A DNA stretch of 55,528 bases, taken from NCBI GenBank assembly GCA_029907705.1, contig JARYLJ010000010.1:1-55528 (forward strand). The letters run 5' to 3'. The notes beneath the pieces were generated by a model. The model was not told the DNA's origin, made no database searches, and worked only from the letters and a program-made list of their open reading frames with translations. Source of the DNA: Methanomicrobiales archaeon (GTDB taxonomy: Archaea; Halobacteriota; Methanomicrobia; Methanomicrobiales; JACTUA01). A program made the translations under genes and the position numbers. Shown here piece after piece: positions 1 to 55,528 of the stretch (positions are counted from its first letter, which is position 1; every line of letters begins with the position of its first letter).

Positions 1-322
1 CCCGTGATCTTTATTCTTGGGTACGATTGTGACGTGAGTTATTCAACACAGCAGAAAAACAGAAAAGTTTCTTCGGCATCAGGTACGAGAAGGTTGTTGA
101 ACCGCATCCGCATATATCCTCTGGCATCTCTTTGGCCGCATTCGCTCACATAATGAAACCCGCTCCATTTACTGAAGGAAACTCCACGTCGCATTGATGA
201 CTGTTCTGCGATTCAGTTGAAAATCTCGCATCGGCCTCTCCAAACACGATAGCGGTTAGTGAAAAATGGTAGGATTCAGAACGGAAGAAAAATTACGGAG
301 ATGTCATGAGGGGCGGGGGCAT
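1..322. other. Non-coding or undetermined left edge
   Basis: No gene is supported here. One 51-codon frame runs on the minus strand from an ATG at 194 to a stop at 39; its product has no domain I recognise and the frame is short enough to be chance. The stretch lies downstream of the thioredoxin-like gene that ends at 323, so it may hold that gene's 3' end and terminator. No tRNA-like or repeat structure was seen. Confidence 0.3.
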
Positions 323-583
323 TCACAGGTATTTTCTGATCGCAGCCTCCAGCTCCTCGCGATGGATCACACCCTCGAGCTTCTCCTTCACCTCGTCGTC
401 GACGAGGATCACAATCGTCGGAGTCACGCGCAGCCGGTATCTCCTGATATATTCCGGGTTCTTCACCGCATCGATATCGACGATGGGCACCTTAAGGGCT
501 GCGCTCACCTCCTGATTGATGGGTTCCTGCTCTTCGCATCCCATGCACCCCTCCTGGGTGAAGTGGTAGATGATCAGATCCAT
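323..583 (-). CDS. Thioredoxin/glutaredoxin-like small redox protein
   Basis: A protein of about 86 residues with a thioredoxin fold. A first beta strand (IIYHFTQ) leads into a CxxC motif, C-M-G-C, near residue 13, and a cis-proline-type turn (RVTPTIVIL) follows near residue 50. These are the marks of archaeal glutaredoxin-like thioredoxins that exchange disulfides in the cytoplasm. The start at 583 (MDLIIYHF) is preferred because the longer frame from 607 only adds a Ser-rich stub before the first strand. It lies 42 bases downstream of the membrane FKBP gene on the same strand and is probably co-transcribed with it, which suggests a protein-folding or disulfide role. The partner protein cannot be told. 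Confidence 0.75.
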   Translation of the reverse strand: MDLIIYHFTQEGCMGCEEQEPINQEVSAALKVPIVDIDAVKNPEYIRRYRLRVTPTIVILVDDEVKEKLEGVIHREELEAAIRKYL

Positions 584-625
584 AACAGATGAAGATGGCT
601 CTCTCAAAAGATATCGGTATTGGAA

Positions 626-1306
626 TTAAACGATCTGTCTTATTTTGATATCTGCTGTGGCATAAGAGTGACTCAAAATCACATGCTGATCATCCTTTCC
701 CACAATCTCCATCACTCTATAAAGATAGGAAATGGTATCGTTTCCCACCAGCTCATCAGAAAAGGCCGGTCTGAATCCAATCACCATCTGGTCGCCCACT
801 TTCGCGGATGTGAAGTTGCCTCCAGATGCCTCGAAATCCTCTGCCGCAAAGGACTGCGGTAAAATGGCGATGGTGGAGAGATCGATGGTTTTTCTCTCCC
901 CCTCCTTCATGCCTACCACGCCGGATGCTATCATCTCCATCTCGTCGAGCAGGATACCGAACTTCGTCCACTGGGGCGGGAAGTATGCATCCACCCCGAT
1001 GATGGTCTCGTTATATGTTCCATTTGCTTTAATCTGAAGGGCCGGAGTGAAGAAGACACTGTACCCTGCGCTCATTGCCCTGCTGTATTCGCTCTGATCC
1101 GTTGTCAGGATCGATCTTCCCGCTCCATCACGGATCGTCAGGTCTGCGGTCACCGTGTCCCCAGGTTTTATCCCAGGCGAGAAGATCGTGGAACCGAGTA
1201 TCGTGAGCAGATATGTCCCCACGAACATGAAGGCAAAGATAATACCGAATACGATTGCGAAGATCTTCGACCAGTTTCGCTCATTATTCGGCTTTTTGAT
1301 TCCCAT
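626..1306 (-). CDS. Membrane-anchored FKBP-type peptidyl-prolyl isomerase
   Basis: About 226 residues. One hydrophobic segment at about residues 13-38 acts as an N-terminal anchor or uncleaved signal. It is followed by an FKBP-like domain: GDTVTADLTI opens the fold and GMKEGERKTIDL is the strongly FKBP-like beta hairpin near residue 130. A longer loop region between them resembles the inserted flap of archaeal SlyD/FKBP proteins. The likely role is prolyl isomerisation and chaperoning on the outer face of the membrane. The ATG at 1306 is chosen over the GTG at 1324 because a TATA-like element at about 1330-1340 lies about 29 bases upstream, which fits a leaderless start. The gene diverges from hsp20, so two chaperone genes share one control region. 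Confidence 0.7.
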   Translation of the reverse strand: MGIKKPNNERNWSKIFAIVFGIIFAFMFVGTYLLTILGSTIFSPGIKPGDTVTADLTIRDGAGRSILTTDQSEYSRAMSAGYSVFFTPALQIKANGTYNETIIGVDAYFPPQWTKFGILLDEMEMIASGVVGMKEGERKTIDLSTIAILPQSFAAEDFEASGGNFTSAKVGDQMVIGFRPAFSDELVGNDTISYLYRVMEIVGKDDQHVILSHSYATADIKIRQIV

Positions 1307-1329
1307 ATCATCATAATGGCGCACAGAAT

Positions 1330-1423
1330 TTGATAAATCTGTTCCATGCGCACTGTTGAGAAAACTTTATTATACATAAATCACTAACCAAAAGTTAGTC
1401 AACCCGGCTCGGAAAGCCGGGTT
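1330..1423. promoter_or_regulatory. Divergent FKBP/hsp20 promoter region with inverted repeats
   Basis: Going right there is a TATA-like stretch at about 1366-1380, then an inverted repeat ACTAAC-CAAAA-GTTAGT (about 1383-1399) near the expected start of transcription. After it comes a perfect 9-bp stem with a 5-base loop (AACCCGGCT, loop CGGAA, AGCCGGGTT; 1401-1423) just before the GAGGTGA ribosome-binding site of hsp20. Going left, a TATA-like element at about 1330-1340 serves the FKBP gene. The first repeat sits where a repressor operator would be; the second would form a hairpin at the 5' end of the hsp20 mRNA. Both roles are inferred from position. Confidence 0.6.
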
Positions 1424-1440
1424 GAGGTGAGGTGAGTGGC

Positions 1441-1923
1441 ATGAGATTCAGGAGATACCCGTTCTCTTCGATATGGAGAGAATTCGACGATATGATGGCG
1501 GAGATGGAGAATCGAATCGCCTCTATCATGCAGGATTTCGAACCTGAGCGCCTTCTTCCTGCACCCGGTTTCCACAGGAGGATGCTGCCCGCGCTCAGGG
1601 GAGAGTTCTCCGTGGATGTGCGAGAGCATGAGGACGAGGTGATCGTGGTCGCGGATCTGCCGGGTGTAGAGAAGGATGATGTCAATCTGAGGCTGGTCGA
1701 TCCCCGCACCCTCGAGATCTCCTCGGAGAGAAAAGGGGAGAAAGAGAAGACCGAGGAGGGTTACTACATGCGTGAGCGGGTCTATGGATCGATGTGCAGG
1801 CGTGTCCTGCTCCCCGCCGATGTCACGGAAGAGGAAGCGAAGGCCAGTTTCAAGAACGGTGTCCTCGAGGTCCATTTGAAGAAGGTGCAGGTGGTCCCTG
1901 AGAAGAAGATTCCGGTCGAATAA
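1441..1923 (+). CDS. hsp20: Small heat shock protein, Hsp20 family
   Basis: A 160-residue ATP-independent holdase that forms oligomers and binds unfolding proteins. The alpha-crystallin domain spans about residues 53-150: it starts FSVDVREHEDEVIVVADLPG and ends with the typical NGVLEVHLKK. The C-terminal KKIPVE tail carries the I-x-I/V motif used for oligomer assembly. The N-terminal arm (residues 1-50) is rich in Met, Arg and Phe, as in the family. The ATG at 1441 is preferred to the GTG at 1432 because the GAGGTGA sequence at 1424-1430 is correctly spaced only for the ATG. Regulation by heat is likely from the leader hairpin and operator-like repeat upstream. Confidence 0.93.
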   Translation: MRFRRYPFSSIWREFDDMMAEMENRIASIMQDFEPERLLPAPGFHRRMLPALRGEFSVDVREHEDEVIVVADLPGVEKDDVNLRLVDPRTLEISSERKGEKEKTEEGYYMRERVYGSMCRRVLLPADVTEEEAKASFKNGVLEVHLKKVQVVPEKKIPVE

Positions 1924-1956
1924 TTGTTCGTTCGGGCGTGACCATACCCGCACTTA

Positions 1957-1963
1957 TTTTTTT
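1957..1963 (+). terminator. T-run terminator after hsp20
   Basis: A run of seven T lies about 35 bases after the hsp20 stop, as expected for archaeal intrinsic termination. A weak hairpin (ACCGC, 5-base loop, GCGGT at 2035-2049) followed by T-rich sequence lies further on and may be a back-up. Confidence 0.45.
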
Positions 1964-2155
1964 GGTAATCTTGTGAACGTCAGCGTTGAAACGGGTCGTT
2001 GTTCTCTCTTATAATACTGTGATTTTATGAATTGACCGCACAAGGCGGTTATTTTATTCGGAATGGAAAGAAGAACCGGAAAATTACAACGAATCCCCTT
2101 CTCTCTCATCAGCACCGATTGATTCAAATAAGCTCAGGTTAAACAATTTTTTTCA

Positions 2156-2941
2156 ATGGATAAGAAAAAGGTCAGGGATTACATGACCTACGACGTCGTG
2201 ACCGTGCCCGTGAACGGCACGGCGCATGACGTGCTGGAGACCATGAAAAATACAAAACATGACGGTTTTCCTGTGGTGGATGGCGAAGAGGTGGTGGGTT
2301 ACATCTCCGCGCGCGATCTCCTCTTCGCCCACCCCTCCACCCCCATCGACCGGCTCATGTCGCGCCACCTGATCGTCGCCGATCCGGAGATGGGCATCAA
2401 TGATGCGGCCAGGGTGATCTTCCGTTCTGGCATACAGAAATTGCCTGTGCTGGATGAGAAGAATCGCCTGGTGGGCATCATCTCGAACGCTGACGTGATC
2501 AGATCCCAGATAGAGCACGTCTCCCCGGAGAAGGTATACAAATTCATAGAGACGCTCAGAAAGTTATACAGTATCGAACCCCGCCTCTCGAGGGAGATGG
2601 TGGAGATCGACACGCTCCTTCCTACACAGGCGAAAATTTACGAGGACGAGCTGGAGGGAAGGGTATACGAGCTGAAGAAGGGGCTAGCGGAGCCGCTCAT
2701 CGTCGTGAAGAGGCCAGGAAGGTATATCCTGGTGGACGGGCACCACCGTGCCGTTGCGGCGAAGAGGCTGGGCATCAGGAGGCTGGATGCCTACATCATC
2801 GAGCTGGATGAGGAGATCGAGCTGGGAATAGAGAGAACTGCAAAAGCCCTGAATCTGAAAACGCTCGATGATATCAAGGTTCTGGACTACGCGAGGCACC
2901 CGCTGATAGCACTCACCCACAGGCTCGTGAGGAACGCCTAG
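2156..2941 (+). CDS. CBS-pair protein fused to a ParB/sulfiredoxin-like domain
   Basis: A 261-residue two-domain protein. Residues 1-125 hold a tandem CBS pair (KVRDYMTYDVVTV, then DRLMSRHLIVADP), which normally binds adenosyl nucleotides such as AMP, ATP or SAM. Residues about 140-230 resemble a ParB/Srx N-terminal fold: LLPTQAKIYEDELEGRVYEL leads to VDGHHRAVAAKRLG near residue 198, the G-H-x-R phosphate-binding signature. No helix-turn-helix partner domain is present, so it is not a classical plasmid ParB. A nucleotide-controlled CTP/ATP-binding or kinase-like role is possible but unproven. An element resembling a weak TATA box at about 2125-2134 suggests a leaderless start. It meets the next gene tail to tail with a 4-base overlap at CTAG. 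Confidence 0.8.
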   Translation: MDKKKVRDYMTYDVVTVPVNGTAHDVLETMKNTKHDGFPVVDGEEVVGYISARDLLFAHPSTPIDRLMSRHLIVADPEMGINDAARVIFRSGIQKLPVLDEKNRLVGIISNADVIRSQIEHVSPEKVYKFIETLRKLYSIEPRLSREMVEIDTLLPTQAKIYEDELEGRVYELKKGLAEPLIVVKRPGRYILVDGHHRAVAAKRLGIRRLDAYIIELDEEIELGIERTAKALNLKTLDDIKVLDYARHPLIALTHRLVRNA

Positions 2942-4116
2942 GAACCATCTCTCTTCACATCGTAGTTCGGGTTCAGGCAGTACTCCTTTACCGCCCCCCC
3001 TCTGGGGATTCTCAGCTCGGGCCAAATTCTTGTGCCTGCATGAACCGTTACCCCGTCCTCTAGCACCACGCGGGGTCCGATCACCGTGTTATGCTCCAGT
3101 GAACATCCTTCCCCTGTGATGGTGCCGCTGTCGATGATGCTTCCGCTCACCCTGCACTCATCGCCCATCTGCACATCCCTGTAGAGAGACGAGGAGAGTA
3201 TCCTCGTGCCAGAGCCGATCTCGCAACCTCCGGCGATGCTGGTGTAGGGCCCGATGAGTACACGCTCTCCGATCGTCGTGCCTCCCTCGATGACCACGGG
3301 ACCGATGATACGGGAACCTCTGCCGATGGTAAGGGGCGATCCGAGATGGACCGGACCGATGATCGTCGCTCCCCGTATGGTCACCTCACCGGCAATGGTG
3401 GAGTGGCCGAGCATCTGGAGCATCCATCGCTCTGCCTGCCTTAGGGACCTGGGGCTGCCCACATCTGTCCAGTGGCCGCGTGCAAGCCAGCCGTTCAGGT
3501 TCTCCCCTCGCTCCATCAGGAAGGGGAACAGATTTCGGGCGAAGTCGAATTTTCCGGATGCGGGAATATGATCGAATATCTCCGGGTTGCAGACATACAT
3601 GCCCGTGCTCGCGAGGTTGCTGAAGACCTCACCGGGGGCGGGTTTCTCGAGGAAACGCCTGATACGGTTCTCCACGTCGATCTCTGCGATTCCGTACTCC
3701 GATGGATCGTCGATGCTGACGAGACCGATGCTCACCATCGCATCAGATTGTAGATGCTGACGGTAGAATTCCAGCAGGTTCAGATCGGTCACATGATCGC
3801 CTCCGACGACCAGAAACGGCTGATCCTCCAGATAGCGCTGAGCATTCTTCACACTGCCGGCGGTTCCCAGCTTCTCCTTCTCGTGGACGTATCGGATGTG
3901 CACACCGAAAAGTGAACCGTCCCCTAGTACGGACTCCACCTCCTGCGCCAAATATCCGAGGGTGACGATCACCTCGTGAAACCCGAGGTTGGAGAGATGG
4001 GCAACGAGATGCGAGATGGAGGGGGTATTCGCAATCGGGATGCAGGGCTTGGGGCGTTCGAAGGTGAGGGGTCTGAGCCGTGTCCCCTCGCCTCCGCACA
4101 TGATGCAGACCTTCAT
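2938..4116 (-). CDS. Sugar-phosphate nucleotidyltransferase with left-handed beta-helix tail
   Basis: About 392 residues. The N-terminal GT-A nucleotidyltransferase domain (1-235) starts with the pyrophosphorylase motif GGEGTRLRPLT and the FERPKP signature, with GGDHVTD near residue 110 as the metal-binding part and FLEKP near residue 155. The C-terminal part (240-370) is a run of hexapeptide repeats (IGPVHLG, IGRGSRIIGPVVI, IGERVLIGP) forming a left-handed beta helix. This is the layout of mannose-1-phosphate guanylyltransferases and glucose/GlcNAc-1-phosphate transferases. The nucleotide and sugar cannot be settled from reading. The start at 4116 (MKVCIMCGGEG) is preferred over the longer frame from 4200 because the fold begins there. 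Confidence 0.85.
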   Translation of the reverse strand: MKVCIMCGGEGTRLRPLTFERPKPCIPIANTPSISHLVAHLSNLGFHEVIVTLGYLAQEVESVLGDGSLFGVHIRYVHEKEKLGTAGSVKNAQRYLEDQPFLVVGGDHVTDLNLLEFYRQHLQSDAMVSIGLVSIDDPSEYGIAEIDVENRIRRFLEKPAPGEVFSNLASTGMYVCNPEIFDHIPASGKFDFARNLFPFLMERGENLNGWLARGHWTDVGSPRSLRQAERWMLQMLGHSTIAGEVTIRGATIIGPVHLGSPLTIGRGSRIIGPVVIEGGTTIGERVLIGPYTSIAGGCEIGSGTRILSSSLYRDVQMGDECRVSGSIIDSGTITGEGCSLEHNTVIGPRVVLEDGVTVHAGTRIWPELRIPRGGAVKEYCLNPNYDVKRDGS

Positions 4117-4205
4117 ACAGTACGTTTGAAGGAAGAATGCATTAAATGTCACATTTTCAGCTTGTGGCAACTGCTTTATCGGAGAAGAACAAAACTCCAT
4201 CCGGA

Positions 4206-4697
4206 ATGGTCAGATTCGTCTGTTCAAGGTGCGGAAAATGCTGCATGAGTTTCGGGCGGTATATCAGTCCCGAACGGGATCTCGGCGGCGGGCGGATGCA
4301 ATGCCGTAACCAACTCGACGGCGAGATCTTCATCGCGGCGATCGAGGAGGGGCGGGATCTCTTTGCACTGGAGAGAGGGAGACCGCCGAGGAATCCCAGA
4401 TGGTGCCGTTTTCTGCACTACACCCCTGCCGAGGGGATGTACACCTGCATGATCTACAGAACCAGACCGCGGTTCTGCAGGGAGTACAGGTGCACACGCC
4501 TCGTGGTCATGGATGGTGCGGGAAATAAGGCGGGGAAGATGGTGGGGAAGACGGGTCTGGTCACAGAGGATGAACAGCTCTCACGGATCTGGGAGATGCA
4601 GGTGAAGCCCATTCTTCTGAAGGAACGGGATGGTTCGATGGAAGAGATCAGGAAGAAGCTGGAAGAGGCCGGTTATCAGGTGCTTCTCTATGAGTGA
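4206..4697 (+). CDS. YkgJ-family Cys-cluster (metal or Fe-S binding) protein
   Basis: About 163 residues. It begins MVRFVCSRCGKCC, the CxxCxxCC cluster that defines the YkgJ (UPF0153) family, and carries further Cys at WCRFL, TCMIY and the FCREYRC motif near residue 95. These usually hold a zinc ion or Fe-S cluster. The family's reaction is not established. The C-terminal 50 residues form a Lys/Glu-rich helical tail. The start at 4206 is preferred because the upstream extension lacks family features. Its last codons overlap the start of the next small Cys-containing gene, so the two are probably translated together. Confidence 0.75.
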   Translation: MVRFVCSRCGKCCMSFGRYISPERDLGGGRMQCRNQLDGEIFIAAIEEGRDLFALERGRPPRNPRWCRFLHYTPAEGMYTCMIYRTRPRFCREYRCTRLVVMDGAGNKAGKMVGKTGLVTEDEQLSRIWEMQVKPILLKERDGSMEEIRKKLEEAGYQVLLYE

Positions 4698-4959
4698 CAG
4701 GACAGTGATGAAGCGTGTGGGAATCGGGAGAAAGGTCCTGTGCAGCGGGAGAGAGGATATCACGCTGGAGCATTGCCGTTTCTGCGTTCATTCCAGGGCG
4801 TTCTCCATCGGCGGGAGGCTGATTCCATCTCCTGCACGCATCTACTGCCTACGACACACCCCGTCGGAGGAGAAGATCGATTTCAGCAGGGTGGAATCCG
4901 TGGAGTGCGACGATCTGAAGGGAGAGGGATTCCGGAGTATCATGAACATCATTTCCTGA
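4690..4959 (+). CDS. Small Cys-containing protein, unknown function
   Basis: An 89-residue frame starting ATG at 4690 (MSDRTVMKRVG), overlapping the YkgJ-family stop by 8 bases. It has Cys at LCSGRE, HCRFCVHS (a CxxC), YCLRH and VECDD, spaced like a small metal-binding fold. I recognise no family. The overlap argues for translational coupling and a shared role with the Cys-cluster protein upstream. It could be a redox partner or metal carrier; nothing shows which. Confidence 0.6.
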   Translation: MSDRTVMKRVGIGRKVLCSGREDITLEHCRFCVHSRAFSIGGRLIPSPARIYCLRHTPSEEKIDFSRVESVECDDLKGEGFRSIMNIIS

Positions 4960-4971
4960 ACCGTCATAACT

Positions 4972-5310
4972 TCATTTCTTCCAGAACATCCACCATCTCT
5001 TTCCCTGATAAGGGATGATACGGGCCTCCTTCCGCCAGTCGGAATCGAGAATATGGCTCATCAGCCTGATCTCCGATTTGAGCTCGCTCAGCATCGTCTT
5101 CATCCCCTGTATCTCGGTCTTTATCATCTGGATCTCCTCGAAAGAGCGGTTCTGCTTCAGCTTCACCTCACCTGATGTTTCTTTAACAGCCAGGCCATTC
5201 TCGATCAGCTCCAGTATCGCCTTGTTCCGGTCGAGCAGATGTTCCTTTGCGTACTGGTCGATCATATCCAGCAGTTCATCATCGAGTGTGAAGGAGATCC
5301 TCATCGTCAT
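4972..5310 (-). CDS. Ribbon-helix-helix (CopG/MetJ-like) protein with coiled-coil tail
   Basis: 112 residues. The N-terminal 45 residues (MRISFTLDDELLDMIDQYAKE then DRNKAILELIENGL) match a ribbon-helix-helix DNA-binding fold, which works as a dimer through a two-stranded sheet. Residues about 55-95 (EEIQMIKTEIQGMKTMLSEL) form a heptad coiled coil. The tail ends in an aromatic-basic stretch (KRWWMFWKK) that might touch a membrane or another protein. It diverges from nrdJ across 176 bases, so nrdJ control is possible, though no clear operator was found. Confidence 0.8.
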   Translation of the reverse strand: MTMRISFTLDDELLDMIDQYAKEHLLDRNKAILELIENGLAVKETSGEVKLKQNRSFEEIQMIKTEIQGMKTMLSELKSEIRLMSHILDSDWRKEARIIPYQGKRWWMFWKK

Positions 5311-5452
5311 TCGGTTTCCGCCCCGTTATCGTCCTCAAATCCGACTGTCTCATCTGATCAATTCCCCGTGGGCCATATAAAAGATGCCGCATCTCGAATC
5401 ACACGCAATAATGGCGAGGGGGGGGGCATGGACGCGATCGCATCGCAGGATG

Positions 5453-5461
5453 ATTTATAAA
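5453..5461 (+). promoter_or_regulatory. TATA box of nrdJ
   Basis: The sequence ATTTATAAA sits about 28-34 bases before the ATG at 5487. This is the spacing expected if transcription starts at or just before the start codon. It makes the GTG at 5466 unlikely, because that codon would lie within the promoter. Confidence 0.6.
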
Positions 5462-5486
5462 GCTGGTGGGTCATCATCAGATACGG

Positions 5487-7130
5487 ATGAAATTGACCGA
5501 GAGTGCACGCCTGCTTCTGAAGAACCGATATCTTCTTCCGAGCGAGACACCGCACCAGCTGTTCAGCAGGGTGGCGCGTGCGGTGAATCCGGAGAAGGCA
5601 AGGGAATTTCGAAGTCTGATGGAGGATCTGCTCTTTCTGCCCAACTCCCCCACACTGATGAACGCAGGCCTCCCGAAAGGGCAGCTCTCTGCATGCTTCG
5701 TCCTTCCTGTACACGACTCCATCGAGAGCATCTTCACCACGCTCTGCCACATGGCGCTGATTCACAAGAGTGGGGGAGGCACGGGATTCTCCTTCAGCCG
5801 GCTCAGGCCACGCGGGGATACGGTGCAGGATACGATGGGTGTCGCCAGTGGCCCGATCTCCTTCATGCGGGTATTCGATCATGCGACAGAGGCGGTGAAG
5901 CAGGGAGGCAGGAGACGGGGTGCGAACATGGGTGTACTTTCGAGCCATCACCCCGATATCTTCGAGTTCATCTCCTGCAAGAGGCATGGCGGATTCAATA
6001 ACTTCAATATATCCGTTGCTTTCGACGATGAATTCTTCTCCGCGATGGAAGGAGGGCGTCTGTATCTGCTCGTGAACCCGAGGAACGGCGAAGTGTGGGG
6101 AGAGGTGGAGGCCGAACACATCTGGACGAGCCTGAGGGAGGCAGCCTGGGCCACCGGCGATCCGGGGGCCCTCTTCATGGACGAGATCAACAGAAGAAAT
6201 ATGGTCCCTGCACTGGGGGAGATCGAGGCGACGAACCCCTGCGGGGAGCAACCCCTCTATCCGTACGAGTCCTGCAATCTGGGAAGCATCAATCTGGCAG
6301 GGTGCATCCGCCACGACGAACTGGACGAGGCATTGCTTGAAGAGACGGTCAGGAGTGCAGTGGAATTCCTCGATAGCGTCATCGATGTGAACCACTTCCC
6401 GGTTCAGGAGATCGGCGAGCGGACCCTGCTGACACGCAAGATCGGTCTGGGCGTCATGGGGTTCGCAGAGGCCCTCATCCTGCTCGGCATACCATATGAA
6501 TCGGCGGATGCCCTTCAGTTTGCGGAGAGAACGATGTCCAGAATGCAGCAGACAGCCCGGGCGAAGTCTCACGAGCTGGGTGAGGAGAAGGGTTCGTTCC
6601 CCGCAATCGAAAGCAGCAATTTTGAGATCGAGATGCGGAATGCAACCGTCACCACCATCGCGCCCACGGGTTCACTGCATATCATCGCGAATACAAGCAG
6701 CGGTATAGAGCCGCTCTTCTCTGTTGCGTACCGCCGCAGGATCGGAGATATCCAGGTACGGTTCGTGAACAGGCTGCTGATCAGGAAGCTCGCCCCCATC
6801 AGGCACAGGAAGAAGATGATCGAGGAGATCGAACGCACCGGAACGGTCAGAAATCTCCCGATTGCGGAAGATCTGAAGGAGCTCTTCAGAACCGCCCTCG
6901 AAATATCGCCGGAGTTCCACGTGAGGATGCAGGCGGCATTCCAGAAACACGTGGACAATGCGGTCTCGAAGACCGTGAACCTCCCGGAGAATGCAACGGC
7001 GGAGGAGATCGGGAGACTCTTTCTCCTTGCTCGCGAACTCCATTGCAAGGGCATCACAGTCTACCGGTACAACAGCCGGAAGGATCAGGTCCTCTCCCGG
7101 GGGTGTGAGGTCTGCAGGGTCGATTCCTGA
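5487..7130 (+). CDS. nrdJ: Class II (adenosylcobalamin-dependent) ribonucleoside-diphosphate reductase
   Basis: A 547-residue enzyme that makes deoxyribonucleotides using coenzyme B12. The active-site layout is visible: NSPTLMNAG then SACFVLPV (first redox Cys, about residue 70), [14 protein letters not shown], and [20 protein letters not shown] near residue 255, whose Cys is the thiyl radical site. The C-terminal CEVC pair can shuttle electrons from thioredoxin. It starts directly with the catalytic N-terminus ([15 protein letters not shown]), so there is no ATP-cone allosteric domain and overall activity control is probably absent. The length is short compared with many NrdJ proteins of 700 residues or more. 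It is the only reductase gene in this window. Confidence 0.93.
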
Positions 7131-7144
7131 AAGACGATGCCAAA

Positions 7145-7153
7145 CAATAAATA
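7145..7153 (+). promoter_or_regulatory. TATA box of the aIF1 gene
   Basis: The A/T stretch AATAAATAA lies about 27 bases before the ATG at 7177, fitting a leaderless transcript for the initiation factor. Confidence 0.5.
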
Positions 7154-7176
7154 ACGAGAATGGAAAGATAGATGTA

Positions 7177-7485
7177 ATGAATGCTGGTATCTGCCCGAAA
7201 TGCGGCTTACCAAAAGAATTGTGTATATGTGAGGAGGTTGCCAAGGAGCAACAGAGGATCAGCGTGAAGATCAACAAGAGAAGGTATGGCAAGGAAGTGA
7301 CCATCATCGAGGGTCTCGATCCTGTGGAGATAGACCTCGAGGATCTCGTCAAGTTTTTCAAGAGCAAGCTCGCCTGCGGTGGAACGATCAAGGGCAGCTC
7401 GATCGAGCTTCAGGGGAATCACCTGGAAAGGGTGAAGGACCTGCTCATCGGAAAGGGTTATTCGCTCGAGAGTATCTCCGATTGA
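7177..7485 (+). CDS. Translation initiation factor aIF1 (SUI1 family)
   Basis: 102 residues. The N-terminal Cys motif [13 protein letters not shown] (residues 6-18) is the zinc-knuckle extension seen in archaeal aIF1. The SUI1 fold follows: [31 protein letters not shown], then [14 protein letters not shown] and GY near the end. aIF1 binds the 30S subunit near the P site and checks start-codon pairing. The start at 7177 is set by this Cys motif and by the TATA spacing. Confidence 0.93.
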
Positions 7486-7843
7486 TTTTGGTCCAATATT
7501 CCGTTGTGATCGATCGATTCAATTCAAAGACCTTTTTTATCCCTCGAGATATCTGCGATCTGAGATGCGCCGCCACCATATGAATATCGCTCGTCAGTCT
7601 CGATAAATGAAAATATTGTTTTCGGATGGTTCACACTCTTCCAGCGTAAAAATGACGAGTCCTGTGAAGGGTCGAGATCCTTGCATGATTCGTAAGCGGC
7701 CGCCTCACAGGAACTGAGAATGCGCAGGCTGATCCCCGCTATTCGGGCCAATCGAGCGCCGCACTGCAGCTTTTTTTTTCACGCATGCGAACGACCCACC
7801 CGAATACGTTTCAGAACGTACAGCTTCGATCAGGCAGGATGAT
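7486..7843. other. Intergenic region, no gene recognised
   Basis: About 360 bases between aIF1 and the GalT-like gene. It includes a T-run soon after the aIF1 stop (TTTTTTAT near 7531) that can end aIF1 transcription and a run of nine or more T near 7770. Open frames on both strands are short and show no familiar protein. No tRNA T-loop signature was seen. Confidence 0.4.
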
Positions 7844-7846
7844 GTG

Positions 7847-8917
7847 ATGGTAATGCGCAAACAGAGCTGCGGCATGGAGAGGAGATGCATTACCGGTGTA
7901 CCCGAACTGGTCAGATCGCTGCCGTCCGAAGAGAGGGCCCTGTTTGACCGTATGTTCAGGGTGACCAGAAGGTCCGGAAGGCTCATCCTGCCCGGGGGGA
8001 TGGAGAAGGGGAGGAGGATTATCAGTCATGCCCCGCAGGGATGGCAGCAGATCGTCAGGATCACCAATCTGGTGACAGGGGAGAGCACACTCTTCAACGA
8101 GGAGCGTGCACGGCGCCCCTTCGAAACGAGAAGCGATGCAGGAGTCCGGGCATCCATCGAGGAGACGAGGGGCGATGCCTTCTGCCATCCAGAGGAAAGC
8201 ACACCCCTCGATCTCTTCGGGAGGGTGAGGGGCAGGCATGCACTCACGGCCAGCAACATGGCGAAGTACGATCACCTCCATGGAGTGATCATCTTCGACG
8301 AGCACGATCCGCTCGTGTGGGAGGAGGGGCGTATCGAGGACTACCTGAACGTGGGGATGGGATGGTTCATGAAGGCCCGCGAACAGGATCCGGAGGCGAG
8401 ATACCCACTCTTCCTCTGGAACTGCCTCTGGAGGGCCGGTGCCTCGATCGTGCATGGCCATGCCCAGGTCCTGTTATCGGTGGAGCCGTACAGCGCGGTG
8501 GAGTCGCTTGAAAAGGTGCGTTCCTCTTATAACATGAAATTCGGTCATGAATATGAAACGGACCTGATCGATGCGCACAGGGCGCTCGGACTGGCAATGA
8601 AGAGGAAGAATGTGGAGATCCTCGCGTATCTCACCCCCGTCAAGGAGAAGGAGGCGATGATCCTGAGCCGTGACTACTCCTCTCTTGCAGGGGCAATCGC
8701 CTATGTACTCCACGCATACCGGGACCTCGGCGTGCAGAGTTTCAATCTCGCGATCCTGATGCCGCCACTGGGTGAGGAGGGGATATTCACCGTACGCCTC
8801 GTGGACAGGGGTGAGCCCGGCATAAGGTCCTCGGATATCGGTGCGATGGAGCTGTATGCACGCACGTCTGTGGTGGCGGGAGACCCGTTCAGACTCATGG
8901 AAGCACTGAAGGTGTAA
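7847..8917 (+). CDS. GalT-like (HIT superfamily) hexose-1-phosphate nucleotidylyltransferase
   Basis: 356 residues. The key motif GASIVHGHAQVLLS (about residue 205) matches the H-x-H-x-Q active site of galactose-1-phosphate uridylyltransferases and related adenylyl transferases; the middle His is the nucleotide-carrying residue. An earlier block (HALTASNMAKYDHLHGVIIFDEHDP) and the late EILAYLTPVKEKEAM and FNLAILMPP blocks also fit the GalT fold. It faces the debranching enzyme, the last gene of an alpha-glucan operon, so a hexose-1-phosphate substrate makes sense. Whether UDP- or ADP-sugar is used is unknown. ATG at 7847 is chosen over the GTG at 7844. Confidence 0.75.
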   Translation: MVMRKQSCGMERRCITGVPELVRSLPSEERALFDRMFRVTRRSGRLILPGGMEKGRRIISHAPQGWQQIVRITNLVTGESTLFNEERARRPFETRSDAGVRASIEETRGDAFCHPEESTPLDLFGRVRGRHALTASNMAKYDHLHGVIIFDEHDPLVWEEGRIEDYLNVGMGWFMKAREQDPEARYPLFLWNCLWRAGASIVHGHAQVLLSVEPYSAVESLEKVRSSYNMKFGHEYETDLIDAHRALGLAMKRKNVEILAYLTPVKEKEAMILSRDYSSLAGAIAYVLHAYRDLGVQSFNLAILMPPLGEEGIFTVRLVDRGEPGIRSSDIGAMELYARTSVVAGDPFRLMEALKV

Positions 8918-8926
8918 ACAAGACCC

Positions 8927-10645
8927 TTACTGCGGGGAGATGCGAGGCCGTTCCCGATCCGCATGCAGCAGCGCAATCCCTCTCAGTACCTCGCCCACAC
9001 TCCACGCCTGTGAGATGCAGCCACCAGGTCGGTGCGGGTAGTCACCGTCGAAGAGTTCTGAGATGCTGCCGAGACCAGCTTCACGCAGATGCATCAGGAT
9101 CGGATGGTAGAGCATCCTCAGGGTGAGTGGATCTTCACCGGCATTCAGGCAGGCCTCCACATAGAAGGTCGTGAGCCAGGGCCACACGGAGCCATTGTGG
9201 TAGCTCTCGTCGCCTGTATGACTCCCCCTGTAGTTCGGATCCTCCGGTGACAGGGTGCGGAGGCCGAATGGGGTGAGCAGGTGTCTCTTGACTGTTTCGA
9301 GGGCGAGACGGACCCTGTCCCTATCGAACAGACCTGCCGAGAGGGCGATCACCTGATTCGGCCGGATCTCGTCGCTCTCCGGATCGATGGTATCGAAGAG
9401 ACAGCCCCTCTCCGCATTCCAGAACTGCAAGAACCTCCGTTTCGCGCTTCTGGATGGGACCGGTGTATCTACACCGATCGCCTCGGCGAATTCCAGGGTC
9501 TCGATCCAGAGTGCGTTCACCTCCACGGGCTTCCCCTCCCGGGGCGTGAAGGCGGTGTCCATCCATGTGCTCCGCGGGGCGACACGGATGAGGTCATGAT
9601 CGAGCACCGCCACATCGCTCTCCACATATTCGTGAAGGATCTCCTCCATCTTTTCACGCATATCCCTGAAGAACCTGTTTTCCCCGCAGATCTTGTAGTA
9701 TGCCTTCAGCGCACGCAGGAACCAGAGCGAGGCGTCGCTCGAGTTGTAGCTGTCAGGGACGCGGTTCGGAACGAGTCCTTGTCTTGTCCTGGAGGCAAAA
9801 TACCTGAAGACGGCCTCCGCCTCTTTGATCCTACCCTGCAGGAGGAGGAGTCCGGGCAATGAGACAAAGGCATCTCTTCCCCAGGGTTCGGTGAACCAGT
9901 GGTATCCTGCGATGAGGGCATTGCCATGGAAGAAGGTGCTGGATGCATGCTTCAACACTTCCAAGTTCGTTCGCGGGATTTCATCATGTGTGTCTCTGGC
10001 ACTCCCGCCGTTCGCTGCCACCATGAGAGTGCACTTCAGATCTCTGCCCTCTGCGCAGAAACTGCCAGGGGAGAAGAGGTTCTCCTGGCAGGCATATCCC
10101 CGTTTGAAGTCTTCCACGAACCAGGCCCCATAGTACAGGAGCGGAGAAGGCGTGAAATCCATACCTCTGGCACGCAGGCGAAGGTTCCCCACGGAAATCT
10201 CACCACCTTTGTTCTCCACCGGAAACCAGGGATCGTCCCTCACCTCGTGGATGCCGCGGTCGGTGACGAGGGGGAGGATTCTGAGCGAACCATCTCCGGT
10301 GCACCTGTATTCGATCGTGAGCGTGCCGTCGAAACGAATGGTCTTCTCCAGCAACACGCCCCCCACCTCATACTGAAAGCAGAGCGGATAGAGCGTGAAG
10401 CCCAGGAGATGCGTCAAACCCTCGGCACGGGTCGTACCATGATAGGAGGCGATGGAGATCCTGTTGCCATTCAGGTATTCATCCATGGAGGAGAGAAGGA
10501 CTCTGCCCCCATGCACGAGAAGGCCATGATACTTGCGTGTATTGCCGGCGAGCGACGAGGAGCAGTAACCACCTTCAGCGGTGAGGAGGTACTCCCGTTG
10601 CCGGGCGAATTCGCAGTCCTGGATCTCCCTCCCGAAGCAGATCAT
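8927..10645 (-). CDS. Glycogen debranching enzyme (amylo-alpha-1,6-glucosidase, archaeal type)
   Basis: 572 residues. The N-terminal domain (about 1-200) has the family opening LTAEGGYCSSSLAGNTRKYHG, a typical sugar-binding beta sandwich. The C-terminal part is an alpha/alpha toroid with WFTEPWGRDAFVSLPGLLL near residue 245 and DASLWFLRALKAY near residue 305. The acidic motifs in the toroid match GH133-type alpha-1,6-glucosidases that remove branch points from glycogen. It is the last gene of a four-gene minus-strand operon, 21 bases after a GT4 glycosyltransferase. Confidence 0.9.
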   Translation of the reverse strand: MICFGREIQDCEFARQREYLLTAEGGYCSSSLAGNTRKYHGLLVHGGRVLLSSMDEYLNGNRISIASYHGTTRAEGLTHLLGFTLYPLCFQYEVGGVLLEKTIRFDGTLTIEYRCTGDGSLRILPLVTDRGIHEVRDDPWFPVENKGGEISVGNLRLRARGMDFTPSPLLYYGAWFVEDFKRGYACQENLFSPGSFCAEGRDLKCTLMVAANGGSARDTHDEIPRTNLEVLKHASSTFFHGNALIAGYHWFTEPWGRDAFVSLPGLLLLQGRIKEAEAVFRYFASRTRQGLVPNRVPDSYNSSDASLWFLRALKAYYKICGENRFFRDMREKMEEILHEYVESDVAVLDHDLIRVAPRSTWMDTAFTPREGKPVEVNALWIETLEFAEAIGVDTPVPSRSAKRRFLQFWNAERGCLFDTIDPESDEIRPNQVIALSAGLFDRDRVRLALETVKRHLLTPFGLRTLSPEDPNYRGSHTGDESYHNGSVWPWLTTFYVEACLNAGEDPLTLRMLYHPILMHLREAGLGSISELFDGDYPHRPGGCISQAWSVGEVLRGIALLHADRERPRISPQ

Positions 10646-10666
10646 CGCCTCTCCTCGGGTCCCCGT

Positions 10667-11941
10667 TCAGCCAGCCACCACCTCGGGTGCGCGGCCATGG
10701 TGCCTCTCGATCGCCTCCTCATAGACCTTAATGGTCGCATCTGAGACCTTTTCCCATGTGAACTGCTCCAGCACCCTTCTCCTCCCGTTCGCACCGAATC
10801 TCCTGCGGAGATCCCTGTCATTCAAAAGAAGCAATGTGAATTTCGCGATATCCTCCGGATCGAAGGGGTTGATGTGGAAGCCGTTCTGGCCCGGCCCTGT
10901 CACCACCACCTGCTCCCTCAGTCCGGAGGTTCCCCTCGCCCCGACCACGACAGGTTTTCCCATCGCCATCGCCTCTGTGCAGACGATTCCGAAGGGTTCG
11001 TACTTCGAAGGAAAGACTGCGATATCGCATGCGGCATAATACTTCAGGCGCTCCTCCTCGCTCACGTAGGAGAAGTTCGTGATCACGTTCTTCTCCAGGT
11101 GAAGGGAGTAGATAATGTGCGTGATGAGCGGCTCCATATCGCCTTTGCCAAGGATCACCAGTTTTGCCTCTGGAAACTCCCTCACGATGGTGGGCATCGC
11201 CATCAGCAGCATATCGATCCCCTTCACCCAGGTGAGCCTGCCGATGAAGAAGATCATCGGGTCATCTCCTGCACCCATTGCATTCCTGAATCTGGAGATC
11301 TCTTCCTCGGGGAACCGTTCTGGATCGTACTTTCGGGGATCGACTCCATTGTACACCACCCGGATCTTCGCCTCCTGATATCCGAGCCTGATCAGTTCGT
11401 CTCTCATCGCATAGGAGACGGTCACGATCAGATCCGCGTGCTCGGCGGCCAGGCGCTCGATCTGTTTCACCGTCTCGGACCCGTCGGAGGTGCGCCCTTC
11501 CTCTGTGGAATGAAAGTGAAATACGAATGGCCTCGATAGATTCCTCTTTGCGACGATCCCACCGGGTGCGCTGAGCCAGTCATGGGAGATGATGACATCG
11601 AAGGCCCTTTTCTCCAGAGGGACGAGGTTATTCACCAGCTTGGAGGCGGACAGGAAGTTGTAGAGCAGGGTCTCCTGGTAGAATCGCTGCCCCCCTTCGT
11701 CCCATCGCCTCACATCCCCCTGATTCAGTATGGAGAGGACATCGGACATGTCCATGAGCAGCGGCCTGTGCACCTCCACCCCCTCCCAGATATCCCGTGT
11801 CGGATCACTCCCGTTGTTCCGGGAGAAGACAGTGACCGTGTGGCCGCCCCTGACGAACTGCCGGGTGATCTCCATCGCATATGTGCCCAGTCCGCCCCTG
11901 AAAAAAGGAGGAAATTCATCCACGAAGTAGGCAATCCTCAA
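10667..11941 (-). CDS. GT4 glycosyltransferase, glycogen-synthase-like
   Basis: 424 residues. A GT-B enzyme: the N-terminal Rossmann half starts RIAYFVDEFPPFFRGGLG, the Gly-rich acceptor loop, and the C-terminal half carries VYNGVDPRKYDPERF, FIGRLTWVKGIDML and EPFGIVCTEAMAMG, the E-x7-E donor-sugar motif. A TTG start at 11941 is proposed: it overlaps the stop of the upstream glycosyltransferase as TTGA and has a GAGGGGTGA ribosome-binding site about 5 bases upstream. The longer frame from 11992 would overlap the neighbour by 55 bases. Together with the adjacent GT4, GH57 and debranching genes it probably makes or extends an alpha-glucan. Confidence 0.87.
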   Translation of the reverse strand: MRIAYFVDEFPPFFRGGLGTYAMEITRQFVRGGHTVTVFSRNNGSDPTRDIWEGVEVHRPLLMDMSDVLSILNQGDVRRWDEGGQRFYQETLLYNFLSASKLVNNLVPLEKRAFDVIISHDWLSAPGGIVAKRNLSRPFVFHFHSTEEGRTSDGSETVKQIERLAAEHADLIVTVSYAMRDELIRLGYQEAKIRVVYNGVDPRKYDPERFPEEEISRFRNAMGAGDDPMIFFIGRLTWVKGIDMLLMAMPTIVREFPEAKLVILGKGDMEPLITHIIYSLHLEKNVITNFSYVSEEERLKYYAACDIAVFPSKYEPFGIVCTEAMAMGKPVVVGARGTSGLREQVVVTGPGQNGFHINPFDPEDIAKFTLLLLNDRDLRRRFGANGRRRVLEQFTWEKVSDATIKVYEEAIERHHGRAPEVVAG

Positions 11942-13071
11942 ACGCTCACCCCTCTGTAGAGATCTGCCGCCCTCCTCGCGATCGACTCCCACCTGAAGTA
12001 TCGCTCTACCTTTCTCCTACCCTCCTTCCCGAGGATTCGCATCCGGTCCCTCTCCTCGAGGCAGTAGTTGATCCCCCATGCAACCGAATCGGGTTTCGTA
12101 TACACCTTCACGCCGTCTTTGAAGTTGTCAATATTCTCGGAGAGCCCCCCGACATCGGTCGCGACCACGCACTTTTCTGCGCTCCATGCCTCGAGCAGAA
12201 CCAGTCCGAATGGCTCGTTCCTACTCGGTATGACCACGATATTGCTCGCGTTCAGCAGTCTCACATACTCGGAGTCCGGTAACCAACCGAGAAACTGCAC
12301 AGGAAGACCCGATGTGCGCTCCGTCAGCCACCGGCGCATATGCCCCTCTCCGATGAAGATGAAACGGGCATCGGCATTATCCTGCAGTACGAACGGGATT
12401 GCGTCAGCAAGGGTATCCGGCCCCTTCTGGTAGACCATCCGACCGCAGAAGAGGATGAGCGGCGCGTATGGGTGGATGCCGTAACCTGCCTTCACGCTAC
12501 CCGGATCGAGATCTGCCCTGAACTCTGCAGGTACGACGCCGTTCGGGATCACCGTGATCTTCTCGTCCGGCACCTTATAGAGCCACTTCACCTCGTTCTT
12601 CAATGTATGGGAGACTACGATCACCCTCTGGGCGACCAGCCCACCGTACCATTCCTTCCCAGATATCTCTCTGAACTCCCACCAGTCACCGAAACTGCCT
12701 CCGTTTCTGCCATACTCGGTGGAGTGATAGGAGAAGACCGTCGCCCGCTCCTGGAGCTGGTGGAGCGCCTCCACCGCATGCCAGTCATGGAAATGCAGGA
12801 TATCGAACTTTGGCTCGTCCACCTCCCTGAACTGCTCGAGCATCATATGGCTCATGCTCCTGCAGTAATCCACGATATCCCCTCCCGAGGGCCGGCAGCA
12901 GTGATAGTGCACCCCCTTGATCTCCATGTCCCGATCGCCACGGGTAAAAAAGTGGATTTCGTGATCCCTCGCAAGGGTCTCGGCGAGATGCGTGGCCGCG
13001 CTCGCAAGCCCCCCCACGCGGTCCGTATAGAGCGACTCCCAGCAGAAGAAGGCTACTTTAAGCGTCTCCAA
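11938..13071 (-). CDS. GT4 glycosyltransferase, second of the pair
   Basis: 377 residues with a GT-B fold. VAFFCWESLYTDRVGGLAS is the acceptor loop, ILHFHDWHA lies near residue 92, VIPNGV near 175, FCGRMVYQKGPDTL near 210, and EPFGLVLLEAW near 290 is the donor motif. It is of similar size to the next gene but clearly divergent from it, so the two are either old duplicates or two steps, for example priming and elongation. The TTG start at 13071 has a GAGGAGG ribosome-binding site 8 bases upstream and overlaps the end of the GH57 gene by 19 bases. Substrate specificity cannot be told. Confidence 0.87.
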   Translation of the reverse strand: METLKVAFFCWESLYTDRVGGLASAATHLAETLARDHEIHFFTRGDRDMEIKGVHYHCCRPSGGDIVDYCRSMSHMMLEQFREVDEPKFDILHFHDWHAVEALHQLQERATVFSYHSTEYGRNGGSFGDWWEFREISGKEWYGGLVAQRVIVVSHTLKNEVKWLYKVPDEKITVIPNGVVPAEFRADLDPGSVKAGYGIHPYAPLILFCGRMVYQKGPDTLADAIPFVLQDNADARFIFIGEGHMRRWLTERTSGLPVQFLGWLPDSEYVRLLNASNIVVIPSRNEPFGLVLLEAWSAEKCVVATDVGGLSENIDNFKDGVKVYTKPDSVAWGINYCLEERDRMRILGKEGRRKVERYFRWESIARRAADLYRGVSV

Positions 13072-14504
13072 AGAGCAGCCCTCCTCTTATTCACCTGCTC
13101 CACCAGTACATGCCGCTCCCTGCAACCCTTCACCCTGCCGGCGAGGACGGGATCCTCCACCACCTCGGAGAGCCAGCGTTCGAAGTCCCCCCTCTCACAA
13201 TGGTGGGTGATGGAATCGACGGGCACCACCTCGAGCAGCTTGGCGAACTCATCCAGGCTGTATGCCGAGTATCCCATATAACCGTATGGAGAGAAGAAGT
13301 GGAATGCCTTTTCAGGCGGCAGGCACCTCAGTGCCATCGCCGCTCCCTTCGAACGCTTCACCTTCGCTGCCCGTTCTTCCAGGTCAGAGAGCACCCTCAT
13401 ATACGAAGCGAAGGATTCGAACGGTGCGCACTGGCTGAAGTAGGAGTGCACCTCGCCACAGGAACCATGCTTCGTTGCCATATAATAGAAATGATCGCTC
13501 GTCTGCAGATATCTCCAGATCGTCCTGTCTCCCGCCAGGTGTGCTGCGGTCTCCACCGCATTGAATGCGGTCTCCTGCTTGCAGTTCCCCAGCCATGCAG
13601 AGGTGTCTTTCTCCACGTCCGCCCAGGAGGTGGTCTCTGAAAAGTCCAGCTCACCCCTCGGCTCGATCTCCACCGCATGTGATGGGAGTATGCACTCATT
13701 CCCTTTCTGCACCAGCTCCTCGGGTAGCCATCGCAGGAATTCGAGTATGCCGCTCTCCTTCCAGTGGTGCTCTCCGAAGGTCTCATAATCGATGAAGAGC
13801 TGGATACAGTCACCCGGAGAGGCAGCGATCCAGGAGGCAAATCGATCGGCGGTCAGGGGGTACTCGCTCCAGTCCCTGCATGAGAACCTGAACGCCAGGT
13901 CGTCGGAGAGCCGGTAATTTCTGAGCAGGATGGGTATTCCCTCGCACGTATATATATAGTTCGGGCTTCTCCATTCGAGGATCCGATCCACCCCCTCTGC
14001 ATACATCCCCTTGAATCCGAGCTGCTTCGCCGCCCATGCGATACTGTTGTCAAAGATGAACTCCGTATTCTCGACGATCGACGGCGTCACTCCAAATGTC
14101 TCCTTCATCATCGTTCGGTGAAGCCTCACCTGCTCCATGAACTCCCTCTTGTCCTTGAAGAGACCGGCGAGGCTGTGGTAATATGTCTGCCCCAGCAGCT
14201 CCGCATTCCTGTGTCGTGCGACCTGTCTGAACAGCTCGAGGCTCTCTTCGCCCCATTCTTTCATCTGCTCCACCACTGTGCCTGAGAGGCTGAAGGCGCA
14301 GCGGAAATCCTGATCCAGAAGTTCCAGGATGAGCGAGGTGGCGGGGACGTAGCATTTTTCCTGGATCCGCTCGAAGATCTCCCTGTTCCTGCCTGTGAAA
14401 TAGATGGACTTCAGATCCCTGTTCTGCCTCGAACGAATAGGATCGAATTCATGCGATATCCTGTAGGGCTGATGCACCTCGAAACCGATACATACTCTGG
14501 ACAT
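13053..14504 (-). CDS. GH57 family alpha-amylase / glucanotransferase
   Basis: 483 residues. Conserved GH57 regions are visible in order: FEVHQPYR (residue 8), ELLGQTYYHSLAGL (about 138), IVENTEFIFDN (about 180, with the Glu nucleophile) and FIDYETFGEHH (about 258, with the Asp acid). GH57 enzymes hydrolyse or transfer alpha-1,4-glucan chains. The C-terminal part is helical. A strong AGGAGGT lies 6 bases before the ATG at 14504, making this the first gene of the glucan operon. Whether it acts as amylase, 4-alpha-glucanotransferase or branching enzyme is open. Confidence 0.9.
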   Translation of the reverse strand: MSRVCIGFEVHQPYRISHEFDPIRSRQNRDLKSIYFTGRNREIFERIQEKCYVPATSLILELLDQDFRCAFSLSGTVVEQMKEWGEESLELFRQVARHRNAELLGQTYYHSLAGLFKDKREFMEQVRLHRTMMKETFGVTPSIVENTEFIFDNSIAWAAKQLGFKGMYAEGVDRILEWRSPNYIYTCEGIPILLRNYRLSDDLAFRFSCRDWSEYPLTADRFASWIAASPGDCIQLFIDYETFGEHHWKESGILEFLRWLPEELVQKGNECILPSHAVEIEPRGELDFSETTSWADVEKDTSAWLGNCKQETAFNAVETAAHLAGDRTIWRYLQTSDHFYYMATKHGSCGEVHSYFSQCAPFESFASYMRVLSDLEERAAKVKRSKGAAMALRCLPPEKAFHFFSPYGYMGYSAYSLDEFAKLLEVVPVDSITHHCERGDFERWLSEVVEDPVLAGRVKGCRERHVLVEQVNKRRAALWRRLK

Positions 14505-14658
14505 GTGAACCTCCTCGGATTGATAATGTAAATATTATTGAACCGTTCGGTCTATGTAACCTGTTGCATGAAGTTATAAAAATCCTCGCTCCCTTGCACA
14601 GAAAAACAATAGCCCCATGAACAGGCCATGTATCGAGATGAATTCGTCAGTTTCTGCA

Positions 14659-15141
14659 TCAGCGTGGACCCCGCATATCCTCCCAGAGCCAGACCATCCG
14701 ATCGAGGAACCAGAGCTTTCCGGAGTACACAAGCGCCATACCGAGGAGAACCGGGCATAAATCGAGGGTGACGACACCCCAGATGATGGTGACCATCCCG
14801 ATGGCAGCGATGGCCGAGAGAATATGCGGCACGACCCGATGATGTGCCGGCACCGGCACGTTATGCCGCTTCAGCCAGATGCGCTCACCCAGTACAGCCC
14901 TGGATGCCCAGTTTTCCAACGAGTCCGGCGCGGCAAAGATACGGGGATTGAGCCAGTTCCACAGGAGTCCAAGGGTGATCGGGATCAGTGACCACCATCC
15001 GAGCCAGACCCGGCTCCAGAACGCGGCCACGAGAATCGGCAGTACGGTATTACGCAGGATCACGCTCCACGGGTTTGCGTGGCGCAACCATGCATCCTCG
15101 TCCATACAGAGAATTCTCGCGATATAATGTTCAATTGTCAC
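14659..15141 (-). CDS. DUF6653-like small membrane protein
   Basis: About 160 residues. A conserved-looking opening (MTIEHYIARIL, DEDAWLRHANPWSV) is followed by two hydrophobic hairpins at about residues 30-65 and 105-150, so probably four membrane segments. It resembles the DUF6653 family, which has no known function. A GTG start at 15141 with GGAGG 7 bases upstream is preferred to the ATG at 15186. It lies downstream of the Mmp operon on the same strand after a 179-base gap, so co-transcription is uncertain. Confidence 0.65.
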   Translation of the reverse strand: MTIEHYIARILCMDEDAWLRHANPWSVILRNTVLPILVAAFWSRVWLGWWSLIPITLGLLWNWLNPRIFAAPDSLENWASRAVLGERIWLKRHNVPVPAHHRVVPHILSAIAAIGMVTIIWGVVTLDLCPVLLGMALVYSGKLWFLDRMVWLWEDMRGPR

Positions 15142-15320
15142 ATCAAGGCCTCCGATGGGTCGTGATACCTCCGTCCGCTGCATCATGGCAGGTCACCGGC
15201 GCGGTCTCGGATGCATCGGCAAACTTCTCCGATGCCCGGAACAGGAGTGGATTCACGGTATACAGGCGATTGTGCACGACCGAATCCGCATTGAAAACTG
15301 CATGGATGTCAATGGCTGGC

Positions 15321-15764
15321 TCAGGGAGTTTTTGAATCGAGGCTGACTCCGTTGACTTCGCAGGAAGCACACCGCTCCAGCTCCCTGTCGATGATCCGGT
15401 AGGCATTCGCCAGGATCGCTGCATTGGCGAGCAGTCCTGTGATGAGGATCACCTCCAGTATCTCCCCTCTCGTGGCCCCTCTCCTCATCGCGGACTGCAC
15501 ATGATACTCGACACAGTGAGGGCACTTGAGAGCGGCACCCACCGCGAGGCTGATCAGCTCAACGGTCTTCGGGTCCAGGGTCCCGGTGCCTGCGATCGCA
15601 CCCTTATAGAGGAGGTGTGATATCAGTATCTCGGGCCTCTCCGCCATGCGCCGAAAGATGAGTGGGACCTTTCCATAGTCCTGCTCGACCTCCTGCAGCC
15701 ATGCTCTGGCGGTATTCTCCACACCTTCCCGAGCAATATCCTCAAGCAGCTCCTCGAACTTCAT
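15321..15764 (-). CDS. Carboxymuconolactone decarboxylase / AhpD-like protein
   Basis: 147 residues, all helical, with the AhpD-core signature LAVGAALKCPHCVEYHVQSAMRRG at about residues 73-96. The CPHC pair followed by E-Y-H is the peroxidatic or disulfide-relay centre of AhpD-like proteins. A second Cys pair lies near the C-terminus (CASC). It starts 3 bases after the mmp7 stop, so it looks like the last gene of the MCR-activation operon. A redox role for MCR assembly or a peroxide defence role for oxygen-sensitive MCR are both possible. The start at 15764 is the only one that keeps the fold. Confidence 0.85.
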   Translation of the reverse strand: MKFEELLEDIAREGVENTARAWLQEVEQDYGKVPLIFRRMAERPEILISHLLYKGAIAGTGTLDPKTVELISLAVGAALKCPHCVEYHVQSAMRRGATRGEILEVILITGLLANAAILANAYRIIDRELERCASCEVNGVSLDSKTP

Positions 15765-15767
15765 ATC

Positions 15768-16706
15768 TCACACAATGATCTTCGTCTCAGAATATGGTTT
15801 TATTCTGACGACGATGTAATTCCTCATTCTGCACGGGAGGACTTCGCAGATATCGCCAATCAGGATTCCGTCCTCGATCTCCAGCTTCCGTATCTGAGTT
15901 GCGTACAGCTCGTAGGGCAGCTTCACCCTGATGCCCGTCATCTGCACCGTCACCGGGGTGGGCGAAGTCACCTCCTCCAGCGGCTCCATCTTCTCGACGA
16001 TGACGTCCATCAGCTTCGGCGGCATCGTGGAGAGTGGATCCTTGGCGATCTCCTCCCTTCTCACATCCAGCACCCTCGCCACCTCTGCGGCCAGCTCCTC
16101 GAGCTTGGCGATCTCCTCGGGCTTCTTCGTCCGGTGCATGAAACGGCCCAGACCTCCGACGTAGCCCTGCACAGGGGTTTCCGTGCACTTCATCAGTGCC
16201 TCCTTCGATGGTCCTCCCGTGAGGACGATCGGGACATGGATCCCCTTCGCGAGGGTCCCGAACTTGTGATGGATACACTCCTCGAAATTACCGAGGACGT
16301 ATACAGCGAGATCGTGCTCGTTGATCACGTCACGCTCCTCCACGTTCAGATTGGCGATCCTCTTTCCGAATCCCCGCGCGAGCCCCACCACATTCGTCTT
16401 TGCACCGAACCGCCTCAGGTACTCGGCGACATCGCAGGTGGAGTGGGGCAGATGGTGGATCTCGAGGCTGGGGCTGACGACGGCAATCTCTGTGCCCACG
16501 AGGGGTGAAGCGGTCACCGTTCCCATGAGTGCCTTCGCCAGCACCCGCATCTGTTCGATATCCTCCTTTGGGACGAGTGCCTGCAGCACCACCTCGTTCG
16601 CGATCACGTGCCTCTGGATGATGTAGCCCCCGAGATCCTCGATGAACTCCACCATCTGCTCGTGCTTGAAGACGCCCCCTGTATAGGTGACCGGCTCGAG
16701 TATCAC
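15768..16706 (-). CDS. mmp7: Methanogenesis marker protein 7 (MCR activation)
   Basis: 312 residues. Starts M-I-L-E-P-V-T-Y-T-G-G-V-F-K, typical of the family. Cys residues at STCDVAEY, EECIHHK, MKCTETP and LPCRMR are candidate metal ligands. Mmp7 is reported as part of the ATP-dependent MCR activation complex with McrC, Mmp3, Mmp17 and AtwA, which carries complex Fe-S clusters. The GTG start overlaps the mmp17 stop as GTGA, so the two are translationally coupled. It is absent from organisms without MCR. Confidence 0.88.
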   Translation of the reverse strand: MILEPVTYTGGVFKHEQMVEFIEDLGGYIIQRHVIANEVVLQALVPKEDIEQMRVLAKALMGTVTASPLVGTEIAVVSPSLEIHHLPHSTCDVAEYLRRFGAKTNVVGLARGFGKRIANLNVEERDVINEHDLAVYVLGNFEECIHHKFGTLAKGIHVPIVLTGGPSKEALMKCTETPVQGYVGGLGRFMHRTKKPEEIAKLEELAAEVARVLDVRREEIAKDPLSTMPPKLMDVIVEKMEPLEEVTSPTPVTVQMTGIRVKLPYELYATQIRKLEIEDGILIGDICEVLPCRMRNYIVVRIKPYSETKIIV

Positions 16707-17287
16707 AGGGGCACCCCCATGAGGGAGAACTTCTCCTTCACCAGCGTCTCCACGACATCCTCGGGCAGGGTATCCTCGCTCGCCACATAATAGAACCGCT
16801 CCCTGCTCACGCCCTGCCTTCTCACCTTGAAACCTTCTGGGGAGCCGTACTGCATCGCATAGATGATATCCCTGTAGATCCCCTCGCTCGGATCGGCGAC
16901 CTGGATCTCCTCCAGCTCCCTCCCATCGATCCCCTCACCGGTGACGATCACGGTGAACCTGTCGGGCTGATCGATACGCTGCTTCCCGTAGGTGTCAGAG
17001 AGTACCTTCAGAAGGGATGACAGGTACTTCTCGTCACCGATGGAGATGACCGCCCTCCCCTCCTCGACTTTCACGTTACCGCAGTCTCGTACCCTGACCA
17101 TACCGGGGAGCTTTCTGATCGTGCCAACGGCAACGAAGACAGGAACCTTCGGATCTACGAATATGTGGAGCCGGCTGATGATCTTCACCAGATCGAGGTC
17201 CTGGAGCACATCGGCCATGATCTGCTTGTAATACTCGGCCCCCGCCGCTTCCGGGGATTCGACCTGGAAGTAATCGAGCGCCTCCAT
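16703..17287 (-). CDS. mmp17: Methanogenesis marker protein 17 (MCR activation)
   Basis: 194 residues, an alpha/beta protein starting MEALDYFQVES. It fits the Mmp17 family in length, in position between mmp15 and mmp7, and in blocks such as QDLDLVKIISRLHIFVDP and YVASEDTLPEDVVETL. It is reported in the MCR activation complex; its chemical job is unknown. The ATG at 17287 directly follows the mmp15 stop with no gap. Confidence 0.86.
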   Translation of the reverse strand: MEALDYFQVESPEAAGAEYYKQIMADVLQDLDLVKIISRLHIFVDPKVPVFVAVGTIRKLPGMVRVRDCGNVKVEEGRAVISIGDEKYLSSLLKVLSDTYGKQRIDQPDRFTVIVTGEGIDGRELEEIQVADPSEGIYRDIIYAMQYGSPEGFKVRRQGVSRERFYYVASEDTLPEDVVETLVKEKFSLMGVPL

Positions 17288-18529
17288 CTACTTACCGCCG
17301 ATGAACCCGCTTGCCAGAAGCGCCGATCCCACAGCTCCGATGAACTGGGAGCGCGGTGGAACCAGAATATCCACGTTAAGGAGCTGCCCCATCGCATGCA
17401 CGAGCCCCTCGATCAGCGAGGTCCCGCCCACCATGATCACCGGCTCCTTGATATCCACCTCCTGGAGCTGCTGCTCGAAGACCTGCTCCGCGACGCTGTG
17501 GCAGGCAGCGGCAGCGACATCGGCCGGGGAGCTCCCCGCGGCGAGCGCATTCACGAGGCTCTGTGTCCCGAAGACGATGCAGTAGCTGTTCATCGGCACC
17601 CTCTTCGACTCCCCTTTCAGCGCCAGGGGGCCGAGTTCCCTGATATCCACTCCGAGGCGTTTTGCCGTCATCTCCAGGAATCTGCCGCTGGCACCTGCAC
17701 AGATACCGCCCATCGTGAAGGTGCCCGGGATCCCATCGTGCACGGATATCGCCTTGTTGTCCATGCCACCGATATCGATGACCGTCGCTGCGCCATGCTG
17801 GTGCTCCGCCAGGTACACGGCGCCCTTGGAGTTCACCGTCAGCTCCTCCTGAATCAGATCGGCATCGAAGTGCTTGCCCACCAGGAAACGGCCGTATCCT
17901 GTCGTCCCGATGGCCTCGATGCCCCCCATGGCAACGCCCGATTGCCTCAATGCCTCCCTCACTGCCTCCTCCGCACTCCCGACCACCTCGACGGTGGGGA
18001 GCCAGCCCGAACCGAGGACATGGTTCTCCTGCATCACCACTGCCTTCGTGGTGGAGGAGCCGCTGTCGATCCCGAGTGTGAGACCCTCCTGCCTCTCCCT
18101 CGCAAGGAGTGCTCTCCTCCTCGCGATGGTCGTGAGCGCCTCCATTCTGGTGAGTAGGGTCCCTGCGGTCGTCCTCTCCGTAAAGGAATAACTGACCACC
18201 GGAAGCCGGGAGTTCTCGTGGATATACCGCCTTAGCTCGTTCCGGACTATCGCCGCCTCCGCACACCTGAAACAGGTGGTAATGAAGACCGCATCCGCCT
18301 CTATGCGCCCCTCCACCAGTGCCTTCGCCCTCGCAATGGCGAGCCTCAGATCGGGACTGGCGACATCGAGCCCCAGTTCTGCAAAGTCCCTTCGAATATC
18401 TGCCAGCGTGACATCGGGGAAGAAGATCTCTGCACCCACCGACTTCGCCGCCTCGTTTATCTCATTCTGCACACCGCTGTACTCGGGTCCGCAGGATAGC
18501 TGGGCGATCCTCACAGGTGCAGCCATCAT
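17288..18529 (-). CDS. mmp15: Methanogenesis marker protein 15, BadF/HgdC-type activator ATPase
   Basis: 413 residues. The ASKHA ATPase domain starts [15 protein letters not shown] (about residue 150), followed by [34 protein letters not shown] and [11 protein letters not shown]. This is the layout of 2-hydroxyacyl-CoA dehydratase activators, which hydrolyse ATP to push electrons from a dimer-bridging [4Fe-4S] cluster; the ICAGASGRF Cys is the expected ligand. An N-terminal domain of about 140 residues with CFRCAEAA adds two more Cys. The start at 18529 overlaps the mmp5 stop as ATGA. The likely role is low-potential electron delivery for MCR activation or cluster assembly, inferred from homology. 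Confidence 0.88.
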
Positions 18530-18972
18530 CGGCCTCCCGGCAGCGATTTGAGGAAGTCCCTTATCGCAGCGACGAACTTCTCGCCCTCGCTCTCGCTCCT
18601 CGGATACATCAGATCGAGTACGGGTATTCCCCTGTGTCTCACGATGTACTTCAGGAGTTCGTTCGTCCTTGCGCATCCCATACACCCGAACGCGAGGTCC
18701 GCATCCTCGATGATGATCGCCGCCTCTGCCTGCTCGATAAGTGGTCCGAGGATCGCCATCCTTCCCCTTACGCCGGAGGGCACCTCCACCGCTGCCCACC
18801 TGAGGCCTTTCTTCGGCTCGTCCGGGGTGATCTGAAGCGGTGGAGAGTCGAATCCTCCTGTCTGCAGTCGCTCCCTGATCCCGAGTGCAGAGCCGAGCGC
18901 TTCATGGCCGAAGCGCTCCACCATGTCGGAGAGTATGAGGCTGGTGGTCGGGTATATGAATATCTTCGCCAT
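18526..18972 (-). CDS. mmp5: Methanogenesis marker protein 5
   Basis: 148 residues, starting [20 protein letters not shown]. It includes [18 protein letters not shown] near residue 95, a CxxC before a helix that could bind metal. It occurs next to mmp6 and mmp15 in MCR-bearing archaea and has no proven function. The Cys pair and the neighbouring activator ATPase hint at a role in handling electrons or an Fe-S cluster. The ATG at 18972 follows the mmp6 stop by one base. Confidence 0.85.
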
Positions 18973-18973
18973 T

Positions 18974-19429
18974 TCAGGGCTCCTGCGCATCCATCATCAT
19001 CTTCAATCTCTGGACATCCAGTTTCTCAGGGATTCGGGTGACAGGCGAAGGGACGATCTCTTTCTTACCCGATTCGATCGCCTCGAGGCCATGCGAGATG
19101 TTTGGAAGCAGTGCGATCTCGAATTCGTGCCCGTGATACCCCGGCCTGGCGCCGCCGAGATTTGCGCGGCATCTCCTCGGATCCCCTGGTGGAAAACCCC
19201 GGTCCTTCACGAATATATGGTTAGGGTCCAGCTTTCTCAGCTCCCCGATGATCCGGGCAACCTCATTCGGCCTGCCCGTCACCTGCAGTCCGAAGCAGGT
19301 CTCCTTGATCATCGCACCCTCGGAGACCTCGTATGCACGCTGTGCGAGCTCCTCAGGTCTCGTGGAGGGAGACTCTACGAATACATACTTCGTAACGGTT
19401 CCAGCATACTTCGGAATATATTCCTTCAT
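18974..19429 (-). CDS. mmp6: Methanogenesis marker protein 6
   Basis: 151 residues. Blocks such as TKYVFVESPSTRPEELAQRAYE, HIFVKDRGFPPGDPRRCRAN and GGARPGYHGHEFE fit the Mmp6 family. Two Cys (ETCFGLQ, RRCRA) and several His are possible ligands. No reaction is known. The start overlaps the mmp3 stop as ATGA, so the two are translationally coupled. Confidence 0.85.
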   Translation of the reverse strand: MKEYIPKYAGTVTKYVFVESPSTRPEELAQRAYEVSEGAMIKETCFGLQVTGRPNEVARIIGELRKLDPNHIFVKDRGFPPGDPRRCRANLGGARPGYHGHEFEIALLPNISHGLEAIESGKKEIVPSPVTRIPEKLDVQRLKMMMDAQEP

Positions 19430-20946
19430 CGGACCGCCTCGCGGATATACACGATCTCCTTCTCCTTGAATTTCTGAAGTTTTTCAGGCTCCAGCACCCT
19501 GCCGATGATATTCGTCCCCTCGAAAGGTTCACCGGTGGGGCCGAACTCACTGTTGTCGGTCATCCTCACACCCACCATACCCGCACCCCGCCTTGCCTCG
19601 TTCGTCATGCCCAGAGAGAGGGCGGGGACTTCGCCCTCCGGTGTATTTTCCGGCATGATACTCAGCCTGCTCTTCATCTCCGGTTTGAAGAGTATGGTAT
19701 CCTCGAATTTGAAGAAGATTGGCATCCTCCCTATCCTGTGGTAACGAAGGCCTGTGATGTCCCTGAATACCTGCGCAGTCATGGGCGCCTCTTCATCGGC
19801 GATGGAGATGGCAACGATCCTCTCCTCGGGTGCGGTCTCCAGGGCGACCGTTCGCGATGCGAGGATCTCCAGCGTCGTCTCCGGACTCTGTGCAATCACC
19901 AACCTCTCCGGATCCTCGGCGTCTGGTACGGGGGTTACGCCGTTCGCATCCGCCAGCGTGCCGGCCTCCCTCACCGTCATCCCGATGAAGTCGAGGTAGG
20001 TGGGTGCTGCCCTGATGCAGATGGTCTCGCCCTGCTGGGCCAGTTTCACCAGCTCTATACCGTGGGTCACCTGCCCCACCATCGTATGGAGCAGGCTGCT
20101 CGGGATGTCGATCCTGTGGATATAGATGCATCCCTCCGATCCGCCCTCGGTTCTCACCGTGATCGATCCCTCGCGCCTCGGCCGCTTCAGCTCCAGCTCC
20201 ACTTCTTCGCTGGAAATGGTGCAGCTTCTTATGTACGTGCTGGTCGCCCTGTCCACATGGAAGATGCCCTCCTGGACCGCATGAAGGAAATGATCCACGC
20301 TCCTCGCAACAGATGGATTGTACTCTCCATCCTTCACGCCCTCGGCAATCGCACGGATATGCGTGATCAGCTGCATCCCATCCTCGAGCATGAACCCGCC
20401 ATCGGTGGTGGTGAAGGACATCGTTCGGTCCTCCCACCTGACCACACGTTCGATCCGCTCGATTCGGTCACCTGACTCCCAGATATCCAGCACGCCCCTC
20501 CCGCTCACGACCCTTCCAAGAATCCCGCCCCCCTCGGCCCCTCCATGGTCTGCGATATGACGGATTCTGGAGAAGACGAGAAGGGACCGGGAGGGATCAT
20601 AACCTCCGCATCCGAGGATGACGTCACCCCTGTCATAGGGGGCGCTCTTTCTTGCCGGTTTCATATCCGTCCTGAACGGGCCGAACGCGACCGCATATCG
20701 ATCGACCCACTGGACCCTGAGATGTCCCTCCCCTATCAGCTCCGGTATGCTGGATTCCAGGTCGATCGCTTCCACAATCACCTCGCCCCTGTTCGTCACA
20801 ATGCGGATGAAAGGAGTCTTCTCCTCCTTTTCTGGGGCAGGGCGGATAACCGCGACGGAGCACCTGGGATCCCTGTCAGGAATCAGCTCTGCAAGCGTGG
20901 AACCGACCGGGACCTCCACCAGCTTACCATCAAGGTGGATCTGCAT
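19426..20946 (-). CDS. mmp3: Methanogenesis marker protein 3 (MCR activation)
   Basis: 506 residues. The first 60 residues form a beta-grasp-like start (MQIHLDGKLVEVPVGSTLAEL), followed by a large domain with a cyclophilin-like flavour (DRGDVILGCGGYDPSRSLLVF, GGAEGGGILGRVVSGRGV, and FEGTNIIGRVLEP at the end). Mmp3 is reported in the MCR activation complex. The ATG at 20946 has GAGGTG 7 bases upstream, favouring it over the TTG at 20961. It lies 11 bases downstream of atwA. Confidence 0.88.
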   Translation of the reverse strand: MQIHLDGKLVEVPVGSTLAELIPDRDPRCSVAVIRPAPEKEEKTPFIRIVTNRGEVIVEAIDLESSIPELIGEGHLRVQWVDRYAVAFGPFRTDMKPARKSAPYDRGDVILGCGGYDPSRSLLVFSRIRHIADHGGAEGGGILGRVVSGRGVLDIWESGDRIERIERVVRWEDRTMSFTTTDGGFMLEDGMQLITHIRAIAEGVKDGEYNPSVARSVDHFLHAVQEGIFHVDRATSTYIRSCTISSEEVELELKRPRREGSITVRTEGGSEGCIYIHRIDIPSSLLHTMVGQVTHGIELVKLAQQGETICIRAAPTYLDFIGMTVREAGTLADANGVTPVPDAEDPERLVIAQSPETTLEILASRTVALETAPEERIVAISIADEEAPMTAQVFRDITGLRYHRIGRMPIFFKFEDTILFKPEMKSRLSIMPENTPEGEVPALSLGMTNEARRGAGMVGVRMTDNSEFGPTGEPFEGTNIIGRVLEPEKLQKFKEKEIVYIREAVR

Positions 20947-20957
20947 CTGATTGCACC

Positions 20958-22568
20958 TCAAGAGGCAGAGGGGTGCATGACCTTCTTCTCGTCCTCTTCG
21001 AGGCTGGCGAGGACCTCGCTGGTCGGGCCAATATGCACGATCTTACCCCCCCGCATCAACGCCAGCCGATCGCAGAGATCCTTTACAAAATCCATGTCGT
21101 GTGACACCACGACAAAGGTCTCGTCCATCTCGTGCCTGGAGGTGAGGATGGATTGTTTTACATCCACCTTGGTAATCGGATCCATCGTGCCCGATGGTTC
21201 GTCGAGTATCACGATTCTGGGCTCCCTTATCAAAACCTGCGCGAGCGCAACCCTGTGGCGCTCTCCCTCGGAGAGCTGAGACGGGTAGCGGCTCAGGAGT
21301 TCTCTGCTCTTCTCCTCTGTGAAACCTGCCATCCTGAGCGTGATGATGGCCTTTCTGATCGCCAGCTCCTTTGGAAACTCCAGTCCGATCGCATCCGTCA
21401 GATTGTCCAGTACTGTCCTGTGTGGATACAGGTCGTACTCCTGGTGCAGCAGACCGATGTAGCCCTTTGCCCTTCCCCTCTCCTCGATGCCCGGTTTCGT
21501 CATGTCGACCAGATCATCTCCGATGCGGACATTCAACTCCCCGCTCGTCGGCTCAATAATGCCTGCGATGATTCTGCTCAATGTGGTCTTTCCAGCCCCG
21601 CTCTTTCCGATGATACCGAATATCTCTCTTTCGGGAATTGCGAAGGAGACGCCATTGACTGCCTTTATCACACCCCGATCGACCGATAGGTATCTCTTCA
21701 CCACATCCCGGGCAATGATGATGTCTTTTCCTGCCGATACCTTCTCGATTTGCTCCATGTTGGCCATGGATTTCATGAAATGGCCGACGACCTCTGATGG
21801 TATACCCTCTTTTACGATCTCACCATCAGAAAGGAGGATCGCCCTGTCTGCGACATCGGTGATGACGGAAGGGAAGTGAGACGTGATCATCATGCCCATG
21901 TCTTTCGTCCTGGAGGCACTCTTGAGCATGGTATGGACGAGGGTCGCGGTATCGGGATCCAGCGTGCCTGTCGGTTCGTCGGCGAAGAGGAAGAATGGCT
22001 CCTTCGCCAGCTGCCTCGCCAGCACCACCCGCTGTTTCTCGCCCCCTGAGAGGTCCCTGGCGATGTGCATCATTCGGTGAGAGAGCCGCACCTCGTCCAG
22101 GAGATCCGCGGCGCGGTTGATCGATCTCTCCGGTGGATAATTCACATCGTCCAGCGCCTTCAGCACATTCTCGATCACACGGTCATTGCCATAGAGTGCG
22201 AAGGTCCGTTGGAACATGATCGCGGTCCTCCGCATCACGCGTCTCTTCAGGTTCTCGTTCGCCTCGTTCCAGAGATCCACATCCGCGGCTTCGAGTGTTC
22301 CGTTGCATTTCGGACATCTCTCGCCTGCGCGACTGGGCACATCCACCCATTCGCATGCATTGCAGAGGGCCACGTGATAGACAACCCTGCCTGATGTGGG
22401 GGCCTGATCCACCCCGCGGATCAGGTGCATCAGGACAGTCTTGCCTGCACCGCTCCGTCCGATGATCCCGATCACTTCCCCCTCCATCACCTCAAGATTG
22501 ATTTTTTTCAGTGCCTGCGTCCCATTAAAATCCATGCACAGGTTCTCGATGGTAATAAGCGGTCTCAT
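20958..22568 (-). CDS. atwA: AtwA, component A2 of MCR activation (twin ABC ATPase)
   Basis: 536 residues with two ABC ATPase domains. Walker A motifs are [13 protein letters not shown] (about residue 37) and [13 protein letters not shown] (about 320), and signature motifs are LSGGEKQR and LSEGERHR, the second one altered. The first domain carries a zinc-ribbon-like insertion (CNACEWVD then CPKCNG). There are no membrane segments. AtwA provides ATP for reductive activation of the Ni-containing F430 centre of MCR. It is the first gene of a tightly packed operon with mmp3, 6, 5, 15, 17 and 7. ATG at 22568 is preferred to the GTG at 22571. Confidence 0.93.
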
Positions 22569-22606
22569 CACGTCCCCTCGATAAGGAACTATTTCGTCCC
22601 TCGCAT

Positions 22607-22622
22607 ATTATTATTTATTTAT
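22607..22622 (-). promoter_or_regulatory. Promoter of the AtwA-Mmp operon
   Basis: On the minus strand GTATAAATAAATAAT lies about 40-55 bases before the atwA start and overlaps the stop codon of the HAD gene upstream. It is the strongest TATA-like element on this strand in the region, so the operon probably has its own start even though the HAD gene runs the same way. Confidence 0.6.
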
Positions 22623-23473
22623 ACACATCTTCGCGCGTTGTTTATCCTGCAGATATCCCCACCACTCTCACAGATCACCCTCACCACCCTTACGACCTCG
22701 GCCAGATCCTGAACCACGTAATCCGCTGATCTATAGAGTTCGTCTGGCCTCTCTGCCGCCTGCTGTTCGGTCAGAATGGCGGTGTCCGCACTCCTGAAGG
22801 CAGGCAGATCATTGATGCCATCCCCCACCATCACCACCATGTCGTACCGCTCCCGGAGATCCTCCACCACCTTCGCCTTTACCGATGGGGTCGCGATCCC
22901 GAAGACGTTCTCGCGTGGAATCCCCAGATAATCAGCGATCCGCTCGAGCTTCGCCTCCCTGTCCCCCGAGGCGATGTAGGTGGCGATGCCCATGTGATGG
23001 AGTTCACGGATCGCCTCCCTGGCGCCGCTGAATGGCTTCCCCCCTGTGGTGATGACGAACTCGATGGATCCGAGGGACATATTGACAATCGCACCACTGT
23101 CCATCGCGATGATCGCCTCTCTCTTGCACTCCTCCCATACCGCACGTATGCACTCCTGCAGATCCTCTACGAGGGCTTTACCGTCATGGTAGAGAACCTC
23201 AGCCACATCCTCTGCGGTGATCACCTTCCTCGTGCACGCGATGCCAAAACCGATCCGGTTCAATTTCAGATACTCAGAGAGGAGCTGCCGTGGTGGCGCG
23301 TTCATGAGGTCTTTGGAGTGCGCATGGAGCACAAGCAGTACCCGGTCCATGGAACTGAATGTGAGAATCGTGGTCTCGATGTCGAGAAGGAGAGCCCTTT
23401 TGGAGAGATCCTTCGCCACACGGAATGTCCTGAGGAGCGTACCGGCACTGTCGAAGACCACTGCAACTGCCAT
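22619..23473 (-). CDS. Soluble P-type-ATPase-like HAD phosphatase
   Basis: 284 residues. HAD motif I is FDSAGTLL at residue 8. The nucleophile Asp is present, but the usual second Asp two places on is Ala, as in P-type ATPases where it is Thr. Motif II is YIASGD near 170 and motif III/IV is MVGDGINDLPAFRSAD near 217. There is no membrane segment. It resembles the soluble P-type ATPase-like phosphatase described from Methanocaldococcus (MJ0968 group). Its substrate is unknown. It lies directly upstream of atwA on the same strand, 50 bases away, so a link to MCR maturation is possible. Confidence 0.85.
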   Translation of the reverse strand: MAVAVVFDSAGTLLRTFRVAKDLSKRALLLDIETTILTFSSMDRVLLVLHAHSKDLMNAPPRQLLSEYLKLNRIGFGIACTRKVITAEDVAEVLYHDGKALVEDLQECIRAVWEECKREAIIAMDSGAIVNMSLGSIEFVITTGGKPFSGAREAIRELHHMGIATYIASGDREAKLERIADYLGIPRENVFGIATPSVKAKVVEDLRERYDMVVMVGDGINDLPAFRSADTAILTEQQAAERPDELYRSADYVVQDLAEVVRVVRVICESGGDICRINNARRCV

Positions 23474-23493
23474 GCCCGAAGCTCCAGCAACAC

Positions 23494-23505
23494 CTTCTAT
23501 AGCAT
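23494..23505. promoter_or_regulatory. Shared palindromic TATA element between divergent genes
   Basis: CTATAG at 23497-23502 is its own reverse complement. It lies about 26 bases from the ATG of the HAD gene on one side and about 29 bases from the ATG of the R15P isomerase gene on the other. Only 55 bases separate the two start codons, so one element could serve both as a two-way leaderless promoter. Confidence 0.45.
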
Positions 23506-23528
23506 GCGCACTTCAACAGTACGTTGCC

Positions 23529-24491
23529 ATGTTGCTTACTGAGACCGCTGATAAAATAAAGGGGATGGAGATACGAGGTGCTGGAAGGATCGCACGAGCC
23601 GCGGTCGAAGCACTCAAAGGGCATGCGCTCTCCTTCGAGGGAGGGGATCTTCAAAAATTCAGGGAGTGGATGGAGGACGCGGCCGAGCTGTTGGTCCAGA
23701 CGCGGCCGACCGCCGTATCGCTCCCGAACGCCGTTCATTATGTGATGATCGGGCTTAAAGGGGCCGGCTCCGTCGGAGAGGCACAGGCGGAGATGGTCAG
23801 GAGGGTGGAGCGATTCGTGCGGGATTCGATCAACGCAGTGGATCGGATCGGCGAGATCGGTGCACGCCACATCTCTGATGGCGATGTGATCCTGACCCAC
23901 TGCAACTCGGAGGCAGCGCTCGCATGTATCCTCAAGGCGGGACAGGTCGGCAAGGATATCGAGGTCTTCGCCACGGAGGTGAGGCCGCAGAACCAGGGTC
24001 TTCTGACCATCAGAACACTGAACGACGCCGGTATAAAAACGAATTTCATCGTCGACTCCGCGGTCAGGCATTTCATCAACAGCATCGATCTGGTGATTGT
24101 GGGTGCCGATGCCGTGGCGGTCAACGGTGCGGTGGTGAACAAGATTGGCACCGCTCAGATCGCACTCGCTGCCCACGAGGCGAGGACGAACTTCATCGTC
24201 GCCGCAGAGACCTACAAGTTCGCCCCCCGCACGATCCTGGGGGAGCTGATCCGGATCGAGGAGAGGGATGCGAGCGAGGTGCTGAACCCGGAGGTGTCGA
24301 AGGGTCTGCCACATGTTCGTGTCAGAAACCCCGTCTTCGACGTTACCCCCGCCGCGTTCATCGACCTGATCATCACGGAGCGGGGCGCCATACCGCCCTC
24401 CCTCGCATATCTGATCATCTGCGAATATCTCGGCTGGGGAATCGAGGAGTTCCACAAGGCATTTCAGATCGACGATAAAAATCAGGAGTGA
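23529..24491 (+). CDS. Ribose-1,5-bisphosphate isomerase
   Basis: 320 residues of the eIF2B/MtnA-like fold. It turns ribose-1,5-bisphosphate into ribulose-1,5-bisphosphate for type III RuBisCO in the archaeal AMP-degradation pathway. Visible marks are the N-terminal IRGAGRIARAA, the catalytic Cys in ILTHCNSEAAL near residue 120, and the catalytic Asp in IVGADAVAVNGAVVNKIGT near residue 195. The start at 23529 (MLLTETADKIKG) gives the family length; the longer frame from 23217 is spurious. No RuBisCO or AMP phosphorylase lies in the window. Confidence 0.88.
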   Translation: MLLTETADKIKGMEIRGAGRIARAAVEALKGHALSFEGGDLQKFREWMEDAAELLVQTRPTAVSLPNAVHYVMIGLKGAGSVGEAQAEMVRRVERFVRDSINAVDRIGEIGARHISDGDVILTHCNSEAALACILKAGQVGKDIEVFATEVRPQNQGLLTIRTLNDAGIKTNFIVDSAVRHFINSIDLVIVGADAVAVNGAVVNKIGTAQIALAAHEARTNFIVAAETYKFAPRTILGELIRIEERDASEVLNPEVSKGLPHVRVRNPVFDVTPAAFIDLIITERGAIPPSLAYLIICEYLGWGIEEFHKAFQIDDKNQE

Positions 24492-24496
24492 GGCGT

Positions 24497-25408
24497 ATGA
24501 CCGGACGTCCGGGGGATGGAGCCAGAGCAACAGATATCGAGGCCGTTGCTGGTACCGGAAACGAGGGCGAGGCGGAGGGGCCGCTGGAGATCGTCTTTGT
24601 GAAACTGCAGGGAAACGGGAACGATTTCATTCTGATCAACGAGTACCTGGAGCAGGTGATTCCAGAGGATCTGAAGGCGGATTTTGCCACCGCTTACTGC
24701 GATAGGAGGTTCGGAATCGGAGGAGACGGAGTCCTCTTCCTCTCGAAGTCGGATGTGGCCGATCTTCGGATGCGGCTCTTCCAGCCTGATCGGAGTGAGG
24801 CATCGATGTGCGGAAACGGAATCAGATGCCTGGTCAGGTTCGCCTTCGATGCAGGATATGTGCAGAACGATTGCCTGGTGGAGACAGGGGCGGGCATCAT
24901 ACCTGTCACCATGGGTTACGGGGAGGATGGGTTCATGGCCAGCGTGCAGATGCCAAATCCTGCATTCGAGCCCTCGAAGATCCCTGCGAGCGTTCCAGGA
25001 AGGGAGTACAGGGAGGAGATCGAAGGGTTCACCGTCTATGCGGTGAACACGGGGGTCCCCCATGCGGTCATTCCGGTAGAGGATGTGGCCCGGGTCGATC
25101 TCGGTCGGATCGGTCCGATTGTCAGGCACCACCAGACCTTTCCGGAGGGTGCGAACGTGAACCTGGTGCAGCACCTGGGAGAGTCGAAGATCAGGATTCG
25201 CACATACGAGAGGGGGGTAGAAGCGGAGACACTCTCCTGCGGCACCGGTGCGACTGCCGCTGCAGCGGTCGCGCACCGCCTGGGCATCGTCGGCCCGAGC
25301 GTGGAGGTGGAGACACCCGGTGGTCCCCTCTGGATCGAACTGGGGAGTGTGACGAGGATGAAGGGGCCGGCCGATACGGTTTTTTACGGAGTCCTGCCCA
25401 TCCTGTAG
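24497..25408 (+). CDS. dapF: Diaminopimelate epimerase
   Basis: 303 residues. It interconverts LL- and meso-diaminopimelate in lysine synthesis. Both catalytic Cys are present: ASMCGNGIRC near residue 103 and TLSCGTGATA near residue 250. Substrate-binding GGDGV and EGANVNLV motifs are present. The ATG at 24497 has GGAG 8 bases upstream, which also overlaps the end of the previous gene, so the pair is probably co-transcribed. The first 30 residues (Gly/Ala/Glu-rich) come before the normal N-terminus VFVKLQGNGNDF and are not usual for the family. Confidence 0.93.
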   Translation: MTGRPGDGARATDIEAVAGTGNEGEAEGPLEIVFVKLQGNGNDFILINEYLEQVIPEDLKADFATAYCDRRFGIGGDGVLFLSKSDVADLRMRLFQPDRSEASMCGNGIRCLVRFAFDAGYVQNDCLVETGAGIIPVTMGYGEDGFMASVQMPNPAFEPSKIPASVPGREYREEIEGFTVYAVNTGVPHAVIPVEDVARVDLGRIGPIVRHHQTFPEGANVNLVQHLGESKIRIRTYERGVEAETLSCGTGATAAAAVAHRLGIVGPSVEVETPGGPLWIELGSVTRMKGPADTVFYGVLPIL

Positions 25409-25653
25409 CCCACCAATCATTCCGGGTTATCGGCTAATTCGACCGGTGGATGTGTCATCCCGGGGCGATGCCTGCCCGGGGATGCTCATCTCGTTATCAG
25501 GGGGGGGGGGCAGGGTCACCGTCTCAGATGAAATGGCGATACCGCTCCGCTTTTCAATTCCGGAAATATTGAGTGTAATCGATCTGGAACGAAGCATCCG
25601 CCTTTTTTTAGAACGGCGAGAGATCGGGCATCAGGCTGAAAAACTCCCGGTAC
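25409..25653. other. Convergent spacer with an 11-G run and T-run
   Basis: Spacer between dapF and radB, which point towards each other. It holds two CCCGGGG copies 12 bases apart (about 25460-25481), a run of 11 G at 25500-25510, and a run of seven T near 25602-25609 that may end dapF transcription. No gene is supported. Confidence 0.4.
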
Positions 25654-26325
25654 TCAGAGCACCCTGACACCCTCGGAGGTCATCTCAAAGTCAAAGGAGA
25701 TGCCCTCAGGCCTGGCCCGGTGCTTCACGAGCACCGCCCTTCTTTTACCGCCGTTCAGCCGTTCAATCCTGATGATCGCCTTGGAGATGTGCTGCATTGC
25801 AGTACCGCCGAGTGGTCGGTACTCCCCGCTCTCCGGGTCCAGGTAAACCTGATTCGTGATCAGGATCGGGACTTGGTAACGTCTGGACATCCCCAGCATC
25901 TGTAGGAGCTGCGCCGCCAGTCGCCTCTGAGCCTCCCTGAGGCCTCCGAGCTCTGTCCTGTAGAGCGCCGTAGCGGTATCCATCACATAAAGCCCGATTC
26001 CACCCTTCTTCAGGAGCTGCTCCGACTCCGCAATCATCATACCCTGCGCCTCGAAGGTGGAGGGTTCGTAGATGTACATGCGCGAGGCGAGCGTTTCGGC
26101 TCCGCCTCCCGCGATCTGCCCGAACCTCTCGATGGAGAGGCCCTCTGTGTCGAAGAATACGACACCCTCCCCCTCCCGCAGGACAGAGATCACGGTGATG
26201 AGAACAAAGGTGCTCTTTCCGCAGCCTGGCTCCCCGAATATCTGCGTGATCGTCCCCCGTTCCAATCCGCCGCCGAGCATGCCATCCAGCGCAGGTATAC
26301 CGGTGCTTACCCGTTCTGCCCTCAA
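25654..26325 (-). CDS. radB: DNA repair and recombination protein RadB
   Basis: 223 residues, a RecA/RadA paralogue without the N-terminal helix-hairpin-helix domain. The opening STGIPALDGMLGGGLERG and Walker A FGEPGCGKSTFV (about residue 32) are typical, as are Walker B LYVMDT near 112 and the ITNQVY loop near 155. RadB binds DNA and helps RadA and Holliday-junction enzymes. A TTG start at 26325 is needed to keep the family N-terminus (MRAERVSTG), and it overlaps the larC stop as TTGA. Confidence 0.92.
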   Translation of the reverse strand: MRAERVSTGIPALDGMLGGGLERGTITQIFGEPGCGKSTFVLITVISVLREGEGVVFFDTEGLSIERFGQIAGGGAETLASRMYIYEPSTFEAQGMMIAESEQLLKKGGIGLYVMDTATALYRTELGGLREAQRRLAAQLLQMLGMSRRYQVPILITNQVYLDPESGEYRPLGGTAMQHISKAIIRIERLNGGKRRAVLVKHRARPEGISFDFEMTSEGVRVL

Positions 26326-27512
26326 GGCCGATCATCACCCCTGCCCAGGGCATCGCGACCGGCCTCCTCGACCTGCACGAGCACATCCCTCACGGGTAAT
26401 CCCAGATGCTCTGCCCATGCCCTGCACTGTTCGAATTCCGGTTTCATTGAGATGAGCTGATCACCCCAATAACTGAACTTCACATCGATTTGCCTCTTCT
26501 CCCCCCCGATCCTCACCTCTACACTTTCGATGCGTCGGGTGGCGACGAACCTGTGGACGGCAGGAAACACCCTGATCCCCAGGGTTCCGAGCTCCTTTGC
26601 GAGTACCGCGGCGAGATGGCCGGAACGCTGCATGGGTGAGATAACCCTGATCAGGTGGCCCGGTCTACCCTTCTTCATCAGGGCGGGGATGACCGTGGCA
26701 TCCAGCGCACCCTCTGCCATCGTACGGTCGATCGCATGGCTCACGACCTCTGGTGTAACATCGTCAATATTCGTCTCCAGCAGATCCACCATATCATGAC
26801 CGGGTTCTCCCTTCACCTCCAGCATCACTGCCCTGAGCACATTCGGTCCATCTGGGGTATCCCGGCTTCCTGCACCGTAACCGACACCGATCACCTTCGC
26901 ATGGGGGGGTATATCCATTCCGGTTCGGCATAGCTCCGCGAGGATCGCCGCACCGGTGGGGGTGCACAGCTCACCTTGCCCCTCCCAGTTCCTGATCAGG
27001 AGGTTAGAGCCCCTGATGATCTCCAGTGTGGCGGGTGCCGGCACAGGAATACGCCCGTGTGCACTCTCCGCATAACCAGAACCGAGCACCAAGGGCAGAG
27101 AGGTGCAACTCCCCACCTCGAGCGACTCCACTGCGACGCAGGCGCCAGTTACCTCTGCAATTGCATCGTCAGAACCGATCTCATGGAAATGGGGGGCCTC
27201 TCCGTGTATCCTCTCCTCCGCATGGTGCATGCGATGGAAGATCCTCTCTGCTATCTCCTTTGCATGCGGGGAGGCTTCTGCGTCGCGGAGCCTTTCCAGC
27301 ACCTCCTTGATACTCCTCGGCTCCATCTCTGCGTTGCTCTCCACGAGGACACCTTCGATCCCTCCTCTTTTTACCCTGGTGAATTTCGGCTCTCCCGCCA
27401 CAGAGGCCATCGCGTTCCTCACCATATTCTCGTCAGCGCCCATATCGAGGAGGGACCCCACAATCATGTCACCGGCAGCGCCATGGAATGGATCGAAGAG
27501 AAGGACACGCAT
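26322..27512 (-). CDS. larC: Nickel-pincer cofactor protein LarC
   Basis: 396 residues. The opening MRVLLFDPFHGAAGDMIVGSLLDMG and the block HFHEIGSDDAIAEVTG near residue 110 are LarC signatures, followed by CTPTGAAI near 185 and LETNIDDVTPE near 240. LarC is the CTP-dependent nickel insertase of the lactate racemase cofactor. In MCR-bearing archaea its target is not established. Unlike lactobacilli, where LarC is made by a programmed frameshift, here it is one open frame. The start at 27512 fits a TATA element about 28 bases upstream. Confidence 0.9.
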   Translation of the reverse strand: MRVLLFDPFHGAAGDMIVGSLLDMGADENMVRNAMASVAGEPKFTRVKRGGIEGVLVESNAEMEPRSIKEVLERLRDAEASPHAKEIAERIFHRMHHAEERIHGEAPHFHEIGSDDAIAEVTGACVAVESLEVGSCTSLPLVLGSGYAESAHGRIPVPAPATLEIIRGSNLLIRNWEGQGELCTPTGAAILAELCRTGMDIPPHAKVIGVGYGAGSRDTPDGPNVLRAVMLEVKGEPGHDMVDLLETNIDDVTPEVVSHAIDRTMAEGALDATVIPALMKKGRPGHLIRVISPMQRSGHLAAVLAKELGTLGIRVFPAVHRFVATRRIESVEVRIGGEKRQIDVKFSYWGDQLISMKPEFEQCRAWAEHLGLPVRDVLVQVEEAGRDALGRGDDRP

Positions 27513-27523
27513 GGATAAACAGT

Positions 27524-27545
27524 ACCTATAAGTTCGTGTATATAT
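27524..27545. promoter_or_regulatory. Interlocked divergent promoters of larC and cdc48
   Basis: CTATAAG at 27526-27532 is about 27-30 bases before the ATG at 27559 (cdc48). GTGTATATATG at 27536-27546 read on the other strand is about 27 bases before the ATG at 27512 (larC). Both genes would be leaderless, and the two elements lie inside the same 46-base gap. Confidence 0.5.
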
Positions 27546-27558
27546 GACCTTTAAGATA

Positions 27559-29973
27559 ATGCCCGAAGTCTTTCTCAAGGTCGACAGTGCTTATCCGGAC
27601 GATCAGGGGCGTGGAAAAGCGAGACTGGACCCCGATACCATGCTCCAGCTCAGGCTTTCACCGGGGAATCTGGTGTACATCGAGGGGAAGAGGAGGACCG
27701 TGGCGAAGGTCTGGCGCTCTCAGATCAATGACTGGCACCAGGGGAAGATCAGGATAGACAACTATACGCGTCTCAACGCCGGTGTCAGCATCGGAGACCG
27801 GGTGAAGGTGATGCCTGTTGAGACAGAGACGGAGGCGAAGAAGGTGGTCCTCGCACCTCCCGAGGACCTTCCCAGGCATCTGCCCATCAATCTGAACAAT
27901 GCGATCAACCGGCTGATCGATTTTCCCATCGTCCTGAACGATGTCGTTCCGATACACGCAGGCATGCCCCCTTTCATGCAGCTGATCTCCTTCAAGGCGG
28001 TGACGGTGGAGCCCGAGGATGCGGTCATCATCACCAAGAATACAGAACTCGAATTCAGCGAGAAGCCGGCAGCAGGCTTCGCCGGTACGAAACACATCTC
28101 CTACGAGGACATCGGAGGTCTGAAGGAGGAGCTGCAGCGTGTAAGGGAGACGATCGAACTGCCGATCAGGCACCCGGAACTCTTTCATAAACTGGGGATA
28201 GAGCCGCCAAAAGGTGTGCTCCTCTATGGGCCCCCCGGTACAGGGAAGACCCTCATCGCAAAGGCGGTGGCGAACGAAAGCGGCGCCCACTTCATCTCCA
28301 TCGCGGGCCCCGAGGTGATCTCGAAATACTACGGCGAAAGTGAACAGAGGCTCCGAGAGATCTTTGAGGAGGCGCAGCAGAACGCACCTGCAATCATCTT
28401 CATCGATGAGCTGGACTCCATTGCACCGCGCAGGGAGGAGGTGACCGGAGAGGTGGAGCGGAGGGTGGTCGCGCAGCTCCTGACCATGATGGATGGCCTG
28501 AAGGAGCGGGGTCAGGTGGTCGTGATAGGGGCGACGAACCGGGTGGACGCGATCGACCCGGCGCTGAGGAGGCCGGGAAGGTTCGATCGCGAGATCGATA
28601 TCGGGGTGCCGAACGAGATGGACAGGGCGGAGATCCTGAGAATCCATACCAGAGGAATGCCGCTGGCAGATGATGTGGAGATCGAGGTCCTCGCCCAGCA
28701 GACCCATGGCTACGTGGGGGCTGATCTGGCAGCTCTCGCAAGGGAAGGTGCGATAAGGGCGCTCCGCAGATATCTGCCAGATATTGATCTGGAGGCGCAG
28801 GAGATACCGCAGCAACTCCTGGACTCGATGAAGGTGACGATGGCGGATTTCAAAGAGGCACTCAAAGACGTGGGGCCGAGTGCGATGAGGGAGGTGCTTC
28901 TGGAGGTGCCCCATACGAGCTGGGAGGATGTCGGGGGGCTGGAGAGTGTGAAGCAGGAGGTAAGGGAAGCGGTCGAATTTCCGCTCACCTCACGACGCAA
29001 GTTCGAGGATTTCGGCATCGAACCCCCGAAGGGAGTGCTCCTCTATGGCCCTCCCGGTACGGGGAAGACTCTCATCGCGAAAGCAGTGGCTACAGAGAGC
29101 GGCGCGAATTTCATTCCCGTGCGCGGACCTCAGCTCCTCTCCAAGTGGGTGGGGGAGAGCGAACGTGCGGTAAGGGAGATCTTCAAGAAAGCCCGTCAGG
29201 TTGCCCCTTCCATCGTGTTCTTCGATGAACTGGATGCGATTGCACCCGATCGGGGGAGCGAAATGGGGACCCATGTGATCGAGAGTGTGCTGAACCAGAT
29301 ACTGACAGAGATGGACGGGTTGCTCGAGCTGAGGGGTGTGGCGATCATGGGGGCGACGAACAGACCAGATCTGGTCGATCCGGCACTTCTGAGGCCTGGA
29401 AGGTTCGACAGACTCCTTTACGTGGGAGAACCGACGGAGGAGGACAGAAAGCGGATATTCCAGATCCATATGCGTGTCATGCCCCTTGAGGGTTCTTCCA
29501 TCGAGGAGATCGTCGATATACTGCATGGTCTCGAAGAGACAGAGATTGAACGTATCTTCGGAGAGCTGGGCAGAGGGGCGAAAATTACAGGAGATTTGAT
29601 CAGGGGGGCCATCTCCAGGATATCTGCCGGTCATGGAAAGGAAGTGAGCAGAGGGCAGATGAGGAGGAAGATCTTCGAACTGGCGAAGGATCAGGGTTGT
29701 ATGATCAGCGATCCGGCGCGGGAGGAGACGATTGCAACACTCGCGCGTCAGACGAATGGTTATGTGGGATCCGATATCGAGGCGCTATGCAGGGAGGCAG
29801 GGATGCTGGCCATGCGTGAGGGTGCGAAGGTGGTGAGCATGAGACATTTCGAAGAGGCGATGCGGAAGGTGCACCCCACGATGAACGATCATCTCAGAAA
29901 AACCTACAGAAAGTATCAGGATCATTTCAAAGGGGGGTTGCCAATCCGGGATCAGCCCCCAGAGTATCAGTAG
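27559..29973 (+). CDS. cdc48: CDC48/VCP-type AAA+ ATPase with an insertion in its second ATPase domain
   Basis: 804 residues. The N-domain (1-180) starts [21 protein letters not shown], and two AAA modules follow. D1 has Walker [16 protein letters not shown] (about residue 222) and Walker [14 protein letters not shown]2 has Walker A GPPGTGKT (about 500) and Walker [12 protein letters not shown]. Arg fingers ([17 protein letters not shown]) are present. CDC48 unfolds proteins for the proteasome. The start at 27559 is chosen because a TATA box lies about 27-30 bases upstream; the ATG at 27544 is too close to it. Oddly, about 77 extra residues (roughly 29497-29727) sit inside the D2 lid subdomain. 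Confidence 0.92.
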
Positions 29974-30173
29974 CCACCGAACCAAAAAAGGAGGATCAGG
30001 CTCAGTATCGTGGATTTCGAGGATCATGTACTCCTCAGGCCCCACTTTTTATCAGGGGAGCTGAAGGGGGTTTCACACCATATGCATCCGGGTGGGCAGG
30101 CAGAAGGTATCCGGGGGAGATGCGGGCGAGTTCCAGGCTCGGAAGGAGCCCATAAGGGCTCCGGGGGTTCTGA

Positions 30174-31076
30174 ATGAAGGCACAGGATATGAAATGGATG
30201 CTGAACAGGATTGTCAGGATCGACTGCATCGAGGGCTTGAGATCTCTTCCTGCCGCATCTGTGGATGTCATCGTCACATCCCCCCCATACAACATTGGGG
30301 TGAAGTACCGTACATACGATGATCGGAAAGCCCCCGAGGAGTACATTGCATGGATGCGGGAGATTGCCAGCGAGTGCAGGCGTGTGATGAAGGAGGATGC
30401 ATCTTTCTTTCTGAACATCGGCGGCACACTGTCAAATCCCTGGTTCCCCATGGAGATTGCACTCAGATCATTCAGGGATCAATTGCAGCTGCAGAACCTG
30501 ATCCACTGGATAAAATCGATTGCCATCCCGATGGAGTATATGAAAAGCCAGTATCTCGAGATCAGGAGGGATCTGATGATCGGGCACTACAAACCGGTGA
30601 ACAGTGAGCGTTATCACCATGACGCCCACGAGTTCATCTTCCATTTCACGAAGTATGGGGACGTGAAGTTGAAAAAATTGAATATCGGGGTTCCCTACCA
30701 GGATAAGAGCAATGTGGGAAGGTGGAAGTCAGCGAAGAGCGATCTCAGAGACCGCGGGAACGTGTGGTTCATACCCTACGATACCATCCAGACGAAAAGA
30801 GAGCATCCGGCAGTATTCCCCGTGAGACTTGCGGAGATGTGCATCCTCGATCATGGCAAAGGGGGCAGTGATGGGGGAATGACCGGTCTCCTGGTGCTCG
30901 ATCCTTTCATGGGAATCGGCAGCACCGCAGTGGCATGCATCAACCTGGATGTGAATTTTATCGGATTTGAGATAGATGAGACATACATCAGGATTGCAAA
31001 TGAAAGGATCGATGAGGCGCTGAAAGAAAAAGGGCAGAATACACAGAGGAGTTATCCGAGCAGTTTTATCGGTTAG
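30174..31076 (+). CDS. Solitary DNA methyltransferase (N4-cytosine or N6-adenine)
   Basis: 300 residues. The catalytic motif IV is VTSPPYNIG near residue 37, and the SAM-binding motif LDPFMGIGSTAVA is near residue 245. This motif order is that of the beta class, amino-methyltransferases that modify adenine N6 or cytosine N4. A run resembling LQNLIHWIKSI in the middle is shared with common orphan methyltransferases. No restriction enzyme or specificity subunit is next to it, so it probably acts in gene regulation or genome marking. ATG at 30174 is the furthest start; those at 30189 and 30198 are also possible. Confidence 0.85.
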   Translation: MKAQDMKWMLNRIVRIDCIEGLRSLPAASVDVIVTSPPYNIGVKYRTYDDRKAPEEYIAWMREIASECRRVMKEDASFFLNIGGTLSNPWFPMEIALRSFRDQLQLQNLIHWIKSIAIPMEYMKSQYLEIRRDLMIGHYKPVNSERYHHDAHEFIFHFTKYGDVKLKKLNIGVPYQDKSNVGRWKSAKSDLRDRGNVWFIPYDTIQTKREHPAVFPVRLAEMCILDHGKGGSDGGMTGLLVLDPFMGIGSTAVACINLDVNFIGFEIDETYIRIANERIDEALKEKGQNTQRSYPSSFIG

Positions 31077-31255
31077 AATACTGTCGGGTCAACCGGGGAG
31101 AGTGCATCACCACAGGCTACGCGGGGGTCATCTTGCCCCTTCAGCGGACAGATGCCCCAAGGATCGAGCTCCATCATTTCGCACAAATCACATCGCCGAA
31201 CATGGAATTCCCTGGCCTGGAATGGGTAAAAACCGCAAATCACGCACGTTTTCAT
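31073..31255 (-). CDS. Small Cys-rich (zinc-ribbon-like) protein
   Basis: 60 residues. It has CVICG, CDLCEMMELD, then CPLKG and a final C, spaced like a small metal-binding ribbon. The start at 31255 (MKTCVICG) follows an upstream MNGQAM stub. It meets the methyltransferase tail to tail with a 4-base overlap. No family was recognised. The Cys spacing argues for a real gene, but the length keeps confidence moderate. Confidence 0.55.
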   Translation of the reverse strand: MKTCVICGFYPFQAREFHVRRCDLCEMMELDPWGICPLKGQDDPRVACGDALSPVDPTVF

Positions 31256-31412
31256 CATCGCCTGGCCATTCATTGCTCAGGATGATGGACCCAATATTCT
31301 CAGGATTTTTAAAAATGTAGGCAGAAATTCACCTCTCCTTCACGTACTCATCTTCATGGGCAGGTGCCCCGTCTTCATAGCACGCGCGAATGAAACGGCG
31401 TTGAACATGAAA

Positions 31413-31454
31413 AAATGTATTTATATATACATATATGTATAATATTATACATTT
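31413..31454. promoter_or_regulatory. Large imperfect A/T palindrome upstream of the ADH synthase gene
   Basis: A 16-base perfect palindrome, TATACATATATGTATA at 31426-31441, lies exactly in the centre of a pair of 8-base arms, AAATGTAT at 31413-31420 and ATACATTT at 31447-31454. The five bases between arm and core on each side do not pair. It holds the TATA box and could also be a regulator's operator. Confidence 0.55.
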
Positions 31455-31467
31455 ACGTATGAAGTAA

Positions 31468-31487
31468 GTGCAATCGGGGCATTGCAC
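31468..31487 (+). promoter_or_regulatory. Leader hairpin before the ADH synthase gene
   Basis: GTGCAAT, a 6-base loop CGGGGC, then ATTGCAC forms a perfect 7-bp stem in the stretch between the promoter palindrome and the start codon, about 50 bases before the ATG. It could slow transcription or translation; no known riboswitch matches it. Confidence 0.4.
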
Positions 31488-31539
31488 CGGAGATCTCTGA
31501 AGGTGAGGCCGTTACGAAATCACAGGAAGGAATTGGAAA

Positions 31540-32337
31540 ATGAAGGGAAGGGAGTTGAGACTGGCGAGGATCATGAATCAGGCTCGCAGAAGGACCGTGA
31601 TCGTCCCGATGGACCATGGGTTCTCGCTCGGGCAGGTGAGTGGATTGAAGGATATGAAGGGGGCCATCGAAAGGGTGATCGCGGGCGGCGCGGACGCTAT
31701 CGTTCTTCACCGGGGGATGGTGCGTCATTTTCCGGATGCAGCCGCCAGAAGCACCGGTTTGATCGTTCACCTCTCAGGGGGTACAACGCAAAGTCATGAT
31801 CCGGAGGAGAAGGTGCCCGTATGTACCGTGAGGGAGGCAGTAGGACTCGGAGCGGATGCAGTCTCCATTCAGGTAAACCTCGGCTCAAAGACTGAATCGA
31901 GGATGATAGAGGCCGCCGGTATGGTATCACGAGAGTGCAGCCTCTACGGGATGCCACTTCTCATCATGTGTTATCCTAAGGGAAAGCGACAGGAGGGCAC
32001 CATGGAACATGCGATCGGTCACTGTATCCGTGTCGCAGAGGAGCTCGGGGCCGACCTCATAAAGACCGCCTATACAGGCAGCCCCGCCTCCTTCGCTCCC
32101 CTGGTGGAGGCATGCTCTGTTCCGATAGTCGTGGCAGGAGGAGAGAGGAGCGATGAGGGGGAGATACTGGCGATGGTCAGGGGTGCCATCTCTGCCGGTG
32201 CGGCAGGCGTTTGCATGGGGCGGAATACATTCCAGCGGAATGACACCGCCGGGTTCATCGGGAAGATCCGGAGGATCGTGTATGAGACGTCAGAAGAACA
32301 GACCGGCAACAGCCTGGTGCCACCATTGCCCGCCTGA
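31540..32337 (+). CDS. 2-amino-3,7-dideoxy-D-threo-hept-6-ulosonate synthase (archaeal aromatic pathway)
   Basis: 265 residues, a class I aldolase-type TIM barrel. Marks are VPMDHGFSLG near residue 23, LHRGMVRHF near 55, the Schiff-base Lys in ADLIKTAYTG near 175, and VAGGERS near 200. It condenses L-aspartate semialdehyde with a 6-deoxy-5-ketofructose-phosphate fragment to start 3-dehydroquinate synthesis without DAHP synthase, as in MJ0400 of Methanocaldococcus. Fructose-bisphosphate aldolase is a related fold, but these motifs fit ADH synthase better. The partner dehydroquinate synthase II gene is not in the window. Confidence 0.87.
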   Translation: MKGRELRLARIMNQARRRTVIVPMDHGFSLGQVSGLKDMKGAIERVIAGGADAIVLHRGMVRHFPDAAARSTGLIVHLSGGTTQSHDPEEKVPVCTVREAVGLGADAVSIQVNLGSKTESRMIEAAGMVSRECSLYGMPLLIMCYPKGKRQEGTMEHAIGHCIRVAEELGADLIKTAYTGSPASFAPLVEACSVPIVVAGGERSDEGEILAMVRGAISAGAAGVCMGRNTFQRNDTAGFIGKIRRIVYETSEEQTGNSLVPPLPA

Positions 32338-32505
32338 AGGGGTGCGTCCCTCATATCCTCCTCATTCCTCATTCACCTCATCGCGGGCGATATCAGACAT
32401 GAGTCAATAAAATGGTTATTCTATCAGAAACGGAGCTGCGCGATGGGATCAGAAATTATATCTCCAATAACAAAGAACCGGGTTCAGGCATTCGGGGGCG
32501 TAATC

Positions 32506-33090
32506 ATGAAAAAAAGGCGCTCTACAGGGATAGGCGGTCTGGATTTCCTGATGGACGGGGGTTTTCCTTCGGGAGAGTCCATAGTGGTCTACGGAACACC
32601 TCTCACCGGTGTGGACCTGATGGCAAGGCAGTTCTGGCAACCCCCGGATATACAGGAGGCGGGCTCCTATCTGATGCTCGAGGGGGAACCCATCGAGGGG
32701 ATGATCGATGCAAGGAAGATCCCACTCGAGGAGCTGAGCAGGCACATGAAAGGCCAGCGGATTGTCATAGACTCCCTATCACGGTTTATTGTAAAAGAAG
32801 GCATCGAGAGGGTTCTTGAGTTCGTAAAGAACGATGTCAGGTCCATCCTCGAGAATGATGCGAATGTAATGATGGTCCTCTACTCGAATGTCCATCCACC
32901 CATGGAGGAGTATCTCATCATGAGGGCAACCGACATCTTCGTCGAGCTGCGCGAGAACATATTGGGAAACGAGATAGAAAGGACATTCGTGATACACCGG
33001 ATCAAAGGTGCGGCCGCCCCCCAGCGCGTGACCCCATTTCTCATCAGTGAGAGGGGACTGGAGCTCTCCACGACCACGAGGGTGGTCTGA
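32506..33090 (+). CDS. KaiC/RAD55-like protein with a degenerate P-loop
   Basis: 194 residues. The opening RRSTGIGGLDFLMDGGFPSGES is that of RecA/KaiC-family ATPases, but the expected Walker A reads YGTPLTGVDLM: the G-K-T/S is gone, replaced by G-V-D. Walker B (RIVIDSLSRF near residue 88) is kept. It is therefore probably unable to hydrolyse ATP in the usual way and may sense or scaffold. The start at 32506 is chosen to keep the family N-terminus. It is convergent with the MetE-like gene, 2 bases apart. Its target is unknown. Confidence 0.75.
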   Translation: MKKRRSTGIGGLDFLMDGGFPSGESIVVYGTPLTGVDLMARQFWQPPDIQEAGSYLMLEGEPIEGMIDARKIPLEELSRHMKGQRIVIDSLSRFIVKEGIERVLEFVKNDVRSILENDANVMMVLYSNVHPPMEEYLIMRATDIFVELRENILGNEIERTFVIHRIKGAAAPQRVTPFLISERGLELSTTTRVV

Positions 33091-33092
33091 AC

Positions 33093-33992
33093 TCAGGCGT
33101 GTTCTATCCGCGCCCTTCTCACCGCCTCTACCATATTTTGCAGTTTCCTGAATGCCACGTCCCGGGAGAGCATCCTCATACCGCAGTCCGGATCGATGAG
33201 CAGAGTATCCGGGCCAAGTAGCTCGATCCCCCTCTCTATACGCTTCAGAATCGTGGAAACGCTCTCCACACTCGGATCCTGGGTATCCACACACCCATAG
33301 CCAATGAGACGGTCACCGATCTCTCTTCCCGAAAGTGCATGGTGGTTCTCCTGGCTTGCCGCAAACTCAAAGTCCAGTATTGAGACGGGCATCTCCAGTA
33401 TCCCGTCGATCACGTCGATCAGCTCGCCGCAAACGTGCAGGCATGTATGGACCGCCAGATTCGAGGTGATGATCTCTATCGCCTTCCTTCCTATCTCCAG
33501 GTCTGCCATCCCTGTGGACATGATCGGCTCGTCGATCTGGAGGATTCTGACACCGGCTGCTTCCAGCGATCTGGCTTCCGGTACCAGCGCTCTTGCCAGA
33601 TCCAGAATCAACTCCTCCCTCGTCCGATAAACCGGGGTTGATATCTTCAAGGCATGCGCGAGTGTCGATGGTCCGGTGATGATGCCCTTGACCATCGGAT
33701 GCCTGGTGAGTGCATACTTCGTGTCCTGCAGGGTGATAGATCGCTGTGGTGCCTCCACCCTGGAGAAGACTGTCTGCCCGTGGATTCCGGGTATCCGGGA
33801 TGTGAAGACCGTGATCATATCCCCCCTCACCTGCCCATCCGATATAATGTCGATGCCCACATCAATCTGGTCGCCCACTGCCGTCTTCACCGCATTGAAG
33901 AGGGGATCGATGAGCGCATGCAACCCCAGACTTTTCACAACAGGATAGGAGCCGACAACGGTGGTGGGGAGGAGTTTATTCGTGATATTCAT
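33093..33992 (-). CDS. Core MetE-like methionine synthase / methylcobalamin:homocysteine methyltransferase
   Basis: 299 residues, a TIM barrel matching the C-terminal half of MetE. Zinc-binding residues are visible: LHVCGEL (His and Cys) near residue 187, Glu in the FEFAA strand, and Cys in DPDCGM near 268. Short archaeal forms such as Methanothermobacter MTH775 use methylcobalamin or a corrinoid protein as the methyl donor. The start overlaps the AspRS stop as ATGA, so it is the second gene of that operon. The physiological donor here is not known. Confidence 0.85.
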   Translation of the reverse strand: MNITNKLLPTTVVGSYPVVKSLGLHALIDPLFNAVKTAVGDQIDVGIDIISDGQVRGDMITVFTSRIPGIHGQTVFSRVEAPQRSITLQDTKYALTRHPMVKGIITGPSTLAHALKISTPVYRTREELILDLARALVPEARSLEAAGVRILQIDEPIMSTGMADLEIGRKAIEIITSNLAVHTCLHVCGELIDVIDGILEMPVSILDFEFAASQENHHALSGREIGDRLIGYGCVDTQDPSVESVSTILKRIERGIELLGPDTLLIDPDCGMRMLSRDVAFRKLQNMVEAVRRARIEHA

Positions 33993-35281
33993 GGAACCAG
34001 CCTGTGCCTATCTCTTGGAAAGAGCACCGCTTCCCTGATATTCCCCAGATCTAGCATCGTCATGATGAGACGCTCCATTCCGAGCCCCCAGCCCGCATGG
34101 GGGGGCATGCCGTAACGGAATGGCTTCAGATAGAACTCAAAACTCTCCGGATTCAGCCCCTTTGCTCTTATCTGGCGAACGAGAGTATCATGAAGGTGGA
34201 CCCTCTGGGCGCCACTCGCAAGCTCCATGCGTGGGTGCATCAGATCGAACGCCCTGCATATCTCCGGTCTCTGCTCGAAAGGCATCGCATAATAGGGTTT
34301 AATTGCGGTGGGCCATTCGATGATGAAATAATGGACGCCCATCTCCTCACCGATTGCCTTCTCCGCGAGGGTGCCGATATCCTCCCCATATGCGATCTCC
34401 GACTCCGTTCTCCTGGATGCGATCTCTATCGCATCCGCATAGGGGATGCGTGGGAAAGGCGTCTCCGGCACTTCGAAGTTATGAAGTTTCAGAGTGTCCA
34501 GCTGCTCCGCACACTCTTCCGCCACACCGGAATAGATCTCCACGATCAGCTCCTCCAGCAGCGCCATTACATGGCGCTCATCAGCAAAAGAGACCTCCAC
34601 ATCTATCGATGTCGCTTCGTTCAGATGTTTCGTGGTATTATGCTCCTCCGCCCTGAATATGGGTCCGACTTCGAAGACCTTTTCGAACCCTGCCGCCATC
34701 ATCATCTGCTTGTAGAGCTGAGGACTCTGGCTCAGAAATGCCTCCCTCTCGAAGTAGGCGATCGGAAAAAGCTCCGTTCCCCCTTCGGTGGCTGCCGCTA
34801 CCACCTTCGGGGTGGTAACGTATGCAAAGCCCCGAGAATGGAAGAAATCTCCGATAATCTGCATCACCCTGCTCCTGATGAGGAAAATGGCAGTCACACG
34901 GGGCTTTCTGATATCCAGAAACCGCGCATCAAGTCTGGTATCGAGCTCCGCCGGCACCTTCTCCACCACATCCAGCGGCAACGGGCTCTCCGCCCGATTC
35001 AGGAGGGCGATCTCATCCGGTATCATCTCGCGCCCCCCCGGTGCCTTCTCTATCGCCACCACCCGGCCCTTCACGCACACGACCGATTCACGGGAGAGAC
35101 CCTCTGCTGTAACGAGGACTGCAGGGGGCACCTTCTTCCGGGGGAGCGTCACCTGTATGAATCCGCTCCGATCGCGGATCAGGAGAAAGAGAAGCCCCCC
35201 GAGGTCCCGTATCTCATGCACCCAGCCCATTATCTCTGCGTATCCGGTATCGGGGTGGATGGAAGCAATGGATGTACGCAT
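33989..35281 (-). CDS. aspS: Aspartyl-tRNA synthetase (archaeal type)
   Basis: 430 residues. The N-terminal OB-fold anticodon-binding domain (1-110) has [23 protein letters not shown]. The class II core follows: [19 protein letters not shown] (motif 2 area) near residue 210, and [14 protein letters not shown] (motif 3) near residue 405. In Thermococcus the discriminating enzyme has Trp at the position where this one has His in GWVHE; His there is typical of non-discriminating enzymes that also charge tRNA-Asn. The start at 35281 ([10 protein letters not shown]) is the family start; the 533-residue frame from 35590 is too long. Confidence 0.92.
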
Positions 35282-35572
35282 ATAAAACCGGATATAGTTG
35301 GTGAGTGGAGGATATTGGGTTTTGCGTAACCATCCTGCGCACTCTGGAGACATCCGGTTCAATCTGCCATTTTGTGAAGCTCTCACACCACGGAAAGGTA
35401 TCAGGGTCGTATCATGGTTTCCAGAGAAGACACTACCTGCGGAGTACTCCTTCATACAGATGGATCCCCCGACAATCCCGAATTTCACGGTCACCTCCGC
35501 AGGATCGACAACTCTATCGTTAACGGAAGGATCACATTTATTCCAACCGGCCATTCTGCAGGCGAGCTGCTG

Positions 35573-38134
35573 GTGGAAGAATTGATACATTCACCTCCTT
35601 CGGATCCTACCGGCCTGACGCAAGAGGAAGCAATGAGGAGGCTGGAGGACGAAGGCTTCAATGAACTACCGTCCCTGAAAAAACGCCGCATTTCAACTCT
35701 CATCATCGGGGTGATGAAAGAGCCCATATTCCTCCTGCTCATTGCGTGTGGCGGGATCTATCTCGTCCTCGGGGATCTCCAGGAATCGCTCCTGCTGCTC
35801 ACATTCGTCATCGTCATCATCGGTATCACGGTATATCAGGAACGAAGGACGGAGAATGCTCTCGAGGCGTTGCGCTCGCTCTCCAGCCCCCGCGCCCTCG
35901 TCATACGTGATGGTATCGAACGTCGAATACCCGGCCGGGAGGTTGCGAATGGAGACATCGTCATCATATCCGAAGGAGACCGGGTGCCGGCGGACGCATG
36001 TCTGATCGCCGCCTCCAACCTCTTCATCGATGAGTCTCTCCTGACCGGCGAGTCCGTGCCGGTGGGTAAGTGTGCCAGGCGGGACATTACGAATCAGGAG
36101 TTGCATGAGGAGAGTCGCGTATACGCAGGCACCCTCGTTCTCTCGGGGAGGGGGTGGGCACAGGTGTATGCGACGGGCAGCAGGACAAAAATGGGGGAGA
36201 TAGGCCGTCTGATGGAAGAGCAGGAGGATCAACGGACCAGACTGCACAGGGAGACTGAAGGACTGGTCCTGAAGATGGCATTCGTGGGCCTCGTCCTGTG
36301 CATCTTCGTTGCCCTTGTATATGGGCTCACACGCCTAGATCTCCTCGGTGGGGTGCTTGCCGGCCTCACCCTGGCCATGGCCATCCTTCCGGAGGAGTTC
36401 CCGGTCGTGCTGACCGTGTTCCTTGCCATCGGCGCATGGAGGCTTTCGGAGAGGAATGTCCTCACCAGACGCGTGGCTGCACTGGACTCGCTGGGGGCGG
36501 CCACGGTCCTCTGCGTGGATAAGACAGGGACGATCACGCAGAACCGGATGGAGGTCTCTGTGTTGTTCACCGATGGCAGACAGATGGAGGTGGGGGATCG
36601 GCTGAGCGGTCCTCTCGCCGAGAGGTTCCACCAGTTGGTGGAGTATGCGCTTCTGGCGAGCCATAAAGATCCCCTTGATCCCATGGAGCGCGCCATCAGA
36701 AGATTAGCCGAGAGAGAGCTCGCCGGTACCGAACATCTCCATGCCGACTGGGAGATAGTGCATGAGTACCCCCTCAACCCGGCACTCCTCGCCATGTCCA
36801 TCGTGTGGAGATCCCCTGATCAGAGGCATTATCTGATTGCGGCCAAGGGTGCACCGGAAGCGATCCTGGATCTATGTCATCTGCCACAGCAGGAGCAGGA
36901 ACGCCTTGGGGTGCAGTTGGATCTGCTTTCAGCTCGCGGTTTCAGGCTCCTTGGGATCTCAAAGGCAGAGTTCACAGAAGAGAGGCTTCCAGATGGCCAG
37001 CACGAATTTGCCTTCCAGTTCCTGGGTTATATCGGCTTTTCTGATCCTGTCAGGGGAGGAGTAAAAGAGGCAGTGGTGGAGTGCAGGAGCGCAGGAATCC
37101 GGGTGGTGATGATCACCGGCGATCATGCGGGCATCGCGAAGAAGATCGCGGAGGAGATAGGTCTCGATTCGACCAGAAAGGTTCTCACAGGTCCTGAAAT
37201 GGAGAATATGGACGATGCACAGCTCGAGCTGGCTCTGCACGGGGTGAACATCTGCGCAAGAGTGGCACCCTCGCAAAAGCTCAGGATCGTCAAGGCACTC
37301 AGGACTGCAGGCGAGACGGTCGCGATGACAGGGGATGGGGTGAACGACGCGCCTGCCCTGAAGGCAGCAGATATCGGCATCGCCATGGGAATGCGCGGCT
37401 CGGATGTGGCTCGTGAAGCTGCCTCCATCGTCCTGCTCGACGATGATTTCGCATCCATCGTCGCAGGTGTCAGAGGCGGAAGGAGGATCTTCGACAACCT
37501 GAAGAAGGCGATCGCATATATCCTCGCGATCCACGTTCCCATTGCAGGCCTCTCGCTCGCCCCCGTCCTACTCCACTGGCCTCTGCTCCTCTTCCCGGTC
37601 CACGTGGTCTTCCTGGAACTGGTAATCGACCCGGTATGCTCCATCGTCTTCGAGGCAGAACCCGAAGAGTCGGATATTATGTCCCGTCCCCCACGGAGAC
37701 CGGACGAGCCGCTCTTCGATCGCCCTACTGTCACTCTCGCCGTCCTCCAGGGGGCTGGCATTCTGGTCATCCTGATCCTGTTCTATGGCCTTGCGCTCCA
37801 CTTCGAGGCGCTGGAAGAGAAGGCGAGGGCACTTGCCTTCGCCCTGCTGATGCTGGGGAATATCGGACTGATAATATCCAACCGTTCCTGGTCCCGCACT
37901 TTCATCGAGAAGATCAGGGTGCCGAACCGGGCACAGTGGTTTGTCTCCGGGGGTGCGATCGCCATACTGTTGCTCATCCTTTTCACGCAACCGCTTGCGG
38001 ATATCTTCCATTTCATCCCCATATCACCGATGGAATTCCTGATATGCATCGGATTTAGCGTTCTCTGCCTCTTCTGGATGGAGGGGATTGAGAGGGTATA
38101 TGTGAGGAGGAGTCTCGTGAGCGGGAAGAGGTAA
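35573..38134 (+). CDS. P-type cation-transporting ATPase
   Basis: About 853 residues. The actuator domain motif is LLTGESVPV near residue 160, the phosphorylation site CVDKTGTITQNR near residue 315, and the hinge motif GDGVNDAPALKAADIGIAMG near 590. Membrane helices lie at about 55-95 (two), 235-290 (two, with PEEFPVVLTVF replacing the usual PEGLP ion-site motif) and six near the C-terminus. This resembles the P2/PacL-like group that moves Ca2+ or other cations. The ion is not fixed by the motifs seen. The GTG start at 35573 is tentative; a TTG at 35582 and a longer frame from 35414 exist. Confidence 0.88.
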   Translation: MEELIHSPPSDPTGLTQEEAMRRLEDEGFNELPSLKKRRISTLIIGVMKEPIFLLLIACGGIYLVLGDLQESLLLLTFVIVIIGITVYQERRTENALEALRSLSSPRALVIRDGIERRIPGREVANGDIVIISEGDRVPADACLIAASNLFIDESLLTGESVPVGKCARRDITNQELHEESRVYAGTLVLSGRGWAQVYATGSRTKMGEIGRLMEEQEDQRTRLHRETEGLVLKMAFVGLVLCIFVALVYGLTRLDLLGGVLAGLTLAMAILPEEFPVVLTVFLAIGAWRLSERNVLTRRVAALDSLGAATVLCVDKTGTITQNRMEVSVLFTDGRQMEVGDRLSGPLAERFHQLVEYALLASHKDPLDPMERAIRRLAERELAGTEHLHADWEIVHEYPLNPALLAMSIVWRSPDQRHYLIAAKGAPEAILDLCHLPQQEQERLGVQLDLLSARGFRLLGISKAEFTEERLPDGQHEFAFQFLGYIGFSDPVRGGVKEAVVECRSAGIRVVMITGDHAGIAKKIAEEIGLDSTRKVLTGPEMENMDDAQLELALHGVNICARVAPSQKLRIVKALRTAGETVAMTGDGVNDAPALKAADIGIAMGMRGSDVAREAASIVLLDDDFASIVAGVRGGRRIFDNLKKAIAYILAIHVPIAGLSLAPVLLHWPLLLFPVHVVFLELVIDPVCSIVFEAEPEESDIMSRPPRRPDEPLFDRPTVTLAVLQGAGILVILILFYGLALHFEALEEKARALAFALLMLGNIGLIISNRSWSRTFIEKIRVPNRAQWFVSGGAIAILLLILFTQPLADIFHFIPISPMEFLICIGFSVLCLFWMEGIERVYVRRSLVSGKR

Positions 38135-38388
38135 GGAGATCGTCAGACAGTAGATGATATAGATGATACGATTAGAAGTAAAATGCCAGCATCCCTGCGA
38201 ATATCGGAGAAGAGGAGGGCCAAATACGCACATCGCCGGATTTCTGCGGATTGTGTGCTCGAGGCATGTCGGTCAGTTCAGGACGGCATGAATAGCGGCC
38301 TCCTGCTGGCCAATTACATTAAATGGAGAGTGATTTTTTAAGGAAAATCAGTTTATCGATGCAGTCGCCCTGGCGGTTCTTCGACCAT

Positions 38389-38880
38389 TCATGCACTGGA
38401 AACCCTCGCCGAAACCGCAGCCCTCACCTCGTTCACATGGCTCCTCGGTGAGACTCTCCTCCAGACCTCCACCACCACCCCTTTTGGATCAATGAGAAAG
38501 GTATCGCGCTGGGTTCCCAGCACCTCTTTTCCAAAGATTTTCTTCGGTTTCCATGAATGATAGGCCTCGAGGACCCTGTGTTCGGTGTCAGATAGGAGCA
38601 GGATGGAGAGATTGTGGCGATCGGCGAACCTCTGGTGGCTCTCGGGCGTATCTGCACTCACTCCCAGAACCTGCGCCCCCATGCCTGCGAACTCCTCCAG
38701 CGCGTTGTTGAAGGACAGCGCCTCCAGTGTGCAGCCGGGTGTGTCATCCCTGGGATAGAAGTACAGTATCACCCATTTCCCGCGGTAGTCACGGAGGCAC
38801 ACGTTCTCTCCTCTCGAGTCCGGCAGGCAAAAGTCAGGTGCAGGGTGACCAAGAAGGGGATCATCTCTCTCTGCAGTCAT
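38389..38880 (-). CDS. Peroxiredoxin, BCP/PrxQ type
   Basis: 163 residues, starting MTAERDD. The thioredoxin-fold motif LYFYPRDDTPGCTLEALSF near residue 48 has the peroxidatic Cys (TPGCT). In classical BCP the resolving Cys lies 5 places later; here that position is Leu, so it probably uses another Cys donor or works as a 1-Cys enzyme. Reaction: reduction of hydrogen peroxide and organic peroxides, important in an anaerobe. Confidence 0.9.
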   Translation of the reverse strand: MTAERDDPLLGHPAPDFCLPDSRGENVCLRDYRGKWVILYFYPRDDTPGCTLEALSFNNALEEFAGMGAQVLGVSADTPESHQRFADRHNLSILLLSDTEHRVLEAYHSWKPKKIFGKEVLGTQRDTFLIDPKGVVVEVWRRVSPRSHVNEVRAAVSARVSSA

Positions 38881-38889
38881 GCAGCTCAC

Positions 38890-39413
38890 CGTAAGAGGCA
38901 GGGGCAGGAATACACATGAAACTATCGTTCAGATCGCTGAGGGTATTCCCAGAGGCCAAAGCTGTCTTCCTCCGTATCCCTGCAGATCGCAGGGGCGCCA
39001 GAACCCGAAACTTCTGTGGACGGCATGCCCCGACTGAGTCGACTTCGAAGTAGACGTACGCCATCCGGGGAGCCCTGCCTTCTGCATCTGAGGTTTCGAT
39101 GAGTGGAAACCGGAATACCCGGGCTACGGAGATGAACCTCTACCCGAAGAGTGCTGTATGGAACTTTCCCGCCCTTTCAGGAGGTCCGCCATGATTCGAA
39201 ATGAACCCGTATGACCATTATATCCCCTTCCGTGTGGAGGGAGTGATGATATACGGGAACATATAGGTTTTTCACCCCTCATCCCAGGAAGAGGCGGCCG
39301 CCGGGGATATATCGCTCCCCCGATCGATCCCGGACATATCCATCGATCACCTGTGAGGATACAGGGCAGCGGCACGCTGCCAGCAAGTAATCCTACGCAC
39401 AGAGCAGGGGAAA
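38890..39413. other. Intergenic region with a strong hairpin
   Basis: About 520 bases between two minus-strand genes, cofD and the peroxiredoxin. Open frames on the minus strand (38861-39064, 39124-39417) have no recognisable fold and look like chance. A perfect 7-bp stem, GGCAGCG-GCA-CGCTGCC at 39364-39380, lies 34 bases beyond the cofD stop and may end or protect its mRNA. Nothing else was recognised. Confidence 0.4.
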
Positions 39414-40319
39414 TCATCCGCCTTGTTCTACCAGTTGCAGTATCTCCTCTGCCAGATCAATACTCTTCTTTCTGTCAGACATCAGGGTATCCATTGCATA
39501 TGCACCCTTTATCCGGTAAGGATCTCTCACATCCTGAATGAAGAGTGTGGCGATACCCCGGTAGAGCCTGTACGTATCCATAGCCGTCGGCTCCAGTCCC
39601 CACGCCCTCATCAGTGGCGCCGCAGGACCGCTGAACGGGCGATCGCCCATGAAAGGGCTCACCGCCACGACAGTCTTCCCCTTCATCGCCTCTTTTATGC
39701 CACGGCATTCGAGAATGGGCATAATGCTGGTCACGGGATTGCTCGGTCCTATCACGACTGCCGCACTCTCGGCAATGGTGGATAACGCCTCGCCGGTGGT
39801 TATGGGGGGAGCCTCGAACCTTCGGTGGACCCGCAGGACCTTCGGCTCTCCCCTGAACCTGACCCAGTACTCCTGAAAGTGCATCTCACCCTCCGGGGTG
39901 GAGATGATGGTGTTCACCGCCGTATCAGACATCGGAAGCACCTGTGCCCTCACTCCAAAGATCCGGGAGATGGAAGTGGTGCATTCGGTCAGGCGTAGTC
40001 CACGGCGGAGCATCTCACCCCGCAATATATGCACGGCCCTGTCCCGATCACCGATGGCGAGATACTCCTCCCCTCCGTGCCTGCGGATCTCCTCGTGGGT
40101 CGCATAGGTATCCCCTTCGATCCCCCACCACCTCTGTGTATCCAGAATGCCCGCGAAGAGGTATATCACTGTGTCGATGTCGGGACTCAGGTAATTCCCG
40201 CTCATCCAGAGATCCTCCGCCGTATTCACGATAACAGAGATATCGCTCTCGTCCATCAGCTCTCTCATTCCAAGGAGTAATTTGGGGGTCCCTGTTCCCC
40301 CGGAGAGGAAGGTGATCAT
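39414..40319 (-). CDS. cofD: 2-phospho-L-lactate transferase (F420 biosynthesis)
   Basis: 301 residues. The N-terminus MITFLSGGTGTPKLL with the GGTG loop, IVNTAEDLWMSGNYLSPDIDTVIYLFAG near residue 30 and GPSNPVTSIMPIL near 195 are CofD signatures. It joins a phospholactate unit (or phosphoenolpyruvate-derived form) from the guanosine-diphosphate-activated donor to the deazaflavin Fo, making F420-0. F420 is the hydride carrier of methanogens and their relatives. No other F420 gene is adjacent. Confidence 0.93.
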   Translation of the reverse strand: MITFLSGGTGTPKLLLGMRELMDESDISVIVNTAEDLWMSGNYLSPDIDTVIYLFAGILDTQRWWGIEGDTYATHEEIRRHGGEEYLAIGDRDRAVHILRGEMLRRGLRLTECTTSISRIFGVRAQVLPMSDTAVNTIISTPEGEMHFQEYWVRFRGEPKVLRVHRRFEAPPITTGEALSTIAESAAVVIGPSNPVTSIMPILECRGIKEAMKGKTVVAVSPFMGDRPFSGPAAPLMRAWGLEPTAMDTYRLYRGIATLFIQDVRDPYRIKGAYAMDTLMSDRKKSIDLAEEILQLVEQGG

Positions 40320-40503
40320 CAGGACTAGGTAGTCTCTGGATCGATAAGTAATTCCGGGTTGCTCCAGCGAATGGATTCATTCAGAATCCTTATTATCTGA
40401 TCGGGCATACTCTCCCATTTGCAGGCGAAATTCACCACGGATCAGAGCATTTCGACCAGTGAGGGAGGGCTGAACCGGCTTCTTCGAGAGGGGAGGGGGG
40501 AGA

Positions 40504-41838
40504 TTGGATCTTCAGGTTCTTAGAGAGATGGTGGAGGCGAAACAGTGGGGCGCGCTCAGGGAAGAGTTGAACCGCATGGACCGTTACGAGCTGGTCGGTC
40601 TCCTCAAGGAGCTGAAGGATCCGGAACTGGTCCTTGCCTTCAGGCTCCTGCAGAAGGACAGGGCCATCGAGGTCTTCGAGAGCCTGGATGTGGATGATCA
40701 GGCGGCACTCGTCAGGATGATGGGTGCTCCAGAGACAGTCACCTATATCGAAGCGCTCGATCCGGACGATCGGGCTCGGCTTTTCGAGGAGCTCCCCGCA
40801 AAAGTGACGAAACGTCTCATCAACAACCTCAGTCCAGAAAGCCGTGAATCAGTGAATCTCATCCTCGGATATCCCGAGGACAGTGCAGGCAGATACATGA
40901 CCTCGCGCTATATCGCGGTCAGGAATACGAGCACGGTGAGGGAGGTCTTGATGAGTTTACACGTCTCTCCCCTGCGTCCGGACGAGATGTATGTCATATT
41001 CGTCATCGATCGGCAGAGGGTATACAGGGGTTACGTCGGGTTGGGAAGCCTGATAAAGGCGGATCCCGATGAAAAAGTCGGAGTTCTCGCACAGGACGAG
41101 GATCTCTTTGTCTTCACGACGGATCCTCGGACCCGTGCAGCCGACATCATCATGGAACGCGACCTTCCGGCCCTCGCGGTCGTGGACAGGGAGAAGAGGC
41201 TTGTCGGTTCGGTCACCTTCGACGATGTTCTGGACGTGGTGGAGGAGGAGGTGACCGAGGACTTCCAGAAGATGGCACCCATCATCGGAATGAGGGAAAA
41301 GATCAGGGACGCCAGTATCTCGCTGCTATACCAGAAGAGAATGCCCTGGCTGCTCCTGCTCGTATTAATCAACCTCTTCTCAGGGGCGGGAATCGCCTAT
41401 TTCGAGGAGACGATACAGGCAAAGATTGCCCTCGTTATGTTCCTCCCTCTCCTCATCGACAGTGCAGGGAATGCAGGATCGCAATCCTCGACGCTCATCA
41501 TCCGTTCACTCGCCACTGAAGACGTCAAACTGAAGGACTGGTTCGAGCTTGTGGTGAAGGAGTGCGGGGTCGCCTTTGCCCTGGGCGTCACGCTCGCCAT
41601 CGCGGTGGGTATGCTGGGCATCGTGAGAGGAGGTCTCGATCTTGCCATGGTGGTCGCTATTTCAATGCTCCTCGTCGTGCTCGCCGGTGCGATAATCGGT
41701 CTATCCCTCCCATTCCTGATGACGAGGCTGGGTATGGACCCGGCGACAGGAAGCGCACCGCTCGTCACCTCAATCGCGGATATCATGGGTGTCCTGATCT
41801 ACTTCTCCATTGCAACTGCGGTACTATCGCACGGCTGA
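40504..41838 (+). CDS. mgtE: MgtE-family magnesium transporter
   Basis: 444 residues. Residues 1-120 form the superhelical MgtE N domain (ELNRMDRYELVGLLKELKDPEL), 125-250 a CBS pair that senses Mg2+, and 275-444 five membrane helices with the conserved GNAGSQSSTL loop near residue 325. It is a gated Mg2+ channel or carrier. The start is a TTG at 40504 with a strong GGAGGGGGG ribosome-binding site about 4-6 bases upstream. An ATG at 40528 is possible. Confidence 0.9.
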   Translation: MDLQVLREMVEAKQWGALREELNRMDRYELVGLLKELKDPELVLAFRLLQKDRAIEVFESLDVDDQAALVRMMGAPETVTYIEALDPDDRARLFEELPAKVTKRLINNLSPESRESVNLILGYPEDSAGRYMTSRYIAVRNTSTVREVLMSLHVSPLRPDEMYVIFVIDRQRVYRGYVGLGSLIKADPDEKVGVLAQDEDLFVFTTDPRTRAADIIMERDLPALAVVDREKRLVGSVTFDDVLDVVEEEVTEDFQKMAPIIGMREKIRDASISLLYQKRMPWLLLLVLINLFSGAGIAYFEETIQAKIALVMFLPLLIDSAGNAGSQSSTLIIRSLATEDVKLKDWFELVVKECGVAFALGVTLAIAVGMLGIVRGGLDLAMVVAISMLLVVLAGAIIGLSLPFLMTRLGMDPATGSAPLVTSIADIMGVLIYFSIATAVLSHG

Positions 41839-42587
41839 TCTGGCAGGAAAGGAGAGTCCGCACCATAATCCCATTCGAACTGCCCTGTTGGGTGTCAAGC
41901 ATGACCACGGAGATCCCGGGAGATGCCCAGAATGATTTAATCATGGCATATCGAATCGATCAGCCCCTTAAAACTCGACGATTCATAAGACCCCCTTATC
42001 CCTTTTTGTCTCGGGCTCACGATGTGATCACGATTGTGTATAAAAAGTATACCCGGGAATTCTTAATTCGCGATATTGGGGGTGTTCAGCGACCGGATCG
42101 ATGGATGCCGCCCCTTGCGTGCAGTATCCGGATATCGAACGCGTAGTACGTCTCTAATATTCTAAGCGCCTGCGGGGGAACTCTCGCCGCTCGTTAAGGT
42201 ACAGAACTTGGGACCCGGACCAGTAGGCGCCAAAGTGGCAGAGGCGGAGCCATACGGGGCCCCTGATGCATCACGGTTTCGTGAAAAACCATGAATGTAT
42301 TGCTGGTTTTGATATTGATAATCGGTATTCCGCTCCTTCGAAGAAACCATCGAATCAATGGTGTAATGTTCCCCCCTAAAAAGGAGTCCATCTGGTGTTG
42401 ATTTATGGAGTACGCGATAAATCGAATTCCTCAAACGGCCATTCGTATATGGTAACATCGGGTGTGGAAGGGGAACGAGAGCGACGGTTCTCATGGAGAT
42501 CCATAATGTCCCCTTCACGCCGATATATACGTGGAAGGAAATCCTCTTTTATTGTACATTCCGAAAAGGCGTGAGCGGTCCTTATGG
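41839..42587. other. Long spacer with a possible structured RNA
   Basis: About 750 bases with no convincing gene. It contains a TATA-like GTATAAAAAG at 42038-42047 in an inverted repeat (GTATA...TATAC), then at 42166-42230 a GC-rich patch closed by an 8-bp stem (GCGCCTGC with GTAGGCGC, one G-U pair), followed by GGGGCCCC near 42256. The surrounding sequence is A/T-rich. Several minus-strand frames look like shadows. A non-coding RNA is possible but no known family was recognised. Confidence 0.35.
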
Positions 42588-42953
42588 TCATTCCTTCACC
42601 TCCGCATTTACGAGGTACGATCTGCACTCCCCATCCAGAACGACTCTGAAGGGGATTGATCCCCCGTCTTCGAGTGAATAGGCGGGAATCGCGCGAGTAT
42701 CGCGTATACTGCCTGTCTCTCGCTCCAGCAGGGAGACGAGTACGAGGGCACCTCTCCGGTCGAGAGAAGTGCTGTATATATGGCCTGAGACGATGTAATG
42801 GCAACCAAGACCGGGGGCCCAGTCTGCCTCGATATCCGAAATTGCGACCTTCACCATTTCGCCCTGCTTCACCTCCCCGCGCGAGAGGTCCCCCAGGCAT
42901 GCGGTACTGAAGACTGTCAGGAAGACGAGAACCCATCCAAGCCAAAACCGCAT
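42588..42953 (-). CDS. Secreted lipoprotein, unknown function
   Basis: 121 residues. The N-terminus MRFWLGWVLVFLTVFSTACLGD is a signal peptide with a lipobox-like S-T-A-C, so Cys 19 would carry a lipid anchor after export. The rest is a beta-rich domain of about 100 residues (MVKVAISDIEADWAPG, RGALVLVSLLERETG, SIPFRVVLDGECRSY). No family was recognised. A 14-base palindromic TATA element lies about 28 bases upstream, fitting a leaderless start at 42953. Confidence 0.6.
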   Translation of the reverse strand: MRFWLGWVLVFLTVFSTACLGDLSRGEVKQGEMVKVAISDIEADWAPGLGCHYIVSGHIYSTSLDRRGALVLVSLLERETGSIRDTRAIPAYSLEDGGSIPFRVVLDGECRSYLVNAEVKE

Positions 42954-42974
42954 AAGTCCGGACTCCTGCTCGAT

Positions 42975-42988
42975 CAGATATATATCTG
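42975..42988 (-). promoter_or_regulatory. Palindromic TATA element of the lipoprotein gene
   Basis: CAGATATATATCTG is a perfect 14-base palindrome centred about 28 bases before the ATG at 42953, where a TATA box should be for a leaderless gene. Confidence 0.5.
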
Positions 42989-43273
42989 TCTGATTTGATA
43001 ATCCACTCCCGCCAGATCCGTGGCTTTTAACGAAACTGACGAAGAGCTTATACGAGAGAGCTGGAGTCAATACAAGCTGCCAGTCGAACCTCCGTTGAAT
43101 AAATTCTCTCTCAAACCGAAGGCAGAGTTCACCTGGTCAAAACACCCCATTTACCGGATATGGGCCAATAAAAAAGCATCGACACACCTTGTTTGCTGCA
43201 TAGTTTTTTCACCCACGATGGGCAAGACTGAATTCAGGAGTCGCAATCCGGGAGCCATCCCGAATCTGGGGTC

Positions 43274-44503
43274 ATGTTCATGAAATTTATTAAAGATCCC
43301 GTGCATGGATTCGTCCAGGTACCTGTAGAAGAGGAGGGGCTCCTCGATTCTATGCCGGTCCAGCGGCTCAGGCATATCAGACAGCTTGGCTTTGCCTATC
43401 TCGTCTATCCGGGGGCAAACCACTCCAGGTTCGAGCATGCACTGGGAACGATGCACCTCGCCAGCATCGCATGTACGAGCTTTGGACTCGATGGCACGGA
43501 GTCGAGGGCGGTGGCGGCGGCGGCATTGCTCCATGATTGCGGTCATGGACCATTTTCGCATGCGACAGAGCCCCTGATGAAAGAATACCTCGACAGGGGA
43601 CACGAGGATATTTCAGCGTTGCTGGATGTAGAGGAGATCGGCAGGGCGCTCCTGAGGGCGGGTGTCGAGGAGGGGACATTGATCTCCATACTCGAGGGGA
43701 GGGACCCTCTCTCGGGTATCATCCACGGCGAGCTGGACGTGGACAGGATGGATTACCTGCTCAGGGATGCACATTATACGGGAGTACCCTATGGTACAGT
43801 CGATCCTCACCGGCTCATCCAGAGCTCACACCTGACGGATGGCGGAATCGTACTGGATGAGGGTGGTGTGAACGCAGCCGAGTCGCTCCTTATCGCCCGC
43901 ACCCTCATGAGGCCGGCGGTGTATCTACACCATGTGAGTCGGATCGCGAGCAGCATGCTATCCCTGGCGATCATGGATGAATGCAGGCAAGCTCAGGAAG
44001 GCCTGAGGAAGAGGCTTGAATCACTCATGGCGATGGACGATGCAGCGCTGATGTATACACTGCTGCACTCGGAGTCACAGATCTCCTCCTCCCTGGCAGC
44101 GATGCTGTACAGGAGACATCTCTATAAAAGAGCCCTGTATGTGGGTCCCGATCAGGTGGATACGACCCGGCTTCAGCGTGAAGGTGAATCCTTCGAGAAG
44201 AGCAGGCGGATCGCAGCGGCAATCGCTCTGGAGGCAGGTGTCGCCGAGACGCAGGTGCTGGTCGACATACCACGGATGCCCCCGGATCTTTCGTTGCCCA
44301 TCCTGGTCAGAAACAGACATGACGCGGTGCCCCTGGAGGACATCTCCCCCCTCGTCGATACGTTGAACCGCACACGGCGGGCGCAGTGGAGGGCCGGTGT
44401 CTATACCCTGCCAGAGATCAGGGATCGCGTGAGTCAGGCAGCGATGGAAGTGCTCCGAGTGAAGAGATTGACGAAACAGGATAGGTTATCAGTCGGTGCA
44501 TAG
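43274..44503 (+). CDS. HD-domain phosphohydrolase (SAMHD1/dGTPase-like)
   Basis: 409 residues. The metal-binding HD pattern is complete: H in NHSRFEHALG (residue 50), HDCGHGPFSHATEP (about 86, H-D and flanking His), and D in GELDVDRMDYLLRD (about 158). This is the layout of the SAMHD1/dGTPase-like HD group that removes triphosphate from dNTPs, though other nucleotides are possible. The C-terminal 200 residues are helical and less conserved. Start at ATG 43274 or 43280 (MKFIKDPVHG). Confidence 0.87.
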   Translation: MFMKFIKDPVHGFVQVPVEEEGLLDSMPVQRLRHIRQLGFAYLVYPGANHSRFEHALGTMHLASIACTSFGLDGTESRAVAAAALLHDCGHGPFSHATEPLMKEYLDRGHEDISALLDVEEIGRALLRAGVEEGTLISILEGRDPLSGIIHGELDVDRMDYLLRDAHYTGVPYGTVDPHRLIQSSHLTDGGIVLDEGGVNAAESLLIARTLMRPAVYLHHVSRIASSMLSLAIMDECRQAQEGLRKRLESLMAMDDAALMYTLLHSESQISSSLAAMLYRRHLYKRALYVGPDQVDTTRLQREGESFEKSRRIAAAIALEAGVAETQVLVDIPRMPPDLSLPILVRNRHDAVPLEDISPLVDTLNRTRRAQWRAGVYTLPEIRDRVSQAAMEVLRVKRLTKQDRLSVGA

Positions 44504-44514
44504 AGGATTGTACG

Positions 44515-45093
44515 ATGGAGAAGGAATTCGTCATCGGGATCTCGGGGGCGAGTGGCATCATTTATGCACATCGCATGCTGGAGATCCTTACACGGAGTGC
44601 ACAGGTGCATCTGATCATATCAGATGCCGCCCGAATCATCGCCTCAGTCGAGGGTGTGGAGCTCGAAGGCTTCGATGCCTGCTATTACAGCAATGACATG
44701 CTGACGGCAAAAATCGCGAGTGGCTCCTTCAGGCACGACGGCATGGCGATTGTGCCATGCAGCATGAAGACACTCGCCTCCATCGCCGCAGGGATCTCGG
44801 AGAGCCTGATCACCCGTGTGGCGGATGTCTCATTGAAGGAGAGGAGGAGGTGCATCCTTCTTCTCAGAGAGATGCCGTTCAATCGTATACATCTCAGGAA
44901 CATGCTGGATGCGAACGATGCAGGTGCCACAATCATGGTCGCGAGTCCTGGATTCTACCACAGGCCGGAGCAGATCTCGGATCTGGTGGACATGGTTGTT
45001 GCCCGCATCCTGAATCACCTTGGCGTCAACCATGATCTGGAGGTCGGATGGGAGGGAATGGATGAGGGAGCTCATCGAAGCACTGAGAAATGA
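44515..45093 (+). CDS. ubiX: Flavin prenyltransferase UbiX
   Basis: 192 residues with a flavodoxin-like fold. GISGASGIIYAHRML near residue 8 is the FMN-binding loop; IVPCSMKTLASIAAGI near residue 80 and FNRIHLRNM near 123 are further family motifs. It prenylates FMN to make the cofactor that UbiD needs. It overlaps the next gene, ubiD, by 32 bases, so the cofactor maker and user are made together. Confidence 0.92.
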   Translation: MEKEFVIGISGASGIIYAHRMLEILTRSAQVHLIISDAARIIASVEGVELEGFDACYYSNDMLTAKIASGSFRHDGMAIVPCSMKTLASIAAGISESLITRVADVSLKERRRCILLLREMPFNRIHLRNMLDANDAGATIMVASPGFYHRPEQISDLVDMVVARILNHLGVNHDLEVGWEGMDEGAHRSTEK

Positions 45094-46300
45094 AGGGCGT
45101 CTGGTGGACATAGAGGAGGAGTGCTCCCCTCATCTGGAGGCGCCAAAGATCGCGTCATCCAGCAGGACCGCTGTGCTCTTCCACAAAATTGGCGGTGCGC
45201 GGGCCGTGATGAACCTGATATCCGACAGGAGCACGCTGGCGCGTGCACTCAGGCTGAAGCCGGAGAAGATGGCAGAAAGTCTCTCCAGGGTACGAATGAA
45301 CGGGAGGGTGGTGGAAGATGGGCACATCGCCATGAAAAATCCCGATCTCGGCCAGATCCCCGTCATGAAGTTCTTCCCAGGCGAGGCGGGACCCTATATT
45401 ACAGCAGGGATTGTTTTCGCTGCCCTGGACGGTGTCCAGAATGCATCGGTCCATCGCATGCTGTTGATGGGCCGTAGGAAGGTGGTGGCACGTCTGGTGG
45501 AAGGGAGACACACGTACCTGATGCACAGGAAGGCGATAGAGCGGGGGGAGGTGCTGCCAGTCGCAGTCGCGATCGGTGTGCATCCGGCGGTGCTCTTTGC
45601 CTCATGCACGAGGGTCCCTTCTGGTATGGAGCTGGATTATGCGGCCGAGCTGCTCGGTGGTGAGGTGAGGGTGCGCGAATGTTCGAACGGGATAAAGGTA
45701 CCCGAGGCGGAGATCGTGCTCGAAGGTTTTATCGGCAGGGAGACAGCGGAGGAGGGGCCATTCGTAGATATCACGGGCACATACGATGTTGTCCGAAGGC
45801 AGCCGGTGATCGAGTTCACCGGGATGTACCTGAAGCAGGACTTCATTTACCACTCGATTCTGCCAGCCGGAGATGAGCACAGAATTCTGATGGGTGTACC
45901 TTACGAACCGAAGATATTCCGTGCAGTCGGCGAGGTGGCAGATGTGAGGAACGTGGTCCTCACACGAGGAGGATGCGGTTATTTCCATGCGGTGATACAG
46001 ATCAGGAAGCTCACGCAGGGGGATGGCAAGAACGCCATTATGGCTGCCTTTGCCTCCCATACCTCGCTCAAACATGTCGTCGTCGTTGACGAGGATATCA
46101 ATCCCTTCGATATTGAAGAGGTGGAGTACGCCATTGCCACCCGAGTAAGGGGAGACAGGGACATCCTGGTGGTAACGAACGTCAGGGGTTCATCTCTCGA
46201 TCCGACCAGGCTGGAGGATGGGACGAATGTGAAGGTCGGGGTAGACGCGACCATGATACTCGGGGAGGAGGCAGGTTTCAGAAGAGCAGGATGGGACTGA
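45062..46300 (+). CDS. UbiD-family decarboxylase, probable anhydromevalonate phosphate decarboxylase
   Basis: 412 residues. The UbiD fold shows in VARLVEGRHTYLMHRKA, PFVDITGTYDVVRRQPV near residue 240, and RGGCGYFHAVIQI near 305, which include the Glu/Arg residues that hold prenylated FMN. Placed between ubiX and the AcnX gene, it should be the anhydromevalonate-phosphate decarboxylase that makes isopentenyl phosphate in the archaeal mevalonate route. The start at 45062 (MRELIEALRNEG) is the family start. Confidence 0.87.
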   Translation: MRELIEALRNEGRLVDIEEECSPHLEAPKIASSSRTAVLFHKIGGARAVMNLISDRSTLARALRLKPEKMAESLSRVRMNGRVVEDGHIAMKNPDLGQIPVMKFFPGEAGPYITAGIVFAALDGVQNASVHRMLLMGRRKVVARLVEGRHTYLMHRKAIERGEVLPVAVAIGVHPAVLFASCTRVPSGMELDYAAELLGGEVRVRECSNGIKVPEAEIVLEGFIGRETAEEGPFVDITGTYDVVRRQPVIEFTGMYLKQDFIYHSILPAGDEHRILMGVPYEPKIFRAVGEVADVRNVVLTRGGCGYFHAVIQIRKLTQGDGKNAIMAAFASHTSLKHVVVVDEDINPFDIEEVEYAIATRVRGDRDILVVTNVRGSSLDPTRLEDGTNVKVGVDATMILGEEAGFRRAGWD

Positions 46301-47469
46301 GGATGAGGCTGGACCCCGAGGATCAGGCCATACTTCAGGGCGAGGAGGGCGAGACAAGGCAGAGGATGATGGAGATATTGATCGCACTCGGTAAGGTTTT
46401 CGGTGCAGAGGAGCTCATTCCCATATCTAGCGCGCAGGTGAGCGGGGCATCCTACAAGACGATCGGGGAGTGGGGACTCCGATGGCTCCAGAGCATCAAT
46501 GCCCGCGTGGCGGTCCCGACGATACTCAACCCTATCGGAATGCCGAGAGAAGGGTGGGAGGAGCATGGCATACACCGGGAGTTTGCAGAGAAGCAGCTCG
46601 CGATACTGGAGGCATATCGGAGGATGGGAGTGAAGCTGGAATGCACCTGCACACCATACTATATCCATTCCATTGGTTACGGCGACCATATCGCATGGGC
46701 AGAATCATCCGCCGTCATCTATGCCAATTCTGTGATCGGGGCCAGAACCAATCGGGAGGGTGGACCGAGTGCACTCGCGGCTGCGATCATCGGAAAAACC
46801 CCTTTCTATGGTCTACATATGATCGAGAAACGTACGCCTGTTCTGACGATAGAGATCGACGGAAACAAGGCGATTGACCGGAATGAAGATATATTCGGAG
46901 CGCTCGGTTATATCGCCGGAAGAAAGGCAGGCAACAGTGTGCCCATCTTCACCGGCATAAAGCCGAATAGGGATCAGCTGAAATCCATGGGCGCAGCGAT
47001 GGCCGCCACCGGTGCAGTCGGACTCTTCCATGTGGATGGGATCACACCGGAGTCGAGGATCTTCAAATACCGTGTTGACGCGCTGGAGAGGATCACAATA
47101 GAGGCGAAGGAAGTGGAGGAACTCTTCAGAAGCATGGATGTGGATGCGGTCGCGATCGGGTGTCCCCACTGCTCGGAGGATGAGCTCCTCCATATTGAGC
47201 GCCTGATGGGTGGCAAAAGTGTCAAAAAGCCATTGTACATTTTCGCCTCGCGCCATGTAATTGACAAAAGCAGACGGGTCGTAGAGAGGATCAGAAAGGC
47301 GGGCGGTTTTGTAATCGCCGATACCTGCATGGTGGTCTCTCCGATGCTGGAGCGATACAGAACGATCATGGTGAACAGCGGGAAGGCCCTCGCATATGTA
47401 CCGGATATGTGCGGGAGTATGGCGAGGCTCGGAAGCCTCGAGGATTGCATCAGGGAGGCGATCGGCTGA
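46291..47469 (+). CDS. AcnX large subunit, probable phosphomevalonate dehydratase
   Basis: 392 residues. An aconitase-X protein: LIPISSAQVSGASYKTIGE near residue 45, CTCTPYY near 112, GCPHCSEDEL near 290 and DTCMV near 345 with Cys ligands for a [4Fe-4S] cluster. In archaea the large and small AcnX subunits dehydrate mevalonate 5-phosphate to anhydromevalonate phosphate, the step before UbiD. The small subunit (DUF126 type) is not seen here. The start at 46291 overlaps the ubiD end by 10 bases; MRLDPEDQAIL four residues on could be the real start. Confidence 0.85.
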   Translation: MGLRMRLDPEDQAILQGEEGETRQRMMEILIALGKVFGAEELIPISSAQVSGASYKTIGEWGLRWLQSINARVAVPTILNPIGMPREGWEEHGIHREFAEKQLAILEAYRRMGVKLECTCTPYYIHSIGYGDHIAWAESSAVIYANSVIGARTNREGGPSALAAAIIGKTPFYGLHMIEKRTPVLTIEIDGNKAIDRNEDIFGALGYIAGRKAGNSVPIFTGIKPNRDQLKSMGAAMAATGAVGLFHVDGITPESRIFKYRVDALERITIEAKEVEELFRSMDVDAVAIGCPHCSEDELLHIERLMGGKSVKKPLYIFASRHVIDKSRRVVERIRKAGGFVIADTCMVVSPMLERYRTIMVNSGKALAYVPDMCGSMARLGSLEDCIREAIG

Positions 47470-47521
47470 ATGCAGGGGGCCGACATATGGGAGCTGCTCG
47501 CTGAAATCGGGGTTTGGAACG

Positions 47522-48751
47522 ATGGACTGGCGATCGATGGGTGAATGGAGATACGCAGTCCTCGTCATATTACTCACCCTTTGCACGATCGCATCGCTAT
47601 ATTTTGGCATTTTTCTGGGGACCGGCATTGCCTACACCCATCTCTATTACATTCCAATCGCACTGGCGGCAGTCTGGTACCAGAGGAGAGCGATCATTGC
47701 TGCCGCGTACCTCTTCGGTGTGCATCTCATACTCGAACTGATGAGGCAGGGGACCATCGACCCGGCGGTCCTTGTGAGGGGGGAGATAATGCTGCTGCTC
47801 GCTCTCATGCTCGGGATGGTCTCCGAGAACATCAGGAGGAGGGAGAAGACCACCAGTGAGTACCAGAGCTCCCTGCTGGTCAGAACTGCACCAGTCGAGA
47901 GGCGCTTGAGGACAAGATTCGACGGTTTCCGTGCATTTGTAAGGACGAACACCTCGCTGCAACGGATGGAGCATGACCGGGATCTGCATGGCCTGATCAC
48001 TGCCCTCCGTGACAGTGACGCGGAGATCAGGTATCAGGCCGCTTCGGCGCTGGGCAGGCTCAGGGATCAGGGCACGGCGGACGCACTGAAGGCGGCGATG
48101 TACGACAGGGATCCAGGGGTCAGATGGATCTCGGCTCATGCACTGGGGGGGATGGGTCGCCACGCGGTCTCCACCCTCCTCGAAGCCATGAAGGACGCAG
48201 ACCCCGAAGTCAGGTGGAGAGCGATTCTCGCCCTCGCCGAGGCTGGAGGGGCGGATGCGATCGATGAACTGATCGAATGTCTGAACGATGAAGATACATA
48301 TGTTCGCGAACGGGCCGCCATCGCGCTCGCTGGCATAGGCGAGCTGGCGATCACCGCCTGCATCCGTGCATTGAAGGATTCGCGCACTGAAGTCAGAAAA
48401 GGAGCCGTGCTCGCACTGGGAATATCGGGTGAACCATCGGCAATTCCCCAGCTGCTGGAATTCACGGTCTCAGAAGACCAGGAGATTGCAACAGCAGCGG
48501 AAAGAGCGTTGAGATATCAGAAAAGTGTGATGGGAAATGGCTGGGCCATTTCAGTGATCCGGCTGCTGAAGCAATCTGACACAGGTATCCGGAGGGGTGC
48601 GATAAGGACGATCGCGCATCTGAAGGTGAAAGAGGCGATCCCCGCACTCGAGGATCTCCTGCAGGAGGGAGACAGAGGCCTTTGTGAGGATGTGATGGAG
48701 GCGCTGAATGTTCTTCGTCGGTATGCGGGGTACAGGTATCCACGGGAATAA
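47522..48751 (+). CDS. Membrane protein with cytoplasmic HEAT repeats
   Basis: 409 residues. The N-terminal 110 residues hold about four hydrophobic segments (YAVLVILLTLCTIASLYFG; YIPIALAAVWYQ; AAAYLFGVHLILEL; IMLLLALMLGMVSE), resembling the membrane sensor part of some histidine kinases. The rest is a run of HEAT (PBS-lyase-like) repeats starting near residue 155: LITALRDSDAEIRYQAASAL, ALKAAMYDRDPGVRW, LLEAMKDADPEVRWRAILAL and so on. It has no kinase domain. A membrane scaffold or sensor is likely. Confidence 0.7.
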   Translation: MDWRSMGEWRYAVLVILLTLCTIASLYFGIFLGTGIAYTHLYYIPIALAAVWYQRRAIIAAAYLFGVHLILELMRQGTIDPAVLVRGEIMLLLALMLGMVSENIRRREKTTSEYQSSLLVRTAPVERRLRTRFDGFRAFVRTNTSLQRMEHDRDLHGLITALRDSDAEIRYQAASALGRLRDQGTADALKAAMYDRDPGVRWISAHALGGMGRHAVSTLLEAMKDADPEVRWRAILALAEAGGADAIDELIECLNDEDTYVRERAAIALAGIGELAITACIRALKDSRTEVRKGAVLALGISGEPSAIPQLLEFTVSEDQEIATAAERALRYQKSVMGNGWAISVIRLLKQSDTGIRRGAIRTIAHLKVKEAIPALEDLLQEGDRGLCEDVMEALNVLRRYAGYRYPRE

Positions 48752-48985
48752 TCTGTTAACCCCCTCCATGAGTCGATATCAAAAGATCACTTTTTTTACG
48801 ATCGACAAAAAGAGGAAAAATCTCTCTCCTGGAGTAAAAAGTGCTGTATATAGATTTTAAATATCAGTGATAATGACGTTTGTTCGAGAAAATGGGGGAT
48901 GAGCAGAACCGGATGAATCGTCGGGTCCAGAGGGGCTTTTATCTTTGATTTGCGATTTCATGAAGATTAAACGGAGACAGAATGC

Positions 48986-49933
48986 ATGAAAGGCGATAGC
49001 GCATCGACCGGTGTCAGAGATGCCCGAATCAACCAATTTTGCAAATTGCCATCAAAGAGTAACCATACGATATGTGGGGCGTTCATGATGGTAGTGTCCA
49101 GAGAAGGCTCGGTCGGGGCGAATGAGGTGATGATATATCCCGAGCTGATATATGAACAAAATTTTTGCCTTGCTCTCTCAAAGGTAAGAGGTGTGTTCGG
49201 AACGCACGATTACTCGCTCTCCATCGACAGGCAGGGGATGAGGATACGGGTGGAGCGGTCGAGCGGGGTCTTCAGGTATATCAGGGAGACAGAAGGGAAG
49301 CGGGTGGAGAAGGTGCTCTCATCTCCATATGCGAGGATACTGCTTCATCCGGTGGAGCCGGTCAATCTGCCCAAAAAACTGACCAGATTGCTCGAGATAG
49401 AGTTCGATCCAGTTGTTATGGGGCCGAATTCAGAGAAGACGTTCTATCTGAAGTTCCCTATTGAGATCGGCATTTTTCTGGAGGAAGACGGCATGAGAGA
49501 TGTGATCGATCTCGTCTCCATTGCCCCACCGAAGTTCTCGCTCTACGGGAACCCGAGATCAGGCGTGATCACCAGATACTTTCGCAGCAATACATACTTC
49601 GACATCCCGGAAGTGGAACCCTGCCTCGAAGGTGTCCTGAAGCTTACGGTGAAGAATCCGCTCAGGGAGAACGTCGAAGTCTCCAGAGTCGTGCTCGAGG
49701 GGCACAGCATGATGCTCTACTTCGGGAGGTTCGCCTCGATGATCGCATACCTGCAGATCGTGAACTCGCAGACGGGTGAGACGTATTTCATGGACGAACC
49801 TCTGGAGCTCGGGATGGAGCGGGCGATCAAGCTGTACAAGGTGCGAAGGATGCCTGTGGCAGGCCTCGAGCGTGCCATCATGATAGGCGGAATCGAGCAT
49901 TCCGTCTTCACGATGGAGTGGGGCCTCACATGA
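48986..49933 (+). CDS. DUF432 family protein
   Basis: 315 residues. Mostly beta, with RIRVERSSGVFRYIRETEG near residue 90, LLHPVEPVNLPKKLTRL near 120 and FYLKFPIEIGIFLEE near 152, which fit DUF432, an archaeal family often next to or fused to MscS channels. It has no known activity. The ATG at 48986 has GGAG 9 bases upstream. Family proteins normally begin around MIYPELIYEQN (ATG at 49130), so the true start may be there. Its stop overlaps the MscS start as ATGA. Confidence 0.75.
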   Translation: MKGDSASTGVRDARINQFCKLPSKSNHTICGAFMMVVSREGSVGANEVMIYPELIYEQNFCLALSKVRGVFGTHDYSLSIDRQGMRIRVERSSGVFRYIRETEGKRVEKVLSSPYARILLHPVEPVNLPKKLTRLLEIEFDPVVMGPNSEKTFYLKFPIEIGIFLEEDGMRDVIDLVSIAPPKFSLYGNPRSGVITRYFRSNTYFDIPEVEPCLEGVLKLTVKNPLRENVEVSRVVLEGHSMMLYFGRFASMIAYLQIVNSQTGETYFMDEPLELGMERAIKLYKVRRMPVAGLERAIMIGGIEHSVFTMEWGLT

Positions 49934-50748
49934 TCCTCGACACCATCCTGTACAACGATGTAACGCTGCGGGATCTCCTGTTAGTTCTCGTCATCCTCCT
50001 CGTATTTGCGTTCATTGCGAAGGTCATCACACTGAACCTGAAGAAGTCCCTCATCGACAAGATGAGAAAGAGCGAACTGGAGCTACTGCTGAAGATCGTC
50101 AATTACGGGATCCTGCTACTGGCGGTGATCGTCTCATTCCCGATGCTGAGCATTGACCTGTCGGGGCTCCTTGTCGCAGGGGGTTTCGGTGCACTCGTCA
50201 TCGGGTTCGCAAGTCAGAGCGTGGTGACAAATCTCGTATCGGGACTCTTCCTGATCATCGAGAGACCGGTGAAGATCGGGGATCAGGTGAACATCGGGGG
50301 GGTGGAGGGGTATGTGGAAGACATCAGGGTACTCTCCACCATCATGAGGGGGTATGATGGGGTTTACGTGAGGGTCCCCAATGAAAAGGTGTTCACATCT
50401 ACCATCCTGAATTATGTCGCGGATGTGGCGCGAATATTCGAGTATAAGATAGGTATCGCGTACGGGTCGGATGCAGAAAAAGCGCTGAATATCGTCAGGG
50501 GGGTGATCGAAGCCCATCCCATCGCGCTCAAGTACCCTGCCCCCGTCGTCTTCGTCGATGAACTCGGGGATTCAAGCGTGAATATCGTCGCGAGGATCTG
50601 GGCCCCCAGTATCGAATGGTTCAGCGTCAGGAGCGAACTCCTCCTCCAGATCAAACAGGCTCTCGACAAAGGGGGGATCGAGATACCGTTCCCGCAGCGT
50701 GTGATCTGGTTCGGGGAAAGGGAAACCAGGAACGCTCCGGAGGGCTGA
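49930..50748 (+). CDS. MscS-type mechanosensitive channel
   Basis: 272 residues. Three membrane helices: about 15-38, 60-78 and 85-110. The last (LVAGGFGALVIGFASQSVVTNLVSGLFL) is the pore helix TM3 with its Gly/Ala packing. The cytoplasmic beta domain follows (VKIGDQVNIGGVEGYVEDI, VRVPNEKVFTSTILNY). It releases ions and solutes on sudden membrane tension, such as a drop in outside osmolarity. It shares a start/stop overlap with the DUF432 gene, so the two are made together. Confidence 0.9.
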   Translation: MILDTILYNDVTLRDLLLVLVILLVFAFIAKVITLNLKKSLIDKMRKSELELLLKIVNYGILLLAVIVSFPMLSIDLSGLLVAGGFGALVIGFASQSVVTNLVSGLFLIIERPVKIGDQVNIGGVEGYVEDIRVLSTIMRGYDGVYVRVPNEKVFTSTILNYVADVARIFEYKIGIAYGSDAEKALNIVRGVIEAHPIALKYPAPVVFVDELGDSSVNIVARIWAPSIEWFSVRSELLLQIKQALDKGGIEIPFPQRVIWFGERETRNAPEG

Positions 50749-50757
50749 AGGATTCGG

Positions 50758-50853
50758 ATGCGTTACTCCCAGAAGGACTACAAAGGCAGTCTATGGGATT
50801 ATTTCATCATCCCGCAGGACAGGATAGAGAGCAGGCAGGGGTCGTATGAGTGA
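50758..50853 (+). CDS. Possible 31-residue microprotein
   Basis: An ATG frame encoding 31 residues, rich in aromatic and charged side chains (starts MRYSQKDYKGSLWDYF, ends RQGSYE). It lies in the 97-base gap after the MscS gene, with GAAGGA upstream, and overlaps the start of the HEAT gene by 8 bases. The tight fit argues for a real coupled gene, but it is too short for confidence and no family is known. Confidence 0.4.
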   Translation: MRYSQKDYKGSLWDYFIIPQDRIESRQGSYE

Positions 50854-51367
50854 GGAGGGGAACAGAGAGGGTATTCCAGGAGATGTGGAGAATATACAGA
50901 GGTTTATAGGGATGCTCGGTTCAGATTCGATCGAAGTTCGCAGGGCGGCCGAGGACGCGCTCGTCGGCATGGGCGCGGTGGCGATAGATCCTCTCATGGA
51001 AATCCTTCGGACCCATCCGGATCGCGAACTGCTCTGGTATATCGCACGTACGCTCTCCAGAATCGGGGAACCTTCCATCGAACCCCTCGTCCAGTTACTC
51101 AGGAGCGACGCAGGGGACGAATCGAAGAGATATGCGGCCGCTGCTCTTGCAGAGATGAGGGAACCCCCGATCAGGAGGCTGGTCAGTATGCTGGGTGATC
51201 GAGATCCATCCATTCGCGGATATGCATCCCTCATCCTCTGCCGGATAGGGGAACCAGCAATGCATGCGCTCAAGGAGGCACAGCATGATGAAGACGAGAT
51301 GAGAAGAAGGTGTGCGCGGACGACACTGCTCCGCCTGCAGCTCGACGAGAAAGGGACGAAGCAATAA
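50846..51367 (+). CDS. HEAT-repeat (PBS-lyase-like) protein
   Basis: 173 residues. Soluble helical repeats: FIGMLGSDSIEVRRAAEDAL, LMEILRTHPDRELLWYIA, LVQLLRSDAGDESKRYAAAAL and LVSMLGDRDPSIRGYASLIL, about five repeats. Such proteins act as protein-binding scaffolds. It is the last gene of the DUF432-MscS block. The ATG at 50846 gives the natural start (MSEEGNREGIPG). Confidence 0.75.
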   Translation: MSEEGNREGIPGDVENIQRFIGMLGSDSIEVRRAAEDALVGMGAVAIDPLMEILRTHPDRELLWYIARTLSRIGEPSIEPLVQLLRSDAGDESKRYAAAALAEMREPPIRRLVSMLGDRDPSIRGYASLILCRIGEPAMHALKEAQHDEDEMRRRCARTTLLRLQLDEKGTKQ

Positions 51368-51499
51368 ACTCCAGTAAAATACCAAATGCAAGGTACATGC
51401 AATTCTTCGATTAATCATATTCTTCGAATTCCAGGGAATTGCCCGGTGCGGGTGGAGTTCACGGGAACGATTGGTATTCGCATCAAATGGTGGGCATTC

Positions 51500-51512
51500 G
51501 ATACATTAAAAC
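51500..51512 (+). promoter_or_regulatory. TATA box of polC
   Basis: GATACATTAAAAC lies about 28 bases before the ATG at 51535, fitting a leaderless start and arguing against the longer frame from 51439. Confidence 0.5.
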
Positions 51513-51534
51513 TTCAGCTCCCCAATCTGTGAGC

Positions 51535-54500
51535 ATGCAGCTCTCGCCCTCGATGCAGAGATACTTCCTCTCACTCGAAGAGGAGCTTGGAAGGACGATC
51601 GAGGTGGCGAAGAAGGCCCGATCGGTGGGACTGGACCCCAGAGAGGATGTGGAGATACCGCTCGCGAGCGACCTGGCCGACAGAGTGGAGGCACTCCTCT
51701 CGATTAGGGGCCTGGCACAACGTATCAGGGAGCTGGAGGGTCGGATGTCGCGCGAGGAGATCGCCCTTTTCATTGGCGAGGATTTTGTTCATCGCAGATT
51801 CGGAGAGGAGGGCAGGGATCAGGTACTGGATCATTCGATCAGGACAGCGATGGCGATCCTGACCGAAGGAGTCGTCGCCGCACCCACCGAAGGTATCGCG
51901 AAGGCTGGTACCGGAAAAAACGACGATGGAACTGAGTATCTGAAGATCTATTATGCAGGGCCCATAAGAAGCGCCGGAGGCACGGCCCAGGCGCTCTCCG
52001 TCCTTGTCGGGGATTATGTTCGGCATCTTCTCGGAATGAGCCGTTACAGGCCGAGGGAAGAAGAGATACAGCGTTATATAGAGGAGATCAGGCTGTACAA
52101 CTCAAGGCACAATCTTCAGTACATGCCTACGGAGGGTGAGATGCGGCTCATCGTGAGCAACTGTCCAGTCTGCATCGATGGCGAGGCCACAGAGGAGGAG
52201 GAGGTGAGCGGTTACCGCAATCTGGAGCGGATCGAGACGAATGCGGTCAGGGGTGGTATGGCGCTGGTGATCTCAGAGGGAATCGCGCTGAAGGCGCCGA
52301 AGCTCCAGAAGTATGTTAAAAAGCTGGGGATGGATGGTTGGGACTGGCTGAAAGATCTTGGGCTGTCCGGTGCGCAGAGCGAGGAGAACGGCGGGATAAA
52401 ACCGAAGGACAAGTACCTGAAGGATATCATCGCCGGGAGACCAGTCTTCGCCCATCCGATGCGAAAAGGGGGATTCCGGCTCAGGTACGGGCGATCGAGG
52501 AACAGTGGATTTGCCGCTGTGGGTTTGAATCCTGCCACGATGAAACTCCTCGGTGGATTCCTCGCCGTGGGGACGCAGATGAAGCTGGAGCGGCCGGGCA
52601 AGGCAGCGGGTATTGTTCCGGTGGACTCCATCGAAGGGCCAACGATCAGACTGAAAAACGGGGACGTCTTTCGGATCGATTCGCTGGAGCAGGCGGAGCG
52701 TTACGAGAAGGAGATCGATATCATCCTGGATGTGGGGGAGATCCTGGTCAGTTACGGCGAATTTCTGGAGAACAACCATCCCCTCATGCCTGCAGGGTAT
52801 TCGGACGAATGGTGGCGTCTCGAAGGGGGTGCTGGTAAACCGCGGGATGAACTGGAGGCGATCGAGGCGGCACTGGAGGGTGCATATTTGCACCCATCGT
52901 GGACCTATATGTGGGAGGATCTCACAGTTGAAGAGATCGAAGAACTGGCCGGTCTGATCACAGCGAAGGGACGGATAGAGGAGGGAAGACTCTCAATCCA
53001 GTACGATGTCAGGGCGAAGGAGATACTCGAGGAGCTCCTTGTGCCGCATCGAGTCATCGGTGATAAAATCGTTCTGGAAGAATTCTACTGTCTTCTCGCA
53101 TGCCTCGGGTTGAGCCTGACATTGAAGAAGAAATCCACATGGGAGGGTATTGCCCGGGGGATCTCCCCGCTGGAACTCATCACAAGGCTGAGTGATTTCA
53201 GAATCAGGGGGAGAGCGGGCACCAGAATAGGCGGGCGGATGGGCCGACCGGGAAAGTCGAAACCACGGGAGATGAGCCCCCCTCCACATACGCTCTTTCC
53301 GCTCGGAAATGCAGGAGGTTCCAGGCGTTCGTTCCAGGAGGCCCAGACGCACTCAGCGAAGGAGAACGGGATTACAGGGACAATCGAGATCGAAGTCGGG
53401 GAGAGGAGATGCCCGGAGTGCGGCTCCATCACTTTCATGAACAGATGCAGATGCGGGCACCATACTCTGCCTGTCTTCAGATGCCCACGCTGCCATCAGG
53501 AGGTGACAGGGAGTAAATGCTCCCGGTGTCATCTCACACCTGTCTGTGTGATGAAGACCACAGTGAATGTAAAATCAGAATATGCAGCGGCGCTGGAGCG
53601 CCTCCAGATGAGGGATTCCAGTATCTCCCTGCTGAAGGGCGTGAAGGGTCTGATGTCGAAGGAGAGAGCAGTGGAACCTATTGAAAAGGGCATCCTGCGT
53701 GCGCGCCATGGCCTATTCGTCTTCAAGGATGGCACCATCAGATACGACATGATCGATCTTCCTCTTACACATTTCAGACCGCTTGAGGTGGGTGTCGATA
53801 TTGAGCGGCTGAAGTTGCTGGGATACACCAGCGATATCCACGGCGCACCTCTTGAGAGGGAGGATCAGGTGCTGGAGTTGAAGGTCCAGGACGTCCTCGT
53901 CTCGGAGAGTTGCGGGGATTACCTGGTGAAGGTCTCGGGTTTTTTGGACGAGCTGCTCGAGAAGTGCTACGGGCTCCCTCCTCATTACCGGGCCTCGAGA
54001 AAAGAAGATCTGGTGGGGCAACTCCTCGTGGGGCTCGCACCCCACACCAGCGCCGGTGTAATAGGGAGACTGATCGGATTCACGAGGGCAAACGTGGGGT
54101 ACGCGCACCCGTATTTCCATGCAGCAAAGAGGAGAAACTGTTTCTGGGGAGAGACGGAGATAGAGGTGAACAACGGCAGGGGCTGGCAGAGAGTACCTAT
54201 CAAAAGGTTTGTGACAGAGAACTTCGATCTCAGCACGCCGGCACTCGATCGTATAGGGACTTACTACTCCTCTCCCAGGCAGCCCTTTTACATCAGGAGC
54301 ATCACGAACGAGGGAATGATCAGGACGAGGAGGATCACCGCCGTTTCAGTGCACCCCTCGCCCGCGCATCTGATCAGGTTCGAGACGGAGCGCGGGAGAT
54401 CTGTCGTCGTCTCACCAGAGCATACGATGCTCGTATGGGACACCGCTTATTTGAGAAAGATCATGGCGATGGAGTTAAAGGCAGGCGACCGCGTTCCCGT

Positions 54501-55386
54501 CTTCTCAGGCCATTCAGTGATGACCGAGCGGATCACCGCCCGAGAGATCGTTCCTTCAGTGGATAATTGTATCTACTGTCTGACCGTGCAGGAGGAGCAC
54601 ACGATGGAGGCGAACGGGATCTTCACGGGGCAGTGCGATGGAGACGAGGACTGCGTGATGCTCCTGCTCGACTGCCTGCTGAACTTCTCGAAATCCTTTC
54701 TCCCCGAGACGAGGGGAGGCACGATGGATGCCCCCCTTGTGATCACCAGCCGGATCGATCCGACCGAGATCGACAAGGAGAGCCATAATCTGGATGTAGG
54801 AAGCTCCTATCCCCTTGAACTCTATGAGGGCTCCCTGAGATATGCGCATCCGAAGGAGCTGGAGCCGCTCATCGAAAGGGTGGAGAAGCGTTTGAATACC
54901 CCTGTGGCATACGAGGGGTTCCTCTATACACACGACACCACCGACATCTCTGCGGGCCCCCTAGAGTCCACCTACACTGAGATGGAATCGATGCAGGAGA
55001 AGCTGGATATGATGCTCGGACTGGCGAAGCGCATCAGGGCGGTGGACGCAGACGATGTCGCGGAGCGTGTCCTGAATACCCACTTCATTCCCGACATGGT
55101 GGGAAACCTCCGTGCTTTCTCGAACCAGAGTGTGCGATGCTCGAAGTGCAATCAGAAGTACCGCCGCATCCCACTGGCAGGGAAGTGCCTGAAGTGCGGC
55201 GGAAATATTATCCCGACGGTGCATGAGGCATCGGTCAGGAAGTACCTCGAGGTCTCGAGGCAGATCTGCCGTGAGCACAGGGTGAGCAGCTATACGCAGC
55301 AGCGTATCGACGCAATAGAGATGGCGATTCAGGCGACCTTCGGGGAGGAGAGAGAGAAACAGATGGGTCTGGCCGATTTCATGTGA
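51535..55386 (+). CDS. polC: DNA polymerase II (PolD) large subunit DP2, interrupted by a mini-intein
   Basis: 1283 residues before splicing, 1118 after. DP2 is the catalytic subunit of the archaeal replicative polymerase [26 protein letters not shown] is near residue 140 and [14 protein letters not shown] near 325. A zinc-binding region (CPECGS, CRCGHH, CPRCHQ, CSRCHL) lies near 625-670, and a second Cys set is near the C-terminus ([14 protein letters not shown]). The active-site sequence [13 protein letters not shown] is split by the intein at residues 869-1033, just before the catalytic Asp residues. The DP1 subunit is not in the window. Start at 51535 ([11 protein letters not shown]) chosen from family start and TATA spacing. 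Confidence 0.95.
54139..54633 (+). other. Mini-intein in the PolC active site (no homing endonuclease)
   Basis: 165 residues encoded in frame. It begins with Cys ([10 protein letters not shown], block A), has SPEHTMLV (block B, with the conserved His), ends with [20 protein letters not shown] (blocks F/G), and is followed by Cys of the host protein (CDGDED). There is no endonuclease domain between the splicing blocks, so it is a mini-intein. The last residue is Gln rather than Asn, as known for the Pyrococcus abyssi PolII intein, and the residue before it is Gly rather than the usual His. Confidence 0.88.
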
Positions 55387-55528
55387 GATCGGCCATATTC
55401 GGTCGCATCCCCACGTACTCTGAGAAATTGGATCTTTGTGTTTTCATAAACAGGCGGTTGAGGGGTGTTTTGCAAGGTAGCGTACACGAAGTGATGTAAA
55501 ATAAAATCCCCCGTATCCTACAGTGATT
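55387..55528. other. Right edge, no gene seen
   Basis: 142 bases after the polC stop. A/T-rich, with no frame or structure I can support. Confidence 0.4.

Follow-up and report, generated by a model that had tools for sequence, protein, structure and literature searches.

In the genome (1.79 Mb) of an archaeon of the order Methanomicrobiales, genes for HEAT-repeat proteins lie on both sides of DUF432 and a gene for a mechanosensitive channel of the MscS type. This raises the question of whether channel, DUF432 and HEAT proteins belong to one larger membrane-tension assembly, as the original prediction proposed, or whether their genes are neighbors for other reasons. The window, i.e., the whole stretch of 55,528 nucleotides analyzed, encodes in the same (+) direction a membrane HEAT protein (mHEAT, 47522-48751), DUF432 (49193-49933), an MscS protein of a DUF432-linked subclass (49930-50748), a 31-codon open reading frame (50758-50853) and sHEAT, a soluble HEAT protein (50846-51367); next downstream is DP2, the large subunit of PolD (51535-55386, also +; PF03833, PF24844 and PF24846). 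The stop of DUF432 lies at 49933; its overlap with MscS is 16 nt for a start of the latter at GTG 49918 and 4 nt for one at ATG 49930, and the 31-codon frame overlaps sHEAT by 8 nt. The frames, domains and overlaps of the predicted packed four-frame block were thus confirmed. The start proposed for DUF432, position 48986, is probably too early, since homologues begin at GTG 49193.

The DUF432 protein matches PF04254 over profile positions 1-123 of 123, with an E-value of 5.3e-35 and 120.8 bits against a curated cut-off of 21. Longer frames are possible from 49088 or 48986; in the alignments, homologues align from VFGTHDY, at GTG 49193, which is most likely the start, and 48986-49192 is probably a leader. 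The DNA at 48700-49000 is AT-rich relative to its flanks and, downstream of 48752, may contain an internal promoter. The gap between mHEAT and DUF432 in the window amounts to at least 234 nt, compared to a median of 53 nt in 31 loci, where all intergenic spacings, that of the window included, use the in-frame start giving the tightest fit, so that medians lean tight. The AlphaFold model of DUF432 (pLDDT 92.6, pTM 0.89) is nearly all beta, and we confidently predict an all-beta protein, presumably located in the cytosol. A sequence search of the PDB returned no solved relative at E<=1, and Foldseek none among solved structures at E<=0.001 (best E 0.036); the best VIA-align match reached a Z of 5.2 and an rmsd of 3.1 over 61 residues only. 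Scanning the genome contigs with the single DUF432 sequence did not recover relatives, which were found with the alignment A1 as query.

Of the 188 distinct loci, 175 encode a DUF432 with the C-terminal tail M[ED]xG. The idea that this motif merely encodes the ribosome-binding site of MscS was disfavored, as the tail persists (as MEWG) in three loci without adjacent MscS (L146, L160 and L164). Because it is kept there, we prefer to explain the conservation of M[ED]xG by a constraint at the protein level.

In the MscS protein, the membrane, beta and C-terminal domains (PF21088, 2e-8; PF00924, 3e-22; PF21082, 2e-20) all score above cut-off. The closest sequence in the PDB is E. coli MscS (chain 2vv5, E 2.8e-38, residues 16-261), which has the same Pfam domains. 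A search of plasmid DNA with the MscS query gave no match.

To follow the pairing of the two genes, we compared 188 distinct DUF432 loci, which remained from 267 after removal of near-identical DUF432 copies and of short loci without MscS. DUF432 is followed by MscS on the same strand in 183 of them, window included. No MscS was called in the other five; contig ends truncate two of these (L184 and L261), and the remaining three (L146, L160 and L164) are of Archaeoglobus type and have DUF432 without adjacent MscS. The commonest offsets between the two frames, measured to the first in-frame start, are -16, -4, -13 and 0 nt. DUF432-MscS pairs also occur in records titled Deltaproteobacteria and Cloacimonadota (L166 and L173), reflecting either transfer or mis-binning.

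The same association is seen at the level of whole genomes. In the order sample, DUF432 was found in 151 of 199 genomes, and a match to the MscS of the window at E<=1e-40 in 148 of the 151 DUF432-positive but in none of the 48 DUF432-negative genomes, with the counts read by hand and the limit chosen once the values were known; the margin around it is narrow at one point (weakest positive G092 at 1.9e-41, strongest negative G099 at 9.3e-38). The three positive genomes missing the match are G134 (59% complete), G142 and G174, the last with DUF432 at a contig edge. The 48 negative genomes contain more distant MscS proteins or none; several of them are incomplete, and one (G038) was scored negative though its contig ends inside an MscS gene adjoining sHEAT. 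In the phylum sample, DUF432 is present in 183 of 392 genomes; MscS is adjacent in all of the best-scoring 30 loci (1.5 kb per side), and no HEAT gene was called in these. A control search with DUF432 also matched Methanosarcina acetivorans, a genetically tractable methanogen. The pair without HEAT genes also occurs in Archaeoglobi, ANME and other lineages. The pairing named in the original prediction was therefore borne out by both loci and genomes, and a tight two-gene unit of DUF432 and MscS is strongly supported.

We propose that the two proteins are produced jointly, their frames overlapping or abutting. To judge from solved MscS structures, the channel would be a heptameric MscS-type valve; DUF432 would bind its cytoplasmic domain and may adjust assembly or gating of the channel at osmotic downshift. 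The complete reading, in which DUF432 binds or adjusts the channel of this two-gene unit and the HEAT proteins form a separate module, is the one we favor, at a level slightly above even. Work on MscS channels usually treats them as products of a single gene, and we know of no description of E. coli MscS that includes a dedicated cytosolic partner from an overlapping gene. FtsZ is a tubulin-like protein and is not known as a dedicated, co-inherited partner of MscS. Nonetheless, E. coli FtsZ is described as binding the MscS cytoplasmic domain, which sets a precedent for a cytosolic binder (PMC4440785). The window protein belongs by sequence to Pfam DUF432 (PF04254), an entry without function. 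In the open-access literature, a scope outside which most subscription journals lie, DUF432 was not found as a whole word, nor did any paper there combine HEAT repeats and archaea with the mechanosensitive channel MscS; among the open-access matches listed for looser queries, none treats such an arrangement by its title or the start of its abstract.

Alternatively, DUF432 might act apart from the channel in the same stress response, e.g., as a ligand-binding sensor, and be merely co-regulated and co-inherited with MscS. The three Archaeoglobus-type loci, which retain DUF432 with an intact tail and lack an adjacent MscS, fit such a separate role. A mean-field coupling analysis of the 183 pairs, too shallow (Neff 114) to decide between the readings, did not favor inter-protein contacts: inter-protein pairs fell below their share among the top scores, and the top inter-protein values exceeded those of three within-group permutations, which shared ancestry could explain. 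Against a separate role speak the nearly complete co-occurrence with a single MscS subtype and the overlap of the frames, which are typical of physical partners although not proof, and we consider such a role an unlikely alternative that deserves to be kept in view. DUF432 might also be an assembly or insertion chaperone that is made just before the channel and is gone from the finished one. It precedes MscS in 183 of 183 pairs as counted, with frames that mostly overlap or abut, as expected for such a factor; however, no significant relative among solved structures suggests this role, and a chaperone appears rather improbable to us.

Binding of DUF432 to the channel, as we propose it, leaves the question of the HEAT proteins. 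Both mHEAT (E 1.6e-42) and sHEAT (E 1.4e-17) match HEAT_2, in common with PBS-lyase HEAT-like proteins, and both lie far below the NCBIfam phycobilin-lyase cut-offs (mHEAT 57.9 bits vs 300 for NblB and 51 vs 330 for CpcE; sHEAT 27.5 bits vs 220 for CpcF). The AlphaFold2 model of mHEAT (mean pLDDT 85.6, pTM 0.61) shows three long helices at the N-terminus, then a flexible linker modelled at low confidence and finally a C-terminal HEAT solenoid, in line with the membrane protein with HEAT repeats that had been predicted upstream. Its N-terminal region has a marginal similarity to DUF4118 (E 0.02, below cut-off). An N-terminal membrane domain of the mHEAT type also heads at least one histidine-kinase-type protein with HATPase_c (L096:742-1845) and is found in short proteins, e.g., in L090, where a HisKA match is at most weak (E 0.16); it may therefore be a shared sensor domain. 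In five loci (L055, L137, L147, L158 and L317) the upstream HEAT protein, of ~250-340 residues, has no called membrane region, and its membrane anchor hence looks dispensable. The sHEAT proteins are a family with their own invariant positions; at E<=1e-33 they were found in 54 of the 294 phylum-sample genomes, and all 54 are Methanomicrobiales, a restriction that sets the group apart from HEAT_2/PBS-lyase HEAT-like proteins at large.

The 31-codon frame between MscS and sHEAT is probably not a gene. Neither Pfam nor NCBIfam matched it at E<=0.01, the other loci compared yielded only chance-level matches, and it occupies the widest MscS-sHEAT gap of 61 loci (97 nt vs a median of -1 nt).

HEAT genes are present around the pair in many relatives; the refuting outcome named with the original prediction, HEAT genes missing at this place from every relative, did not occur. 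The order mHEAT-DUF432-MscS-sHEAT occurs in 31 of the 188 distinct loci and DUF432-MscS-sHEAT-mHEAT in 10; a further 20 have sHEAT without mHEAT and one, ending there, mHEAT without sHEAT. Neither HEAT gene was called in 126 loci, some of them cut short: certain loci, L035, L157, L184 and L261 among others, comprise only 1.5 kb per side or lie at a contig edge, and HEAT absence at these is not always real. As a reading of the genome scan gives ~13 HEAT-bearing frames in this genome, a four-gene order in 31 of 188 loci exceeds chance. Where MscS is followed by sHEAT, in 61 of the 188 loci, their spacing has a median of -1 nt and is at most 30 nt in 58 of 61, again with the tightest-fitting starts. 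Since these frames nearly touch, MscS and sHEAT are probably co-translated where they are neighbors.

The recurrence of the four-gene order had been counted in favor of a HEAT-channel assembly. This argument was withdrawn once a longer block with PolD appeared, in which, in several families, the four genes have HD, UbiX, UbiD and AcnX ahead of them and PolD behind. In the window this block (43274-55386) reads HD, UbiX, UbiD, AcnX, mHEAT, (DUF432, MscS), sHEAT and PolD large subunit, and it is retained whole or partly in several Methanomicrobiales families. The AcnX and UbiD-type genes presumably belong to the archaeal mevalonate route. The PolD large subunit itself carries an in-frame insert of ~165 residues (54139-54633) directly before CDGDEDC, which we take to be mini-intein-like; in Methanocorpusculum-type loci (e.g., L071) the corresponding junction is without insert.

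We therefore asked with which neighbor the HEAT genes travel. Usually, sHEAT lies upstream of PolD, at a distance of at most 30 nt in 25 of 53 block loci. In 40 chosen PolD loci, a non-random set picked mainly for having DUF432 elsewhere or not at all and including one locus too short to judge (L306), sHEAT is upstream of PolD in 32 (30 near, 2 at ~9 kb), often preceded by mHEAT, and neither DUF432 nor MscS was found in any of the 40. Of the distinct sHEAT loci, 48 lie between MscS and PolD, 26 precede PolD without an MscS ahead of them, and 3 follow MscS with neither PolD nor mHEAT behind them; the remaining classes involve contig ends or wider gaps.

Genome-wide positions were compared in 95 genomes of at most 100 contigs each with usable sHEAT coordinates. 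In 82 of these, sHEAT lies within 6 kb of PolD (G009, G030 and G086, which have no PolD place among the matches listed, count in the 95 and not in the 82), and in 31 it lies just downstream of DUF432-MscS. In 45 of the 95 genomes sHEAT is by PolD with DUF432-MscS elsewhere, while the reverse was seen in 3. In G021 and G068, sHEAT stays by DUF432-MscS with PolD elsewhere; in G003, the distance from PolD may stem from the end of a contig. Within this set, G100 and G169 are labelled DUF432-less only since their DUF432 places are not among the matches listed, and the place for G002 was taken from fetched loci. Left out were G001, G031 and G134, whose PolD places were unusable, as well as genomes in which the best match for sHEAT ranked below those listed, many of Methanocorpusculum type. 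Twelve fetched Methanocorpusculum-type loci outside the 95 all have MscS, sHEAT and PolD together, and would thus raise the share of sHEAT found with DUF432.

In a tree of DUF432-MscS, block and stand-alone states require 8 changes, two of them depending on L035 and L157, which contig ends truncate; the tree is a quick one with SH-aLRT support only, comprises 122 of 183 rows after removal of near copies and defines neither the root nor the direction of change. Stand-alone loci of the groups f2 and f4 lie within one clade, and those of Methanoregula type within two further clades. As stand-alone loci fall in several clades, the neighborhood changed repeatedly.

Could mHEAT and sHEAT nonetheless scaffold DUF432-MscS, making a tension-sensing complex of four proteins at least where lineages have kept the block intact? 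The recurring four-gene order, the succession of MscS and sHEAT in 61 loci with overlapping or nearly touching frames, and the position of sHEAT by DUF432-MscS and away from PolD in G021 and G068 would all be compatible with such a scaffold, as would the higher frequency of sHEAT (E<=1e-33, read by hand) in DUF432-positive genomes (145/151) than in DUF432-negative ones (32/48). However, the linkage belongs to the longer block with PolD, AcnX and UbiD, the 45 genomes with sHEAT by PolD and the channel pair elsewhere stand against 3 with the reverse, and two thirds of the genomes without a DUF432 match, i.e., the 32 of 48, retain sHEAT. In addition, DUF432-MscS-sHEAT is found without mHEAT in 15 distinct loci of Methanocorpusculum or Methanocalculaceae type, the other 4 mHEAT-less loci of this class (L109, L240, L243 and L245) being cut by contig ends. 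We thus regard a HEAT scaffold as quite doubtful. Gene order lends no support to an assembly of HEAT proteins and channel, since the HEAT genes usually remain next to PolD where the channel pair has another location or is lacking, and the predicted membrane-tension assembly, which had also included the 31-codon frame, was not upheld; from the proposed comparison of gene order across archaea, the tight DUF432-MscS pair and the recurrence of the four-gene order remain, with the HEAT genes falling within the PolD block. A combined version, in which DUF432 serves an archaeal subclass of MscS as a dedicated auxiliary subunit and sHEAT and mHEAT dock onto it in intact-block lineages to give a four-protein valve, appears very improbable.

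The HEAT genes appear instead to be a separate module adjoining PolD in Methanomicrobiales, between which DUF432-MscS happens to lie in certain lineages. Given the tight spacing, the greater frequency of sHEAT with DUF432 and the arrangement in G021 and G068, sHEAT may have a lineage-specific role with the channel, although none is required.

Gene order at this locus reflects a long shared block, and the linkage of the HEAT genes is therefore not to be read as a complex. What emerges is an MscS subclass with a co-inherited partner. For DUF432, this assigns a likely context, and an MscS subclass inherited with one small beta protein allows the idea of an accessory subunit for MscS to be tested.
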